Part shown: piece by piece, positions 1 through 64,000 of the stretch
Position numbering within the stretch: the stretch's first letter is position 1
How the letters are laid out: each line of letters opens with the position of its first letter
Source: Enterobacteriaceae bacterium
GTDB lineage: Bacteria; Pseudomonadota; Gammaproteobacteria; Enterobacterales; Enterobacteriaceae
Assembly: GCA_031261005.1 (NCBI GenBank)
Contig: JAISKF010000035.1
Location: forward strand, 1-64,000
Length of the DNA stretch: 64,000 nucleotides
Direction: 5' to 3'
The notes under the pieces: generated by a model
What the model saw: the letters and a program-made list of their open reading frames with translations, nothing else
Databases searched by the model: none
What the model was told of the DNA's origin: nothing
Translations under genes and position numbers: made by a program

Positions 1-160
1 AGCACAAGATACCGTTCAGTCTTTAAGGCGATATGAGATATGTCATGGGGGATTAACCTACGAAACAAGCTTAATGCCCAAGGGGCGACACAATCTCACC
101 CATGACATCCCGATGATCAATCGGGGAGCATAATTCCTGTGAGGAAAGAGCTCAAGATAT

Positions 161-230
161 AAGGGGCGACAACCTGTCGCCCGTGAACCCACTGCGTTGT
201 TAATGCGGGCGTCAGATTGACGCCCCTACG
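161..230. repeat. Dispersed paired-hairpin repeat, full copy
   Basis: The left arm GGGGCGACAACCTGTCGCCC folds on itself. The right arm (GGGCGTCAGATTGACGCCC) folds likewise and is inverted relative to the left. A spacer of the CCACTGCGTTGTTAAT type separates them. The same arrangement recurs at 50154-50222, 53376-53445 and 53554-53627. Confidence 0.8.
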
Positions 231-380
231 GATTATTCTTTTTTATCAATAAATTAATCTCTTTTTTTACCATTTTCTTATCTAAATTTGAGGTTATTAT
301 TATGGTTATTAATCAATCACACCAAAAATCAAAATGATTTAATTCAATCTTTATGATTCGTAATAATCAAACATTGATTA

Positions 381-402
381 AAATGTTATCCAGATCACAG
401 TT
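381..402. promoter_or_regulatory. Probable CRP binding site upstream of kdgT
   Basis: TGTTA-N6-TCACA (384-399) sits in an AAA...TTT context and differs from the CRP core TGTGA-N6-TCACA at one position. It lies about 115 bp upstream of kdgT, which fits catabolite control of a sugar-acid permease. The site is seen; its activity is inferred. Confidence 0.55.
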
Positions 403-512
403 TAATATCTGTGATTAAATACAATCATCTATGAAAAATAAAAATCACTGTGCTTAGGGTACGCTGACTTATTACTACAAAAATACTGTGTAAAAACACT
501 GGAGGTATTCTC

Positions 513-1490
513 ATGCAAGTTAATCTCAAGCGCGGAATGGAGAAAGTTCCCGGAGGAATGATGGTTGTTCCTCTGCTGATCGGTGCGTTGGTCAACACTT
601 TTGTTCCGTGGGTTCCGGGTTATTTCGGTTCTTTCACCGGTGGTTTGTTCACCGGCGCGACAAGTATCCTTGCGGTGTACTATGTCTGTATGGGTGCAAG
701 TATTAGTTTTGAAACAACACCTTATATCATGAAAAAGGGCGGCGTGCTGTTTGTTACCAAAGTGGGTATCGCGGTTATTGCCGGTTTGATTTCTGGTCAT
801 TTCCTCGGTGAGTTACCGGTTCAAGACGGTCTGTTTGCCGGTTTATCAACGCTGGCTATCGTTGCTGCATTGAATGATACCAACGGCGGTTTGTATATGG
901 CGCTGATGGGGCAATATGGTAAACCGCGCGATGTAGCGGCTTACTCTATTATGTGTCTGGAATCAGGTCCGTTCCTGACGATGGTGACTTTAGGTGTTGC
1001 CGGTCTGTCGGCTTTCCCGTGGCAGACAATGGTTGGCGCGATCTTCCCTCTGGTGCTTGGCATGATTCTCGGTAATCTTGACAAGGATATGCGTGCGTTC
1101 TTACGTGCTGCGCCGCCAATTCTGATTCCTTTCTTCGCATTAGCGCTGGGCTGCGGTCTGGATCTCGGTAAAGTGTGGAATGCCGGTATTCTTGGCATAG
1201 GCATGGGCGTGTTTGTCGTGGTTCTGACCGGTTCTATCATGTTTGTTGGTGATCGTTTCACTGGCGGTACTGGTGTGGCTGGTTTGGCGGCGTCCTCGAC
1301 GGCAGGTAATGCGGCAGCCGTACCAATGATTGTGGCAGCAGCGAATCCTGTGTATGAAGCCGCAGCACAACATGCGACGGTGCTGGTGGCAGCTTGCGTG
1401 GTGGTCACTGCGATTCTGACGCCTTTAGTCACTGTTTGGGGGGTTAAAGCGTTCGGCGCGCCGAAAGATCTCCCTGGTGATGAGCTGTAA
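513..1490 (+). CDS. kdgT: 2-keto-3-deoxygluconate permease family transporter (KdgT)
   Basis: A 325-residue polytopic inner-membrane protein of the KdgT family (E. coli KdgT has about 327), with roughly ten hydrophobic segments and the family-typical NDTNGG motif in the middle. KdgT imports 2-keto-3-deoxygluconate by proton symport. Here it precedes a DUF1537 kinase, PdxA2 and a DeoR regulator, so its real substrate may be a four-carbon sugar acid such as threonate or erythronate; that substrate is an inference from context. The ATG follows a good GGAGG ribosome site. A CRP-like box lies upstream. A GC-rich hairpin (1529-1554) follows the gene without a U tract, so the downstream genes may be cotranscribed. 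Confidence 0.88.
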
Positions 1491-1528
1491 GTTCTGTCTG
1501 TAGTTCCTTTCTGTAAGCCTTATAAGAG

Positions 1529-1554
1529 CAGGGGTTCTGGTGACAGATCCCCTG
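1529..1554 (+). terminator. Hairpin after kdgT, no U tract
   Basis: CAGGGG pairs with CCCCTG around a 14-base loop. No run of T follows, so it is more likely an RNA-stability or attenuation hairpin than a full terminator. Confidence 0.3.
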
Positions 1555-1630
1555 TCTGGATACCCGATCCGGCATTTATATCAGATACCTCTATTTGATG
1601 ATGTTTGGTACACGATGGGGAGCGTTATCT

Positions 1631-1777
1631 ATGAAGTCCTGGATAATTGTTGCTGATGATCTGACGGGTAGGGTGGATTGCGTTATCGCTTTTGTCAGGA
1701 ATAATTTTCTTCCTAATAATAACCATAAGATATTGTCATGCGACGATATTAAAGCAATATATACAGCCGTTTTGTAA
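1631..1777 (+). pseudogene. Remnant of a second DUF1537 sugar-acid kinase (N-terminus only)
   Basis: The frame from the ATG at 1631 begins MKSWIIVADDLTG and continues with VDCVIAF, the characteristic N-terminal nucleophile-loop segment (ADD-x-TG) of four-carbon sugar-acid kinases. It then loses resemblance and stops at 1777, about 49 codons in total. The intact kinase starting 75 bp downstream opens with a related but different sequence (MKMLVIADDFTG), so this is not a simple duplication of the same start. I read it as the 5' relic of a second, related kinase gene that was deleted. Alternatively it is a chance small ORF, which the motif match makes less likely. Confidence 0.55.
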
Positions 1778-1851
1778 AAAGAGCAGGTGCAGCGCTGTTT
1801 GGCAGTCATGTAGCGGTCAAATGCTCGGCAAGTTAACCAGAGGAAAATAAT

Positions 1852-3141
1852 ATGAAAATGTTAGTCATTGCCGATGATTTTACCGGTGCCAACGATACGG
1901 GTGTTCAATTGGCGAAAAAAGGTGCCAGAACCGACGTACTGTTATGTGAAAAACCATTAAAAGAAAAGTCATCACGCAGCCATAAACCTGATGTGTTGGT
2001 GGTGAACACTGAAAGCCGTGCGGTAACAGCCGCGCAAGCAGCAGAGCGTGTCACTCGTGCGATTAAAGAACAAACCAGCGCGCAAACCTCAAAGCTGCAA
2101 ATCTATAAAAAAATCGATTCAACGTTTCGCGGTAATGTCGGTGCAGAAGTGGAAGCGGCATTAAAAGCCAGCGGCGCAAAAATTGCGTTGGTTGCACCGG
2201 CTATCCCTGCCGCAGGGCGCGTTACGCTGGACGGAATTTGTCTGGTGAATCGTATTCCATTGATGGAAACCGAATTTGCCAGCGATCCGAAAACGCCGAT
2301 TAAATCATCACGGATTAAAGATGTTCTCGCTGAACAAACGTCATTGCCGATTTATGAAGTGAATATCGCGCAAGTGCGTTCATCAACATTAACGGAAACG
2401 CTGAATAAATTAGCGCAAGGTTTGGAATGTATCGCGGTGCTGGACGCCGAAGTCGAAAGTGATTTGTCAGCCATTGCCGATGCTTTAGCGGAGCTGACAC
2501 AGCCGTACTTATTAGTCGGCGCCGCCGGATTAGCGGGCGCGTTGCCGTCATCGCTGTATCTGAAAGATCGCCAGCGTTTGCCGGTGCTGGTGGTTGCTGG
2601 CTCGATGAGTGAAGCGACACGCAAACAGATTATTTATGCTCAACGCGAGAAAGCGCTGAGTATCGTCGATGTTGATGTAGAACAACTGCTGCAACCCGAT
2701 AATCGCAGCGTAATGAATCAAATTATCCAGCAGGCGGCTGAGGTACTGCGTGAACACAAACACTGTGTGCTGCGTACCTGTCGGGACGAAGCCGCCCGTC
2801 TGATGATCGACCAACTATGCGACCGCTATCAGTATAGCCGTCAGCAATTGGGTGAAAAAATTAGCTCAACATTGGGAGCGATAACGCTGGAGCTTTTGGC
2901 GCTATCACAAATTGGCGGGCTGTTCCTGACTGGCGGCGATATTGCTATCGCTGTCGCCAGAGCACTTAATGCCGAGGGTTATCGCATCTCAGGTGAAGTT
3001 TCTCCGTGCATCCCTTGCGGATCGTTCGTTAACAGCGAAATTGATGACTTGCCGGTAATTACCAAGGCGGGGGGATTCGGAGCAGACAGCGCATTGAGCG
3101 ACGCTATTTTCTTTATTGAGGAGTTGTATCATGGCAAATAA
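1852..3141 (+). CDS. dtnK: Four-carbon sugar-acid kinase (DUF1537; DtnK/OtnK-like)
   Basis: A 429-residue cytosolic kinase with the two-domain DUF1537 layout. The N-terminal substrate domain has ADDFTGAND at residues 7-15 and KKIDSTFRGN near residue 90. The C-terminal nucleotide domain has LTGGDIA near residue 360 and a glycine-rich end. Family members phosphorylate D-threonate or D-erythronate at O4. The product is oxidised by PdxA2, encoded by the next gene, which overlaps this one by 11 bp; that is translational coupling and strong support for the pathway. GAGGAAAA precedes the ATG. Whether the substrate is threonate, erythronate or another four-carbon acid cannot be told from sequence. 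The symbol is by analogy. Confidence 0.82.
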   Translation: MKMLVIADDFTGANDTGVQLAKKGARTDVLLCEKPLKEKSSRSHKPDVLVVNTESRAVTAAQAAERVTRAIKEQTSAQTSKLQIYKKIDSTFRGNVGAEVEAALKASGAKIALVAPAIPAAGRVTLDGICLVNRIPLMETEFASDPKTPIKSSRIKDVLAEQTSLPIYEVNIAQVRSSTLTETLNKLAQGLECIAVLDAEVESDLSAIADALAELTQPYLLVGAAGLAGALPSSLYLKDRQRLPVLVVAGSMSEATRKQIIYAQREKALSIVDVDVEQLLQPDNRSVMNQIIQQAAEVLREHKHCVLRTCRDEAARLMIDQLCDRYQYSRQQLGEKISSTLGAITLELLALSQIGGLFLTGGDIAIAVARALNAEGYRISGEVSPCIPCGSFVNSEIDDLPVITKAGGFGADSALSDAIFFIEELYHGK

Positions 3142-4114
3142 AATTATCGCCGTCACAATGGGAGATCCTTCTGGTATCAGCCCGGAAATTATTATCAAAG
3201 CATTAGCTGAAGGTAAATTATCCGGCGCGCCAGCAGTAGTGATCGGCTGTTTACATACATTACGTCGCGTTCAGGCTTTAGGCATCGTACCTGATGTTAA
3301 GCTCAGAGAGATTCAGCAGGTATCTGACGCTAAGTTTGAAGCGGGTGTTATTAATGTACTTGATGAACCGTTAGCGCACCCTGACGCGTTAGTGCCGGGT
3401 AAAGTTCAGCCGGAAGCGGGTGATCTGGCTTATCGTTGTGTTAAGCGTGCCGCAGAACTGGCGCTGGCGGGTGAAGTTCAGGCGATTGCTACTGCACCGT
3501 TGAACAAAGAAGCGCTGCATTCCGCTGGTCACATGTATCCGGGTCATACCGAACTGTTAGCGAAGCTGACAAATACGAAAAATTACGCGATGGTGTTGTA
3601 TACCGACACGCTGAAGGTGATCCACGTATCCACACATATTTCGCTGCGTAAGTTCCTTGATACGCTGAATTGTGATCGCGTTGAAACGGTGATCGGTATG
3701 GCGGATACATTCCTGAAACGTGTTGGTTTCGAGCACCCACGCATTGCGGTTGCTGGCGTGAATCCTCATGCGGGTGAAAATGGTCTGTTTGGTGACGAAG
3801 AAATTCGCGTGCTGACACCATCAATCGAAGCAATGAAAGCCAAAGGTATTGATGTTACAGGTCCATGCGCGCCGGATACCGTGTTCCTGCAAGCTAATGA
3901 AGGGCGTTATGACATGGTTGTGGCGATGTATCACGATCAAGGTCATATCCCGCTGAAATTGTTAGGCTTTCATGACGGTGTTAATATTACAGCGGGCTTA
4001 CCGTTTATTCGCACTTCGGCAGATCATGGCACGGCGTTTGATATTGCATGGACAGGTAAAGCCAAACCTGAGAGCATGGCAATATCCATGGAGCTCGCTC
4101 TGAAACTTGCCTGA
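3131..4114 (+). CDS. pdxA2: PdxA2-type 4-phospho-D-threonate/erythronate dehydrogenase
   Basis: A 327-residue NAD-dependent oxidative decarboxylase of the PdxA family. It shows VTMGDPSGISPEI at the N-terminus, TAPLNKEAL, the metal-binding histidine in GHTELLA, NPHAGENGLFGDEE, YHDQGH and SADHGTAFDIA. True PdxA acts in pyridoxal phosphate synthesis. The PdxA2 branch beside DUF1537 kinases instead oxidises 4-phospho-threonate or -erythronate to DHAP and CO2, and the neighbours favour that role. I chose the ATG at 3131 (GAGGAG upstream, matches the usual MxxKxIAVTMGD start) over a TTG 15 bases earlier. It overlaps the kinase stop. Confidence 0.88.
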   Translation: MANKIIAVTMGDPSGISPEIIIKALAEGKLSGAPAVVIGCLHTLRRVQALGIVPDVKLREIQQVSDAKFEAGVINVLDEPLAHPDALVPGKVQPEAGDLAYRCVKRAAELALAGEVQAIATAPLNKEALHSAGHMYPGHTELLAKLTNTKNYAMVLYTDTLKVIHVSTHISLRKFLDTLNCDRVETVIGMADTFLKRVGFEHPRIAVAGVNPHAGENGLFGDEEIRVLTPSIEAMKAKGIDVTGPCAPDTVFLQANEGRYDMVVAMYHDQGHIPLKLLGFHDGVNITAGLPFIRTSADHGTAFDIAWTGKAKPESMAISMELALKLA

Positions 4115-4132
4115 TCTACCCGATAGAAGCTG

Positions 4133-4167
4133 AGATGCAGGATAGTTGAAAGTTACTTCCTGCATCT
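4133..4167 (+). terminator. Hairpin after pdxA2
   Basis: AGATGCAGGA pairs with TCCTGCATCT (10 bp, 15-base loop). It is followed by TAAAAGTTATTT, so the U tract is weak. It lies between pdxA2 and the regulator and may reduce read-through. Confidence 0.5.
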
Positions 4168-4200
4168 TAAAAGTTATTTGGGAGAGAGGTCTAATTTAAA

Positions 4201-4971
4201 ATGAATGCTATGAAAGGACAAAGCCGTCTTGATCAGATTATGGACTTCCTGAAAAGCCATAATCTTGTTACCGTTGACCAATTAGTTGCCGCCATTGATG
4301 CGTCTCCGGCGACTATTCGCCGTGATCTAATTAAGTTAGATGAACAGGGCGTGATTATCCGCAGTCATGGCGGCGTTACTCTCGATCGTTTTATTTCTAA
4401 TCAGCCCACCACCAATGAAAAACTTCACCGTAATCAGAGCGAAAAACAGGCGATTGCTAAGTACGCAGTAAGCATGGTGAAAGCCGGTGATTCAGTGGTG
4501 TTAGATGCCGGTACGACCATGATGGAAGTGGCGCGCAATCTGACGCATTTACCATTGCGGATCATTACAACGGATCTGCATATCGCGCTGTTTTTATCCG
4601 CATTCAAGCAAATAGAAGTGACGATTATCGGCGGAAGAATTGATGATTCCAGCCAATCCTGTATTGGTGATCACGGTCGCCGTTTACTGCGTAATATCTA
4701 TCCGGATATTTGCTTTGTCAGTTGTAACTCATGGAGCATTGAACGCGGTATTACCACGCCAACAGAAGAAAAAGCAGGGCTGAAACAAGATCTTATCGCG
4801 AACGGGCGTAAACGTATTTTACTGGCTGATAGCAGCAAATATGGCGCATATTCGTTATTTTGCGTTACCCGACTGGATAGCCTGACCGAAATTGTCACCG
4901 ACAAAGGTTTAGCAGAAAAAGTGCAGCATAAGCTGAAACAGCAGCAATCGTTTGAGTTGACGTTGGTATGA
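4201..4971 (+). CDS. DeoR-family transcriptional regulator (YgbI-like)
   Basis: A 256-residue repressor-type protein. It has an N-terminal DeoR helix-turn-helix (residues about 8-58, with [16 protein letters not shown] as recognition region and IRSHGG) followed by a DeoR C-terminal sensor domain with DAGTT near residue 100 and a conserved LLADSSKYG near the end. DeoR regulators of this type sit with DUF1537/PdxA2 genes (E. coli ygbI, for example) and respond to phosphorylated sugar acids. It probably controls the kdgT-kinase-pdxA2 genes, but the operator was not identified. ATG at 4201 has GGGAGAGAGG upstream. Confidence 0.85.
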
Positions 4972-4998
4972 TGTTTTAGTTTTCCGCATGGCGACAAC

Positions 4999-5736
4999 GG
5001 CAACCTGCCGCCCGTTGGTACGGGATATAATCGTTTAACGATAGGTGATGTTTGAGAGATTTTGGGCGACAGATTGTCGCCCCTACAAAAACTTATATCA
5101 TTCAATTGGTTAAGTTTTATCGTCGTTTTATGACTTCGTGCAGAATGATAAAATTTCAAATAGCTATTTGATAATAAAGAAAAATCGTAGGGGCGGCAAC
5201 CTGCCGCCCGTTGGCACGGAATATAATCGTTTAACGATTGGTGATGTTTGCGAGATTTCGGGCGACAGATTGTCGCCCCTACAAAATCCATATCATTCAA
5301 TTAGTTAAATTTCATCGTCGTTTTATGATTTCGTGCAGAATGATAAAATTTCAAATAGCTATTTGATAATAAAGAAAAAATCGTAGGGGCGGCAATCTGC
5401 CGCCCGTTAGCACGGGATATAATTGTTTAACGATTGGTGATGTTTGCTAGGTTTCGGGCGACAGATTGTCGCCCTTACAAAATCCATATCATTCAATTAG
5501 TTAAATTTCATCATCGTTTTATGATTTCGTGCAGAATGATAAAATTTCAAATAGCTATTTGATAATAAAGAAAAAATCGTAGGGGCGGCAATCTGCCGCC
5601 CGTTGGCACGGGATATAATCGTTTAACGATAGGTGATGTTTGAGATATTTCGGGCGACAGATTGTCGCCCCTACAAAATCCATATCATTCAATTAGTTAA
5701 ATTTCATCGTCGTTTTATGATTTCGTACAGAATGAC
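4999..5736. repeat. 196-bp tandem repeat, about 3.8 copies
   Basis: Units begin at 4999, 5195, 5391 and 5587, an exact 196-bp period. Each unit holds GGCAACCTGCCGCCCG, the spacer GTTTAACGATxGGTGATGTT, an inverted arm GGGCGACAGATTGTCGCCC, and an AT-rich flank with TCAAATAGCTATTTGATAAT (itself a palindrome). Units differ by a few substitutions only. The last unit stops after about 150 bases at the 3' end of the yjdJ-like gene. Confidence 0.95.
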
Positions 5737-5743
5737 GAAAAAT

Positions 5744-6022
5744 TTAAGCCCGAATATCCTGATATTCTGGTGTTGTATCAAACTCATGTTTGGCGAAAGG
5801 GCAGAGCGGAATAATTTTACGGTGTTCTGCACGCATTTTATCCACCACTTTTTTCACCAGCTGCTTGCCAATTTTCATACCGCGCAGGCGGTCATCGACA
5901 TAGGTATGATCGATAATTGCCAGTTTTTCGCCAGTCGGCACAAACTCAACTTCGGCGATCATTTCACCATCTTCATCATTAATATAAAAATGGGTCGCGT
6001 CTTCAAGGATCTTAATATCCAT
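5744..6022 (-). CDS. yjdJ: GNAT-family N-acetyltransferase, YjdJ-like
   Basis: A 92-residue compact GNAT protein. The acetyl-CoA pyrophosphate loop is visible as RGMKIGKQL (residues about 47-55), preceded by the beta strand [14 protein letters not shown] and followed by CPFAK near residue 74. This small type (YjdJ/At1g77540-like) is a predicted acetyltransferase of unknown substrate. It lies directly downstream of yjdI with an 11-bp gap on the same strand, the same pairing as in E. coli. The 3' end abuts the tandem repeat. Confidence 0.85.
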
Positions 6023-6033
6023 TCTCTTTCTCG

Positions 6034-6264
6034 CTATTTTTCGTTGTACTGCAACGCCCCGCTTGGGCAGGAATCAATCACGCGTTTAACTTCTTCAACG
6101 CTGGCATTATCGGCAAGAATCCACGGCTTGCGCGCCAGATCAAACACCGCGTGATTACCGCGCACGCAGTTACCGGAATGCTGGCAAACATGGGTGTTAA
6201 AATAGACATCAATATTCTTACCGGTGTAAAGGCGATAGCCTTTGGCGATTAGCTCATTGTTCAT
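6034..6264 (-). CDS. yjdI: Divergent 4Fe-4S mono-cluster protein YjdI
   Basis: A 76-residue protein with cysteines at 27, 33 and 66 (HVCQHSGNC and SCPSGAL), the pattern of the Fer4_19/YjdI family, predicted to hold one iron-sulfur cluster with an unusual ligand set. Role unknown; it pairs with the GNAT gene that follows. I chose the ATG at 6264, with GGAGAG seven bases upstream, over the GTG one codon earlier. Confidence 0.85.
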
Positions 6265-6362
6265 CACATGACTCTCCGTGTTTATTGTATTTATTTGCTG
6301 TTTTTTCGACAGTGTTTAAACGTTACAGTCCAAGTATAGATAGCAGTGATGAAATCACCATA

Positions 6363-6397
6363 TATACCCGTCATACTTCAAGCTGCATCTTGTATGA
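6363..6397. repeat. Short dispersed repeat of the TATACCC...TTCAAG type
   Basis: TATACCCGTCATACTTCAAG followed by CTGCATCTTG resembles a repeat common between enterobacterial genes. A second member is at 25402-25450. Confidence 0.45.
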
Positions 6398-6435
6398 AAA
6401 TCCTGTAAGGGTGGCGGTTAATCGTCCTTACAGGA
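6396..6435 (-). terminator. Terminator of the first pbpG-like gene
   Basis: On the minus strand TCCTGTAAGG pairs with CCTTACAGGA (10 bp, 15-base loop) and is followed by TTTTC. It lies 31 bp past the stop codon. Confidence 0.7.
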
Positions 6436-6465
6436 AAAACCGTACAGGAGAAAGAGGAGGGAAGA

Positions 6466-7419
6466 TTAATTCTGTGCCGCTTGCAATGCTTTTTGTATGC
6501 GGTAACTTTTTGCAGCCTCAGGGATTGGCGACACCGTGCCGGTTTCGATCCATTTGCGTAAGCGGTTGGCATCGGCGAAATGGGTATATTTGCCGAACGC
6601 ATCTAATACTACCAGTGTCATTTCCTGATGATTGATGGTGGTACGCATGGCTAAACAGTGACCGGCTTTATTGGTAAAACCGGTTTTTGTGAGCTGAATA
6701 TTCCAATCACCTTTTCTGATCAGATGATTAGTATTGCGAAATGGCAATGTGTAATTTGGGTGCGTGAAGTTGATGGTTTTTTCTTCAGTGGTGCTCAATT
6801 GGCTTAATAAAGGATATTGGCGGGTTGCCATCAATAATTTGGTTAAATCGTTAGCCGTAGAAACATTTTGCTCCGACAAGCCAGTCGGTTCGACATAGTG
6901 GGTATTCGTCATGCCTAGCGCTTTGGCTTTATCGTTCATCGCCTGGATAAAAGCGTTATAACCCCCTGGATAATTATGCGCTAGTGCTGCGGCTGCGCGG
7001 TTTTCTGATGACATAAGAGCCAGCAGCAGCATATCTTGACGAGAAATTTCGCTGCCGACTTTTACCCGTGAGAAAACGCCGTTTAATTCGTCGGTCTGAT
7101 CAATTTTAACGGGAATAATTTCATTCATTGGTTGATGTTTATCCAACACCACCATCGCCGTCATTAATTTCGTGATAGATGCGATAGGAACGATTTTATC
7201 GGGATTGCTAGAGTAAATGACTTTGTTGTTTTTTATGTCGATCACCAACGCACTGCCAGAGGCAATTTCTGGCTGCGAGGCTGTTTTTGCTAAAACGGTT
7301 TTTGTTGAGGCTGATTGCTGCGTAGCTGGCGTATTGGCAGCCATGACAGAAGCGAAAGGAAAACTACCTGCGGATAGGATCAACAGGCTTAACATTGAAT
7401 AACGAATTTTTGAGCGCAT
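6466..7419 (-). CDS. pbpG: D-alanyl-D-alanine endopeptidase (PBP7/8, PbpG-like), copy 1
   Basis: A 317-residue periplasmic serine peptidase of the low-molecular-weight PBP (S11) family. It has a signal peptide (residues 1 to about 27, hydrophobic core then SVMAA), active-site tetrad S81-I-T-K84, S138-E-N140 and K245-T-G247. PBP7 cleaves D-Ala-meso-DAP cross-bridges in peptidoglycan. Residue composition and length (E. coli PbpG about 310) fit. It is the downstream member of a tandem pair of paralogues; the region just before the ATG is also similar between the two. No strong Shine-Dalgarno sequence is visible. Confidence 0.88.
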
Positions 7420-7456
7420 GTGTAGCTGACTTTTAAATAATTATGTTGTTTTTGTG

Positions 7457-7484
7457 TCGGGCAGACAATCTGCCGTCCCTACGA
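7457..7484. repeat. Single arm of the dispersed hairpin repeat
   Basis: GGGCAGACAATCTGCCGTCCCTACGA is one right-hand arm of the repeat family. It lies between the two pbpG paralogues and is followed by the AT-rich flank found at other copies. Confidence 0.6.
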
Positions 7485-7578
7485 ATTAGTATCAATCTGT
7501 TAACCTATGTCTTTACCATTTTTTATCCAAATTTTAGGTTAAATATATATTGAATAAAACATTACCATTGATAATAAA

Positions 7579-8565
7579 TTATCCATGACGCAGTTGTTTT
7601 GCGGGTTGTTTCGTTTTTGATTTGATCACTTTACTGGCTGGTTTAGGCGCTGTGATCGGTTCTGGTTCTGCTGCGGGCAGATTTTTATTGGCGACGATCC
7701 AGTTGCGTAGTCGAGCGGCATCGGCGAAGTGGGTATTTTTCCCGTAGGCATCAAGCGTTACCAGCGCTACTTCACGGTTGCCAATAGTCGTTCGCATGGT
7801 TAAACATCGTCCAGCCGGATCGGTGTAACCAGTTTTGGTTAACAGGATATTCCAGTCGTTATTGCGAATAAGGTGGTTGGTGTTATGAAACTCAAGCGTA
7901 TATTTTGGGTTTTCAAAGGAGACCGTTTTGTCATGAGTGGTACTAAGCTGACTAAGCATTGGATATTTTTTGGTAGCGATCAGCAAACGGCTTAAATCTC
8001 TGGCAGTAGAAATATTTTTTATTGATAAACCTGTTGGTTCCACATAACGGGTATTTTTCATACCTAATGATTTCGCTTTCGCATTCATTGCCTTGATAAA
8101 AGCACGATACCCGCCAGGATAATTATGGGCTAACGCGGCAGCAGCACGGTTTTCCGATGACATTAGCGCCAGTAATAACATCTCTTGGCGGCTAATTTCA
8201 CTGCCGACTTTCACTCGTGAAAATACACCGCGCAGCTCTTTTGTTTCATTAATTTTGACAGGAATAATCTGTGTTAACGGTTGTTTTGCATCGAGAACAA
8301 CCATTGCGGTCATTAATTTAGTTAAAGAGGCAATCGGCATCACCTTATCAGGGTGATTGGAATAGATGACTTTTTTAGTCTGTAAATCAATCACTAATGC
8401 ACTTTTTGAGGAAAGACCAATATCAGGTGATGGCGTTTGAATAGCCGTTTGGGTGCTTTTTACTGCACTTTTAGCCGTGCTTTTTGCAGATACAGTATTC
8501 ACTGTAATCAAGCCAGAAGTTAAAATCGCCAGACTTAATAAAGTAAAACGAATTTTTGTACGCAT
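7579..8565 (-). CDS. D-alanyl-D-alanine endopeptidase (PBP7/8-like), copy 2
   Basis: A 328-residue paralogue of the neighbouring PbpG-like protein. It has a signal peptide ending near residue 27 (NTVSAKS), S80-L-T-K83, S137-E-N139 and K244-T-G246, all catalytic motifs intact. Periplasmic peptidoglycan endopeptidase activity is expected. The C-terminus is longer and basic ([18 protein letters not shown]), unlike copy 1. I place the start at 8565 because it aligns with the MR[ST]KIR start of copy 1; an in-frame ATG at 8613 would add 16 residues before the signal peptide. Both copies are on the same strand, about 160 bp apart. Confidence 0.85.
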
Positions 8566-8971
8566 AATTTTTGACTTAAATAATGTGGTAATAATGAACA
8601 ATAAGTTCGCCATTAAAATTATAAAGTTGCCTTTGTTATATGAACAGGCATTTATAACGAGTTCCTTTTATTATAAGAGAGTAATTTGTAAATGAGTGTA
8701 TTAAGAATAAAATTTTTATCACTCTCTTATCTGGTGATAAATTAGGCTTAATGTTATCGAGCTAACTATAAATGAGTGCTCGTTATGTTTAACCAAATGT
8801 AATTAAATATATAAAATTATATTTGGTTAATAAATAATTTATAGGAGTATTAATCTGGTGCCAGCACAAACAAGGTGCTGAGTGATGGATTATCGCTCCA
8901 GTGTAAATTATTTGAAATTTATCGTAATAATATAATTTTTCCGCAGTTCAGGTTATTTTTTGCAGTTTTTT
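8566..8971. other. AT-rich intergenic region
   Basis: No gene seen. It holds a 10-bp inverted repeat (TTAACCAAAT 8789-8798 with ATTTGGTTAA 8821-8830) and, at about 8905-8960, the AT-rich flank AATTATTTGAAATTTATCG of the dispersed repeat family without its GC-rich core. Confidence 0.6.
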
Positions 8972-9934
8972 TCAAGTTCGGGTAAGAAAGGTTTCTACGG
9001 CATTTTTTACATCTGATAAAGGAAGATTATTTACGTTTTTCTCATCAAACAGACAAATGGTATGTTTTGATAGTGGTCCCCACTTTTCTAATGATGTTCC
9101 TGCATATAAAGCCACCAGATTTTTGTTTAAACTGGCAGCGAAGTGACAAATACCGCCATCGCCGACTAATACTACATCTGCCTGATTTAACAATGATAAG
9201 AAACTGTCTAAGTCAGGTGTTATACAGATCTGCGATCCCATATTTAGTGCATGTTGTAGTTTTTCAGCTTGTTTATGATCGTTCTCCATACAAGAGATAA
9301 GAACACTAATATCATGTTTTATATAAAGATCATTAGCAATGTGAGCTAGCGACTCAAGAGAGATGGTGCTATCCGGACGGTTGTTGCTGATTGAAACCAG
9401 CAAATAAGGTCGCGGCAGTGATATTGACTGCTGCGCTATATTATCCAGTTTAATTTCGGGGTAAAGATCCGGCGCGATACATTTGATGTCTGGATCAAAT
9501 ATTCGCAGGCAGTTTAGTGCCTGATGACCGGTTTTATAATCAGCAGGATTGCGTTGATAATCGACAAATCGGGAATGCCATTTTCCTTTATCAACAATCG
9601 CCATATTATGTTTTCCGCCAAGTATTGCCATAAACAGGTTATTGAGTTTCATTGGCGAGGCTTTGACCGAAACCACTAAATCGAATTTTCTGCCGCGATA
9701 TTTCAGACCGGTTTTAAACAATGAGAAATATTTGTTTCCGCGAGGAATAACCACGACTTCAAGATGTTTAAAAAAGTAGGGAACAATGCTGTGATTACGC
9801 TCATCAACGAATAGGGTAATTTTGGCATTCGGATAGGTGTTTTCGATATGTCTGATTAGCGGTACAGCGCAGATAAAATCGCCAAATCCATTTCTCCGAA
9901 TAATGGCGATTTTCTTAATATCTTGTAGAATCAT
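8972..9934 (-). CDS. Glycosyltransferase family 9 (heptosyltransferase-like)
   Basis: A 320-residue GT-B protein. The N-terminus IAIIRRNGFGDFICAVPLIR is the GT9 signature (RxxxxGD), and the C-terminal donor-site motif reads VLVGDGGICHFAASLNKNLVALYAGT followed by W-G-P. GT9 enzymes (WaaC, WaaF, WaaQ) transfer heptose to lipopolysaccharide core. This copy stands alone, away from a waa cluster, so acceptor and sugar are unknown. It could act on core, capsule or a separate glycolipid. No flanking gene gives a clue. The ATG at 9934 lacks a strong ribosome site in the visible upstream sequence. Confidence 0.8.
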   Translation of the reverse strand: MILQDIKKIAIIRRNGFGDFICAVPLIRHIENTYPNAKITLFVDERNHSIVPYFFKHLEVVVIPRGNKYFSLFKTGLKYRGRKFDLVVSVKASPMKLNNLFMAILGGKHNMAIVDKGKWHSRFVDYQRNPADYKTGHQALNCLRIFDPDIKCIAPDLYPEIKLDNIAQQSISLPRPYLLVSISNNRPDSTISLESLAHIANDLYIKHDISVLISCMENDHKQAEKLQHALNMGSQICITPDLDSFLSLLNQADVVLVGDGGICHFAASLNKNLVALYAGTSLEKWGPLSKHTICLFDEKNVNNLPLSDVKNAVETFLTRT

Positions 9935-10350
9935 GATCGTTTTTCATTCACAGAAGTTACTGTCTGAGCAGGTATAGTTTTTCTATTGATTAATAGTTGA
10001 TTATTAATTGTTATAATCACATCATGTTTTTATAACGAAAGAATATATTACTTGTTTCATTATAAACATCAATAGACATAATGTAGTTAATTGTAATTAA
10101 TTTGATTAATAGCTATACGGTTATTTAACTTATTAATGATGAAATGAGAAATAGAAGAAAAAGCTAAAAGAAAGAATCAATTACGCTATGAATAATATCG
10201 TCCAGACAAAAAATAACCTGTTGGGATAACAATTTTTTACCGTAGGGACAGGTAACTTGTCGCCGGAATTAACCACGCGGTGAGTTCACCGGCGGCAGAT
10301 TGCCGCCCTGACAAGAAAATTACATAATTATTTGAAATTCAGGTTTATTA
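9935..10350. other. Intergenic region with one dispersed repeat
   Basis: Apart from the repeat at 10241-10315 I see only AT-rich sequence, including the promoter side of the GT9 gene. The flank AATTATTTGAAATTCAGG follows the repeat. Confidence 0.6.
10241..10315. repeat. Dispersed paired-hairpin repeat, degenerate copy
   Basis: CGTAGGGACAGGTAACTTGTCGCC and GGCGGCAGATTGCCGCCC arms face each other around a spacer with AACCACGCGGTGAGTTC. It is more diverged than other copies. It sits just past the dusC stop codon. Confidence 0.7.
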
Positions 10351-11352
10351 TCAACGCGATTGGTCAAACTGAATAATTGCTTCTGCTAATTGTTTTTTAT
10401 CGGTGATGGTTCTGACTGCTGAAAATAGTGTCGATGCTTCACTATATTCTTTACGCAAATAGCCTAACCATTGCTTGGTGCGGGCAACATTATAATTACC
10501 GGTATCGTGCGGGTTTTCGGTCAGAACGTATTTTTTCAGCAGCTCTAATACTTGCGCCCATGTCATTTTTGTTTGCTGATGTTTAATCACTGCGCCTAAA
10601 TTTGGGATATGCAGCGCGCCGCGACCGAGCATTAAACCATCGCAACCCGTGAGCGCTAAACAGCGTTGCCCGTCGTCATAATTCCATATTTCACCATTAG
10701 CAATCACCGGAATTGTCAAACGCTGGCGGATTTCACCAATAGCACGCCAGTTAATTTTATCCGCTTTGTAGCCATCTTCTTTGGTGCGTCCATGTACCAC
10801 GATTTCACTGGCTCCGCCTTGCTGCGCGGCGTCAGCAATTTCAAAGCGCGGTTCGATGGAGTCCCAGCCTAAACGAATTTTTACCGACACGGATTGAGCG
10901 GCGGGAACTGCTGCGCGGATCGCTTTTGTCACTTGATAAATTGTTTCAGGATTTTTTAGCAGACTCGCACCGCCATCGCCGCCAACGACACGTTTGGCAG
11001 GGCAGCCGCAATTTAAATCGATACCGTGAGATCCTAATTCAGTGGCGCGGAAGGCATTTTCAGCCATCCATTGCGGAGAGTTACCAAGTAATTGCACGCG
11101 AACCGGCGTGCCTGATTTAGTCCGTCCGCCGTTCCGTAATTCAGGGCAAAGGCGATAGAACGCTTTTGGTGACAGTAAAGTTTGCACCACACGGACAAAC
11201 TCCGTCACGCAAAGATCGTAGTCATTAATTTCGGTGAGCAGCTCACGCACAAAAGCGTCGAGAACGCCTTCCATCGGAGCCAGCATGATGCGCGGAATTA
11301 ATGGCATAGGAATTAATGGCATAGGAGCTAATGAAATAGGCGTTAATGACAT
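10351..11352 (-). CDS. dusC: tRNA-dihydrouridine(16) synthase DusC
   Basis: About 333 residues. An FMN-dependent TIM-barrel enzyme that reduces U16 of tRNA. Visible motifs are LAPMEGV, the catalytic cysteine in NCGCPAK, VKIRLGW, VVHGRT and NGEIWN. The first 20 residues are made of four five-residue units ending in proline, encoded by a 15-bp repeat absent from E. coli DusC, which starts almost directly at LLAPMEGV. The start is therefore uncertain: the ATG at 11352 overlaps the moeB stop, and several later in-frame ATGs lie inside the repeat. It is the third gene of a moeA-moeB-dusC run. Confidence 0.88.
11293..11352 (-). repeat. 15-bp coding minisatellite at the dusC start / moeB end
   Basis: Four consecutive 15-bp units on the minus strand, two identical (CCTATGCCATTAATT) and two diverged. 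They encode [20 protein letters not shown] in the DusC frame. The outermost unit overlaps the moeB stop codon. Confidence 0.85.
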
Positions 11353-12095
11353 ACAGGGCAAGCGGGATCGCGCGGCAGTTTCATTTCTCTAAACTGCATG
11401 GTCATGGCATCAATCAGCAGTAATTTACCTGAGAGCGGCGTACCGAATTCCGTCAATACTTTAATCGCTTCCATTGCTTGTATTGAACCGACGATACCAA
11501 CCAGCGGTGACATGACACCCGATTCCACGCAAGTGAGTTCGGCAACGCTGCCAAACAGACGGCTCAGGCAGTGATAGCAAGGTTCATTCGGCTGATAACG
11601 AAATACGCTGACTTGCCCCTCCATGCGGATCGCCGCGCCGGAAATCAGCGGTTTAGCCAGAGTAAAACAGTGCTGATTCAGCCGATTGCGAATGTCGATG
11701 CTATCGGTACAATCCAGCACAATATCCACTTGTTGGATTAACGCTGCCAGTTCCGGTTCATCAAGACTGGCGTTGACAGGGTTTAATATTACGTTTGGAT
11801 TGATCTCCGCTAAAGTCATGCGTGCAGATTCGACTTTCGGCATATCAATGCGATCATCGCGATGCAGGATTTGGCGCTGTAAGTTAGACAGCGAAACGGT
11901 ATCGAAGTCCAGCAATGTTAACGAGCCGATCCCTGCTGCTGCCAGATATTGCGCTGCCGCGCAGCCTAATCCGCCTAAGCCAACAATCAGTGCAGAAGCC
12001 GCTTTCAGTTTTTCCTGCCCGTCAAAATCGAAACCGCGCAGCACTATTTGGCGGTTATAACGCAATGCCTCACGATCACTCAATTCTGGCAACAT
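11343..12095 (-). CDS. moeB: Molybdopterin-synthase adenylyltransferase MoeB
   Basis: A 250-residue E1-like enzyme that adenylates the C-terminal glycine of MoaD, needed for molybdopterin synthesis. It has the nucleotide-binding [20 protein letters not shown] near residue 38, the [15 protein letters not shown] segment, and two zinc CxxC pairs (CYHC in the middle, CPVC at the end). Its ATG overlaps the moeA stop as TAATG, so translation is coupled. Order moeA-moeB is the same as in E. coli. Confidence 0.95.
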
Positions 12096-13339
12096 TAATT
12101 GTTCTCCAACAAATGATTGAACGGCTCAACAGTCACCCATTCACCGGCAGCGACAGCGCCACGCTCTCGTTCCAGTACGATAAAACAGTTTGCCTGACTG
12201 AACGAACTGAATATATGAGAACCTTGATGACCGGTTGTTTTGACGGTTAATTCACCTTGAGCATTTGCGGTTAAAATACCGCGTTGAAAATCCATTCTGC
12301 CCGATGTTTTTTTCAGCGGCGTAGTTGTTTTGACGGTTATTTGCCGCGGTTTCTGCCATTGGCTATAACCGCTAAGTTTGATTAGTAACGGCTGCACCAG
12401 TTGATAAAAGGTGAGGGCGGCAGAAACCGGATTGCCCGGTAAACCGCAAAACAGCGCATGATTGAGTTTGCCGAAAGCAAAAGGCTTACCTGGTTTGATA
12501 GCCAGCTTCCAGAAACTTATTTCACCAAGTTCATCTAAGATCTGCTTGGTGTAATCTGCCTCACCAACAGAAACGCCGCCGCTGCTGATCACGACATCTG
12601 CCTGATTATCCGCTTGGCTGAAAACCTCGCGGATCGCTTGTTCATCATCGCGGATAATGCCCAGATCGATAACTTCACAATCCAGTTTTTCCAGCATCAG
12701 GCGCACGGCAAAACGATTGGTATCATAAATCTGCCCGTCTTGTAACGGCTGCCCGATAGTTTGCAGCTCATCACCGGTAGAAAACAGCGCTACTTTTAGT
12801 CGGCGATAAACATTAACTTGCGCCACACCCAGCGAAGCCAGCAACGGTAATTCCGCTGCACCGAGTTTACAGCCCGCAGGCAAGACTTCCGCTCCCTGAC
12901 GAATATCTTCACCTGCCAGCCGAATGTTTTGCCCTGCTTTAGGTTGGATACTAAAGCGCACGCCATCACCAATGACTTCCGCTTGCTCCTGCATAATCAC
13001 CGCGTCTGTACCCGCAGGAACGGGTGCGCCAGTCATAATGCGAATACAGCTCCCTTGCTGCCATTCACCGTGAAACGGCTGACCGGCAAACGCTTTACCG
13101 GCAACAGGTAATATCGCGGATTCACTCACGTCACTTAACCGCACGGCGTAACCGTCCATCGCTGAATTAGCAAACGGCGGTACATTAATCGGCGAAGTTG
13201 CCGCCTGTGCGGTGATCCGTCCGGCAGCTTGCGTCAAAGAGATTTGCTCCGTCTGGCAAACAGTCGTTGCCTGAGATAACAGCTTATCCAGCGCTTGATC
13301 CAGCGAGAGAAGAGCAGAAGAAGTAGAACAGCAATCCAT
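12095..13339 (-). CDS. moeA: Molybdopterin molybdenumtransferase MoeA
   Basis: 414 residues. MoeA inserts molybdate into adenylylated molybdopterin. Visible: MDGYAVR, [12 protein letters not shown], the active-site [14 protein letters not shown], and KPGKPFAFG with GLPGNPVSA near the C-terminal part. I chose the ATG at 13339 (GGAG eight bases upstream, N-terminus [17 protein letters not shown] like the family) rather than the open frame extending 72 bases upstream. First gene of moeA-moeB-dusC. Confidence 0.94.
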
Positions 13340-13483
13340 TCGATGACTCCGGTGAGTTGGGGAAAGAAAGATATGAAAGATATTATGCCTGATCTTGCCG
13401 AGGGCGACCAATAGCTAAAGGGGCGTAGATTTTGGGGCAGTGTGTTTTATTTTTCCTGTATAGATAATGGGAGAATTGATGAT

Positions 13484-13511
13484 GCAAGGGCGGCTGTTCG
13501 CCGCCCGTCCA
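13484..13511 (-). repeat. Single GC-rich hairpin after mfd
   Basis: GGGCGGC pairs with GCCGCCC around a short loop. It resembles one arm of the dispersed repeat and lies 13 bp past the mfd stop, where it may help end transcription. No clear U tract follows. Confidence 0.5.
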
Positions 13512-13523
13512 TTACTCTGAGAT

Positions 13524-16500
13524 TTATACTTTATGTTCTTCAAACAAATCCAGCAATGTATCGACAAAATCTAATCGTTTGACGCGATCGGCTAAATCAA
13601 CATTAAATTTCAATTTACTTGGACCGTCTAACCGGTAGCGCTGCGGTTGCTTTTGCAGCAGTCCAATCAAATAACTTGGATCAACGTGATTATGTTCGCT
13701 GAATTCGATAAATCCGCCTTTTTCATTGGCTTCAATACGTTTAATACCGAGCTTTTTCGCCCGTTGGCGCATTAATGCTGCTTGCAGCATATTGCGCGTA
13801 GCATCAGGCAGCATACCAAAACGGTCAATCAGTTCGACTTTGAGTTGATTCAGTTCATCAGCGGTCGCGGCGCTGGCAATGCGTTTGTAGAATGACAGAC
13901 GCGTATTGACGTCCGGCATATAATCATCTGGTAGCAGTGCAGGTACGCGCAGCTCCACTTCAGTTTGATTAACGGTGAGATCTTCCAGTGAGGGTTCGCG
14001 TCCGTCTTTCAGCGCATCAACTGCGCTTTCCAGCAATTCCATATACAGAGAGAAGCCAATCGTGGTGATCTGCCCGCTTTGATCTTCGCCGAGCAGTTCA
14101 CCAGCGCCGCGAATTTCCAGATCGTGCGTTGCTAATGCAAAACCAGCGCCTAAATCTTCCAGCGAAGCGATAGCCTCCAGTCGTTTCACTGCGTCGCTCG
14201 TCATCACTTTTGGGTGCGGTGTCAGTAAATAAGCATAGGCTTGGTGATGAGAACGCCCCACGCGACCGCGTAGTTGATGCAGTTGTGCCAGCCCGAATCG
14301 GTCAGCGCGTTCGATGATAATAGTGTTGGCATTAGGAATATCGATACCGGTTTCAATAATCGTGGTACATACCAGCACATTAAAACGTTGATGGTGGAAG
14401 TCTGACATCACGCGCTCAAGATCGCGTTCGTGCATCTGCCCGTGACCAATGGTAATGCGCGCTTCCGGCACTAATTTCATCAGATGCTCAGCCGCTTTAT
14501 TGATATTCGCCACATCATTGTAGAGATAATAAACCTGCCCGCCGCGCAGCACTTCGCGCAAAATGGCTTCACGAATGATTAAATCATCATATTCACGCAC
14601 AAAAGTTTTCACTGCTAAACGGCGTGCTGGCGGCGTGGCGATAATCGAGAGATCACGCATTCCGCTCATTGCCATATTTAACGTGCGCGGGATCGGTGTG
14701 GCGGTTAAGGTCAGAATATCCACGTCGGCGCGCATCGCTTTGATTCGTTCTTTCTGACGCACGCCGAAACGGTGTTCTTCATCGACGATGAGCAATCCTA
14801 GATCTTTCCACTGAAGATCGTTTTGCAGCAGTTTATGCGTACCAATAAGAATATCAATTTTACCATCAGCCGCTTCCTGCAAAATTTGCTGTTGCTCTTT
14901 GGCGGTACGGAAACGAGACATTACTTCAATGCGGATTGGCCAGTTAGCGAAACGATCGCGGAAGTTGTCATAATGTTGCTGCGCCAGCAGGGTAGTCGGC
15001 ACCAGAATCGCCACTTGTTTATTGTTGATCACGGCAAGAAATGCTGCGCGCATTGCCACTTCGGTTTTACCGAAACCGACATCACCGCACACCAAACGAT
15101 CCATCGCATTAGCGCGGCACATATCACCGAGTACCGCACCGATAGCATTCGCTTGATCCGGTGTCGCTTCATAAGGAAAGGTTTCGCAAAATAATTGATA
15201 CTGCTCACGATCTTGTTTAAAAGCAAAACCGGGTTTGGCTTCGCGCCGCGCGTAGATGTCCAGCAATTCTGCAGCCACATCACGCACTTTTTCTGCCGCT
15301 TTTTGCCGCGCTTTATTCCATGCTTCGCCGCCCAGTTTATGCAGCGGTGCGCTTTCGTCCGCTCCGCCAGAATAACGGCTGATTAAATGCAATGAAGAAA
15401 CCGGCACATACAGTTTGTCGTCGCCAGCATAAATAAGGATTAAATATTCCGCTTTGATGCCGCCAGCTTCCAGCGTGGTTAATCCCTCATAACGTCCAAC
15501 ACCGTGTTCCAGATGCACCACAGGTTGTCCGGTATGCAGCTCTGCAAGATTGCGGATCAGGGTATCGGTATTTATGGTACGGCGGTTATCCTGACGGCGC
15601 GAAATGACTCTTTCACCCAATAGATCGCTTTCACAAATCATGGCTATCTGATTTTCATTATCCAGAAAGCCATGCTCACAAAAGCCGATCATCAAATATT
15701 GACCGGCTTCTTGCGCCTGATCCAGCGCGTCAATAAGCTGTGGTTTTAATTTAATGCGCGCCAGCAGTTCTTGCAGTGTTTCGCGGCGACCCTCACTTTC
15801 TACCGAGAAAATGATTTTCCCGCCGCCGTTTTCTACGCTGAACGTTTCAACAAAGCGGCGTAAATTATCTAATGGCGCTTTGTTTTGATGCTGGACGGCA
15901 ATATCCGGCAGCGGTTGATAGTCCAGATTCAGACTACCGGCTTTTTTGTTGATGCTGTCGCTATGGAGCTGGACGCGTGGAAATTGTTTTAACTCAGCAA
16001 ATAACTGATCGACGCGCAGCCAGAGATTTTCTGGCGGGAGCAGCGGGCGCATGGGATCAACGCGGCGGCTTTCAAAACGCTGCGAAGCATCTTGCCAGAA
16101 GCGATCTGCGGCGGTTTCAATATCGCCAAGACTGACTAGCAAGGTATTTTCTGGCAAATAGCTAAACAGCGCCGGTAATGGCTGGCTGAAAAACAGCGGT
16201 TGCCAGTATTCAATACCGGCGGGCCAGATCTCTTTAGAAACTTGCTGATAGATATGTTCCGCATCGCGGCGCACTTCAAACTGTTCGCGACACTGGCTGC
16301 GAAACAATTCGATGGCGTTTTTATCGGTAGGGAATTCGTGGGCAGGCAGCAGATTAATATGATCAACTTCGTTTAGCGTGCGCTGAGTATCCACATCAAA
16401 CAGGCGAATGCTGTCGATCTCATCATCAAAAAAATCCAGACGATAAGGCTCTTCGCTGCCCATCGGGAACAGATCCAGCAGCGCACCACGCGTGGCAAAC

Positions 16501-16982
16501 TCGCCATGCTCCAGCACTTGATCAACGGAGCGATAACCGGCTTGCTCAAGCTGTGAGCGCAGATTATCCCGTGATAAGCGATCGCCTTTTTTAGCAACCA
16601 GCGCGTGTCCCATCAAAAAAGAGTGCGGGCAAACTTTCTGCATCAGCGTATTGACCGGCAGCACCATCACGCCGTCTTGCATTTGCGGTAATTGATACAA
16701 GCTGGATAAACGTGAAGAGACGATCTCCTGATGCGGTGAAAAGCTGTCGTAAGGCAGCGTTTCCCAGTCCGGCAAAGTAGTAACGATTTTGCGGGTAAAC
16801 TGGCGTAATTCATCGTTCAGACGCAGCGCTTGCTGCATATCCGCCGCAATTAACAGTACAGGACCTTGATGGCGATTGATTATCTCGGCGCTGATAACGG
16901 CAATTGATGAGCCGTATAAATGACCGATTTGGCGTAAATCGCCTGAACGTTCTGGTAGCGTAAAACGATGTTGAAGGGACAT
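13524..16982 (-). CDS. mfd: Transcription-repair coupling factor Mfd
   Basis: A 1152-residue DNA translocase (E. coli 1148) that removes stalled RNA polymerase and recruits UvrA. In order: UvrB-like N-terminal domains, the RNA-polymerase interaction domain with VHLEHGVGRYEGL near residue 490, the RecG-like motor with Walker A GDVGFGKTE near residue 635, DEEHRFG, TATPIPRTLNMA, the second RecA lobe with IIETGIDIPNAN and QLRGRVGRS, and the C-terminal TRCF domain. Full length, no defect seen. About 260 bp separate it from nth. Confidence 0.97.
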   Translation of the reverse strand: MSLQHRFTLPERSGDLRQIGHLYGSSIAVISAEIINRHQGPVLLIAADMQQALRLNDELRQFTRKIVTTLPDWETLPYDSFSPHQEIVSSRLSSLYQLPQMQDGVMVLPVNTLMQKVCPHSFLMGHALVAKKGDRLSRDNLRSQLEQAGYRSVDQVLEHGEFATRGALLDLFPMGSEEPYRLDFFDDEIDSIRLFDVDTQRTLNEVDHINLLPAHEFPTDKNAIELFRSQCREQFEVRRDAEHIYQQVSKEIWPAGIEYWQPLFFSQPLPALFSYLPENTLLVSLGDIETAADRFWQDASQRFESRRVDPMRPLLPPENLWLRVDQLFAELKQFPRVQLHSDSINKKAGSLNLDYQPLPDIAVQHQNKAPLDNLRRFVETFSVENGGGKIIFSVESEGRRETLQELLARIKLKPQLIDALDQAQEAGQYLMIGFCEHGFLDNENQIAMICESDLLGERVISRRQDNRRTINTDTLIRNLAELHTGQPVVHLEHGVGRYEGLTTLEAGGIKAEYLILIYAGDDKLYVPVSSLHLISRYSGGADESAPLHKLGGEAWNKARQKAAEKVRDVAAELLDIYARREAKPGFAFKQDREQYQLFCETFPYEATPDQANAIGAVLGDMCRANAMDRLVCGDVGFGKTEVAMRAAFLAVINNKQVAILVPTTLLAQQHYDNFRDRFANWPIRIEVMSRFRTAKEQQQILQEAADGKIDILIGTHKLLQNDLQWKDLGLLIVDEEHRFGVRQKERIKAMRADVDILTLTATPIPRTLNMAMSGMRDLSIIATPPARRLAVKTFVREYDDLIIREAILREVLRGGQVYYLYNDVANINKAAEHLMKLVPEARITIGHGQMHERDLERVMSDFHHQRFNVLVCTTIIETGIDIPNANTIIIERADRFGLAQLHQLRGRVGRSHHQAYAYLLTPHPKVMTSDAVKRLEAIASLEDLGAGFALATHDLEIRGAGELLGEDQSGQITTIGFSLYMELLESAVDALKDGREPSLEDLTVNQTEVELRVPALLPDDYMPDVNTRLSFYKRIASAATADELNQLKVELIDRFGMLPDATRNMLQAALMRQRAKKLGIKRIEANEKGGFIEFSEHNHVDPSYLIGLLQKQPQRYRLDGPSKLKFNVDLADRVKRLDFVDTLLDLFEEHKV

Positions 16983-17242
16983 GCTGTATGTGAAATCTCT
17001 TTAATCTGAACAATAAAAAACGCTGGAATCGGCTTAATCGCGCGATCCCATGAATTTTGCCGTTATTTAACGCCGCTATATCTCAACGATACGATGTCTG
17101 CCGATAAAATAGCGCGCGAATTGCCCGCTATTTTAATCTAATCTGTAATTTGTTGCCCGATGAATTCGGGGAAATTAGCGGAAATAACCTCAGGGTTGGA
17201 TAAAGGAATGGTGAGATTAAGCCACCTACAGCGGTTACTTTA

Positions 17243-17875
17243 CTATTCTGTCTTTTCCTTGAATTCACATAAATCTTCAATCAGACAAGATCCGCAGCGG
17301 GGTTTGCGGGCGATGCAGGTGTAACGTCCGTGCAGGATTAACCAGTGATGGCAATCTATCTTAAATTCAGCCGGTACGACTTTTAGCAGCTTTTCTTCGA
17401 CTTGTTCGACGGTTTTCCCTGGTGCGAAGTTGGTGCGGTTGCAGACGCGGAAAATATGCGTATCGACGGCAATTGTCGGCCAGCCAAATGCGGTATTTAG
17501 CACTACATTAGCCGTTTTACGTCCGACACCCGGTAAGGCTTCAAGCGCCGCGCGATCTTCCGGCACTTGCCCGTGATGTTTTTCGAGTAGTATCCGGCAA
17601 GTTTTAATGATGTTTTCTGCTTTGCCATTATATAAACCGATCGTTTTGATATAGCTTTTGACGCCATCAACGCCCAACGCCAGAATTTTTTCCGGTGTAT
17701 TAGCCGCAGGATACATTTTTGCCGTCGCTTTATTAACGCTAACGTCAGTGGCTTGTGCAGAAAGTAATACTGAAATCAGCAGCTCGAAAGGAGAGGAATA
17801 GGCAAGCTCGGTAGTCGGAGCCGGATTGTTATCCCGCAGGCGAGTTAAAATTTCAATACGTTTTGCCTGATTCAA
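17243..17875 (-). CDS. nth: Endonuclease III (Nth)
   Basis: A 210-residue bifunctional DNA glycosylase/AP lyase for oxidised pyrimidines. Helix-hairpin-helix LPGVGRKTAN carries catalytic K120, and D138 lies in VDTHIFRV. The iron-sulfur cluster cysteines are C187, C194, C197 and C203. Positions match the E. coli enzyme exactly. It starts 11 bp after rsxE and ends the rsx operon, the same arrangement as E. coli. Confidence 0.97.
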   Translation of the reverse strand: MNQAKRIEILTRLRDNNPAPTTELAYSSPFELLISVLLSAQATDVSVNKATAKMYPAANTPEKILALGVDGVKSYIKTIGLYNGKAENIIKTCRILLEKHHGQVPEDRAALEALPGVGRKTANVVLNTAFGWPTIAVDTHIFRVCNRTNFAPGKTVEQVEEKLLKVVPAEFKIDCHHWLILHGRYTCIARKPRCGSCLIEDLCEFKEKTE

Positions 17876-17886
17876 ATTGAATTTCC

Positions 17887-18591
17887 TTATTTGATAACTT
17901 CACTTGTTTCGCTGTTCAGCGGTGCGGTGACTGCTTGAACGGTTTGGCGGTTACGCCCTTTAATCTTCTTATCAATCAAATATTTTAACGCCAGCAAAAA
18001 ACCTAATCCAAAAAATGCACCGGGAGGCAGCATCGCCAGAAGAAAGGCGTTGTCCAGATGCAGTACTTCGATCCGCAGCACTTTTGCCCAGTTGCCTAAT
18101 AGTGAATCTGCGCCATCAAATAAAGTACCGTTGCCAAGAATTTCGCGCATCGAGCCGAGAACAAACAGCACTGATGTTGCGCCTAATCCCATCGCAAGAC
18201 CATCAACGGCTGACAAAGCCACCGGATTTTGTGCGGCGTAGGCTTCGGCTCTGCCAATAACAATACAGTTGGTTGTGATCAGTGGGATAAAAATACCCAA
18301 TGATTGATATAAACCATAAGCGTAAGCATTAATAACGAGCTGAATAATAGTGACAACAGAAGCGATAATCATCACATAGATAGGAATACGGATCTCTTGC
18401 GGCACCCAGTGACGCAGTGCTGAAATTGCTACGTTGGTACAAACCAACGCTAATGTTGTAGCCAGCCCAAGTCCCAGTGCGTTAGTGGCGGTCGATGATA
18501 CCGCCAGAAGGGGGCATAGCCCCAATAATTGCACCAGTGAGGAGTTGTTTTTCCACAATCCTTGCTGGAGTAAATTTTTTATTTCATTCAT
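17887..18591 (-). CDS. rsxE: Electron transport complex subunit RsxE
   Basis: A 234-residue integral membrane subunit of the Rsx/Rnf complex, with about six hydrophobic segments and the paired motifs GLCPLLAVS and LPLITTNC-type ([17 protein letters not shown]) shared with RsxA. Rsx couples NADH to reduced ferredoxin or SoxR using the ion gradient. It overlaps the rsxG end by 4 bp. The C-terminal tail is basic and cytoplasmic. Confidence 0.95.
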
Positions 18592-19217
18592 TGCTGCGCC
18601 TCACAGTGGGGAAGCGTTTCAAATTGCTGGTGGTGGTGCTGGATATATAATGCACTCTGTTTGACGGCTTTTACCACCGCTCTTGGCGTAATAGTTGCGC
18701 CGGTAAACTGGTCAAACATTCCGCCGTCTTTGCGAACGCCCCAACGAGTATCATTGTCACCCTGTACGGTTTGGTTAGCGAATTTAGTGATCCAGTCTGA
18801 AATGCGGAGTTCGATTTTATCGCCGAGTCCGGGTGTTTCATGATGTTCTAATGTTCGTACACCAAGCACGTTTCCGCTGAAATCAGCAGCAAGCATTAAT
18901 TGAATCGCGCCGGAATAACCATCGGGCGCAGTCGTTTCCAGAACAGCGGCGACTGGCGTATTGTTTTGGCGCGCGATAAATAATTGATGCGGTTTATCTG
19001 AACCTAACGCCGAGTCGGTGACAATGTAACACTCATTTTGTAACTGATTATTATAACTTGATGGCGGGATCACCTGATCGAACAGTGCTTTTTGTTGTAA
19101 TACCGCTTGCTGGCTGATCGTTGGCTCAGTAAGCAGATACACCGCAGATGTCGCGCCGGTTGACAGCGCAGCATAGATCGCCAGCGTTATTCCGTGTTTT
19201 CTCATCGTCTCAAACAT
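18588..19217 (-). CDS. rsxG: Electron transport complex subunit RsxG
   Basis: A 209-residue subunit with one N-terminal membrane helix and a periplasmic FMN-binding domain. The FMN attachment motif is FTGATITP near residue 174, where the threonine carries flavin covalently in the family. HETPGLGD and [12 protein letters not shown] are also typical. Overlaps rsxE by 4 bp. Confidence 0.95.
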
Positions 19218-19231
19218 AATGGCTTTATCCT

Positions 19232-20281
19232 TTAACGATGCCCGTAAACACGAGGCTGAGTGTAGTGATCGATAAGCGGTACAGTAATATTTGCCAGTAA
19301 AATAGCAAACGCCACACCGTCAGGATAACCGCCGTAACTGCGGATCAGCCAGACTAATACGGCGACTAATGCGCCAAAAATCAGACGACCTTTTATGGTG
19401 GTACACGCTGTTACCGGATCAGTGATGATAAAGAACGCACATAGCATGGTTGCGCCGGAGAACAGGTGAAACCACGGCGCAGCATTATGAGCGGGATCGA
19501 GCAGCCAGCCGATAGCGGCAACCACTGTCAGAGTGAGTAAAAAACTGACGGAAAGATGCCATTGAATGACTTTTTTCCATAACAGAAATAGCCCGCCGAG
19601 CAGGAATCCTGCATTTACCCATTGCCAGCCGATACCGGAAAGCGCGTTATAAATCGGCTGACTTAGCACTTCACTAATACTATGCCCGCTGCGTAAGCCG
19701 GTTTTCAGTGTATCCAGCGGGGTTGCCTGACTCACGCCATCGACGCCTAACATCAGGCGGAATACATCATCACCGTTCAGTGTATGACCGGTAAAAATAA
19801 TGCTGAATGTATCTGTCAGCGTGATATGCGTTGCTTGCAGCGGCGCAGGCGGCAGCCAACTGCTCATCTGTACAGGGAAAGAGATCAGCAGGATCACATA
19901 GCCAACCATTGCAGGGTTAAATGGATTTTGCCCCAAACCGCCATAAAGCTGTTTGGCAATAATAATTGCGGCAAACGTGCCGATAATGATCACCCACCAC
20001 GGAGCCAGCGGCGGAATACTGATGCCTAACAGCAAGGCTGTTAATAATGCCGAGTTGTCCGCCAGTCTTGCTTTGACAGGATAGTGCCGGAGCTTGAGCA
20101 CTAATCCTTCTGACAATAACGCGACAATCATTGCCAATGCGATTTGAATCAGGTTGCCATAACCGAAAAAATACCATTGCGCGGCAATGCCTGGTAAACA
20201 AGCGATAATCACCAGTAGCATCAAGCGTTGTGTTGACTGCTCACTGTGGGAAAAAGGAGAGCTGGTTATGCGAAATGACAT
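19232..20281 (-). CDS. rsxD: Electron transport complex subunit RsxD
   Basis: A 349-residue polytopic membrane subunit of the RnfD/NqrB family. The covalent FMN motif [15 protein letters not shown] is near residue 275, and [15 protein letters not shown] lies in the first half. It follows rsxC immediately, with no gap (ATG adjoins the rsxC stop). Confidence 0.95.
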
Positions 20282-22405
20282 CTATTCTTCACCTATTTTC
20301 ACTTCATTTGACGCCGCTAATTGCAGCGCTTTTTGCTGTGCTTTACGCGCTTTCACGCGCGCAATGGCTTCGGCTACTGCCGCTTTACGGGCATCAGCGG
20401 ATTCATCTGGCACTTTATCTGCTGGTTTAATATTTGATTGCTCAACGGTTTGTTTCGCCGCGGGTAACTCAACGTGATTTTCTTTAGCTGAAGCCTGTTG
20501 TTGTTGATGATGCTGTTGTTTGCGTGCTTTAGCCCGTTCAATAGCTGCGGCAACCGCTGCTTTGCGTTCATCGTTTATCGGTGCAGAAGTTACGGGTGTG
20601 GTTTCTGCTGGTGCAATGAGCGTCTCAGGTTGACTGGTTTGTTTCTGCTGCGCTTTTTTCGCTTTTGCTCTGGCGATTGCGGCGGCTAAAGCTGCTTTAC
20701 GCGGATCTTGTTCCGCGATTTCGCTTGTTTCAGGTTTAGTCTGTTGCGCTAACTGTGCTGCCTGTTCTTTCTGGCGCTGCGCTTTTCTGGCTTGCCGTGC
20801 GGCAATTACCGCGCTGTTATCAGGCAGAACATCACCGTTGATCGATTTAATCACCGGTTGTGTTGTCGAATCTGAATTTTCCGCTGATTTTTGCTTTCTT
20901 ATCCGTTCAAGAGCTGCCTGAATAACGTTGTTATCTTCGGCATCTGGCTTAGTTTCCGCTTGTTTATGGCGCTGCAAGCGCGCTTGTTTCTCTTTTTCCA
21001 ACCGAGCTTGTTTGGCTTCAAAACGAATTTTTGCGATACGAGCCAGCTCTGCCTGTTCGTCCAGTTCGCGTATTTCCGCTTTTTCTTGCCGATAATATTG
21101 CACCAGCGGGATATTGCTTGGGCAAACATACGCACACGAGCCGCATTCAATGCAATCAAACAGATTATAGCTGCGTGCTTTTTCATGTTCTTTACCGCGG
21201 CTAAACCAGTAAAGCTGCTGCGGTAACAGATCGCACGGGCAGGCGTCAGCACATCGGCTACAGCGGATACAGGCTTGTTCCGGCTCCGGCGGTTCAATTT
21301 CTGTTGCAGACGGTGCGATAATGCAGTTGGTCATTTTTGTGACCGGTACATTCAGGTCGGGCAGAGCAAAACCCATTAGTGGTCCGCCCATAATCACCAT
21401 TGGTGTTGGCTGTATTTGGTAGCCTGATTGCTGTAATAAAGCGGAAACGGGTGTTCCTAAGCGCGCCCAAACATTACCTTTATTGGTAATTGCATCGCCG
21501 GTTATGGTAACGATGCGCTCGATTAACGGTTCGCCATTAATTACGGCGCGTTTGATCGCAAAAACAGTGCCGACGTTTTGCATCAGTACGCCAATATCTG
21601 ACGATCGCCCGCCGTGCGGTACTTCGCGTCCGGTTAAAATTTTGGTTAACTGTTTTGCTCCGCCAGATGGATATTTTGTCGGGATCACGCGCACAAAAAT
21701 ATCACTGCTGCCGTTACGCTGTAAGGCTGACTTAACGCTTTGTATCGCTTCCGGTTTATTATCTTCAATGCCGATTAAGATTTCAGTTGGTTGCAGAATA
21801 TGGCGTAAAATTTCACAACCGGTAATCAGTTCGTCAGCATATTCCTGCATCAAACGATCATCAGCGGTGATATACGGCTCGCACTCTGCTCCGTTAATGA
21901 TCAGCGTTTTTACTTTCCCTTGCGCGCCTTGAATTTTACTGGCGGTCGGGAATACCGCACCGCCTAATCCGGCAATACCGGCTTGATGAATATGGGCGAT
22001 CAACTGTTCTGCCGGATAAGTGTGATAGTCCGTCAGCGGAGAAAGCTCACACCATTGATCTAATTTATCAGGTTTCAGGCACACGCAGCGTTCAGGGATT
22101 GCCGATGGGTGGGTACTGGGATAATAACCAATATCGGTAATTTCGCCGGAGGTTGACGCATGAACCGGCAAGGTGCGGTTTTGCCCGCGCGTTAGCGCTT
22201 GTCCTTTTAGGACGTGATCGCCTTGTTTAACGAGCAGCTCGCCCTCAGGTCCTAAATGTTGCTGTAATGGGATCAGGAAATAATCGGGTAGTGCTGGTCG
22301 TCTAACCGGAATCAGGCGTGTTTGATCCTTCATCTCTGGTGGATGAATGCCGCCGTCGAAATCCCAGATTTTGGTTTTTCTAAACTTAGCAAACAGATCA
22401 AACAT
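20282..22405 (-). CDS. rsxC: Electron transport complex subunit RsxC
   Basis: A 707-residue peripheral subunit. Order: N-terminal RnfC barrel, the NADH/FMN-binding region ([21 protein letters not shown]), a SLBB-like segment, two 4Fe-4S motifs ([12 protein letters not shown] and [12 protein letters not shown], residues about 370-420), and a long Ala/Lys/Gln-rich coiled tail with repeats of the form [19 protein letters not shown]. At least four such units are visible. Tail length varies between species. Starts 8 bp inside rsxB. Confidence 0.95.
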
Positions 22406-22976
22406 GTGAATTCATCTCAATAACTTTGATTGGAATGGAGTGTAAATCCCACTTCCAGTTTGCGGTGGTTTGCTCAACCGGTCGCATATGAATACAGTCG
22501 GTTGGACAAGGTGCGACGCATAAATCGCAGCCAGTACAAAGCTCAGTAATCACGGTGTGCATGGCGCGGGTGGAGCCGACAATGGCATCAACAGGGCAGA
22601 CTTGAATACATTTTGTGCAGCCAATGCAGTTTGCTTCGTCGATAAAAGCGACCTTACGGATCGGATTACTTTCCATTGTTGTGAGGTCAAGCGGCTGCGG
22701 TTCAACACCGAGTGTATCAGCCAGTTTCAGCATCACCGCTTCGCCGCCGGGCGCACATTTGTTGATCATCTCGCCATTATTTGCCACTGCTTCTGCATAA
22801 GGGCGGCAACCAGGATAACCGCATTGCCCGCACTGACTTTGCGGCAGTAATGCTTCAATTTTATCAACGATGGGATCAGCGTCCACCTGAAAACGGCGGG
22901 CAGCAAAGCCTAAAATAGCGCCGCACACCAATGCGAGCAGTGTCAGAGCAATAATACTGGACCACAAAGAAAACAT
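22398..22976 (-). CDS. rsxB: Electron transport complex subunit RsxB
   Basis: A 192-residue iron-sulfur protein with an N-terminal membrane helix, a 4Fe-4S domain (C49, C52, C57, C74) and two ferredoxin-type clusters ([24 protein letters not shown]). It passes electrons within the complex. Its ATG touches the rsxA stop and its end overlaps rsxC. Confidence 0.96.
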
Positions 22977-23557
22977 CAGAATCTTACCAATCCGGTGAAG
23001 CCCATAAATGCCAGTGACATTAATCCGGCTGTAATCAAGGCGATAGATGATCCTTTAAACGGAGCGGGAACATCAGCAACCGCCAGATGTTCACGAATAG
23101 CGGCAAATAGTACCATCACGAATGAAAAACCAACGGCAGCACTAAAGCCATAAATAGTAGATTGCATAAAATTATGCGACAGATTGACATTGAGCAGCGC
23201 AACACCTAAAACCGCACAGTTGGTTGTGATTAACGGCAGAAAAATCCCCAATAGCCGATAAAGCACAGGGCTGGTTTTACGCACAACTAATTCTGTGAAC
23301 TGAACCACAACAGCAATCACGAAGATAAACGTTAGGGTACGTAAATAACTCAGTCCTAACGGTTGCAGAATATAGTTTTCAACCAGCCATGCACAGATTG
23401 ATGCAAGTGTCATCACAAACGTGGTTGCTAATCCCATTCCGATAGCGGTTTCCAGCTTCTTGGACACACCCATAAAAGGGCAGAGACCTAAGAACTTCAC
23501 CAACACGAAGTTATTAACAAAAACGGTGCCGACAAAAAGTAGCAGATAGTCGCTCAT
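22976..23557 (-). CDS. rsxA: Electron transport complex subunit RsxA
   Basis: A 193-residue integral membrane subunit (E. coli also 193), with six hydrophobic segments and the [14 protein letters not shown] and [17 protein letters not shown] motifs. First gene of rsxABCDGE-nth. I chose the ATG at 23557 (start [20 protein letters not shown] as in E. coli) over an upstream in-frame ATG at 23614, which would include the leader hairpin. Confidence 0.96.
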
Positions 23558-23578
23558 CTTGATGCCTAAAAGAAAAGA

Positions 23579-23607
23579 AGCCGCCATATTATCAATAATT
23601 GGCGGCT
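23579..23607 (-). terminator. Hairpin between fhs and rsxA
   Basis: On the minus strand AGCCGCCA pairs with TGGCGGCT around a 13-base loop, followed by TTCTTTTCTTTT. It can terminate fhs transcription just ahead of rsxA, or act as an rsx leader hairpin. Confidence 0.55.
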
Positions 23608-23668
23608 CGATCACAACTTTGTATATGTAAGGTTATTGTAATTTACCTGTTTAGAGGTAGATCCTCAC

Positions 23669-25372
23669 CTAACTCAGACCAACGATATTACCGGCATCAT
23701 CAATGTCCATATTGCGGTAGGCAGGAAGTGTTCCTAAGCCTGGCATCGTCATGATATTTCCTGCATAAGCGCGGATAAAACCAGCTCCGGCAGAAACTTT
23801 GAATGACGAGATAGTGACAGTGAAATCTTTTGGTACATTTTTTAATGCCGGATCAGCGCTGATCGACAGCGGCGTTTTGGCAATACACAGCGGTAAATGA
23901 CCAAAACCAGATGCTTGTAATTCAGCCAGTTGTTGACGGGCTTCATCAGTCAGAATGAGTTCTTTCGCGCCATAGGTATTTACCAGCGTTTGTACTTTGT
24001 CGATAAGCGGTAAATTATCTGGATAAAGCAGCTTCACATCACTTTGTTTTTCACAGGCAGCAATAACCAGTTTAGCCAATTTTTCAGTGCCAGCACCGCC
24101 AGCAATAAACGCTTCACTTACTTCTGCGCCCTCTGCGCCGCATGACAGGGCGAATTTACGCAGGTAATCCAGTTCCTCTTCGGAATCAGTCGGGAAACGG
24201 TTAATCGCGATAATTACCGGTAAACCGTAACGTTTAGCATTAGCGATGTGCCAGCCTAAATTTTCACAGCCTTGAGCCAGCAGCGCGACATTACTTTCAG
24301 AAATTTCTGCGGGTAAAGATTGACCAGGTTTAATATCAAACTTGCCGCTGTTAGCTTTCAGACTGCGTAATGTCGCAACTAACACCACACAAGATGGTTT
24401 AATGCCGGATTGACGGCATTTAATATTAAAGAATTTCTCCATGCCCATATCAGAACCAAAACCGGCTTCGGTGACAACATAATCTGCTTGCTGCAAAGCA
24501 ATGCGATCCGCGATAACTGAAGAGTTACCATGAGCGATATTGGCAAATGGACCTGCATGGATCAGCACAGGCGTGTTTTCACTGGTCTGCATCAATGTCG
24601 GCTGAATAGCATCTTTCATTAATACAGTCATTGCACCAGCAACTTCAAGCTGTTCAGCGGTAATTGGGTTTCCTTGTTCATCATGCGCCAGAATGATGCG
24701 CGCAATGCGTTGGCGCATATCTTTTAAATTTTCAGACAGAGCAAGAATTGCCATCAGCTCAGAGGCAGCCGTGATTTCAAAGCCGTCAGCACGTTCTACG
24801 CCGTTAACACCGCCGCCGACACCAACTGTAATGCGGCGTAATGCGCGATCATTATGATCGATAACACGCTTCCACAAGATACGATTAGCATCAATATTTA
24901 GTCTCGGCAGACCGGTTTGTTCAGTAAATTTTTCGCCAAGACGTTGTTCATGATACAGGCGGGCATCAAGTGCCGCAGAAGCCAGATTGTGCGCCGCTGT
25001 GATCGCGTGAATGTCACCTGTCAGATGAAGATTTAATTTTTCCATCGGTAACACTTGCGCTTTACCGCCGCCAGCCGCGCCGCCTTTTACGCCGAATACC
25101 GGACCAAGACTGGGTTGACGGATACAAGCAATGCAAGGCTTGCCGATAAAATTAAGTCCCTGACTTAAACCAATCGTGGTCACAGTTTTGCCCTCGCCCA
25201 ATGGGGTTGGCGTGATGCTGGAAACGAGAACCAATTTTCCTTTCGGTGCTTGGGATTTGATCAGCGTCAGATCAACTTTTGCCATAGTAGATCCGTATGG
25301 AACAAGATATTGTTGTTCTATGCCATATTGCTGAGCAATTTCATTGATTGGTTTTAATGAGATAGATGACAT
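23669..25372 (-). CDS. fhs: Formate-tetrahydrofolate ligase
   Basis: A 567-residue cytosolic enzyme (family usually about 555-560) making 10-formyl-THF from formate, THF and ATP. The P-loop reads [15 protein letters not shown] near residue 57. Other family landmarks are [36 protein letters not shown] and [19 protein letters not shown]. It supplies one-carbon units for purines and can recycle formate. E. coli K-12 lacks it. It stands as a single gene with its own terminator-like hairpin. No PurR box was seen upstream. Confidence 0.96.
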
Positions 25373-25855
25373 TTCTTATATGATCCTGTGTATTAAAATC
25401 AATATACCCGCTATCTTTCAAGTTACAGGATTGAAAGTTATTGGTATATACGCGAGGGTGGAGGCATAACCGAATGCTGGATTATGTCATAAACAGAATC
25501 GGAAAATAGAGAGAGTTATCATTTTTTCTTGGTTTTTTATCTTTACCGGATAGTGTAGATAAAGCGTTGGGAGAGTGTGATTGCCTTGTTTCCAACATCA
25601 GCAATGAGTATCATAGTTTCTCCATTTATCTATTAGTGCTATTTCACCTGAAGCTATTAATGATTGGCGTTTTCTTTTTTGGGTGCTGTATTATGACTAG
25701 ATGAAAAACAGATGAATAATCTATTATCATTCAGTATGAACTATATTGTCCTGATTAATCTTTAATTTGCTATGTTTTTAATATGCTAACGGTTGATTAG
25801 ATAATGAATTATTTTGTCCATCAGCGCTGTATTTCAGCGAAAAAGTAGAATTTGA
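25373..25855. other. Intergenic region between fhs and the acyltransferase gene
   Basis: Divergent promoter region of fhs (minus) and lpxL-like (plus). Besides the short inverted repeat at 25402-25450 it is AT-rich and I see no gene or recognisable RNA. Confidence 0.6.
25402..25450. repeat. Imperfect inverted repeat of the TATACCC...TTTCAAG type
   Basis: TATACCCGCTATCTTTCAA and TTGAAAGTTATTGGTATA pair around GTTACAGGA. The outline resembles dispersed enterobacterial repeats. A related copy is at 6363-6397. Confidence 0.55.
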
Positions 25856-26782
25856 ATGTCAAAATTTAAACAGCCACGGTTTCATTATTCTTTTTTGAGA
25901 CCCAAATATTGGCTCACTTGGTTTGGGGTCGTAACGCTTTATCTGTTAGTTCAGTTACCTTATCCCGTCATTCATTTTATTGGCACCAGAATGGGGCGTT
26001 TATCGATGCGTTTTTTAAAACGCAGAAAATATATTGCTAAACGTAATCTTGAACTTTGTTTCCCTAATTCAACGGATAGTGAAAGAGAAAAGTTATTAGT
26101 CGAAAATTTTGAGTCATTAGGAATGGGGCTTTTTGAGACAGGAATGGCTTGGTTTTGGTCTGATGAACGAATAAAAAAATGGTGTTCGGTTGATAATTTA
26201 GAAATTATGGCGCGTATTCGCGCTAATGGAAAAGGCGTTCTGTTGGTTGGTGTTCATTTTTTGACGCTGGAACTCGGCGGGCGTATTTATGGCATGTACA
26301 ATCCGGGCGTCGGTGTTTATCGTCCGCATAATAATAAATTAATGGATTGGATTCAGTTTCGCGGCCGCAGTCGTTCAAATAAATATTTTATCGATCGCCA
26401 TGATATTAAGGGAATGATCCGCGAATTGCGTAAAGGTGAAATTCTTTGGTATGCGCCGGATCATGATTACGGTCCGCGTAATAGTGTTTTTGCTGCTTTT
26501 TTTGCTGTGCCACAAGCGGCAACAACCATTGGTACCAGTATTTTAATGCGTCATGCTGATCCTGTTATTTTACCGTTTACGCCGAAACGCCATGCTGATG
26601 GCAGTGGTTATACGGTATTAGTTGCAGAGCCGCCAACGGGTTTCCCTATGGAAGATTCTACTGCGGCGGCTGAATTTATGAACCGCGTAGTTGAGAAAGA
26701 AATTCTCAAAGCACCGGAATTATATATGTGGCTGCATCGCCGTTTTAAGACTCGTCCGGCAGGCGAAATATCTCTTTATTAA
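25856..26782 (+). CDS. lpxL: Kdo2-lipid IV(A) acyltransferase (LpxL/LpxP)
   Basis: A 308-residue inner-membrane acyltransferase of the lysophospholipid acyltransferase fold. One N-terminal membrane helix (WLTWFGVVTLYLLVQLPYPV), catalytic H134-x4-E139 (HFLTLE), VYRPHNN, YAPDHDYGPRNSVF and C-terminal WLHRRFKTRP. It adds the secondary 2' acyl chain in lipid A. Sequence details such as YAPDHDYGP and YMWLHRRFKTRP look closer to LpxL (lauroyl) than LpxP (palmitoleoyl, cold-induced), but the gene lies next to cold-shock genes, so LpxP remains possible. The ATG at 25856 lacks a strong ribosome site. Confidence 0.85.
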   Translation: MSKFKQPRFHYSFLRPKYWLTWFGVVTLYLLVQLPYPVIHFIGTRMGRLSMRFLKRRKYIAKRNLELCFPNSTDSEREKLLVENFESLGMGLFETGMAWFWSDERIKKWCSVDNLEIMARIRANGKGVLLVGVHFLTLELGGRIYGMYNPGVGVYRPHNNKLMDWIQFRGRSRSNKYFIDRHDIKGMIRELRKGEILWYAPDHDYGPRNSVFAAFFAVPQAATTIGTSILMRHADPVILPFTPKRHADGSGYTVLVAEPPTGFPMEDSTAAAEFMNRVVEKEILKAPELYMWLHRRFKTRPAGEISLY

Positions 26783-27072
26783 TCAATTTATAAGATAGTA
26801 AAAGGGTAGTGGGTGTTCTTTTACCCAAAAGAGTAAGAAAACGCTTGCGTTATCTAGTCCATTATGAGTAAATGTGAACCGGCCTGTGTGACAGACCTAT
26901 TTATGTACGACATTAGAGTAAAGCAGTTCCTTCTTAAAAGCCGTCATCTTTTGATTTCGCTTACTAGATGAACATCTTCTTAGTGCCTCCATAAGTAATG
27001 ACTCTGAAAATCTGGCCATAATGCCTATACGTATGATATATGGCAGGTTAACTAATTTAAAGGTAAGTAAAG

Positions 27073-27282
27073 ATGTCCAAGAAAACTGGCAAAGTTAAAT
27101 GGTTCAATGAAAGCAAAGGTTTCGGTTTTATTGAGCAAGATGATGGTGGTAAAGACGTATTCGTTCACTTCTCTGCTATCGCTAGTGAAGGTTTCAAAAC
27201 TCTGGCTGAAGGTCAGAAAGTAGAATATACCATTCAAGACAGCCCACGCGGTCCAGCAGCTGCAAACGTTGTTGCTCTGTAA
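27073..27282 (+). CDS. Cold-shock domain protein (CspC/CspE type)
   Basis: A 69-residue OB-fold RNA chaperone with intact RNP1 (KGFGFI) and RNP2 (DVFVHF). It starts with [20 protein letters not shown], the CspC/CspE form. It melts RNA structure and acts as an antiterminator. The 290-bp region upstream without a gene fits the long structured leader of csp mRNAs. AAAGGTAAGTAAAG precedes the ATG and a strong terminator follows. It is near rlmA, as cspC is in E. coli, but paralogue identity cannot be fixed. Confidence 0.93.
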
Positions 27283-27352
27283 TTTAGCAGCGAACGTTTA
27301 TAGAGATTTAAATTAACCTACTGGTTTATTTTATTTATCTCTAGTGACAATG

Positions 27353-27381
27353 AACCCGCATCTGCTGATGTGGGTTTTTTT
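27353..27381 (+). terminator. Rho-independent terminator of the csp gene
   Basis: ACCCGCATC pairs with GATGTGGGT around a 4-base loop and is followed by seven T. Confidence 0.9.
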
Positions 27382-27493
27382 ATGGTTTCCGCTAAACATT
27401 TCTTACTTGCACCTGAAGTTCCCGGGTACAGATGTTGTAAAAAACTTACTGTAGAAGGAAAACACGATATAACTGAATTTAAGAGGTAAAAAT

Positions 27494-27700
27494 ATGACCC
27501 TAAGAATGGGACAAGTTAAATGGTTTGATAAAAACCAATGTGTTGGTTTAATTACACCGACTGATGGCAGTACAGATGTTTTTGTTAATCGCACTTCTAT
27601 CGCTAATGCAAAGAAATTATTGACTAAAGGACAACAGGTAGAATTTTCTACTTATAGAAGTTCCAGAGGTCCATTAGCAACAGATGTCATTGCGTTTTAA
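27494..27700 (+). CDS. Divergent cold-shock-like protein with degenerate RNP motifs
   Basis: A 68-residue paralogue of the preceding Csp. The fold-defining frame is kept (GQVKWFD at the start, SRGPLATDV at the end), but RNP1 reads QCVGLI instead of KGFGFI and RNP2 reads DVFVNR instead of DVFVHF, so aromatic and basic nucleic-acid contacts are lost. A good AAGAGG ribosome site precedes the ATG and the frame is intact. E. coli CspF and CspH are likewise divergent, so a weak or altered ligand specificity is possible. Alternatively it is a paralogue drifting toward loss. It has its own upstream space of about 110 bp after the csp terminator. Confidence 0.8.
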   Translation: MTLRMGQVKWFDKNQCVGLITPTDGSTDVFVNRTSIANAKKLLTKGQQVEFSTYRSSRGPLATDVIAF

Positions 27701-27889
27701 TTTTTAATGTAATAACTGTATGAAGGAAAGATTAATTAAAGTCACCGCATAATTTATGTATTCAATTACACCGTGTTAAATCACAATTAACACGCCTCTC
27801 AAAAATTGCTGCTTTAATGTTATACTTTCCTTCACAAAAATTTTCTTACCGCGTTATCCGGTATCTTTCGTTTTCATCAGGATTTCCCA

Positions 27890-28711
27890 ATGTACTATCA
27901 ATGTCCACTTTGTCATCACTCACTGCAACTGAACAATCAAGTATGGCGATGCGATAACAATCATCAGTTTGATCGGGCAAAAGAAGGCTATGTTAACCTG
28001 ATGCCCGTTCAGCATAAAAAGTCGAAAAATCCTGGCGATAACCAAATGATGATGCAGGCTCGGCGTCAATTTCTTGATGCAGGTTATTACCAACCGCTGC
28101 GTGATGTGCTTTTCTCTTTGTTAGATAAATCTCTGACCGATCATCACAATCTGCAAACCTTGCTGGATATTGGCTGCGGTGAGGGGTATTACACCGGATT
28201 TCTGGCAGATAATTTGGTGACAAATAGAAAGCTCAATGTTTATGGTTTAGATATTGCTAAAGGCGCAATTCGTGCTGCGGCAAAACGTTATGCAAGCGTT
28301 TCTTTCTGTGTGGCATCTAGCCATCGCTTACCCTTTGATGATCGCGCTATCGACGGTGTATTGCGTATTTATGCGCCATGTAAAGCACAGGAGCTTAATC
28401 GCGTGATTAAAGATGATGGTTTCATCATTGCGGTAACACCTGCTCCGCAGCATCTTATTCAGTTAAAAGGGCTGATATACCAAACACCGCAGCCGCATGA
28501 CGATATAGAAGAGCAGATTGAAGGGTTTTACTGTGTTCAGCAGCAACGATTAAGCTATGAAATGGTGTTGACGGGTGAGCCGGCGGTTAATCTCTTGCAA
28601 ATGACGCCGTTTGCGTGGAAAGCGACAGAGCAGTTGATTAGCGATTTATCCGCACAATCTGAATTTCATTGTGATACTGATTTTTATATTCGATTGTATA
28701 AGAAGAAGTGA
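27890..28711 (+). CDS. rlmA: 23S rRNA (guanine-745-N1)-methyltransferase RlmA
   Basis: A 273-residue SAM-dependent methyltransferase. N-terminal zinc finger C5, C8, C21, H25, then a Rossmann domain with LLDIGCGEGYYTG near residue 95 and VLRIYAPCKAQEL near residue 165. It methylates G745 in helix 35 of 23S rRNA. Start is ATG at 27890 after CAGGATTTCCCA. Convergent with sdaA. Confidence 0.93.
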   Translation: MYYQCPLCHHSLQLNNQVWRCDNNHQFDRAKEGYVNLMPVQHKKSKNPGDNQMMMQARRQFLDAGYYQPLRDVLFSLLDKSLTDHHNLQTLLDIGCGEGYYTGFLADNLVTNRKLNVYGLDIAKGAIRAAAKRYASVSFCVASSHRLPFDDRAIDGVLRIYAPCKAQELNRVIKDDGFIIAVTPAPQHLIQLKGLIYQTPQPHDDIEEQIEGFYCVQQQRLSYEMVLTGEPAVNLLQMTPFAWKATEQLISDLSAQSEFHCDTDFYIRLYKKK

Positions 28712-28757
28712 TTTATTGCTGAGACAGGGTGTCAGTCAAGGTATTTAGCGAAAGACA

Positions 28758-28782
28758 TTCCCTCTCCGTAGTGGAGAGGGAA
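28758..28782. terminator. Bidirectional hairpin between rlmA and sdaA
   Basis: TTCCCTCTCC pairs perfectly with GGAGAGGGAA around GTAGT. No strong T run follows on either strand, but its position between convergent genes suggests a shared terminator. Confidence 0.6.
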
Positions 28783-28793
28783 ATGAGAATATA

Positions 28794-30161
28794 TTAATCG
28801 CAATGCACGACTTTAATCGCCAAACCGCCGCGAGACGTTTCACGATATTTCGAGTTCATATCTTTCCCTGTTTCATACATGGTTTCAATGACTTTATCCA
28901 ACGAAACGCGCGGATCGCTGGTACGACGCAACGCCATACGCGAAGCATTAATCGCTTTCACTGAGGCAATTGCATTACGCTCAATACAAGGGACTTGCAC
29001 CTGACCAGATACCGGATCGCAAGTCAGCCCTAAATTATGCTCCATACCAATTTCTGCTGCCGCACAAACATGCTGCGGGCTTCCGCCTAATAGTTCGGTT
29101 AAGCCTGCGGCTGCCATAGAACAGGCTACGCCGACTTCGCCCTGACAACCGACCTCTGCACCGGATATAGACGCATTCATCTTATACAACGCACCGATTG
29201 CGCCAGATGATAAGAAATAGCGAATATAGGCTTCCGGAGTAACAGGCTGAATAAATTGATCATAATATGCCAGAACCGCAGGAATAATCCCGCAAGCGCC
29301 GTTTGTTGGCGCAGTAACAACGCGACCGCCCGCCGCATTTTCTTCATTAACTGCCAGTGCAAACATATTGACCCAATCAATGATATTCATTGGATCGTTA
29401 GATAATTTATCGGAAGAAACCAGCATTCGCCGCAATGCAGCAGCACGGCGCGGTACTTGTAATGGTCCTGGTAATACGCCTTCAGTATTCATTCCGCGAT
29501 CGATACATTCACGCATGGTTTGCCAGACTGCCGCAAAATAGCGTTCAATCTCTTTTTGACTGTGCATGGCAAGCTCATTTTTCATCACCAAACCGGAGAT
29601 GGACAGCCCATGCTGTTTACAAAGATCTAGCAGTTCTGCGGCTGACTTATAAGGATAAGGAACAGCAACTTCATCAATCGACGCTTTACCAAAGTTTTCA
29701 GCATCAACGATAAAACCGCCGCCAATAGAGTAATAAGTTTTGCTGTAAATGGCTTTTTCACCGTCAAACGCGGTGATCGTCATACCATTTTCGTGTAATG
29801 GCAGATTATCGCTGTGAAAAACCATACCGCTATCATGAGGAAAATTAACTTCACGCTTTCCATTAGCGAGCGGTAAACGTTGGGTTTCTTCTACACAACG
29901 AATAAAAGCAGGTATGGCATCAATATCAACAGTGGCAGGTAAATTCCCAGCCAGACCCATGATAATCGCAATATCTGTATGATGACCTTTACCGGTTAAA
30001 GATAGTGAGCCGTAAACGTCAACAGCGATACGACTAACAGAAGAGAGTAACTCGTTATGACAGAGATCATCGACAAACTCTTTGCCCGCTTTCATCGGAC
30101 CAACGGTATGTGAACTGGACGGTCCAATACCTATTTTAAACATGTCGAAAATGCTAATCAC
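28794..30161 (-). CDS. sdaA: L-serine ammonia-lyase SdaA
   Basis: A 455-residue iron-sulfur L-serine deaminase, L-serine to pyruvate and ammonia. The N-terminal beta domain opens with MISIFDMFKIGIGPSSSHTVGPM. The C-terminal alpha domain has APTNGACGIIPA and the cluster-binding cysteines in GCQGEVG and the LTCDPVSGQVQVPC segment. Length matches the E. coli enzymes (about 454). A palindrome lies about 100 bp upstream. Confidence 0.95.
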   Translation of the reverse strand: MISIFDMFKIGIGPSSSHTVGPMKAGKEFVDDLCHNELLSSVSRIAVDVYGSLSLTGKGHHTDIAIIMGLAGNLPATVDIDAIPAFIRCVEETQRLPLANGKREVNFPHDSGMVFHSDNLPLHENGMTITAFDGEKAIYSKTYYSIGGGFIVDAENFGKASIDEVAVPYPYKSAAELLDLCKQHGLSISGLVMKNELAMHSQKEIERYFAAVWQTMRECIDRGMNTEGVLPGPLQVPRRAAALRRMLVSSDKLSNDPMNIIDWVNMFALAVNEENAAGGRVVTAPTNGACGIIPAVLAYYDQFIQPVTPEAYIRYFLSSGAIGALYKMNASISGAEVGCQGEVGVACSMAAAGLTELLGGSPQHVCAAAEIGMEHNLGLTCDPVSGQVQVPCIERNAIASVKAINASRMALRRTSDPRVSLDKVIETMYETGKDMNSKYRETSRGGLAIKVVHCD

Positions 30162-30265
30162 ATGAAACTCCTAAATAAATTAAAGCTGATATTACATCTG
30201 AATGGAAAAATGAAATTCATAAAGTGACGTTATTTTTAGTTAATTGACCTGCTTGTTTTTATCTG

Positions 30266-30284
30266 TGCAATATATCATATTGCA
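30266..30284. promoter_or_regulatory. 19-bp palindrome upstream of sdaA
   Basis: TGCAATATATCATATTGCA is a perfect inverted repeat (8 bp arms, 3-bp centre) about 105 bp upstream of the sdaA ATG. It may be an operator; the binding protein is unknown. Confidence 0.35.
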
Positions 30285-30442
30285 TCATCACTAAATTATA
30301 GTCTTTTTATGATGTGATAAGCTATGAATATAGTGTATTCGCTGGTGTGTTTTTCTATGAAGTGCGGTTAATGTCAAATAAAGTGATTATCTTATGAGAA
30401 AAGAAAGACGTTATGACGAATAAAAAATCGTTATTTATTAAA

Positions 30443-31012
30443 TTATAACATTTTTTTAACTTGAATCGCTAAACGATGAACAATTGATGCGGTCAGACCC
30501 CAAATAAAATGATCACCATAGTAAATAAAATAAATTCGTGACGATTTTCCCCGACGAGTAATATCGATCGAATAATGATTATCTAAATTAAGCAGATAGC
30601 TCAATGGAACTTCAAATAGGGCTGCAACTTCGCTTTTATTTTCTCTAAACTGCAATCCGTCAGGTAAAAGACCGACAATAGGTGTAACCTGAAAACCGCT
30701 GATGCTGTCCATTGGCGGCAACTGACCAATAATATTGACCGAATCAGGATTAAGTCCAATTTCTTCGTTTGCTTCGCGCAGCGCCGTCACCGTCAGTGAA
30801 CCGTCGGTTTTATCTGCTGCGCCGCCGGGAAAGGAAACTTGCCCTGCATGTTTACGTAACAGCGATGAACGCTGTGTGAATAATAAAATCGGATCTGCGC
30901 GGCAAATAATCGGCACTAATACTGCCGCTTTACGCTGCTGTTTTGTTGCAGACGATGGCGGCGGTAATTGCAGTTGAAATTGTTGGATAAAACGGTTAAT
31001 TAAAGCGCTCAT
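30443..31012 (-). CDS. nudL: Nudix CoA pyrophosphatase NudL
   Basis: A 189-residue Nudix hydrolase. The NuCoA motif LLRKHAGQVSFPGG precedes the Nudix box (GGAADKTDGS...REANEEIGL, residues about 64-88). It hydrolyses CoA to phosphopantetheine and 3',5'-ADP. In E. coli nudL is between pabB and sdaA; here sdaA is downstream but no pabB lies upstream. Confidence 0.9.
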   Translation of the reverse strand: MSALINRFIQQFQLQLPPPSSATKQQRKAAVLVPIICRADPILLFTQRSSLLRKHAGQVSFPGGAADKTDGSLTVTALREANEEIGLNPDSVNIIGQLPPMDSISGFQVTPIVGLLPDGLQFRENKSEVAALFEVPLSYLLNLDNHYSIDITRRGKSSRIYFIYYGDHFIWGLTASIVHRLAIQVKKML

Positions 31013-31212
31013 CGGTGTATTAGTATCGTTTGGTATGCTATCTGGTTACAAGAGTAGACGTACTATAAAAGAGAATCATCACAAAAGTAGTATAAGCGTG
31101 TTAACAGTGAGATAATAGCACTATCTCCGCTGGTATTATTATATCGAATACTGCTTATCATCGGGTATCAGCAGCATTTTTATCTACCATTCCTCATAAA
31201 AGTGAAATTAAT

Positions 31213-31395
31213 ATGACAATCGGATCACCAGCATTGCAGCATCATGAACAACAAGAAGCCGTCGATCGCATTCATCAATTGATGGCGGAAGGTATGAGCA
31301 GCGGCGAGGCAATTGCGTTGGTGGCGCAAGAGATTCGTGCAAATCATCAAGGCGAAAGCGCTGTTGCTTCATTTGATGACGACGAAGAAGAATAG
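31213..31395 (+). CDS. yoaH: UPF0181 protein YoaH
   Basis: A 60-residue acidic-tailed protein of unknown function. The core [33 protein letters not shown] matches E. coli YoaH closely. In E. coli yoaH is divergent from pabB. Here it is divergent from nudL, 200 bp away, and pabB is gone. Good ATG at 31213. Confidence 0.9.
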
Positions 31396-31447
31396 TATTT
31401 CTCTAAAATAGAAGAGTAACGATAAGTTAAATGCTTTATCTATGAGC

Positions 31448-31954
31448 TTATAGATAAAGCGTGCCGAATTTATCGAGATAAGTTAGATAAAGACGCGTAT
31501 CCAGCTCCAGTTGGTGGTAATTTGGTTCCATATAGCAACATAGATTATAAAAATTCTTGTTATGATCCCGCTCTTTTAAATGTGCTAACTCATGCACCAC
31601 GATCATTTTTAATAACGCTTCTGGCGCTGATTTGAAAACGTTAGCGATCCTAATTTCAGCTTTAGCTTTTAATTTATTTCCCTGAACGCGTGATATAGCA
31701 GTGTGCATTCCAAGCGCATGTTTAATAATATGAATTTTATTGTCATAACAAATTTTATTCACTAATTGTGCATTTTTCATATATTGATTTTTTATTACCA
31801 TCACATACTGATATAGCGTTTTATCAGTGACATAACAGTGCGTATCAGGATAACGGGCAAGCAGCAGAGCGCCTAATTTATCTTGCCTGATAAGCGTAGC
31901 CACTTGCTGTTGAATGTTCTCGGAGTATCCAGAAAGATAGGGAAGCATATTCAT
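31448..31954 (-). CDS. ygjP: YgjP-type zinc metallopeptidase-like protein
   Basis: A 168-residue protein with the zinc motif H121-E-L-A-H125 and a downstream H131 (HELAHLKERDHNKNFY), plus the SRVQGNKLKAKAEIR segment. It matches E. coli YgjP along its length. YgjP-like proteins are predicted M48-related metal-dependent hydrolases often linked to UTP pyrophosphatase activity; the substrate is not settled. Convergent with yoaH. Confidence 0.88.
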   Translation of the reverse strand: MNMLPYLSGYSENIQQQVATLIRQDKLGALLLARYPDTHCYVTDKTLYQYVMVIKNQYMKNAQLVNKICYDNKIHIIKHALGMHTAISRVQGNKLKAKAEIRIANVFKSAPEALLKMIVVHELAHLKERDHNKNFYNLCCYMEPNYHQLELDTRLYLTYLDKFGTLYL

Positions 31955-32410
31955 CTTATTTTACTTAGAAATAATAATTTATATTATAAATACTGTATAA
32001 ACTTTAACATTTAATCAATATTATTGCATATTTACATAATGATATTAATTAATACAACTGAAACCTTAGAATACCGAATAATAAAACGCGAAAGAATACT
32101 AAAAGCGTTATATATCCGGTTAACCGTTTTGATAAAACTTAGCAAGGATAAATAATGTGTCCTTGATCTAATTTTTTATTATGTCGCTGAAAACACCTTG
32201 CCTAAATTAATCGGATATGCGGTAATGAATCAGGTCAGTTAAATAGAGTTACTTCATAGGTATATCATTTTTAAATAAAAAAGCTCTCTGGTTAATAGTT
32301 ATCTTCGGATTAATTTCACTTTAGATCTTTTTTGATAACATAATGAAAGTAATAGAAATACCGACCGTCAGTGCCTTTTGGCAAGTGAAAATATTAATAG
32401 GAATTTTGTA
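31955..32410. other. AT-rich region with probable csp leader
   Basis: No ORF of interest. The right part (about 32250-32410) is probably the structured 5' leader of the downstream csp gene. A TGCCTTTTGGCA hairpin lies 30 bases before its ATG. Confidence 0.55.
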
Positions 32411-32620
32411 ATGTCTAAAAAAACTGGTCACGTTAAGTGGTTCAACGAAAGTAAAGGTTTTGGTTTCATCACTCCAACTGATGGCAGTAAAGATGTGTTC
32501 GTTCACTTCTCTGCTATCGTTAGCGATGGTTTCAAAACGCTGGCTGAAGGTCAGCATGTTGAATTTTCTATTCAAGACAGCCCGCGTGGCCCGTCTGCGG
32601 CAGATGTTGTTGCTCTGTAA
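32411..32620 (+). CDS. Cold-shock domain protein (CspE type)
   Basis: A 69-residue OB-fold RNA chaperone with intact RNP1 (KGFGFI) and RNP2 (DVFVHF). It differs from the 27073 paralogue mainly at [14 protein letters not shown] and the C-terminal PSAADVVAL. The ATG at 32411 gives the standard [11 protein letters not shown] start with TAGGA upstream. A strong terminator follows at 32681. It sits upstream of, and convergent with, rne. Confidence 0.93.
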
Positions 32621-32680
32621 TTAGCAATAATTTATGTTGCTAAAAATCGGCTGAATCACTTTTAGTCGATATATCACAAT

Positions 32681-32714
32681 AGCCTCATTAGTTTCCTGAT
32701 GAGGCTTTATTTTG
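32681..32714 (+). terminator. Terminator of the csp gene
   Basis: AGCCTCAT pairs with ATGAGGCT around a 10-base loop and is followed by TTATTTT. Confidence 0.8.
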
Positions 32715-32732
32715 GGTGATTTTTAGTCATTG

Positions 32733-32760
32733 AAAAAAACGACCCTGAACAGGATCGTTT
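32733..32760 (-). terminator. Rho-independent terminator of rne
   Basis: On the minus strand AACGATCCTG pairs with CAGGGTCGTT (one G-U) and is followed by a T run. Confidence 0.85.
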
Positions 32761-32785
32761 ATATCCGACCGAAACAAACCGATAT

Positions 32786-32817
32786 GCCGTTCATTTAATC
32801 GAAGTTAAATGAACGGC
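32786..32817 (-). other. 13-bp perfect hairpin just past rne
   Basis: GCCGTTCATTTAA pairs with TTAAATGAACGGC around a 6-base loop, 9 bp beyond the rne stop and before the terminator. It may protect the mRNA 3' end. Confidence 0.6.
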
Positions 32818-32825
32818 GCAGGAAA

Positions 32826-35800
32826 TTAATCCTCAATCGGCGCTGGTCTTGCTGCCGGAGCTGCCGCATGATTCGTCGCAGCATGTCCTCCCGCAGAACT
32901 TTTAACACTATTCTGTGCGGTAGAATGTTGCTCAGTTGCAGTTGGCACTGATATTTCAACCGGAATAATGTTCACTTCTGCAATTGATTCATTTTCTATT
33001 GGCATAACAGGTCTTGCTGCCGGAGAGCTGGCTACTTTGCCTGTCTTCAAACTGCTGACTTTCACTGCTGGTGTGGTCGGCGCTTCGATTTCAGGTAGTT
33101 CAGCGACAACCGGAGTTATTTCCTGAGCAATAACTGTTTCTGTTGATTCAGCCTGATATGCAGGTGACGCAGCCGGAGCAGAAGCATTACCGACGAAAGT
33201 TGTAACAGCAGGCGTTGCTACTTCTGGAACTTCAACAATAGTTGTAGCGGGTTCAGTCGCAGGTACAGCATCAACATTTTCAGTTTCTTTAACTTCAACT
33301 GGCTGAATTTCAGATGCAACCGGCGTTTCAGTCACGCTGCTTGCTTCAATAGCAGCAACTACCACAGGTTCAATAGATTCTGCGGGTTTGACTTCAGGTA
33401 AATTAACGGCTTCTGCTGTTACGGCTGCAATCACCGCTTCCTGTTGTGAGTTAGCTTGTTCTGCTGCACTGGCTGCGGCGGCTAACTCTTCAACTGATTC
33501 AAAGCCTTTTGGTTGTTCCGCTGCTAATGCTGCGTAATTGATACATACTTTACCCGATGCCAATTCAGGTGACGCAACCGCCAGCGTTAGTGGCATCGCT
33601 GAAACGGTAGGGTATCTTTCGTTGCGATAACGGCGGCGGCGCTGACCGCTAACGCGCAGATGGCGCGGTGAGCGGCGAGAACGACGCGGCATACCATTGT
33701 TATCATTACTGGCAGTATCAACATTATTATTATTGTTGTGATGACTATTTCTGCTGTTATCAGACTCTTGTACCAGTGCCGTATTTTCTGTTTCATTAAC
33801 AACGACAGGTTGAGGCAATAACTTCACATTTTCTATTGGTGCAGGCGCTACAGTTGGTTGCACTGCAACCGCAGGGACAGTTTCAGTAGGTACGCTGGTA
33901 CTGCTATCGGCTGACGCAGCAACACGAACTTTTTGATCTAACTGACGGCGTTGACGGCGTTGTGCCGGAACGGGCGCTGGTTTCTCTTCTTCAACAACGT
34001 TAGCCACAGCAATACTGGTTTCCACTTGCTCATTTTGTTGAGTTTGTGTTTGTTGTTGACGTTTATCTTCATTACGGCGGCGCTGACGTTCTGCGCGTGT
34101 TTCACGACGATTGTCATCACGCGGCGTATCGATCGTTGCCGCATTTTGCACTACATCTTGAGTTTGTTGTGCCTGACGATTATTTCGGCGGGATTCTTGA
34201 TTATTATCGCGGGTATCACGAGACTGCTGACGATCCGAGTTGCGATCACGATTACGATCGTTGTTACGGTCACGGCGATTATTACGATAATTGTTACGGC
34301 GTTCCTGCGGGTTACTTGCTGGTTTTTCTGCCGGAGCCGCTGGTTTTGGTTCTTCCGAAGCAAACAGATTTTTCAGACCGCTGACAAAACGTGAGAATAA
34401 GCCCGGCGCTGCTGGTACCGCTGCAACAGGAGCGGTGACTGGCGCTGCTTTTTTCTCTTCTACTGGTGCTGATTCTGTTGGTATAGCGAAACTGGTTAAA
34501 GCTGGTTGCTCAGGCGCTTTACGCTCAACAACCGTTTCTTCTTCCGCTTCTGTTTCGGTTTCATGTAATTGCGGCAGTTTGTAACTTAATACATTGGTTT
34601 CTTCGCCTGGTTTTCTACGAATCACTTCATAGTGCGGCGTTTCCATACGATCATTCGGTACGACAATAACGCGAACTTTATTGCCAGCACTGCGTTCAAT
34701 AGCATTGATCGATTCACGTTTTTCGTTCAGCAAGTAAGAAGCGATTGGTACCGGAACGATGGCATCGACTTCTTTGGTATTATCTTTTAATACTTCTTCT
34801 TCAATCAAACGAAGAATCGACAGCGACAGTGATTCATTATCACGCACTGTGCCTGTACCGTCACAGCGCGGGCAAACATGATGGCTGGATTCACCCAGTG
34901 ACGGGCTTAAACGCTGACGAGACATTTCCAGTAAACCAAAACGAGAAATACGACCGATCTGGATACGCGCACGATCCTGACGGACAGCATCACGCAGACG
35001 GTTTTCTACTTCTCGTTGATGGCGGATTGGTGTCATATCGATAAAGTCGATAACAATTAAACCGCCCAAATCGCGCAGACGTAACTGGCGCGCAATTTCA
35101 TCAGCCGCTTCTAAGTTGGTATTGAATGCCGTTTCTTCAATATCACCGCCGCGAGTAGAACGCGCGGAGTTAATATCAATCGCTGTTAACGCTTCGGTAG
35201 TATCAATAACGATAGAACCGCCGGAAGGCAGACGAACTTCACGCTGGAAAGCGGATTCAATTTGCGATTCGATTTGATAGTGGCTAAACAGCGGAATTTC
35301 GCCAGTATAAGCCTTAATTTTGCTGCTAAAGTCAGGACGACCAAGTGCCGCGATATGTTCTTTTGCTAAATCGAGGATCTTAATATTATCGATTAAGATT
35401 TCGCCGATGTCTGGACGCAAATAATCGCGGAATGCACGCACAATAACATTACTTTCCTGATGGATCAGGAACGGCGCAGGGCGGCTTTCCGCAGCTTTCT
35501 TAATTGCTTCCCAGTGTTTTAAGCGGAAAGAAAGATCCCACTGTAACGCTTCGGCAGATTTACCCACACCAGCAGTGCGGACAATCAGCCCCATACCATG
35601 AGGAATTTCGAGAGAATCTAATGCTTCTTTCAATTCCTGACGATCATCACCTTCGATACGACGGGAAATACCACCCGCACGCGGGTTGTTTGGCATTAGA
35701 ACTAAATAACTGCCCGCCAGACTGATAAACGTTGTCAGCGCAGCACCTTTGTTGCCGCGCTCTTCTTTATCAACCTGAACGATAACTTCCTGACCGACGT

Positions 35801-36083
35801 GTAAAACATCTTTAATGTTTGGACGACCGCCGGAAGTTGAATTGGAGGAAAAATATTCGCGGGAAATTTCTTTAAAAGGGAGGAAACCGTGGCGTTCTGC
35901 ACCGTAATCAACAAAAGCTGCTTCAAGGCTTTGTTCAACACGGGTGATTTTACCTTTGTAAATATTGGCTTTTTTCTGCTCATGACCCGGACTTTCAATA
36001 TCTAAATCGTATAGACGTTGTCCGTCAACTAAGGCTACACGCAACTCTTCTTGTTGAGTTGCGTTGATCAACATTCTTTTCAT
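32826..36083 (-). CDS. rne: Ribonuclease E
   Basis: A 1085-residue essential endoribonuclease and degradosome scaffold (E. coli 1061). The catalytic half has the S1 domain (residues about 36-120), D303 in AIDINSARS and D346 in VIDFIDM as magnesium ligands, and the zinc-link CPRC near residues 404-407. The C-terminal half is disordered: an Arg/Asn-rich RNA-binding stretch, a second basic block with [19 protein letters not shown], and a long Val/Glu/Pro/Ala-rich tail that ends in a PNPase-site-like region. A long conserved leader precedes it. Confidence 0.97.
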
Positions 36084-36728
36084 TAAACAGTACTCATTTT
36101 TTTCATTGTCAATTGAGTCTACGCATAGGGAAACTAATGGACAGAATTAACCGACAGCCCCAAGTCTTATCGCAAAATCGTCAACCTCACGGTTGTCGCC
36201 TGCACAGGGGCGCATTATCTCGGTAAGCCTGTGTTTCTTTGTGAAAACAGCGCTTTTTATCAAGGAAAACCGTTTCTGGTCGTTATAACTGACAAGCGGA
36301 AATCGGATTCTTTTACCGTCCAAGCCACTACCCGTAGCTCGCTAATTGCCTGATACTCATGGTGTCTTACGCCATTGCTGCACTATTTGAGCGATCTGCA
36401 AATTTTATTTTTCACCTGTTATCTCACGTTAACCTGTTTTTTCATATCAACACATCAAAATGAAACAAGGCAGAAAATCACCCACATTATCAACCGCCAA
36501 CCGCATTATGGCAAGGTGACTTTTACGCGATAGCGTAATAATGTAAAAATCGTGTTAAAACCACATTTTCATCAAGCAAAAATGCAAAAATATGCAACAT
36601 GTGACTACACGAACTGTCATTATTTTGCCACTCAAATAGTGCGATTGAAGTGCTATTGATAAGTGTAGACACTAAAACAATTTAATAAGGCATATTTCAC
36701 AAAAATTGATCGTGCTAGAATTACCGCC
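36084..36728. other. Divergent intergenic region rne / rluC
   Basis: It contains the rne leader on the minus side and the rluC promoter at its right edge. No protein gene is visible. Confidence 0.7.
36100..36300 (-). promoter_or_regulatory. rne 5' untranslated leader (rne5-like autoregulatory element)
   Basis: The minus-strand sequence CGACAACCGTGAGGTTGACG, then TTTGCGATAAGACTTGGGGC and TGTCGGTT, looks like the E. coli rne leader as I remember it, with several hairpins (CAACC-GTGA-GGTTG for example). In E. coli this leader recruits RNase E to its own mRNA for feedback control. The boundaries are approximate; the leader may reach back to about 36450. Confidence 0.7.
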
Positions 36729-37697
36729 ATGAAAACAAGTCAACCAACACTTAGTGTACAAACTGTCACCATTACTGCTGATACAGCAGGGCAGCGTATT
36801 GATAACTTTTTGCGAACCATGCTGAAAGGTGTGCCAAAAAGTATGATTTACCGTGTTCTGCGTAAAGGCGAAGTGCGTGTAAATAAAAAACGGATCAAGC
36901 CTGAATATAAGCTGGAAGATGGGGATATTATTCGTATTCCGCCCGTTAGAGTTGCTGAACGCGAAGAATCGGCTGTTTCAGCCAAATTAGATAAAGTTGC
37001 CGCGCTGGAACATTGCATTTTATATGAAGATGATCATCTTTTAATTTTAAATAAACCATCAGGAACGGCGGTGCATGGCGGCAGCGGTCTTAGTTTTGGC
37101 GTAATTGAAGGATTACGAGCGTTAAGACCTGATGCGAAATTTCTTGAACTGGTACATCGTCTGGATCGCGAAACGTCCGGCGTATTGCTCGTTGCTAAAA
37201 AACGCTCTGCGTTGCGCTCATTGCATGAACAGTTACGGCTGAAAACCATGCAAAAAGATTATCTAGCGTTAGTTCGCGGGCAGTGGCAATCACACTGTAA
37301 AGCAGTGCAAGCGCCATTGCTGAAAAATGTACTGCAAAGCGGTGAACGTATCGTCAGAGTTGATGCACAAGGTAAGCCATCAGAAACACGCTTTAAAGTA
37401 GAAGAACGTTTTGAATTTGCCACGCTGGTGAAAGCCAGTCCGGTAACGGGTCGGACGCACCAAATTCGTGTGCATACCTTACATGCCGGACATCCTATCG
37501 CTTTTGATGATCGCTATGGCGATCGCGATTTTGATGCCCAACTAGCGGATACCGGACTTAATCGACTGTTTCTCCATGCCGCCGCAATCCGTTTTGAACA
37601 TCCGGCAAGTGGTGAAACGTTACGAATTGACGCGCCGATGGATAAAAATTTGATGCGTTGTTTAACGGTGCTGCGAGCGAAGAAATCAATAAGTTAA
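36729..37697 (+). CDS. rluC: 23S rRNA pseudouridine(955/2504/2580) synthase RluC
   Basis: A 322-residue pseudouridine synthase. S4 RNA-binding domain at residues 18-80, then the catalytic domain with HRLDRETSGVLLVAK (active Asp near residue 146) and GRTHQIRVH. Divergent from rne as in E. coli. The ATG has a TAGAAT -10-like hexamer only about 9 bp upstream, so a very short leader or another promoter is possible. Confidence 0.95.
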   Translation: MKTSQPTLSVQTVTITADTAGQRIDNFLRTMLKGVPKSMIYRVLRKGEVRVNKKRIKPEYKLEDGDIIRIPPVRVAEREESAVSAKLDKVAALEHCILYEDDHLLILNKPSGTAVHGGSGLSFGVIEGLRALRPDAKFLELVHRLDRETSGVLLVAKKRSALRSLHEQLRLKTMQKDYLALVRGQWQSHCKAVQAPLLKNVLQSGERIVRVDAQGKPSETRFKVEERFEFATLVKASPVTGRTHQIRVHTLHAGHPIAFDDRYGDRDFDAQLADTGLNRLFLHAAAIRFEHPASGETLRIDAPMDKNLMRCLTVLRAKKSIS

Positions 37698-37733
37698 ATT
37701 GCTGATAAAAGCTGATAAAGGCAGATAATAGAG

Positions 37734-37760
37734 AGGGCAACCGCAATGGTTGCCCTAAAT
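37734..37760. terminator. Terminator between rluC and roxA
   Basis: AGGGCAACC pairs with GGTTGCCCT around GCAAT, between convergent genes. Only a short A/T run follows. Confidence 0.75.
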
Positions 37761-37771
37761 TCGATTCTCAA

Positions 37772-38893
37772 TTAATCATCAAAATACCAATAACCGCTAT
37801 TTACTAGCTGTGCTAACACCGCGACAAATGCCGGATCTTCCAGCGCATCGCCGAGTTCTTTCTGACTGATTAATGGATAACGGCACAGTGCATCAGCCGC
37901 TTCCAGATACGGTGTATCAATCAATTCACCATGCACATAGCAATTGTCACCAACACGCAGAACGCGCAAGCCGTCGATGCGAACCAGACTTTCACCTTGT
38001 ACCAGAGAATCATAGATTTCATCAGCGCGATATGCCGGTTCAGCAGGGGCAATATCCAGCTCATGACGTGACGTCGTAACGAATCGACCAAACCATTGAT
38101 TAAAATCTTCGGGCTGATTTATCAGATCGATCATCATGCCGCGCAAACGGTCAAGCTCATAATCCTCAACAATCGCAGGGTGATCACGCAATTTAAGATC
38201 AGGATCGCTGTAATGCTCGCTGCCTAAATCATTTTCCAGTACGTAATCGGCAAAGCTGCTGATTAAATCGCGCCCGTTAGGGCCGCGATAACCAACAGAG
38301 TAATTCATTGCCGTCTCATGAGTGAATCCGTCATGCGGGAATCCGGGCGGAATATAAAGAATATCGCCCGGCGCTAAATCCTCATCAATAATCGGATCAA
38401 AAGGTTCAACGTGCAGCAACGCAGGGTGCGGGCAATATTGTTTCAGTGGGAGTTTATCGCCGACACGCCAGCGACGGCTGCCCATACCTTGAATGATAAA
38501 AACATCATATTGATCGATATGCGGACCGACACCGCCGCCCAGTACGGAGAACGAAATCATCAAATCATCTAAGCGCCAATCCGGTAACTTGCGGAACGGG
38601 CGAACCAGCGCCGCCGAAGGCGTATGCCAATGATTAACCGCTTGAACCAGCAGTGACCAGCCTTTTTCACCCAAGTGATCGTAACTTTCAAAAGGACCAT
38701 TGCTGGCTTGCCAATGACCATTCGGCTGACTGACTAAACGGCTGTCAACCTCACTTTCCATCGCTAATCCTGCTAATTCATCAGGGGAGATCGGGTCAAT
38801 AAAATTTTTGATAACATTTTTTAAAACGACCGGACGTTTTTGCCAGTAGCGATTTAAAAAGTCATCCCAGTCTAAATCGAGTTGATATTCCAT
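37772..38893 (-). CDS. roxA: Ribosomal protein uL16 arginine hydroxylase RoxA
   Basis: A 373-residue 2-oxoglutarate/Fe(II) JmjC oxygenase, same length as E. coli RoxA (YcfD). Iron ligands H125, D127 and H187 are present (GPHIDQYD and PPGFPHDGF). It hydroxylates Arg81 of L16. I chose the ATG at 38893 (AAAGGG ten bases upstream; MEYQL as in E. coli) over the ATG three codons earlier, which is too close to that site. Confidence 0.95.
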   Translation of the reverse strand: MEYQLDLDWDDFLNRYWQKRPVVLKNVIKNFIDPISPDELAGLAMESEVDSRLVSQPNGHWQASNGPFESYDHLGEKGWSLLVQAVNHWHTPSAALVRPFRKLPDWRLDDLMISFSVLGGGVGPHIDQYDVFIIQGMGSRRWRVGDKLPLKQYCPHPALLHVEPFDPIIDEDLAPGDILYIPPGFPHDGFTHETAMNYSVGYRGPNGRDLISSFADYVLENDLGSEHYSDPDLKLRDHPAIVEDYELDRLRGMMIDLINQPEDFNQWFGRFVTTSRHELDIAPAEPAYRADEIYDSLVQGESLVRIDGLRVLRVGDNCYVHGELIDTPYLEAADALCRYPLISQKELGDALEDPAFVAVLAQLVNSGYWYFDD

Positions 38894-39158
38894 CGTGTTC
38901 ATACCCTTTAGCAGAAAATTGCGCTTGATTATAGCTAAGCTCTGTTAAGAATACCGGATTGGATTCTCAGTTTTTTCATTTGTTGCGGCTACTTGATGAT
39001 TCTGGCGACAACTTACAAGAAAACTTGTAAGAATAGTAAAAACAAAATAGTAAAAAACAAAGAAATCTTAGGGTGAATGAGCTTTAAGCGCTATTATGTA
39101 AAAAGTCTGTATCAAATCACTGATTACTCCACCTGTTAAGTCGGATCGCTATATTTTC

Positions 39159-40079
39159 ATGCCGTTAGATAATCACTCGTCATCATCTGAACTTATTGAC
39201 ACTCATTGTACAAATCATTTGCATCAAACAGAGCTGCCGCGTTTTCCTTTATATGACCTGCACAGTCATACCACCGCTTCCGATGGCATGTTAACGCCAG
39301 CCCAGTTAGTACAGCGAGCGGTGGAGATGAGAGTCAGCGTGCTGGCAATTACCGATCACGATACCACAGATGCTCTTGCTGCCGCGCAGCAGGCGATTGC
39401 TGAACAAACGTTAGCGTTGCGCTTAATTAACGGCGTAGAAATCTCAACAATTTGGGAAAATTTCGATATTCATATCGTTGGGCTGAATATTGATCCCGAT
39501 GCTCCCGCGATGGTGGCATTATTAGCTGCACAGCGTATCCGACGCTTACAGCGCGCGCAGGAAATTGCCCGCCGATTAGAGAAGCATCATATTCCCGATG
39601 CGTTTGCAGGCGCACAGCGTATCGCCGGTGATGCTGGTATAACGCGCGCGCATTTTGCCCGTTACCTAATTGAAATCGGCAAAGCAGCAAATATGGCGCA
39701 AGTATTTAAAAATTATCTGGCACGCGGGAAAACGGGTTATGTGCCTCCGCAGTGGTGTACAATAGCTGATGCCGTCGCAGCTATTCATCTTTCCGGCGGG
39801 CAAGCGGTGCTGGCACACCCAAGCCGTTATGATTTGTCCGCTAAATGGCTGCGCCGTTTAATCATTGATTTTAAGCAGGCTGGCGGTGACGCGATGGAAG
39901 TTGCTCAATGCCAGCAAGCACCGCAAGAGCGAGCGCAACTGGCGTTGTACGCTCAAGAATATCAATTATTGGCATCTCAGGGTTCTGATTTTCACTATCC
40001 TTGTGCATGGGTGGAGTTAGGGCGGCGGTTAGCGCTGCCGGATAAAGTGACTCCCGTATGGCAGGGCTGGTTTGAGTAA
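39159..40079 (+). CDS. rnm: 5'-3' exoribonuclease Rnm / PHP-domain phosphatase (YciV, TrpH)
   Basis: A 306-residue PHP-domain metal-dependent phosphoesterase. [12 protein letters not shown] and ITDHDTT give the first histidine cluster, and GVEIST, AHPSRY and SQGSDFHYP follow. E. coli Rnm matures 5' ends of rRNAs and degrades pAp and short RNAs. The N-terminus is about 25 residues longer than the E. coli protein; the start is therefore less certain, but no better-placed ATG is apparent. Head of rnm-yciO-rluB. Confidence 0.92.
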
Positions 40080-40109
40080 ACCCAATAGCAAGATTTAAAG
40101 GAGTTTCTC

Positions 40110-40730
40110 ATGACTCAATTTTTTTATATTCATCAGGATAACCCGCAAGCACGGCTAATTACTCAGTCAGTTGAGTTTTTACGCAAAGGCGGCGTAATTG
40201 TTTATCCAACGGATTCTGGCTATGCCTTAGGCTGTATGCTGGAAGAAAAGCACGCAATGGAACGCATTTGCCGCATTCGTCAGTTAGATAGCAACCATAA
40301 TTTTACACTGATGTGCCGTGATTTATCGGAATTATCGACATATGCCCATGTTGATAACACGGCATTTCGCTTGATTAAAAATAATACGCCGGGTAATTAC
40401 ACTTTTATTTTAAAAGCGACGAAAGAAGTACCGCGCCGCTTGATGAATGAAAAACGCAAAACAATCGGTTTGCGCGTTCCCTCAAACCCGATCGCACTGG
40501 CGCTATTGGCTGAACTGAATGAGCCGATGATGTCCACCACGCTGATGTTGCCGGGCAATGATTTTGCTGAATCTGATCCCGAAGAGATCCGCGATACACT
40601 ATCCAAACACGTCGATTTAATCATTAACGGCGGGTATTTAGGTCAACAACCGACAACGGTGATTGATTTAACAGACGATTCGCCTGTTGTTGTGCGCGTC
40701 GGAGCTGGTGATCCAACGCCGTTTCGTTGA
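40110..40730 (+). CDS. yciO: Sua5/YciO/YrdC-family protein YciO
   Basis: A 206-residue protein of the threonylcarbamoyl-AMP synthase fold (YrdC-like dsRNA-binding domain). GGVIVYPTDSGYALGC near residue 30 and KRKTIGLRVPSNPIALALL are typical. YciO is a paralogue of TsaC with weak or different activity. Clear AAGGAG site before ATG, 30 bp after rnm. Confidence 0.93.
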   Translation: MTQFFYIHQDNPQARLITQSVEFLRKGGVIVYPTDSGYALGCMLEEKHAMERICRIRQLDSNHNFTLMCRDLSELSTYAHVDNTAFRLIKNNTPGNYTFILKATKEVPRRLMNEKRKTIGLRVPSNPIALALLAELNEPMMSTTLMLPGNDFAESDPEEIRDTLSKHVDLIINGGYLGQQPTTVIDLTDDSPVVVRVGAGDPTPFR

Positions 40731-40852
40731 TGGATTACCCCGTATCAGTTATGATTTATGTTCACTGATTAACCAATAGTTAACTTAATATTCTGGCTAA
40801 CATCGTTAATCATAATTATGACGCCTGTGAAGGCGACAACAGAGGTTGCTCA

Positions 40853-41737
40853 ATGAGCGAAAAGTTACAAAAAGTTTTAGCCAATTCTGGTCACGGTTCA
40901 CGCCGTGAACTCGAAACCATGATTCAGGCTGGTCGCATCAGCGTCGATGGCAAAATTGCCACGTTAGGCGATCGCATTGAAGTTACATCTGCTGTGCGCG
41001 TGCGTATTGATGGTCACGTTGTTGCATTGCGCGAATCGGAAGAAACCGTTTGCCGCGTACTTGCTTATTACAAACCGGAAGGCGAACTTTGTACCCGTAA
41101 AGATCCGGAAGGTCGTCCGACGGTGTTTGATCGCTTACCGAAAATGCGCGGTTCACGCTGGGTTGCCGTAGGTCGTCTGGACGTGAATACGTCAGGTTTA
41201 CTGCTGTTTACCACTGATGGTGAACTGGCAAACCGCTTAATGCACCCAAGCCGTGAAGTTGAGCGCGAATATGCTGTGCGTGTATTCGGTCAGGTTGATG
41301 AAGAAAAGCTGAAACAACTGCGTAAAGGCGTGCAACTGGAAGATGGCAGCGCCGCATTCCGCTCTATTAGTTTTCAAGGCGGAGAGGGCATGAATCAGTG
41401 GTATAACGTGACATTAACCGAAGGGCGTAACCGCGAAGTTCGTCGTTTATGGGAAGCGGTTGATGTGCAAGTTAGCCGTTTGATCCGTGTCCGCTACGGC
41501 GCATTAGGTCTGCCAAAAGGATTACCGCGCGGCGGTTGGACGGAACTCGACCTGAACGCAATTAATTATCTGCGTGATATGGTCGGATTACCGCAAGAAA
41601 CTAAAAGTAAGATGCCAGTAGAACGTGATCGCCGTCGCACGAAAGCAAATCAAATTCGGCGCGCGGTGCAGAAACATAGCCAAAGACCGGCTTCCAGAAG
41701 CGGCTCAAAAAGGGCGAATCCGACAAGACGCGGATAG
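40853..41737 (+). CDS. rluB: 23S rRNA pseudouridine(2605) synthase RluB
   Basis: A 294-residue RsuA-family pseudouridine synthase. S4 domain (residues 3-60), catalytic [14 protein letters not shown], and a basic tail rich in Lys/Arg. AGAGG before the ATG. A terminator follows directly, and then the accessory block begins where E. coli carries btuR. Confidence 0.95.
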
Positions 41738-41752
41738 CTAAAATTGATGAAA

Positions 41753-41781
41753 AATAGCGCTGTAAACAGCGCTATTTTTTT
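41753..41781 (+). terminator. Rho-independent terminator of rluB
   Basis: AATAGCGCTG pairs with CAGCGCTATT around TAAA and is followed by seven T. Confidence 0.95.
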
Positions 41782-41910
41782 AGCTAAAAAACTCGTTTTA
41801 AAGTGAGTTTTAATTATAAAAATCATTATTTATCAATTTATTGCTTTTGTATGTGCAAATATTTATTTTTGTTATATCTGTTAGTAAATTTTTCTTGATT
41901 GTTACTTTTT

Positions 41911-41976
41911 TTACTTCCACTTATTTCCACTTTGCTGCTCTCGTTATTGCCGGATTTCTATTTTATTTCCACTTTG
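41911..41976. promoter_or_regulatory. Candidate operator: direct repeats TTATTTCCACTTTG
   Basis: TTATTTCCACTTTG occurs at 41921-41934 and again at 41963-41976, exactly 42 bp apart (four helical turns), with a partial third copy TTACTTCCACTT at 41911. They lie 130-195 bp upstream of the first cassette gene. Direct repeats on one face of the helix fit binding by the PRD-type activator at 48001. That link is inferred. Confidence 0.5.
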
Positions 41977-42104
41977 AACCGGAAAAAGTCAGTCTCCTAA
42001 CCATAAATTAAAGTGTGTAGTGTGACTTCATCGGAAAAGATGGCATCACCGATATTTGTCCATCATTGTCGTAGTCGTATTTGGTTTATTTAGAGAGCAG
42101 TTAC

Positions 42105-42443
42105 ATGAATGAAATTCAAATTCGTTTCAACATGGTAGAAGACAACTTAGATCCGGCAGAAGTGACGAAAGAACTTCTGCTGATTATCGATGGTTGGTTA
42201 AAAGAAGAAGGGGCATACACCACCGACGTTCAGCAGCAAATGTTGGAATCGCACGTTAAAGCTATGGTAACACGGGCGAAAACCGGTGAAGCGCTGCCAG
42301 AAGTGGACGTCTCACTGTTTGACGAGATTTCCCCTGAATCCATGCAGTTAGCGGAGCGTGCTATCAATACGCTGCCAGGCTTACCGATTGAGGAAGCCTA
42401 CTTGCTGTCTGTTCATTTTGAAATTGCACGTTCAAACGATTAA
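42105..42443 (+). CDS. Stand-alone PRD-domain protein (EF_0829/AHA_3910 type)
   Basis: A 112-residue cytosolic protein that looks like a single PTS regulation domain. It has two candidate phospho-acceptor histidines, H50 (ESHVKAMV) and H104 (LLSVHFE), at PRD-like positions, and the spacing between them is normal for one PRD. There is no DNA-binding domain. First gene of the cassette. I recall a named family for such proteins in the same conserved neighbourhood of Enterococcus and Aeromonas. It may pass PTS phosphorylation state to the membrane proteins or the regulator; this is inference. ATG at 42105 follows AGAGAGCAG; the frame is open 24 bases further upstream. Confidence 0.75.
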   Translation: MNEIQIRFNMVEDNLDPAEVTKELLLIIDGWLKEEGAYTTDVQQQMLESHVKAMVTRAKTGEALPEVDVSLFDEISPESMQLAERAINTLPGLPIEEAYLLSVHFEIARSND

Positions 42444-42463
42444 TTCTGTTGGAGATAGAACAA

Positions 42464-42829
42464 ATGAAACAAATCGTCGTTGTTATTGGTGATCGTTTAG
42501 GTAAAGGTCAAAAAGTTGCTGCTGGTGTTGAAGCCGCAGGCGGAAAAGCAATCGTAATTCCTGGTGTGGCTGCGGATATGAAACTGGGCGACATCATGAA
42601 TGCTGAACAGGGTGATATTGGCATTTCTTTCTGCGGAAGCGGCGGTGCCGGTGCGATTACTGCTCAGAATAAATATGGCTATAAAGTTCGTCACGGTATG
42701 CGCTCGATTGAAGAGGGTGAAACTGCGATCGCCGATGGTTGTACTGTACTGGGCTTCGGTTTTATGGATAAAGAAGAGCTGGGTGAGCGTTTAGTAAAAG
42801 CATTTAACAAAAAATACGGCAACGCATAA
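42464..42829 (+). CDS. SFCGS family glycine-rich protein (EF_0830 type)
   Basis: A 121-residue cytosolic protein of the Gly_rich_SFCGS family, named for SFCGSGGAGAI (C57 here). It opens with a beta strand and KQIVVVIGDRLGKGQ, then a VIPG strand, an outline like a small Rossmann-type or EIIB-like fold. C57 at a strand end followed by a glycine loop recalls the phospho-cysteine loop of PTS EIIB proteins, but this is only a pattern resemblance. Function unknown; always found with the neighbours listed here. GGAG precedes the ATG; the stop overlaps the next ATG (TAATG). Confidence 0.8.
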   Translation: MKQIVVVIGDRLGKGQKVAAGVEAAGGKAIVIPGVAADMKLGDIMNAEQGDIGISFCGSGGAGAITAQNKYGYKVRHGMRSIEEGETAIADGCTVLGFGFMDKEELGERLVKAFNKKYGNA

Positions 42830-43125
42830 TGAAAGAGCATCTTAAAACATCGGTTCGTGTCAGCGGTCGGGGAGATACCAAACAAAAAGCCATCGCTGAT
42901 GCACTAAGCTCTGTGCAGCGCACAGTATTAAAAGATAGCAGCAACATCATTCTACGCATTGAACCGCTTGAGGTTGAAGTGATAAGCGCCACTGTTAAAG
43001 TGACGAAAGAGAAGTTTCTGTTTGTCTTTTTCCCGCGTAATCGTGAGCTTTACTCAGTTGTTTTAGATGTCGCTTTAGATGTGAGCTTGCTGAATGTTCA
43101 AGAAATACATTTCGACTCAGTGTAA
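42829..43125 (+). CDS. DUF4312 family protein (EF_0831 type)
   Basis: A 98-residue soluble protein with alternating beta strands and a helix. It starts MKEHLKTSVRVSGRGDTKQKAIADALSS, a dodecin-like outline, and continues with RIEPLEVEVISATVKVTKEKFLFVFFPR. No catalytic motif is apparent. Translation is coupled to the SFCGS gene through a TAATG overlap. Function unknown; presumably a cytosolic partner of the two membrane proteins that follow. Confidence 0.78.
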   Translation: MKEHLKTSVRVSGRGDTKQKAIADALSSVQRTVLKDSSNIILRIEPLEVEVISATVKVTKEKFLFVFFPRNRELYSVVLDVALDVSLLNVQEIHFDSV

Positions 43126-43158
43126 GGCACTGAATCAAATGTTTTAGAGGAAATACAA

Positions 43159-43959
43159 ATGGATGCAAATACTACTGTTTCTGTTTTTGAGATCCTAATA
43201 AAGTCATTAATTATTGGCGGTCTATGCGGTGTCGGTCTTGGTGCCGGTGCTGCGCGTATGTTCCATGCCCCGACAATTCAGGGTATGGGCGCGTTTCGTA
43301 CATTAGGTGAGTTGAACTCCTGCGAGGGAGATCCCGCATCTCACTTCTCCTTCGGTTTAGGCTTCTTCTTCAATGCCTGGGCTTCATCGGTTGCTGCCGG
43401 TGCGTTTACCCAAGATGTTGATCACCGCATTATTCCTAACTGGGGTGCTGCTGCGCTGATGATTAAAAACCGCAACGTCGCTGAAACACTGCACAACCCA
43501 AAAAAGATGGCGATCGCTTGCGGCATTATCGGTGCCATTGTAGTGGCGTTCCTGAATACTACTGCGTCTGCGGTTCCGGCTTCACTGCAAACTACGGCAA
43601 CTAACGTGCTGGTTCCTGCGGCTAACTTGCTGGTTAACACCGTGATGCCAGTTATTTTCTGGTTAGCAGCGATGGACGCAGGTCGTCGTTCTGGTTTCTG
43701 GGCAACCCTGTTCGGCGGCTGTGCACAGTTAATCATGGGTAATGCTATCCCTGGTTTAGTGCTGGGTATTCTGATCGGTAAAGGCGTTGATGACAGCGGC
43801 GGCTGGAACAAAGTGACTCGTACCATGATGATCGCAGTAATCCTGCTGTTCGTATTGAGTGCGTTCTTCCGTGGTTTCGACTTGAAACTGTTGCAGTCTT
43901 TCGCTTTAGGCGCACCGGACTGGTTACAACACGTTCATAACGTATTAAGCGGTAAATAA
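43159..43959 (+). CDS. DUF4311 family membrane protein
   Basis: A 266-residue integral membrane protein with about seven hydrophobic segments. The N-terminal part has GGLCGVGLGAGAARMFHAPTIQG, and FSFGLGFFFNAWASSVAAG and FGGCAQLIMGNAIPG are conserved-looking loops. I take it as one half of a two-component membrane channel or carrier with the next gene. No resemblance to known EIIC sequences can be asserted. TTTTAGAGG precedes the ATG. Confidence 0.8.
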   Translation: MDANTTVSVFEILIKSLIIGGLCGVGLGAGAARMFHAPTIQGMGAFRTLGELNSCEGDPASHFSFGLGFFFNAWASSVAAGAFTQDVDHRIIPNWGAAALMIKNRNVAETLHNPKKMAIACGIIGAIVVAFLNTTASAVPASLQTTATNVLVPAANLLVNTVMPVIFWLAAMDAGRRSGFWATLFGGCAQLIMGNAIPGLVLGILIGKGVDDSGGWNKVTRTMMIAVILLFVLSAFFRGFDLKLLQSFALGAPDWLQHVHNVLSGK

Positions 43960-44051
43960 TTTCATCGGAAGTATTTCTCTTTTAATAATGAGAATTAATG
44001 CGTTCGGTAAGAGATAAATCAACGACAGTAAACAAATTACTAGGACTTGAT

Positions 44052-44705
44052 ATGAATAATACAGAATTAAAAAATGACTTTTGGTATGCAGAGTGGACTT
44101 TCCCTCTGTTTGTAGGTCTGTTATCGGCAGGGGTTTTTGCCGGTACACACATGTATGTTGTTTATGGCTTCGGTGCGTTTAACGAAGTGGCATTTGTGGC
44201 GATGTTGCGTTCTGGTATTGATACCGGTGTTTACGGCGCAGTTGCCGCGTTCGGTGCCAGCTTCCTGTTTGCGCGTATTATCGAAGGCTCGCTAGTCGGT
44301 ATTTTGGATATTGGCGGCGCGATCCAAACAGGTCTCGGTTTAGGCGTTCCGGCGCTGCTGCTGGCAGGCGGTTTCGACGTCCTGATCACCAACTTTATTG
44401 CTGCACTAATCACTGGGTTAGTGTTGGGTGTGATCGTCGGTTTTGTGATTATTCTGGCTCGTAAATTTACTATCAATCAGGGCAACTCCACTTACGGTGC
44501 TGATGTCATGATGGGCGCAGGTAACACTTCCGGTCGTTTTCTTGGTCCTTTGATTATCCTTGCTGCAATGGCAGCGTCGATTCCAATTGGTATCGGCTCA
44601 TTAATCGGTTCGTTACTGTTCTACATCTGGAAGAAACCTGTTGCAGGCGGCGCAATTTTAGGTGCGATGATCTTAGGTTACTTCTTCCCGTTGGTTGTTA
44701 AGTAA
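44052..44705 (+). CDS. DUF4310 family membrane protein
   Basis: A 217-residue integral membrane protein with about six hydrophobic segments (including GLLSAGVFAGTHMYVVYGFG and LVLGVIVGFVIILA). It follows the DUF4311 gene by about 90 bp. The two occur together in the conserved cassette and I infer that they form the uptake unit. I chose ATG 44052 with AGGAC upstream; the frame is open back to 43998 but lacks a ribosome site there. Confidence 0.8.
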   Translation: MNNTELKNDFWYAEWTFPLFVGLLSAGVFAGTHMYVVYGFGAFNEVAFVAMLRSGIDTGVYGAVAAFGASFLFARIIEGSLVGILDIGGAIQTGLGLGVPALLLAGGFDVLITNFIAALITGLVLGVIVGFVIILARKFTINQGNSTYGADVMMGAGNTSGRFLGPLIILAAMAASIPIGIGSLIGSLLFYIWKKPVAGGAILGAMILGYFFPLVVK

Positions 44706-44773
44706 TTGAGTTAACCTCACTTAAAGTAATTAACTCAAGGTATAGCGGACGGTAATCAGCCGCCCGCTATACC
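44706..44773 (+). terminator. Two adjacent hairpins inside the cassette
   Basis: TTGAGTTAA pairs with TTAACTCAA (44706-44738), and GGTATAGCGG pairs with CCGCTATACC (44739-44773). They lie between the transporter genes and the enzyme genes. No T run follows, so partial termination, processing or mRNA protection is more likely than a full stop. Confidence 0.5.
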
Positions 44774-44821
44774 TGAATGAAATACCTGAGCGAAATCAAC
44801 GGGCGGCAGATTGTCGCTTGT
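44741..44821. repeat. Dispersed paired-hairpin repeat, diverged copy
   Basis: GGACGGTAATCAGCCGCCC and GGGCGGCAGATTGTCGC arms face each other. This copy is inside the cassette between DUF4310 and the amidohydrolase, the only one apparently within an operon. Confidence 0.6.
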
Positions 44822-44866
44822 CCGAAAAACAACATGATCAACAGCATATAAAAGTGAGCAGATTCC

Positions 44867-46015
44867 ATGAATGATTTAATCATTAAGCAAGCAAGATTAG
44901 TAAACAGCAATGGTGCTGACATCGTTGACGTAGTGATTAATCAAGGAAAGATTCATGAGATAGGTACATCAGTAGCCGATGGTTTAACGGCGAAAAAAGT
45001 GATCGATCTTAATGGAAAATTCTATATCAGTGCTGGTTGGATTGATGCTCATACTCATTGTTACGCGGCTTCGCCAATCTATTTTGATGAACCGGATTTA
45101 GCCGGTGCTGCTCACGGCGTCACAACGGTGATCGACGCAGGCAGTGTTGGTGCTGATGATATTGACCATTTCTATTCATTAGCGAAAAAAGTCAAAACCA
45201 ACGTTTATTCATTATTAAACATTGCCAGTATCGGCATTATTGCTCAGAACGAATTGTCGGATATGAGCAAAATTGACGATGAAAAATTACAGCAAGCGAT
45301 TAAACGCCACCCGAATTTTGTTGTTGGCATCAAAGCGCGCATGAGTAAAAGTGTCGTGGGTGAAAACGGCATCGCGCCGTTAATTCGCGCCAAAGAGATG
45401 CAAAAAGAGAGCGGTTTACCACTAATGGTGCATATCGGCAACAACCCGCCGAATCTGGACGAGATCGCCGACTTGCTGACTAAAGGTGACATTATTACCC
45501 ACTGTTTTAACGGTAAACCTAACAAAATTCTGGATTCCGATGGCAACTTAAAACCATCAATTCAACGCGCATTAACGCGCGGTGTGATTTTAGATGTCGG
45601 TCACGGAGGAGAAAGTTTCAGTTTCTCTGTTGCCGAACAAGCAATGAAGATCGGCACGTATCCCGATCTCATTAGTTCTGATATTTATCACAAAAACCGC
45701 ATTAACGGACCGGTATACAGTCTGGCAGCGGTGATGACAAAATTCCTGTGTATGGGATTCTCGCCAAAGCAGATCATTGATTGTGTAACGGTTAAAGCCG
45801 CAGATTTGCTGCACCTGAAAGGTAAAGGTCGTTTAGCCGTTGGTTACGATGGTGATGTAACGATTTTTGATATTAAAGATGAAAGAGTCGAACTGTCTGA
45901 TGCTGAAGGTCAGGTAAGAGTCGGAACGCAAAGATTTGTTCCAATCGCAGCGATTGTTGCGGGGGAAAGTATTGCAACTAAAGAAGGTGATTCAGATTAT
46001 GCCATCGATTTATGA
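44867..46015 (+). CDS. Amidohydrolase/deacetylase family metallohydrolase (COG3964, EF_0837 type)
   Basis: A 382-residue amidohydrolase-superfamily TIM barrel. Metal ligands: H62-x-H64 (DAHTHC), carbamylated K156 (VGIKARMS), H189 (LMVHIG), H212 (ITHCFNG) and D272 (SSDIYHKN). COG3964 proteins were often mislabelled dihydroorotase; characterised relatives hydrolyse acyl esters of alpha-hydroxy acids or related amides. Here it probably removes an acyl group from an imported compound before the PLP enzyme acts. Ends inside the next gene's start (17-bp overlap). Confidence 0.85.
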   Translation: MNDLIIKQARLVNSNGADIVDVVINQGKIHEIGTSVADGLTAKKVIDLNGKFYISAGWIDAHTHCYAASPIYFDEPDLAGAAHGVTTVIDAGSVGADDIDHFYSLAKKVKTNVYSLLNIASIGIIAQNELSDMSKIDDEKLQQAIKRHPNFVVGIKARMSKSVVGENGIAPLIRAKEMQKESGLPLMVHIGNNPPNLDEIADLLTKGDIITHCFNGKPNKILDSDGNLKPSIQRALTRGVILDVGHGGESFSFSVAEQAMKIGTYPDLISSDIYHKNRINGPVYSLAAVMTKFLCMGFSPKQIIDCVTVKAADLLHLKGKGRLAVGYDGDVTIFDIKDERVELSDAEGQVRVGTQRFVPIAAIVAGESIATKEGDSDYAIDL

Positions 46016-47111
46016 GAAATATAATTTAAGAAAAGTGATTAACGCCTCTGGTCGTATGACCATTTTAGGCGTTTCGACGCCTAAGCCGGAAGTGGCGGAC
46101 GAAGTGCTTTTCGGACTTAATCAGTATTTTGAAATGAAAGATCTGGTGAAGAAAACCGGCGCTTATATCGCTAAATTGCTAGGTGTTGACGATGCTATCG
46201 TCGTGTCCTGTGCTTCTGCGGGGATCGCTCAATCTGTTGCTGCTGTTATCGTGAAAGATGACAGCGATCTGCTACTGAATTTACACAGTTCTGATAAGCA
46301 AGTTCCGCGTGAAATCGTGATCCCAAAAGGGCATAACGTGAATTTCGGCGCACCAGTCGAAACGATGGTGACATTAGGCGGCGGTAAAGTAGTGGAAGCG
46401 GGTTTTGCTAATGAGTGTAGCGCTACGCAGCTTGCGGCAAAAGTGACCCCGCAAACCGCAGCGATCCTGTATATCAAATCCCATCATTCAGTACAGAAAA
46501 GTATGTTGACCGTAGCTGACGCCGCAGCGGTAGCGAAAGCCTATGACTTGCCGTTAATTGTTGATGCGGCAGCAGAAGAAGATCTCACCGCTTACTACAA
46601 TATGGGCGCAGATCTGGTGATTTACAGCGGTGCGAAAGCCATTGAAGGACCAACCAGCGGCTTAGTGCTCGGTAAAAAACAGTATATTGAGTGGGTTCGG
46701 TTACAGGGTAACGGTATTGGTCGGGCGATGAAAGTCGGTAAAGAAGGTATTCTTGGACTGACGCTGGCGATTGAACTTTATCTGACCGCTAAGAAAGAAA
46801 CCGGTCAGGAAATGGTGGAAAAAATGACACCATTTATTAACGATCTAAACGCAATTGCCGGTATTTCTGCCAAAGTGGTTTGGGACGCCGCAGGGCGTGA
46901 TATTGCCCGCGCTGAAATTACGTTTGATGAACAAGCGATTGGTAAGAATACCTTTGAAATTATGAAACTGTTGAAACAAGGCGATACCGCGATTTATTTC
47001 CGCGAATATAAAGCAAATGAAGGCAAAGTAGAAGCTGATGTCCGTAGTGTCAGCGCCCCGCAGCTTGATGTAATTTCTGCGGCTATTCGTCAATTAGTTT
47101 CTGCTAAGTAA
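45999..47111 (+). CDS. SelA/DgaE-like PLP enzyme (predicted amino-sugar-acid ammonia-lyase)
   Basis: A 370-residue fold-type I PLP enzyme. Schiff-base lysine K213 in YSGAKAIEGP, phosphate-binding region VSCASAGIAQS at residues 69-79, and VDAAAEEDL with the cofactor-stacking aspartate. The closest characterised relative by context is Salmonella DgaE, D-glucosaminate-6-phosphate ammonia-lyase, which makes 2-keto-3-deoxygluconate-6-phosphate. The next gene is a KDGP-type aldolase, so the same chemistry is likely; the exact substrate is unknown. The ATG at 45999 (AAGGTG upstream) overlaps the amidohydrolase stop; an ORF extension to 45936 is not needed. Confidence 0.83.
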   Translation: MPSIYEKYNLRKVINASGRMTILGVSTPKPEVADEVLFGLNQYFEMKDLVKKTGAYIAKLLGVDDAIVVSCASAGIAQSVAAVIVKDDSDLLLNLHSSDKQVPREIVIPKGHNVNFGAPVETMVTLGGGKVVEAGFANECSATQLAAKVTPQTAAILYIKSHHSVQKSMLTVADAAAVAKAYDLPLIVDAAAEEDLTAYYNMGADLVIYSGAKAIEGPTSGLVLGKKQYIEWVRLQGNGIGRAMKVGKEGILGLTLAIELYLTAKKETGQEMVEKMTPFINDLNAIAGISAKVVWDAAGRDIARAEITFDEQAIGKNTFEIMKLLKQGDTAIYFREYKANEGKVEADVRSVSAPQLDVISAAIRQLVSAK

Positions 47112-47137
47112 TCGTGCAGCATAACGGAGTTTAACAA

Positions 47138-47878
47138 ATGAAATTAAGTCCTAATTATTATCAAGATCGCGTTTGCCTTAATGTACTGGCGGGCAGCAGA
47201 GAAAATGCGCGTGAAGTGTATGCCGCCGCAGAAAAGCATGTTGTTGTCGGTGTGTTATCGAAAAATTACCCTGATTTAGCCAGCGCGATTGAAGATATGA
47301 CCAAATATGCCAACGACATCGACAACGCGATCTCTGTTGGTTTGGGCGCAGGCGATCCGAATCAGTCGGAAATGGTTTCGCAAATCTCTAAAGTGATCCA
47401 ACCGCAGCATGTTAATCAGGTATTCACCGGCGCGCCAGTCAGCAGAGCGCTGTTAGGGCAGAATGAAACAGTAGTCAATGCGCTGGTTTCACCGACGGGT
47501 ACAGTTGGTTTAGTGAAAATCTCTACTGGTCCATTAAGCTCTACATTCCCTGATGCTATCGTTCCGGCTGAAACCGCGATCGCTATGCTGAAAGATATGG
47601 GCGCAAGCTCTGTGAAATACTTTAATATGCGCGGCTTAAAACATATTGACGAATTTGCTTATGTGGCAAAAGCCTGTGCGGAAAACAATTTCTATCTGGA
47701 ACCAACCGGCGGCATCGATCTGGCGAACTTTGAACAAATCCTCAAAATTGCTTTAGATGCCGGTGTGGAAAAAATCATTCCTCACATTTATAGTTCAATT
47801 ATTGATCCAGAAACCGGCAATACCCGACCGGACGATGTAAAAACGCTTTTAGCCATTGTTAAGAAACTCGTTCCTTAA
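47138..47878 (+). CDS. KDGP aldolase family protein (DgaF / EF_0839 type)
   Basis: A 246-residue TIM-barrel aldolase of the KDGP_aldolase (DUF1341) family. GLGAGDPNQ, SPTGTVGLVKISTGP, SVKYFNMRGLKH and EPTGGIDLANF are typical. DgaF splits 2-keto-3-deoxygluconate-6-phosphate into pyruvate and glyceraldehyde 3-phosphate. It ends the catabolic operon and a strong terminator follows. Unrelated in sequence to the Eda aldolase. GGAG precedes the ATG. Confidence 0.85.
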   Translation: MKLSPNYYQDRVCLNVLAGSRENAREVYAAAEKHVVVGVLSKNYPDLASAIEDMTKYANDIDNAISVGLGAGDPNQSEMVSQISKVIQPQHVNQVFTGAPVSRALLGQNETVVNALVSPTGTVGLVKISTGPLSSTFPDAIVPAETAIAMLKDMGASSVKYFNMRGLKHIDEFAYVAKACAENNFYLEPTGGIDLANFEQILKIALDAGVEKIIPHIYSSIIDPETGNTRPDDVKTLLAIVKKLVP

Positions 47879-47921
47879 TGCGTTAACATTTTCGCGTAGA
47901 GTTTTTGCGTAGAAATACAGG

Positions 47922-47957
47922 AAGCCTTTCTTAGCGGTATGCGGAAAGGCTTTTTTT
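47922..47957 (+). terminator. Rho-independent terminator of the cassette operon
   Basis: AAGCCTTTC pairs with GAAAGGCTT around a 13-base loop and is followed by a run of T. Confidence 0.9.
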
Positions 47958-48000
47958 ATCGATGATTTCCCTCTGATAGAGATTAATTAAAGGTATCTTT

Positions 48001-49932
48001 GTGGCGCTATTTCCTTATCAACGTCTTGCTTCTTTATTTGATGCGATCCAATCAGAAACTTTGCCGCAAGAAGAACTTGCCAAACGTTTCGATGTATCAA
48101 CACGGACGATCCGTACCGATGTCATCGCATTAAATGATGTGTTAGCCAGCTATGGCGCAAGCGTAGTGTATGAGCGGGGATTAGGTTATCGCCTGAAAAT
48201 TACGGATAAACAAAGTTTTGCTGCGTTGCCGATGCAAAAATATCAGATTAAAAGTATTCCGCGCACCGCGAAAGAACGTGTCGATGCGTTGCTGCTGAAA
48301 TTTTTGATGGCATCGTTACCGATAAAGCTCGATGACATTGCCGAAGATTGGTTTGTTAGCCGCGGTACATTGCAAAACGATATGACAACGGTCAGAGAAC
48401 AACTGAACAAATATCAGATCACGTTAGATACCGTTCCCCGTCAGGGCATAAAACTGGTCGGCGTGGAACAAGCGATCCGCGCTTGTATTACCGATGTGCT
48501 TTGGCAGCAGTTTTCGATGGAGCAAGAACGTTCCATTAATAATTTTAAACAGGATATTCTGACTAATATTGATTTAACTTATATTGAAAAAATCCTGCAA
48601 AACAGTGTGAATCGTTTTGATATTCGCCTGACTAATGAGGGGCGGCAATATCTTATCTTTAATTGCGCGGTATCGATTTTGCGGATTACGCGCGGTCATG
48701 AAATTGTTGATTTCAATGCAGATGAGATCTGTGAAGTGATCAAAAATGCGGTAAAAGAGATCTCCAAAGGATTTGTCTACTTTCTTGGCAGTGAAATTTC
48801 GGCGGCAGAAGAAAAATACCTTAGCGTGCAAATTTCCGCACAACGCATCTCCTATAATCGCAGTACAGTGGCAGCAGAAAGCAGCAGCGACGAACTGGTT
48901 GATTACATTCTTACTTATATTAATGATTCCTATAATTACGATCTGCGCGATGACGAGAAATTAAAAACGGATTTGTCAACGCATCTGGCAGCGATGATCA
49001 CGCGTGTGCGTTATCAGATTAATACTAAAAATCCATTACTATCTGATATTAAACAATATTATCCTTTCGCCTATGACGTTACATTAAGCGCGATGGCAAA
49101 CGTAGAAGATAAACTGCCGCATACTATCAGCGAAGATGAATTAGGGTATCTTGCGGTGCATATCGGCGTTGGGCTGGAACGCAATTACAGCGTCGGTTAT
49201 ACCCGCCATCCGCATGTACTGGTGGTGACGGATTCTGGCAATTCTACGATTCGTATGATCGAAGCCAAAATTGTGCGGGAATTTCCGCAGCTTAAATTGC
49301 ATCGCGTGATTTCGTTAAACGAATACGAAGCGTTGGAAATGGTTGATGAAGATTTCGTGATTACCACCGTTCGCCTGACTGAAAAAAATAAGCCTATTGT
49401 CAAAATCGCGCCATTCCCGACACCGTATCAGTTGGAGCAAGTCGGGCGTTTAGCTATGGTGGATCGCACCAAGCCGTATATCCTCGAACGTTTTTTTGAT
49501 GAACGCCATTTTATGATCGTCAAAGGTAAAATGACGCAAGAAGCGCTGTTTAAACGGGTGTGCAAAAAGCTGGAAGCAGACGGTTACATCACCAAAGATT
49601 TCTATCCATCATTGATCGAACGGGAATCTATTGTTTCAACGTTATTAGGTGAGGGGATCGCCTTACCTCATTCGCTAGGATTGCTCGCTAACAAAACCGT
49701 CGTAGTTACGATTTTAGCGCCAAGCGGTATTGAGTGGAATAAAGATAAAAAAGAGACAGCAAACGTAATTTTCCTGCTGGCGATCAGTAAAGCCGAATAT
49801 GAAGAAGCGATGGCGATCTACGATTTATTTGTTACGTTTGTGCGTGAAAAGGCGACAAAACGCTTACTGAACAGCAAGAGCTTTAACGATTTTCAGGTGA
49901 TCGCTAAAGATAGTCTTGGCCGCAGTGCTTGA
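48001..49932 (+). CDS. PRD-containing transcriptional activator with EIIB and EIIA domains (MtlR/LicR type)
   Basis: A 643-residue multidomain regulator starting with GTG at 48001 (AAAGG upstream). Order: N-terminal HTH_11 domain (residues about 6-60, STRTIRTDVIALND), a second helix-turn-helix (95-150), PRD1 (about 180-285), PRD2 (about 290-395, with HIGVGLERNY), an EIIB-gat-like domain (400-490), and a C-terminal EIIA type 2 domain (500-640) with H557 in ALPHS. In the EIIB-like domain the phospho-cysteine loop reads VTDSGNST, so cysteine is absent. Such proteins activate sugar operons when dephosphorylated or phosphorylated at specific sites by the PTS. It most likely controls the upstream cassette, and possibly the following DcuC-like operon. 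Confidence 0.88.
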   Translation: MALFPYQRLASLFDAIQSETLPQEELAKRFDVSTRTIRTDVIALNDVLASYGASVVYERGLGYRLKITDKQSFAALPMQKYQIKSIPRTAKERVDALLLKFLMASLPIKLDDIAEDWFVSRGTLQNDMTTVREQLNKYQITLDTVPRQGIKLVGVEQAIRACITDVLWQQFSMEQERSINNFKQDILTNIDLTYIEKILQNSVNRFDIRLTNEGRQYLIFNCAVSILRITRGHEIVDFNADEICEVIKNAVKEISKGFVYFLGSEISAAEEKYLSVQISAQRISYNRSTVAAESSSDELVDYILTYINDSYNYDLRDDEKLKTDLSTHLAAMITRVRYQINTKNPLLSDIKQYYPFAYDVTLSAMANVEDKLPHTISEDELGYLAVHIGVGLERNYSVGYTRHPHVLVVTDSGNSTIRMIEAKIVREFPQLKLHRVISLNEYEALEMVDEDFVITTVRLTEKNKPIVKIAPFPTPYQLEQVGRLAMVDRTKPYILERFFDERHFMIVKGKMTQEALFKRVCKKLEADGYITKDFYPSLIERESIVSTLLGEGIALPHSLGLLANKTVVVTILAPSGIEWNKDKKETANVIFLLAISKAEYEEAMAIYDLFVTFVREKATKRLLNSKSFNDFQVIAKDSLGRSA

Positions 49933-50153
49933 TATTTGCCGACTAATAAAACGGTGTTGATGATAGAAAAATATAATAACGTATGTATTTATTCTAATTT
50001 GGGGTGATCCATTATTTTGTTCTAATCTGGATATAATGTAGCCGTTACCTCTTTTTTAGGTGAAATATCTAATAATTGTTGTTTAATTGTTAATTTAATC
50101 TGCCGTAATTACTTTTTAATCAGTTTTATTATTGCTAATAAATAATAATTTGC

Positions 50154-50222
50154 AGGGGCGGTAACTTGTCGCCCGTTAAACCACCGAGTTGTTAATTCGG
50201 GCGGCAGGTTACCGCCCCTACG
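50154..50222. repeat. Dispersed paired-hairpin repeat, full copy
   Basis: GGGGCGGTAACTTGTCGCCC and GGGCGGCAGGTTACCGCCCC arms face each other around AAACCACCGAGTTGTTAATTC. It is followed by the flank ATAATTATTTGAAATTTATCG seen at other copies. Confidence 0.85.
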
Positions 50223-50366
50223 ATAATTATTTGAAATTTATCGCAATAATATAACTGCTTATTTGAAATTCATGTATGTTATGCCATATTGGATTCGTTT
50301 GATTTATAGCTGATTTTACATTTAATCTACAGAATTAACTTTTGATTAATGTATCCCTCTTTTTTC

Positions 50367-50407
50367 TTGATATTAATCAAACAGAACAATAACCCACTTG
50401 TTATAGT
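50367..50407 (+). promoter_or_regulatory. FNR-dependent promoter of the DcuC-like operon
   Basis: TTGAT-ATTA-ATCAA (50367-50380) is a perfect FNR box. A -10-like TATAGT lies at 50402-50407. A start near 50414 would put the box centre at about -41, the class II position. This leaves a leader of roughly 155 bases. Confidence 0.7.
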
Positions 50408-50569
50408 GTTATCGCGTACAATGAAGTACCAAAATAATAATTTGAATTTATCGTTTGTTTGTGTAAAAACCTTAGTGAATATATTTGAATAGTTTGATTA
50501 TATTTCTAATAAGGTAGTGGAAGCAGTCTTTTGATTGCAATTTTAAATTAGCGGATAGTGAGTCTTAAT

Positions 50570-51901
50570 ATGCTTCAAATAATCGCTTTAGTGGTGGTTG
50601 CGATCACCATTTATTTACTCATAAAACAATATGAAACACGAATGGTGTTAATTGGCTCTGGTTTAGTTATGTGCCTGTTAATGTTTACAACCAAAGATGG
50701 ATTTACGCCGTTAGCTGGTTTTATGGCGGGTTTGGATTCATTCGGCGAACGTATGACTAACGCCAGTTTGATTCAGGCAATTTGTGCCAGTATGGGTTTT
50801 GCTTTCGTCATGAAATACACCAAATGTGATATGCAGTTGGTGCAGGCATTGGCTGGCATGATGAACAATTTGGGTTTCTTCCTGATCCCAATGACTGTCG
50901 TTGTGACCTATTTTATCAACATTGCGATCCCATCTGCGGCAGGTTGTGCGGCAGCAGTAGGGGCAACATTAATTCCTTTATTGATCGGTGCGCGTATCCA
51001 CCCTGCAATTGCGGGTGCTGCGGTATTAAGCGGGACTTTTGGTGCATTTTTAAGTCCGGGTACGTCGCATAATGTGTTCGTGGCTAACTTATATAACGAA
51101 GTGATGGTCGGTACGGAAGGCTTCGCTAAAATGGAAGTTATGGACATCATTCGCGGTCACTCAACGGCGACTATCATCGCGGGTATTATCGCTACCGTTG
51201 CGCTGTCAGTGGTTGCGCTGGTGCGTAAAGAGTACCGCATTGCGCCAACGGAAGATGCAGTAACAGCAGAGGGCGAAGAAAAGCAAAAAGGTAAAACGAA
51301 TTACCTGTACGCCACTGCGCCGTTTGTGCCATTAGTTCTGCTGCTGATCGCAGGTTTAACCCATTGGTTTGGCACAGTTAAAATGAGCGTGCCATCAGCG
51401 ATGGTGATCGGTGCGCTGTATGCGTTGCTGATCACGCGCAGTAATCCTGCGGAAATGACCAAACAATTTTTTAGCGGTATGGGTAAAGCCTACTGCGATG
51501 TTATGGGTATTATCATTGCCGCCGCAGTATTCGCTGCCGGTCTGAAAACCTCTGGCTTAATTAACAGCTTCATCTCTTTCCTGACCGAAAACCCAGAAAT
51601 GGCACGTTGGGGCGGTACTATCGGACCATTCCTGATGGGTATTATCACGGGTTCTGGTGACGCCGCCGCATTAGCCTTTAACGAAACCGTGACTCGTCAT
51701 GCCACCAGCTTAGGCTACAGCATTCCTGACTTGGGTATGGCAGCCGCAATTTCTGGCGGTTTAGGGCGTACCATGTCACCAATCGCTGGTGTAACTATCG
51801 TTTGCGCTGGTTTAGCAGCAGCAAATCCAGTTGAACTGGTTAAACGCAGCGCACCGGGTATGATTATCTGCGTTATCTTTCTCGCGCTGTATATGCTTTA
51901 A
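50570..51901 (+). CDS. DcuC-family anaerobic transporter
   Basis: A 443-residue polytopic membrane carrier of the DcuC (C4-dicarboxylate) family, with about 11-12 hydrophobic segments. The C-terminal GLGRTMSPIAGV...AANPVELVKRSAPG matches E. coli DcuC's LGRTLSPVSGV...ISPFEVVKRTSVP. DcuC proteins exchange or export C4-dicarboxylates anaerobically, in keeping with the FNR box. Because it is paired with an AbgA-like hydrolase, the substrate here may be an acylated amino acid or peptide-like dicarboxylate. I chose ATG 50570 (aligns with the E. coli start); a GTG four codons upstream is possible. Confidence 0.83.
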   Translation: MLQIIALVVVAITIYLLIKQYETRMVLIGSGLVMCLLMFTTKDGFTPLAGFMAGLDSFGERMTNASLIQAICASMGFAFVMKYTKCDMQLVQALAGMMNNLGFFLIPMTVVVTYFINIAIPSAAGCAAAVGATLIPLLIGARIHPAIAGAAVLSGTFGAFLSPGTSHNVFVANLYNEVMVGTEGFAKMEVMDIIRGHSTATIIAGIIATVALSVVALVRKEYRIAPTEDAVTAEGEEKQKGKTNYLYATAPFVPLVLLLIAGLTHWFGTVKMSVPSAMVIGALYALLITRSNPAEMTKQFFSGMGKAYCDVMGIIIAAAVFAAGLKTSGLINSFISFLTENPEMARWGGTIGPFLMGIITGSGDAAALAFNETVTRHATSLGYSIPDLGMAAAISGGLGRTMSPIAGVTIVCAGLAAANPVELVKRSAPGMIICVIFLALYML

Positions 51902-51946
51902 AAATCAACCAACTTTAAGCTGTAATAAATAAGGTAGGTAAATGTA

Positions 51947-53215
51947 ATGTCAACTATTGATTTAAACCAGTTAGTCACTTGGCGTCGCGAACTGCATCGG
52001 TTTCCTGAAATCGGTTGGTCTGAATTTACTACTACCGCGCGTTTAATTACTGAACTGCGTAATTTGGGCTTAGATGTTATCGCCGGACCTAAAGTGATCA
52101 ACCGCGAATTTGTTCGCGGTCGCAAGGCTGATGTCGTAGAGCGCGGATTAGCACTGGCGCGGGAACGCGGCGTTGATGAAGCGCTGCTGACAGAAATGGC
52201 GGAACTAACCGGCTGTATGGCAACGTATGATACCGGCAAAGCAGGTCCAACTATTGCACTGCGCTTTGATATTGACTGCGTAAACGTGCAGGAATGTGCG
52301 CTTGCTGAACATATTCCAAACATTGAGGGCTTTGCGTCCAAAAGCGCAGGTTTGATGCACGCTTGCGGTCACGACGGGCATATGTCTATCGGCTTAGGTA
52401 TCGCCAAATGGTTAGTGGAAAACGGCAGTTCTCTTAGCGGAAAAGTGAAGTTACTTTTCCAACCAGCCGAAGAGGGCGTGCGCGGAGCCAGACCAATGGC
52501 AGAAAGTGGTATCGTTGATGATGCGGATTACTTCTTAGGTATGCACCTCGGTTTTATCGCTAAAAGCGGTGAGATCGTCGTTAATCCAAATAGCTTCCTG
52601 TGTACCACTAAATACGACTTCCGTTTCTACGGCGCACCGGCACACGCCGGTGCTGAACCGCATTTAGGGCGCAACGCACTGGCAGGAGCTTGCCACGCGG
52701 CAACACAAATGCTGGGCATTTCCCGTCATGGTAAAGGCATGTCACGTATCAATGTTGGCGTGATCCGTGCTGGCGAAGGTCGCAACGTTGTACCTGCTTA
52801 CGGTGAATTACAGATTGAAGTGCGAGGCGAAGATGAAGCCATCAACACGTATATGGCAGAACAAGTTGAACGCATGGCGGCTGGTGCAGCACATAGCTTC
52901 GACTTACGCCTTGAAAGTGAAGTGATGGGCGAAGCCGTTGATCTGCAAAACGATAAAGAGCTGGTCGATGTGTTAACCAGCGTGGTACAGCAAAACCCTG
53001 AGCTAACGGTTATTCCAGAGCGAGTATTCGGCGGCAGCGAAGATGCCACTATTCTGGCAAAACGTGTTCAGCGTCACGGCGGTAAATCCATCTACTTTAT
53101 TGTTGGAGCCGATCTAAAAGCGGGTCATCATCAGGCAGTTTTCGACTTTGACGAAAAACAACTGGCAACAGCCGCCAATCTGTTTATCGGTTGTTTGCAG
53201 AAGTTGATGAAGTGA
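51947..53215 (+). CDS. M20-family amidohydrolase, AbgA-like
   Basis: A 422-residue zinc-dependent M20D peptidase/amidohydrolase. HACGHDGH and QPAEEGVRGAR carry metal ligands, and GSEDAT and AGHHQ are near the C-terminus. Sequence follows E. coli AbgA (p-aminobenzoyl-glutamate hydrolase subunit A) through most of its length, including the long loop after the N-terminal helices. AbgA normally works with AbgB; there is no AbgB gene here, so activity on p-aminobenzoyl-glutamate is uncertain. It lies 45 bp after the DcuC-like gene with a GGTAGGT ribosome site, probably in one operon. Confidence 0.83.
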   Translation: MSTIDLNQLVTWRRELHRFPEIGWSEFTTTARLITELRNLGLDVIAGPKVINREFVRGRKADVVERGLALARERGVDEALLTEMAELTGCMATYDTGKAGPTIALRFDIDCVNVQECALAEHIPNIEGFASKSAGLMHACGHDGHMSIGLGIAKWLVENGSSLSGKVKLLFQPAEEGVRGARPMAESGIVDDADYFLGMHLGFIAKSGEIVVNPNSFLCTTKYDFRFYGAPAHAGAEPHLGRNALAGACHAATQMLGISRHGKGMSRINVGVIRAGEGRNVVPAYGELQIEVRGEDEAINTYMAEQVERMAAGAAHSFDLRLESEVMGEAVDLQNDKELVDVLTSVVQQNPELTVIPERVFGGSEDATILAKRVQRHGGKSIYFIVGADLKAGHHQAVFDFDEKQLATAANLFIGCLQKLMK

Positions 53216-53253
53216 TCTGTTGATTAGCGTTTAAAAATCAGCTCATTATGTCT

Positions 53254-53285
53254 AAAAGCCCGTCAGTTTTAACTGACGGGCTTTT
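53254..53285 (+). terminator. Rho-independent terminator after the AbgA-like gene
   Basis: AAAAGCCCGTCAGTT pairs with AACTGACGGGCTTTT (15 bp, 2 unpaired T at the tip), followed by GTTT. Confidence 0.93.
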
Positions 53286-53297
53286 GTTTATCGTTTT

Positions 53298-53655
53298 CGT
53301 CATTTCCTTGTTCAATCCTGAGTTTCAGAAAAATTATATTTTCACGATAAATTTCAAATGATTATATAATTTTTTGTAGGGGTGGCAACCTGCCGCCCGC
53401 CAAACCACTGCGTTGTTAATTTGGGCGACAGGTTGTCGCCCCTATAATTTATTATTTATTATCAATTTATTATTTTCGTCATTTCCTTGTTCAACCCTAA
53501 ATTTCAGAAAAATTATATTTTCACGATAAATTTCAAATAATTATATGATTTTTCGTAGGGGCGGCAACCTGCCGCCCGCCAAACAACGGCGTTGTTAATT
53601 CGGGCGCGACAGATTATCGCCCTTGCAAATTATTACCCTATTATTTTTTGTCCTT
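53298..53655. repeat. Tandem 179-bp repeat, two copies
   Basis: CGTCATTTCCTTGTTCAA starts at 53298 and again at 53477. Each unit carries ATTTTCACGATAAATTTCAA, one complete paired-hairpin core (53376-53445 and 53554-53627), and an AT-rich tail. The second copy is slightly altered (extra CG in its right arm). Confidence 0.9.
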
Positions 53656-53771
53656 TCCTTATCCAAATATAAGGTTAACGAGTAATGTTTGATTTTTTAT
53701 TGATCGTTTAGTAACATTTTTTTAACAATATATTCGTTGACTACAACGCGAAGAATTTTCGGGAAATGTAA

Positions 53772-54977
53772 GTGAAAACACTATTAAAAAATAAACGTTT
53801 TGTTGCTTGGGCGACCGGACTGGCGTGTGATCGACTTGGTAATGCCATGTATAAAGTGGTGCTTCCGCTTATGGTATACAATATGACCGCCTCATTAAAA
53901 AATATGGCGATTGTTACTATTTGCCAATTTTTGCCTCGTGTTTTTCCTGGTATTTATATTGGCAGCATGGTCGATATTTTTGGCAAAAGAACTGTTTTTG
54001 TCCTCGCGTTATTTGCTCAGTTTCTCAGTAGTTTTGTTATTGCTATTTTATACAGTGCCGAGATGCTGCACTTTATTTTTCTGTGCATTTTGGCAGCGAT
54101 AGCCAGTATCAGTTTTGAGTTTTCCCGTACCACTGAAATGACTTTAGTCCCGACATTATTTGCAGAGCAACGCGTTGAAGCCACAACAGTATTAGCTTCG
54201 GTGCATACCGCAATGTTTATGCTCGGTCCATTATTAGGTGCATTATTACTCGATTATCTTAACTACAATGCGCTGCTGTTATTTAATGCGTTATCGTCGT
54301 TAGCACCGCTCTGTGCTATCTATTGGACTCGTATTCCCAATAACCAATTGGCGGAACATTACGCTTCTGGTATTCGTGCCAAACTGCTGCTCACTAATAA
54401 TTCTTTGCTTGAAGCATTTAGAACTATCCATCTCAACAAGAGCTTGCAGTACCTTATGTTTTTTATTATCAGTATCACATTGGCGACGGGTGGTCTTGAA
54501 CTGCTGATCATTTTCTATATTAAAAATCGACTGCATGTTAATGATGAGTTTGCCAGCATAATGTATGCAATGGGTGCGGCAGGTATGTTCTGCGGTTCGT
54601 TATTGGTTCCAACGTTTAAAAAATTACCCAGAAAACGATTTTTATTTATCACATTAGTAATGATTGCATCTGGTATTACGTTATTTCAGTCAGATAACTT
54701 ACTGGTCTTACTACTTGCACAATGGCTAACATTCATGGGTGTTTTTGCTTGTTCGGTCACTCAAGATTTAATTATCCAGGAATGTGCTCCAATCGGAATG
54801 CTTGGACGTATTAGCGGACTGATTCGCATCACGAATAGCGCAATGCTCGCTCTTTCTACTCTGCTTGTAACATCACTTGCTGCTGTCTTGAGTATCAAAA
54901 CAGTATTTGTGATTGTTTTGCTAATTATTCTGGTGGCTTTTTTATTTACTCTAAGCCGTCACTTTTCTGTTAATTAA
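53772..54977 (+). CDS. MFS transporter
   Basis: A 401-residue major facilitator protein with about 12 hydrophobic segments, in two halves. The first loop GSMVDIFGKRTVF is a form of the MFS DRxGRR motif A, and the family resembles the EntS-like MFS_3 type that exports siderophores or drugs. First gene of an AT-rich trio with an FMN reductase and a methyltransferase, 21 bp ahead of the next gene. GTG start at 53772 (GGGAAA upstream). Direction (export or uptake) is unknown. Confidence 0.8.
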   Translation: MKTLLKNKRFVAWATGLACDRLGNAMYKVVLPLMVYNMTASLKNMAIVTICQFLPRVFPGIYIGSMVDIFGKRTVFVLALFAQFLSSFVIAILYSAEMLHFIFLCILAAIASISFEFSRTTEMTLVPTLFAEQRVEATTVLASVHTAMFMLGPLLGALLLDYLNYNALLLFNALSSLAPLCAIYWTRIPNNQLAEHYASGIRAKLLLTNNSLLEAFRTIHLNKSLQYLMFFIISITLATGGLELLIIFYIKNRLHVNDEFASIMYAMGAAGMFCGSLLVPTFKKLPRKRFLFITLVMIASGITLFQSDNLLVLLLAQWLTFMGVFACSVTQDLIIQECAPIGMLGRISGLIRITNSAMLALSTLLVTSLAAVLSIKTVFVIVLLIILVAFLFTLSRHFSVN

Positions 54978-54998
54978 CATGTAAGAAATGGAGAGAAT

Positions 54999-55589
54999 AT
55001 GAATAAATATGTGATTGTTAGTTGTAGCTCTCGTGAAAATAATCAGTCATCAAGGGTTGCTGCTGTAATTAATAATTTGATTATTGAAACAGATGGTAAA
55101 GCACAAACGGAAATTATTGATCTTGCCAAAACGAAGTACCAAGAGTGGAATAATGCTTGTTGGGGAAAGGATATTCCGTGTAAGTATTGGCGTCAAGGTT
55201 CTAAAATTTTAGCTGAAAGTGATGGTATCATTTTTGTTGTTCCTGAATGGCATGGAATGATTCCCCCCGCACTGAGTAACTTATTAATTCTTGCGGAGCG
55301 TAATGAACTTGCCCATAAACCGGCACTAATTGTTAGTATTTCTGGTGGTAGTGGAGGAGCATATCCTATGGCTCAACTAAAAGGATTTAGTAATAAGAAT
55401 AATCGCCTATGTTATATTCCTGATCATGTCATTATTCGTAATGTTAGTAAGAAAGCATTAATGCCAGAAGATAACGACTATAAGCATTTACTTTATTCAC
55501 TTAGCATATTGAGCGCCTATATGTCAGCACTGACATCTGTACGGAATAGTGGAGTAGTAGATTATGATAGTTGGCCCTATGGGATGTAA
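54999..55589 (+). CDS. NAD(P)H-dependent FMN reductase family protein
   Basis: A 196-residue flavodoxin-fold protein. N-terminal CSSRENNQSSRVA is an altered form of the FMN phosphate loop (GSxRxxSxxR), VPEWHGMIPPALSNLL matches the family P-E-Y-N-G-S-x-P-x-x-L-K-N signature, and SISGGSGG follows. Such enzymes reduce flavin, quinones, azo or nitro groups or ferric complexes. Good GGAGAG site. The end overlaps a possible upstream start of the methyltransferase gene. Substrate unknown. Confidence 0.8.
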   Translation: MNKYVIVSCSSRENNQSSRVAAVINNLIIETDGKAQTEIIDLAKTKYQEWNNACWGKDIPCKYWRQGSKILAESDGIIFVVPEWHGMIPPALSNLLILAERNELAHKPALIVSISGGSGGAYPMAQLKGFSNKNNRLCYIPDHVIIRNVSKKALMPEDNDYKHLLYSLSILSAYMSALTSVRNSGVVDYDSWPYGM

Positions 55590-55590
55590 T

Positions 55591-56220
55591 ATGAGTAATA
55601 AAATAAGTACCTATCAAGATATATTGAAACATGCATTTAATCTTCATTACATAAATAAAAGTGATGTTTGGACTCGTGATATTGGTATGCGAATATTACC
55701 GCTGTTAGTGAAAGGTAGATTGCGCTTTGGAACAGAAACTCGTATTTTAGATATTGGGTGTGGTAGTGGATTAGATGCCCAAATCTATAGCTCATTATGT
55801 CATTCTGTTGTGGGTATTGATTTATTTTCTCACCCTGAATGGATAGATATTATGAAAAATTTCAATAATGTAACATTCAAAAATGGTGATTTTTTGAGTA
55901 TGGATAAATTATCTGAAAATTATCATATTATTATTGATAATGGATGTTTCCATCATCAACAAGCGTCAGATTGGTCTGTATATTTGGCTAAAATTGAACA
56001 ATTATTGAATGTAACTGGAACTTTAGTTTTGTCTACTTTTTTTGATGAACAGTCGGCTACCTATATTGATAGTAATCAACGTATTCATCACTACTTATCC
56101 AATAAGGATCTTATTAATCTAATGCAGAAATACAATTTTCGTGTTATTGATAACATATATATATATCGCCAACATCATGATAATTATTATCGTATTTCTT
56201 TTTGTCGAAAAAGAATCTAG
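55591..56220 (+). CDS. SAM-dependent class I methyltransferase
   Basis: A 209-residue methyltransferase. Motif I reads ILDIGCGSGLDAQIY near residue 50, motif II is VVGIDLFSHPE, and IIDNGCFHHQQ is in the motif IV position. It resembles thiopurine-type or ubiquinone-type small-molecule methyltransferases; target unknown. Start at ATG 55591, almost touching the preceding stop; an ATG at 55564 in the same frame is less likely. Very AT-rich, with frequent AAT, ATT and TAT codons, unlike most genes in the window. Confidence 0.8.
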   Translation: MSNKISTYQDILKHAFNLHYINKSDVWTRDIGMRILPLLVKGRLRFGTETRILDIGCGSGLDAQIYSSLCHSVVGIDLFSHPEWIDIMKNFNNVTFKNGDFLSMDKLSENYHIIIDNGCFHHQQASDWSVYLAKIEQLLNVTGTLVLSTFFDEQSATYIDSNQRIHHYLSNKDLINLMQKYNFRVIDNIYIYRQHHDNYYRISFCRKRI

Positions 56221-56235
56221 ATATGATTCAATGAG

Positions 56236-56290
56236 GTTTTATAGTCTAAAACTAGTCAGATAGGAACTGACTAGTTTTAGACTATAAAAC
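56236..56290. terminator. Perfect 24-bp inverted repeat between convergent genes
   Basis: GTTTTATAGTCTAAAACTAG plus TCAG on the left is matched exactly by its complement on the right, with a 7-base loop ATAGGAA. No T run follows, yet the position between the methyltransferase gene and yciK suggests transcription ends here. Could also be a protein-binding or insertion-related palindrome. Confidence 0.6.
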
Positions 56291-56307
56291 AGGAATAAAT
56301 AATCCAA

Positions 56308-57069
56308 TCACTTAGCCGCTCTAGCCGCTCGATTCGGTTGAGCATCGAAGCTAATGCCTGACTTATCGCGGCTATCATCGCCCATAACATACAGATAAGT
56401 CGGCATGATGTCCGCTGGTGTTTTTAATAGCAGTGGATTTTCTTCAGGGAATGCTGATGCGCGCATGGTGGTGCGAGTTCCGCCCGGATTGATGCAGTTT
56501 ACGCGCAGTGTTGAGCCTTGATACTCATCAGCCAATACTTGCATCAAACCCTCAGTAGCAAATTTGGATACGGAGTACGCGCCCCAGCCTTTGCGACCTT
56601 TTTTACCGACACCTGAGCTGCTGAAAATCAGCGAAGCGGCAGGGGATTTCAATAATAGCGGCAGCAATACTTGCGTCAGCATAAAACCGGCATTGACATT
56701 AACTTGCATCACTTGCTGCCAAATTTGCGGATCTTGCTGTGCAATTGGTGCGATCTCTCCCAGCAAACCAGCGCTGTGTAGTAGCCCGTCAAGACGATCA
56801 GCCTGAGCGGTGATTTTATCGGCTAATGCCTGAAAATCCGCAGGTGTTGCAGTTAACAAATCAAAGGCGAATAAGCTCGCAGGCTCATAGCCTTGTGCGC
56901 TGATCTCCTGCTGTACTTGTTTTAATTTGGTTTCACTGCGACCGAGTAAGATTAAGCGTGCACCATGTCTGGCGTAAGTCAGAGCGGCTTCTTTACCGAT
57001 GCCATCGCTTGCGCCCGTTACCATAATAATCTTTTGATTGAGTAAATCGCGCGGTGCTTGGTAGTGCAT
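56308..57069 (-). CDS. yciK: Short-chain dehydrogenase YciK
   Basis: A 253-residue Rossmann SDR. TGASDGIGKEA cofactor motif at residues 18-28, catalytic SSSGVGKKG...Y-S-V-S-K (YSVSK at about residue 170) and NCINPGGTRT. Cytosolic; E. coli YciK lies between btuR and sohB and has no settled function. Here it faces the accessory block. Divergent from sohB with 127 bp between. Confidence 0.93.
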   Translation of the reverse strand: MHYQAPRDLLNQKIIMVTGASDGIGKEAALTYARHGARLILLGRSETKLKQVQQEISAQGYEPASLFAFDLLTATPADFQALADKITAQADRLDGLLHSAGLLGEIAPIAQQDPQIWQQVMQVNVNAGFMLTQVLLPLLLKSPAASLIFSSSGVGKKGRKGWGAYSVSKFATEGLMQVLADEYQGSTLRVNCINPGGTRTTMRASAFPEENPLLLKTPADIMPTYLYVMGDDSRDKSGISFDAQPNRAARAAK

Positions 57070-57196
57070 AGACTCTCCTTACGGTATATTTGTTCGGTTA
57101 ACAGACGACGTTGTTGGATAATCAGTTACTATACTGCATTGATTATCACAGCGATAACGTTGGTTTATTGCGGATTTAACTTATAGGAACATATTT

Positions 57197-58243
57197 GTGG
57201 AGTGGATTTCTCAGTACGGTCTATTTTTGGCAAAAATTGCTACCTTTGTCATTGCGATTGCAGCGATCGCTTTGGTGATTATCAGTGCCGCTCAGCGCAA
57301 ATCTGGCAAACGCGGTGAATTAACGCTGACAGATTTAAGCGAACAGTACCGCGAGATGCAAGAAGAGATAACTTTTGAGCGTTTGTCGCCTGCGGAGCAG
57401 AAAATCTGGAGTAAAGAGCAGAAGAAAAAGGATAAAGCAGAGGCGAAGCAAGCCAAGTTAGCGGCTAAAAAAGGGGAGAAGTCGCCGGAAAAATCCTGTC
57501 TTTATGTGTTGGAGTTTAAAGGCAGTGTCGATGCACATGAAGTGGAAGCACTCAGAGAAGAGATCACCGCTGTTCTGGCAATCGCTAAACCGAATGATGA
57601 AGTGCTGCTGAAGCTGGAAAGTCCTGGTGGTATGGTTCACGGCTACGGTTTGGCAGCGTCACAACTGGATCGCCTGCGTAAAAAAGGTATTCGCTTAACG
57701 GCTGCTGTGGATAAAGTTGCTGCCAGCGGCGGTTATATGATGGCTTGCGTGGCGGATCACATCGTTGCTGCACCGTTTGCGGTGATCGGCTCAATTGGTG
57801 TCGTGGCGCAAATCCCTAACTTTCATCGTTTACTCAAGAAAAATGATATTGATGTGGAGCTGCATACCGCCGGTGAGTTTAAACGCACGCTGACCTTATT
57901 CGGTGAAAATACCGATCAGGGACGAGAAAAATTCCGTGAAGAGCTGAACGAAACCCATCAATTGTTTAAGGATTTCGTCCGTGAACAGCGTCCGTCACTG
58001 GATATTGATCGCTTGGCAACCGGCGAACATTGGTTCGGTACGCAAGCGAAAGAAAAAGGTCTGATTGATGACATCGGCACCAGTGATGATTTAGTTATCG
58101 AGCAGATTAAAGATCGTGACGTTATCGGTGTGCGCTATGCACAGCATAAACGCTTAATCGATCGCTTAACTGGCAGTGTTGCCGAAAGCGCTGATCGATT
58201 ACTGCTACGCTGGTGGCAGCGCGGGCAAAAACCACTGGTTTAA
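57197..58243 (+). CDS. sohB: Inner-membrane S49 peptidase SohB
   Basis: A 348-residue serine peptidase of the SppA family. N-terminal membrane helix, then a charged Lys-rich stretch (residues about 70-92), VTVDKVAASGGYMMACVAD-type catalytic Ser loop (AVDKVAASGGYM here, near residue 178) and the general-base Lys region EFKRTLTLFGENT. GTG start with AGGAAC upstream; MEWISQYGLFLAKI aligns with E. coli. Ends AESADRLLLRWWQRGQKPL as in E. coli. Confidence 0.95.
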   Translation: MEWISQYGLFLAKIATFVIAIAAIALVIISAAQRKSGKRGELTLTDLSEQYREMQEEITFERLSPAEQKIWSKEQKKKDKAEAKQAKLAAKKGEKSPEKSCLYVLEFKGSVDAHEVEALREEITAVLAIAKPNDEVLLKLESPGGMVHGYGLAASQLDRLRKKGIRLTAAVDKVAASGGYMMACVADHIVAAPFAVIGSIGVVAQIPNFHRLLKKNDIDVELHTAGEFKRTLTLFGENTDQGREKFREELNETHQLFKDFVREQRPSLDIDRLATGEHWFGTQAKEKGLIDDIGTSDDLVIEQIKDRDVIGVRYAQHKRLIDRLTGSVAESADRLLLRWWQRGQKPLV

Positions 58244-58432
58244 TCTTTAAGTTTGTAGGGCTATTTCTGGATAGAGGTACTAGATTTTGTGCCTCTGTTT
58301 CTCAATTGAATACCACTCTTATTTCTTTTATCTTATCTCTGGAATACATATTCCGTATTTTAGGTATCTCTCTTGTGTCTCTGGTATTGCTGTGACATTT
58401 CTCTTTACAGGAGTGGTTAGCATGACTCCTAT

Positions 58433-58461
58433 TTGACTTAATCCCAAGTTGGGACTAAGAT
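58433..58461 (+). promoter_or_regulatory. higBA promoter and operator
   Basis: -35 TTGACT (58433-58438) and -10 TAAGAT (58456-58461) are 17 bp apart. The spacer contains a perfect palindrome TCCCAAGTTGGGA (58442-58454), a good candidate for autorepression by the antitoxin. Confidence 0.7.
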
Positions 58462-58492
58462 ATAACCGTTAAAAAGAGTGGTGATTAGTTAC

Positions 58493-58792
58493 ATGAAACT
58501 TATAGCAATTCAGCCATTACGTGATTTTTATTTAACTTACCGAGATGCTGAACAACCGATTAAATCTTGGGTTAAGGAAGTTAAGAAAGCAAACTGGAAT
58601 ACCTCTGCTGATGTAAAAGCAACGTTTAAGGCAGCAAGTATTCTTAAGAGTAGACGAGTCGTTTTTAACATTAAAGGTAATGACTACCGAATTGTTTGCG
58701 CGATTGCTTATCAATTTGGCGCTGTTTACGTCAAATTCGTAGGTACTCACCAAGAATATAATGAGATTAACTCCAACAAAGTAGGGGAATGA
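58493..58792 (+). CDS. higB: HigB-family toxin (mRNA interferase)
   Basis: A 99-residue basic protein of the HigB_toxin family (RelE-like fold), with VVFNIKGNDYRIVCAIAYQFG and KFVGTHQEYNEI as the conserved C-terminal part. It should cleave mRNA in translating ribosomes. It precedes the antitoxin by 3 bp, the reversed toxin-first order of higBA. ATG at 58493 preferred over ORF extension to 58478. Confidence 0.88.
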   Translation: MKLIAIQPLRDFYLTYRDAEQPIKSWVKEVKKANWNTSADVKATFKAASILKSRRVVFNIKGNDYRIVCAIAYQFGAVYVKFVGTHQEYNEINSNKVGE

Positions 58793-58795
58793 AGC

Positions 58796-59158
58796 ATGAA
58801 AATTAAACCTATTACTGACGAAAAAAGTTATCAAGCTGCATTAAAAGCAGTTGAACCTTTTTTCGATACTGAACCAGTGAAAGGTTCAGCAGAGGGTGAT
58901 TTTTTTGAAGTTATGCTTACTTTGATTGAACACTATGAAAATGAGCATTTTCCTATTGATTTGCCGACACCAATTGATGCCATTAAATTTCGTATGGAGC
59001 AACAAGGCTTAGAAGCTAAAGATTTAGCTATAGCAATTGGTCAAACAAATCGAGTTTATGAAATTTTGAATGGTAAAAGAAAATTAACATTACCAATGAT
59101 TTGGAAATTAAATAAATTATTTAATATTCCCGTCGATAGCTTAATTAAACAATATTAA
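58796..59158 (+). CDS. higA: HigA-family antitoxin with XRE helix-turn-helix
   Basis: A 120-residue protein. N-terminal acidic toxin-binding part (residues 1-60), C-terminal helix-turn-helix (residues about 62-115) with DLAIAIGQTNRVYEILNGKRKLTLPMIWKLNKLF. It neutralises HigB and represses the operon at the palindrome in the promoter. Located between sohB and adeP, outside the main accessory block. Confidence 0.88.
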   Translation: MKIKPITDEKSYQAALKAVEPFFDTEPVKGSAEGDFFEVMLTLIEHYENEHFPIDLPTPIDAIKFRMEQQGLEAKDLAIAIGQTNRVYEILNGKRKLTLPMIWKLNKLFNIPVDSLIKQY

Positions 59159-59214
59159 TTGCCTTTATTATAAGACGATAAATCAACATAATTCATTGAT
59201 AATAAATAATAAAC

Positions 59215-59243
59215 TGTATGGCGGCAATTTGCCGCCATACATA
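59215..59243 (-). terminator. Hairpin after adeP, arm of the dispersed repeat
   Basis: GTATGGCGGC pairs with GCCGCCATAC around AATTT, 14 bp past the adeP stop. On the minus strand it is followed by AGTTTATTATTTATT. One-arm relative of the dispersed repeat used as a terminator-like site. Confidence 0.65.
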
Positions 59244-59256
59244 AAATCTTGTTGAA

Positions 59257-60612
59257 TTAATGCTTAACTAACGTTGTAAAGTAATACGCCAGCGGTATTG
59301 CCAGAATATACAGACTAAACGGAATTTCGCGCCATTTACCTGCCAGCACTTTAATTACGATATAGAACAACAAACCGCCTGCGATACCAGTACCGAAGCT
59401 GTTAGCGATAAGGGTGATCATCACCATTAGTAGCACCGGTAAGCCTTCGGTAAAATTCTCTAAATCCACTTTCCGCAAACCGCTGAACATACTTAACCCG
59501 ATCAGAATTAGTGCCGGTGCAGTGGCTTCTTTTGGGATCATTAGCGCGATTGGCGTAAACAGCAGCATCAGTAAGAACATAATTGCTGCCGCTAATGCGG
59601 TCAGACCGGTTTTACCGCCTGAATCAGCGCTGGCAGAGGATTCGATCAGCGCCGTTGCCGCAGGAATACCCACAACAGGACCTAACGCTGCGGCAATAGA
59701 ATCAACAACAAACGGGCGGTTAATTTGCGGCATGTTACCGTGGCTGTCCAGCAATCCGGCTTTACCGCCAACTGCCAGTGTCGTTCCCATTGTGGAGAAA
59801 AATTCAGAAGCAAAAAAGACGAACAGATAAGGCAGGAACGTAATATTTAGCGCGCCGATTAAATCCACTTTACCTAATACTGGTTCCAGTGAATGCGGCA
59901 TAGCGAAAATATTTTCCGGTACTTTGGTGACACCGAACGGAATACCTACGATGGTTGCGATGAGGATCGCCCACAAAAACGCACCAGGAAAACGGCGGGC
60001 TTGCAGCGCAATAGCAATCAGCAGACCGATTAACGCGACCAGCGCACCAGGTGAGGTGAAATCGCCCAGCATAAACGAGTTATTTTTCGCATTTGCCAGT
60101 AACAAACCGGCATTGCGGAAACCGAGAACTGCCACAAACAAGCCGATCGATGCTGTAAGCCCTAGCTTGATAGATTGCGGTACAGAGCGTGTTACTACTT
60201 CGCGCAAGCCAAAAACGGTCAGTACGAAAAACATAATTCCAGACCAGCAGGCGATACCTAAACCAATTTGCCAGCCGATACCATCATTGCTGGCTAAGGT
60301 GATCCCTACCAGCACGGAACCGCCAATACCCGGACCGACAATAAACGGCAAATTGCCGTAAAATGCCATCAATGCCGAACTGAAAACAAATACCAAAATC
60401 GTACCGGTTGTTGCTGCGCCTTTATCCATACCGCCTGCTGCCAGCAGTCCGGGTATCACCACCAGCAAATAGGCGGCAGCAAGAAAGCCAGTGATACCGG
60501 CGAGGGTTTCTGTTTTTACGTTGGTATTGCGATCATTGAGTTTAAACACTCGCTGCAATATTCCATTATTTCGTATTCCGTTATTTCGTCCATTATTTTG
60601 TATCTGTGACAT
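59257..60612 (-). CDS. adeP: Adenine permease AdeP (NCS2/AzgA-type)
   Basis: A 451-residue polytopic membrane protein (about 14 segments) of the adenine/guanine/hypoxanthine permease family. GPGIGGSVLVGI, FFSTMGTTLAVGGKAGLLD and ESSASADSGGKTGLTALAAAI are typical. It imports adenine for the deaminase encoded just upstream (100-bp gap), likely as one operon. The N-terminus carries a repeated RNNGI unit not expected in the family. Confidence 0.9.
   Translation of the reverse strand: MSQIQNNGRNNGIRNNGILQRVFKLNDRNTNVKTETLAGITGFLAAAYLLVVIPGLLAAGGMDKGAATTGTILVFVFSSALMAFYGNLPFIVGPGIGGSVLVGITLASNDGIGWQIGLGIACWSGIMFFVLTVFGLREVVTRSVPQSIKLGLTASIGLFVAVLGFRNAGLLLANAKNNSFMLGDFTSPGALVALIGLLIAIALQARRFPGAFLWAILIATIVGIPFGVTKVPENIFAMPHSLEPVLGKVDLIGALNITFLPYLFVFFASEFFSTMGTTLAVGGKAGLLDSHGNMPQINRPFVVDSIAAALGPVVGIPAATALIESSASADSGGKTGLTALAAAIMFLLMLLFTPIALMIPKEATAPALILIGLSMFSGLRKVDLENFTEGLPVLLMVMITLIANSFGTGIAGGLLFYIVIKVLAGKWREIPFSLYILAIPLAYYFTTLVKH
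60549..60597 (-). repeat. Short coding repeat at the AdeP N-terminus
   Basis: Three units of about 12-15 bp on the minus strand (AATAATGGACGA, AATAACGGAATACGA, AATAATGGAATA) encode NNGR-NNGIR-NNGI at residues 6-18. Confidence 0.7.
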
Positions 60613-60712
60613 GCAGTACCTACTGTTTATTAATGTAATCCAATGGTTAGCAGCATCTAATCCGATGCCGTAATTATTATGTTGCTACTCTATTTATTAA
60701 TTTATGACGAGC

Positions 60713-62515
60713 TTAATTCGTACTGTTTTCCGTTGACCAAGCCTCGATTAGCGGATCAACAATTTCGCGGGTAGAGCCATCGGTTAACCCAAGATCGGTT
60801 AAATGCGGTCCTGCATTACATGCCAGACAAGTGCCTTCGATAGCTTTAAACACGCGATAAGGCGGTTTCCACTCGGCGACTTGCGCGCTGAGATCGCGTA
60901 ACGCTTTAAACTCTTTGGCTAACACCGCAGGATCAGCATCAGACAACATTCCGGCAATTGGCATAGCTACATGCGCCAAAATCTCTCTATTTTGCGTTAG
61001 AACCATACCGCCGCCGCTGGCGATCAGCGTATTGGCAGCCAGCATCATATTGAAAGGATCACGACCTAAAACCACCAGATTATGGGAATCGTGCGAGTAG
61101 GTGGTGGCAATCGCGCCGTTCATCTCTCCCCAATCTTCCAGAATCGCCAGTTGCCCGCCTAACTGATGTTTTGCGTGGCGATGCTGAACGTAAATCATGC
61201 TATAGCCAGCGGGTAACACCGCAACGCCATCTTTTACATCAACAGTGACTTCGCTCCACTGTGTAAAGCGCGCGCCTTTGATAATTCTTAACCGAGCTTT
61301 GCCGTTGATCACATTCGGGATTTTCAACTGAAAATCTTGTTCAGTACGCGGCGTTAAACGCATGGTATCGCGCGGCGGTAATACATTGGTGCTGGAATGA
61401 ACAGGGATCAACATCTGGCGATTGGCAGCAACTTGTTTGCCGTTGACATAAACCGCTTTTGGCTCAAGAGATTCCAGCGAATCAAACAGCACTAAATCAG
61501 CGGTACGCCCAGCGGCGATCAAGCCTAAATCAGGACGTTGCAAGCGAATAGCTGCGTTTAGTGTCGCCATTCTCAAGGTATCAGTAACAGGCAAGCCATA
61601 GCTGACTAGCAGACGCACTAATTGCAGAATGCCGCCGCTTTCCAGCAGCATATCTGGTGAAACATCATCTGTGCATAAAGTAATTTGTGAAGAGAGATGC
61701 GGCAGTGTTTTCAGTGCAGCGACGATCTCTTCCAGCAGATAAGGGTGCGAACCGCGAATTTCCAGAGTTAAACCAGCGCGTAACTTTTCCAGCGCGTCAG
61801 CAGCAGAAGTTAATTCATGGTCAGATGTGACGCCTGCAGCCAGATAAGCCTGTAATTTCTCACCACTTAAACCGCGCGCATGACCTTCAATGATTTTACC
61901 GCTGGCTAAACCAGCTTCTAAAATCTCGATCATGCGATCACTGCCGTTTAATACGCCATGCATGTCCATCACTTCGGCAACGCCAGCGACTTCTTGCCAG
62001 CTCAACATGGTGTTCATTTCATCACCGCGAAAATCGGCACCGGACATTTCTAAATCAGGCGTTGACGGCACGCTGGACGGCGCGGCGCAAATCACGCGCA
62101 GCGGCAAACCGCGACTGGAGTCGATTGCGTAACGCACGCCCGCTAAACCAAGAACATTGGCTAATTCATGCGGATCCCAAAATACCGTTGTTGTCCCTTG
62201 CGCTACCACAATTTCAGCATAACGTTCAGCGGGCAGATGGGAGCTTTCCAGATGAACGTGTGTATCGATCAATCCGGGTGACAGAAATTGATTATTAAGA
62301 TCGTGAATTTCTACGGCTTGAGAGAATTGCCCGCGAGGGTGGACACTGGCAATCAGATGATCGACGATACCGACATCAGCCTGACGAATTTCTCCTGTCA
62401 CCATATCGACAATTTGAGCATTGATCAGCAGCAGATCAAAAGGCGTTAATCCCAGAGCCGCATTAATTGCGCGGCGGCGTGTTGGCATCTGGTTTGGCAA
62501 AGTTGAATGACACAT
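60713..62515 (-). CDS. ade: Adenine deaminase
   Basis: A 600-residue metal-dependent amidohydrolase (YicP/Ade family, E. coli 588), adenine to hypoxanthine and ammonia. LIDTHVHLESS gives the HxH site near residue 95, followed by DPHELAN, EGHARGLSGE, SDHELTS and TDDVSPD. C-terminal domain with MLAANTLIASGGGMVL. First gene of ade-adeP, divergent from a LysR gene. The start has an ATG at 62515; the N-terminus is slightly long. Confidence 0.93.
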   Translation of the reverse strand: MCHSTLPNQMPTRRRAINAALGLTPFDLLLINAQIVDMVTGEIRQADVGIVDHLIASVHPRGQFSQAVEIHDLNNQFLSPGLIDTHVHLESSHLPAERYAEIVVAQGTTTVFWDPHELANVLGLAGVRYAIDSSRGLPLRVICAAPSSVPSTPDLEMSGADFRGDEMNTMLSWQEVAGVAEVMDMHGVLNGSDRMIEILEAGLASGKIIEGHARGLSGEKLQAYLAAGVTSDHELTSAADALEKLRAGLTLEIRGSHPYLLEEIVAALKTLPHLSSQITLCTDDVSPDMLLESGGILQLVRLLVSYGLPVTDTLRMATLNAAIRLQRPDLGLIAAGRTADLVLFDSLESLEPKAVYVNGKQVAANRQMLIPVHSSTNVLPPRDTMRLTPRTEQDFQLKIPNVINGKARLRIIKGARFTQWSEVTVDVKDGVAVLPAGYSMIYVQHRHAKHQLGGQLAILEDWGEMNGAIATTYSHDSHNLVVLGRDPFNMMLAANTLIASGGGMVLTQNREILAHVAMPIAGMLSDADPAVLAKEFKALRDLSAQVAEWKPPYRVFKAIEGTCLACNAGPHLTDLGLTDGSTREIVDPLIEAWSTENSTN

Positions 62516-62603
62516 AAATCACCTTGTAACAAAATATTTTGCTAATGTAGGGAGGTTGAGAGCATTTGCACAGGTGAATAAATTTATCGCGCCATAACTA
62601 AAT

Positions 62604-62628
62604 ATTATAGTGAGGCAAACGTTTTCCT
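62604..62628 (-). promoter_or_regulatory. ade promoter with PurR box
   Basis: A perfect TATAAT (-10) reads on the minus strand at 62609-62604. Directly upstream, AGGCAAACGTTTTCCT (62613-62628) closely matches the PurR operator ACGCAAACGTTTNC. Placement between -10 and -35 fits repression by hypoxanthine- or guanine-bound PurR. Confidence 0.75.
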
Positions 62629-62691
62629 TTTTTCTGTGTGATATTTTATACCTGTCATCTTTTTACATGATTACTGTCCTGGATTATTACC

Positions 62692-63618
62692 ATGTCTGAA
62701 CCCTGGCAACGTTTACCGGCGTTATCGTTAAAACAAATTCAGTATTTTGTCACGCTGGCGTCATTGCGGCATTTTACGGATACCGCAAATCAACTGGCGA
62801 TCAGCCAGCCTGCGTTGAGCAGTGCCATTCGCCATATTGAAACGGTACTGGGTGGAAAAGTCATTCATCGCACCGCGCAAGCCTTAACTTTAACCGAATT
62901 GGGATTGTCGATTTTGCCGCACGCTGAACGGTTGCTGAATGTGGCGCACAATGTTTTTGCTGATATTCAGCATATTGTGGAAGAGGGCGGTGATGGCACG
63001 ATCAAAATTGGGCTAGTACCATCAGTCTGTTCGCTGATTTTTCCGGCGATCCCTGAATTTATTGCTGCACATTTTCCTACGCTGCGTGTTGAGTTCCACG
63101 ATCGTACCAATGATGCGCTGCTTAAAGGGCTGGAATCCGGCGAACTGGATTTCGGTATCGGCGCTCTGGATAACTCAGTTTCCAGCGAAGTAGAAGTTTA
63201 TCCATTAGTTGATGATGAGTTTGTCGCGATTGCTCGTTGTGATGATCCACTGGCAAAGTCGCAGCATATTACATGGCATCAGTTAATTCAGCGGCGTATT
63301 GCTATATTCTCTAAAGGCAATATTATCCGCATGGTTGATTCTATGGCGGAAAGTAATCGCCTGCCGTTAAAGGCTTATTATCATGTGGATTTTCTCGAAA
63401 CATTATATGGGCTAGTGCGATCGCAATTAGCCATTGCCATTTTGCCGCGTTTATATACGACAACATTATGCGATCCGCAATTAGTGGTATTAACTTTGCA
63501 GCAGCCGCAAATGAATCGCACTATCGCCTTAATGCGCGCCAAACAAAGCTCATCAACACCATTGGTTGATGATTGTTTTAAATTAGTCATGGCGCATTTA
63601 CGCGGAAAAATAGAATAA
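62692..63618 (+). CDS. LysR-family transcriptional regulator
   Basis: A 308-residue regulator. HTH at residues about 13-70 (LASLRHFTDTANQLAISQPALSSAIRHIE) and a type 2 periplasmic-binding-like sensor domain (95-300). Divergent from ade by 176 bp, sharing the region with the PurR box, so it may control ade-adeP or an unrelated target. Effector unknown. ATG at 62692. Confidence 0.88.
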   Translation: MSEPWQRLPALSLKQIQYFVTLASLRHFTDTANQLAISQPALSSAIRHIETVLGGKVIHRTAQALTLTELGLSILPHAERLLNVAHNVFADIQHIVEEGGDGTIKIGLVPSVCSLIFPAIPEFIAAHFPTLRVEFHDRTNDALLKGLESGELDFGIGALDNSVSSEVEVYPLVDDEFVAIARCDDPLAKSQHITWHQLIQRRIAIFSKGNIIRMVDSMAESNRLPLKAYYHVDFLETLYGLVRSQLAIAILPRLYTTTLCDPQLVVLTLQQPQMNRTIALMRAKQSSSTPLVDDCFKLVMAHLRGKIE

Positions 63619-63721
63619 TCGTTTTTCGTCTAAATTATATGCTGAAAAATAATAAGACTATTTATTAATCTTATTTGTAATAGTGTTGCCGGTAATTAAA
63701 TATAAATTTACGGGGTGTCAG

Positions 63722-63816
63722 AAAAAAAGAAACCAGTCCAAGGGAGATTGAACTGGTAAGGAGGTGGTTTCTATTAAATAGATTAATAGGAACGTAACTG
63801 GTTATTAATCTTTAGG
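63722..63816 (-). ncRNA. cyaR: CyaR small RNA homologue
   Basis: The minus strand reads AACCACCTCCTTACC, a stem ACCAGT-TCAATCTCCCTTGG-ACTGGT, and TTTC plus seven T. E. coli CyaR has AACCACCUCCUUAGCC, a stem around UAAUCUCCCUUA, and a U tail. The C-rich CACCTCCTT pairs with Shine-Dalgarno sequences (ompX, luxS, nadE and others in E. coli). The upstream half is diverged. The 5' end at about 63816 is inferred from the -10-like TAGTAT (63823-63828) and the CRP-like site upstream. Confidence 0.8.
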
Positions 63817-63822
63817 GTTGGA

Positions 63823-63869
63823 ATACTAGTTTATTTATTACGAAATAGATGTGATCTAATTCTAATTAT
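63823..63869 (-). promoter_or_regulatory. cyaR promoter with CRP site
   Basis: TGTGA-N6-TCTAA (63850-63865) has one perfect CRP half and a weak second half. A -10-like TAGTAT is at 63828-63823 on the minus strand. The CRP centre is about 41 bp from the predicted start, the class II distance; cyaR is CRP-activated in E. coli. Confidence 0.6.
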
Positions 63870-63920
63870 TTGCCATCAAATTTAATTTATTTGTCGATTG
63901 TTTTCATATTTGATGGCAAA
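63869..63920. repeat. 13-bp inverted repeat upstream of cyaR
   Basis: TTTGCCATCAAAT and ATTTGATGGCAAA are perfect mirror arms 26 bases apart. No T run suits a terminator on either strand; the use is unknown. The rest of 63619-64000 shows no protein gene. Confidence 0.6.
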
Positions 63921-64000
63921 AAATCAATTTTATGCTCCAGATCAATTAAGAATGAGGATTGCGTGTATTGCTATCACCGCTTAAATTACGCATCAGCAAA

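Follow-up and report, generated by a model that had tools for sequence, protein, structure and literature searches.

A conserved operon of PRD, SFCGS and DUF4310–DUF4312 proteins that may serve the uptake and breakdown of an N-acylated amino-sugar acid

The window (the whole stretch of DNA analysed, 64,000 nt in length) contains a cassette of nine ORFs, all on the + strand and spanning positions 42105–49932. Taken as a whole, the explanation proposed here has close to an even chance of being right: the operon may be dedicated to importing and degrading an N-acylated 2-amino-2-deoxy-aldonic acid, for which N-acetyl-D-glucosaminate (GlcNAc1A) is the most plausible identity. The class of pathway is probably as proposed. 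We infer both the order of the steps and the identity of the substrate, for which GlcNAc1A, the monomer that C1-oxidised chitin yields, is a tentative candidate.

The nine-gene content and order given in the original prediction were borne out by the ORF positions and by profile scores, which lie far above the curated cut-offs for the component families wherever a cut-off exists. The cassette had been catalogued earlier as uncharacterised (TIGRFAM EF_0829-EF_0839 / AHA_3910-3917); all the hypoth_equivalog models concerned score above cut-off in the window, on contiguous genes. A search of the open-access literature found no paper naming DUF4310–DUF4312, scans of viral contigs revealed no relatives, and a collection of E. 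coli genomes gave no DNA match. New here are the fold of the SFCGS protein, the constancy of the cassette across 84 loci, its association with an HPr-EI fusion in Bartonella, and the existence of classical-PTS relatives that lack the DUF block.

Computed gene content showed that the genes for PRD, SFCGS, DUF4312, DUF4311, DUF4310, amidohydrolase and lyase are the contiguous first seven genes in 84/84 sampled loci, an arrangement that is therefore not due to chance. The aldolase gene is found in 75 of these loci and the activator gene in 81. The only recurrent extra gene of the cassette (38 loci) encodes a lactonase with a signal-peptide-like start, which fits the lactone ends of oxidised chitin.

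The predicted order of a deacylase, a D-amino-sugar-acid lyase and a KDGP aldolase is supported by the three enzymes. The amidohydrolase/deacetylase (positions 44867–46015, +), which would take off the acyl group, scores 524 bits against a TIGR03583 cut-off of 432; its metal ligands (HxH/K/H/H/D) are readable in the sequence and the protein aligns to its PDB relatives 8wzy and 2ics, placing it in the cog3964 amidohydrolases (EF0837, PDB 2ics). The following gene (45999–47111, +) encodes a DgaE-family PLP ammonia-lyase, predicted to remove ammonia, which lies above the cut-off of subfamily TIGR01437 (581 vs 385 bits) and below that of the DgaE equivalog NF047797 (371 vs 600 bits). Its residues K211, H160/H161 and R302/R333/R347 (numbering starts at Ser1 of the translated reference) correspond to K213, H162/H163 and R301/R332/R346 of DGL. 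In DGL numbering, the PLP lysine, the proton donor His163 and the modelled phosphate-binding triad R301/R332/R346 are kept in all readable lyase rows, and the position of the carboxylate-binding Arg226 is occupied by Lys in 75/85. The triad was considered as proof of a phosphorylated substrate and dropped as decisive; it does not discriminate, because C. difficile has it too, in a lyase that may act on an unphosphorylated substrate. The third enzyme (NF047796/TIGR03581; 47138–47878, +) is a DgaF-type KDGP aldolase with close PDB relatives, scoring 393 bits against a cut-off of 300 for the DgaF equivalog NF047796, and it would convert KDGP into pyruvate and glyceraldehyde-3-P.

The SFCGS protein (PF14272/TIGR03577; 42464–42829, +), characterised by invariant Cys57, Asp10 and Arg11, gave an AF2 model with pLDDT 90. 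Structure comparison with this model returned 21 RpiB-family rows with Z of 9.3–13.1, the next row being at 8.1 and unrelated rows at about 8. Foldseek likewise matched RpiB (E 2.5e-5), and the hhalign comparison with RpiB scored above 200/200 shuffles. The resemblance spans the whole chain, and the RpiB cysteine (Cys57) is kept in 85/85 sequences. The model thus indicates that SFCGS has the RpiB/LacAB sugar-phosphate-isomerase fold. These features would also suit a catabolic isomerase that is not part of a carrier, acting on a phosphorylated amino sugar by aldose-ketose isomerisation ahead of the lyase. This reading is quite improbable. SFCGS shares with the RpiB/LacAB isomerases the fold and the cysteine position but not the ring-opening histidine (the position of RpiB His99 holds Asn, Ala or Arg, rarely His, and Asn100 is likewise not kept) nor the phosphate-binding Arg133 and Arg137, which lie past the end of SFCGS, the C-terminal tail being missing. 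Its genomic context is that of a putative membrane carrier, the gene always lying between the PRD gene and those for DUF4312, DUF4311 and DUF4310, and it is absent from two loci that have the same enzymes with a classical PTS only. On general chemical grounds aldonates cannot undergo aldose-ketose isomerisation, which also counts against an isomerase.

In the proposed mechanism, DUF4311 (TIGR03580/PF14188; 43159–43959, +) and DUF4310 (TIGR03579/PF14187; 44052–44705, +), two polytopic membrane proteins and putative carrier subunits, would form an inner-membrane carrier, with SFCGS and the small soluble protein DUF4312 (TIGR03578/PF14189; 42829–43125, +) as its cytosolic parts; we infer this carrier function, as well as its gating or driving by the PTS. 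DUF4312 has no credible PDB relative by sequence, its matches to RecA concatemers being repeat artefacts. For DUF4310 and DUF4311 no PDB relative was found, nor any Pfam/NCBIfam EIIC match. The AF2 model of DUF4311 (pLDDT 61) is too poor to judge and gave no fold match. Kinship of either protein with YhfT was also considered and rejected: a single-sequence comparison of DUF4311 beat 60 shuffles, but the signal was gone when the YhfT alignment was used. A weak match of DUF4311 to DUF2232 (E 5e-4) lies below the significance cut-off.

A true but highly diverged PTS enzyme II, with DUF4310/DUF4311 as EIIC/EIID, SFCGS as EIIB and DUF4312 or the PRD protein as EIIA, would be in keeping with the Man-family PTS that feeds homologous DgaE/DgaF enzymes in Salmonella (PMC9529869) and with the co-transfer of HPr-EI described below; the comparison with EIIB folds called for by the original prediction also yielded a weak Foldseek row in its favour (lactose EIIB 3nbm for SFCGS, E 0.019, rank 49). 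It is nevertheless very unlikely. The matches of SFCGS to RpiB are far stronger (top Z 13.1), and the evidence so far points to an RpiB rather than an EIIB fold for this protein. Profile comparison gave no EIIC or EIIB signal: by hhalign, DUF4310 and DUF4311 scored no better against ManY/ManZ or Cel EIIC than shuffled controls, and such kinship was set aside, in a test of low power in which the control pair ManY and ManZ also scored as unrelated.

The phosphorylation histidines point to the PTS. The stand-alone PRD protein (TIGR03582; 42105–42443, +), which would link the carrier to HPr~P via two histidines, keeps His50 in 86/86 rows (YhfY included) and His104 in 85/86. The transcriptional activator (48001–49932, +), expected to turn the operon on, was recognised by matches to PRD, PTS_EIIA_2 and Mga/HTH profiles. 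It comprises an HTH/Mga region, two PRDs, a degenerate EIIB and an EIIA(Fru/Mtl) domain; PRD residues His328 and His387 and EIIA residue His557 are conserved in 78/78 readable rows. PTS-type histidines in two proteins, as originally predicted, are thus confirmed. The description of the activator as PRD/EIIB/EIIA holds for the PRD and EIIA histidines but not for the EIIB domain, in which the cysteine is lost (VVTDSGNS), as in part of the relatives; most others have VCD. On two Bartonella plasmids the cassette is accompanied by an HPr-EI fusion gene, located 64 nt behind the activator gene, and on one of them (HY406) no other PTS gene is annotated. The postulated PTS link is supported by this co-transfer together with the conserved PRD histidines, and uptake is somewhat more likely than not to be linked in one manner or another to PTS phosphate.

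The window's own assembly lacks HPr and EI. Loss of the PTS from this genome was considered and set aside: cysK, the neighbour of ptsHI in a close relative, is likewise missing and the PTS gene NagE is present, so the absence of ptsHI is read as a probable assembly gap.

As predicted, the window's cassette encodes neither an EIIC nor a kinase. In the neighbourhood survey that had been suggested, 83/84 loci had no kinase or classical PTS linked to the cassette, so that the constant companion which the original prediction had named as its refutation did not turn up. A kinase was adjacent only in E. faecalis (1/84), where the DUF block occurs together with a classical EIIC, MupG and the kinase. 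In C. difficile (on a plasmid) and Niallia, the three enzymes are found with a classical EIIC, MupG and a kinase that replace the DUF block.

These loci bear on the possibility that the carrier does not phosphorylate: the free acid would enter, be deacylated and be deaminated to KDG, a PfkB-type KDG kinase would supply KDGP to the aldolase, and the PTS would have a regulatory role only, exerted by the small PRD protein together with the activator. We regard this as a substantial minority possibility. The proven ong pathway has the same order (PMC9537276), a KDG-kinase-like PfkB gene adjoins the aldolase gene in E. faecalis, C. difficile and Niallia, DUF4310 and DUF4311 lack detectable similarity to enzymes II, and the AwWohl draft genome (2.0 Mb) has the core, with a broken activator frame, and no detectable HPr or EI. 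Against it, the kinase is confined to loci with EIIC and MupG (3/3, vs 0/83 without them), a distribution confounded by phylogeny, as all three are Bacillota. The reducing-end sugar that MupG sets free is unphosphorylated (PMC6262408), which alone could account for the kinase there. Furthermore, the PfkB family in the window's assembly (94% complete) consists of RbsK, FruK, HldE, PdxY and ThiD only, with no KdgK.

Phosphorylation by the DUF4310/DUF4311 carrier itself is rather unlikely, and would mean that PTS group translocation was invented a second time. Its specific form, a new phosphorylating permease passing phosphate from HPr~P through the PRD protein and SFCGS Cys57 to the sugar acid during import by DUF4310/DUF4311, is improbable; if true, the DUF block would perform group translocation with unrelated parts.

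The proposed operon function gives a specific role, open to experimental test, to five protein families that had none and that many bacteria of guts and insects encode. In Aeromonas, a 2024 study looking for OngB and OngC obtained only distant matches or none (PMC11653859). The cassette may supply the missing oxidised-chitin enzymes outside marine bacteria, e.g. in Aeromonas dhakensis, which carries it.

Several known systems resemble the cassette. The Salmonella dga operon for D-glucosaminate (DgaABCD Man-family PTS, DgaE and DgaF) shares a homologous lyase and aldolase, PTS involvement and the products pyruvate and glyceraldehyde-3-P, its pathway starting from D-glucosaminate-6-P made by the PTS (PMC9529869). 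It differs in its classical PTS permease, in the absence of a deacylase from the described pathway and in its lyase, the cassette enzyme falling below the DgaE equivalog cut-off. The Pseudoalteromonas ong pathway for GlcNAc1A (PMC9537276) likewise deacetylates, deaminates and ends at KDGP, but uses the SSS-family carrier OngIT, the D-aminoacylase-type OngB, the fold-III OngC, KdgK and a MurR/RpiR repressor; by analogy, the cassette enzymes would run the same chemistry with other, non-homologous enzymes. The Bacillota EIIC-MupG-amidohydrolase-DgaE-aldolase-kinase cluster (C. difficile plasmid and Niallia) has the same three enzymes; where the cassette has the DUF block, it has a classical Lac/Cel-family PTS, MupG and a kinase. 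Finally, in the yhf operon of E. coli (YhfT/U/Y, PLP enzymes, Php), a stand-alone PRD akin to that of the cassette (E 5e-4) occurs with a small, RpiB-like protein that has a cysteine (YhfU/DUF2620, E 1e-4), next to PLP enzymes, a phosphotriesterase-like hydrolase and a membrane protein; its YhfT has no profile similarity to DUF4311 or DUF4310, and its enzymes are different.

The nine plus-strand genes originally predicted at 42105-49932 (encoding PRD, SFCGS, DUF4312, DUF4311 and DUF4310 proteins, an amidohydrolase, a lyase, an aldolase and an activator) were each borne out by curated family models. One refinement concerns the EIIB domain of the activator, whose cysteine is absent from the window copy and present in most relatives. 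Since the cassette matches the TIGRFAM neighbourhood EF_0829-EF_0839/AHA_3910-3917, its conservation was already known to database curators; a full-text literature search found no paper naming DUF4310, DUF4311 or DUF4312.

The distribution of the cassette was analyzed in 84 loci: 80 from genomes (Enterobacterales, Aeromonas and the draft genome of one gammaproteobacterium, AwWohl), mostly close relatives because they are the best 80 of 484 confirmed matches, and four from a plasmid collection (Klebsiella, two Bartonella and E. faecalis). In this sample, the block from PRD to lyase is present in every locus, the activator in 81 (on either side of the block) and the aldolase in 75, being missing from most Xenorhabdus-type loci and L019. 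Once chromosomal neighbours were set aside, the only recurrent extra gene encodes a lactonase with a signal-peptide-like start (38 loci).

Several copies appear damaged. In Aeromonas caviae KAM479 (L149; a chromosome-sized record of 4.9 Mb, yet typed as a plasmid) an apparent internal deletion has left PRD, SFCGS, the activator and a fragment of DUF4310. The Arsenophonus endosymbiont of Aphis craccivora (L025) carries an apparently decaying copy with broken or shortened activator, amidohydrolase and lyase genes, and the aldolase gene of E. faecalis IDRL-9065 (L010:15714-16456) lies in two frames among genes that look intact. Directly downstream of the window cassette (50558-53215), one gene encodes a transporter of the DcuC family and another an amidohydrolase of the M20 type, by eye similar to p-aminobenzoyl-glutamate hydrolase; Limnobaculum, Leminorella, Budvicia and two Xenorhabdus loci also have this hydrolase close to their cassettes.

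The class of the encoded pathway is fairly secure. The amidohydrolase falls in the EF0837/cog3964 group. Ornelas et al. (2013) reportedly found that members of cog3964 hydrolyse acyl-(R)-alpha-acids, with weak activity on N-acetyl-D-serine as well. The aldolase scores above the DgaF equivalog cut-off. The lyase is a DgaE-family enzyme. Compared with the Salmonella enzyme, it has retained the lysine that binds PLP, His163 as proton donor and the R301/R332/R346 cluster modelled to bind phosphate; the carboxylate Arg226 is replaced by Lys in most cases. Since the arginine cluster is also conserved in C. difficile, where the substrate may be unphosphorylated, it is regarded as supportive only.

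The original prediction had noted the lack of a kinase gene, and in the sample (best 80 of 484 plus four plasmid loci) a kinase indeed adjoins the cassette in E. faecalis only. In a C. difficile plasmid and Niallia taxi, the three enzyme genes lack the DUF block and have as neighbours genes for a PfkB kinase, a classical EIIC (joined in C. difficile by EIIA and EIIB) and a protein of the MupG family. E. faecalis has both sets, with EIIC and MupG genes inserted between DUF4310 and the amidohydrolase. The kinase tracks EIIC plus MupG (3/3 loci with them, none of the other 83), a correlation confounded by phylogeny. MupG frees an unphosphorylated reducing-end sugar (PMC6262408), which could explain the kinase at these loci. 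The PfkB-family genes of the window's 94%-complete assembly encode RbsK, FruK and, named by eye, HldE, PdxY and ThiD, with no KdgK among them, which favours, within the limits of the assembly, phosphate entry before the lyase step. A small membrane-like protein (93-99 aa) is encoded immediately after EIIC in E. faecalis (L010:12100-12396) and Niallia (L148:5541-5819).

PTS coupling of the cassette is likely. Two plasmids of the alphaproteobacterium Bartonella carry the whole cassette and, 64 nt behind it in the same orientation, a gene for an HPr-EI fusion of 671 aa; the annotation of the HY406 plasmid shows no further PTS gene. This arrangement suggests that the cassette requires PEP-derived phosphate, for the activator, the carrier or both. 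AwWohl has the cassette core with HPr and EI undetected in a draft assembly of more than 100 contigs. Its activator frame is broken at a simple repeat (L074:14083-14762; NHNHNPNPN-like), which could reflect phase variation, decay or sequencing error, and its amidohydrolase has a poly-Asn insertion. Within contigs of the window's genome (G000:C28 and G000:C32; loci L139 and L096), fruK occurs without fruBA and ptsN-rapZ without npr, suggesting partial PTS erosion.

DUF4311 and DUF4310, the putative carrier, are both polytopic by hydropathy, and sequence searches found no PDB relative of either; the DUF4311 model was poor (pLDDT 61, pTM 0.53) and gave no structural match. For SFCGS, a sequence search likewise found no solved relative. 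Profile comparison linked it to RpiB (E 1e-4, score 31.8; 200/200 column-shuffled controls lower, maximum 25.9). A Foldseek search with its AlphaFold2 model (pLDDT 90, pTM 0.85) yielded 24 matches at E<=0.001, every one an RpiB/LacAB protein, and VIA-align gave 21 RpiB/LacAB rows at Z 9.3-13.1, followed at 8.1 by generic alpha/beta proteins. The invariant Cys57 (85/85) aligns with the RpiB cysteine (E. coli Cys66). As RpiB His99 and Asn100 are not conserved at the matching positions and the arginine tail is absent, SFCGS is, judged by its residues, probably not an ordinary isomerase. The proposal that DUF4310/DUF4311 form a carrier gated or driven by the PTS, with group translocation as a possibility, stands as a hypothesis. 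Its support from the gene surroundings (the missing kinase, HPr-EI co-transfer and the swap of carriers) is better than before, and its support from homology (an RpiB fold, no EIIC signal) is weaker.

The E. coli yhf operon has a parallel layout, since YhfU (DUF2620) is related by profile to RpiB (E 1e-4) and YhfY, at E 5e-4, to the PRD protein of the cassette; no similarity was found between its membrane protein and DUF4311/DUF4310. It is possibly a second operon of this kind, likewise without known function. The RpiB-like cysteine motif of SFCGS also occurs in YhfU (L099).

N-acetyl-D-glucosaminate (GlcNAc1A), from C1-oxidised chitin, is a plausible substrate. C1-oxidised chitin ends first form as the lactone, with which the predicted secreted lactonase agrees, and many cassette hosts are insect- or invertebrate-associated. 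A study of Aeromonas found LPMO, KdgK and KdgA and no close OngB or OngC, leaving other deacetylases and deaminases possible (PMC11653859); A. dhakensis has the cassette (L091). We infer a link to oxidised-chitin use. In the ong pathway of Pseudoalteromonas, deacylation and deamination of GlcNAc1A and the formation of KDGP, the aldolase substrate, have been proven (PMC9537276); the cassette order predicts the same chemistry, carried out by different enzymes.
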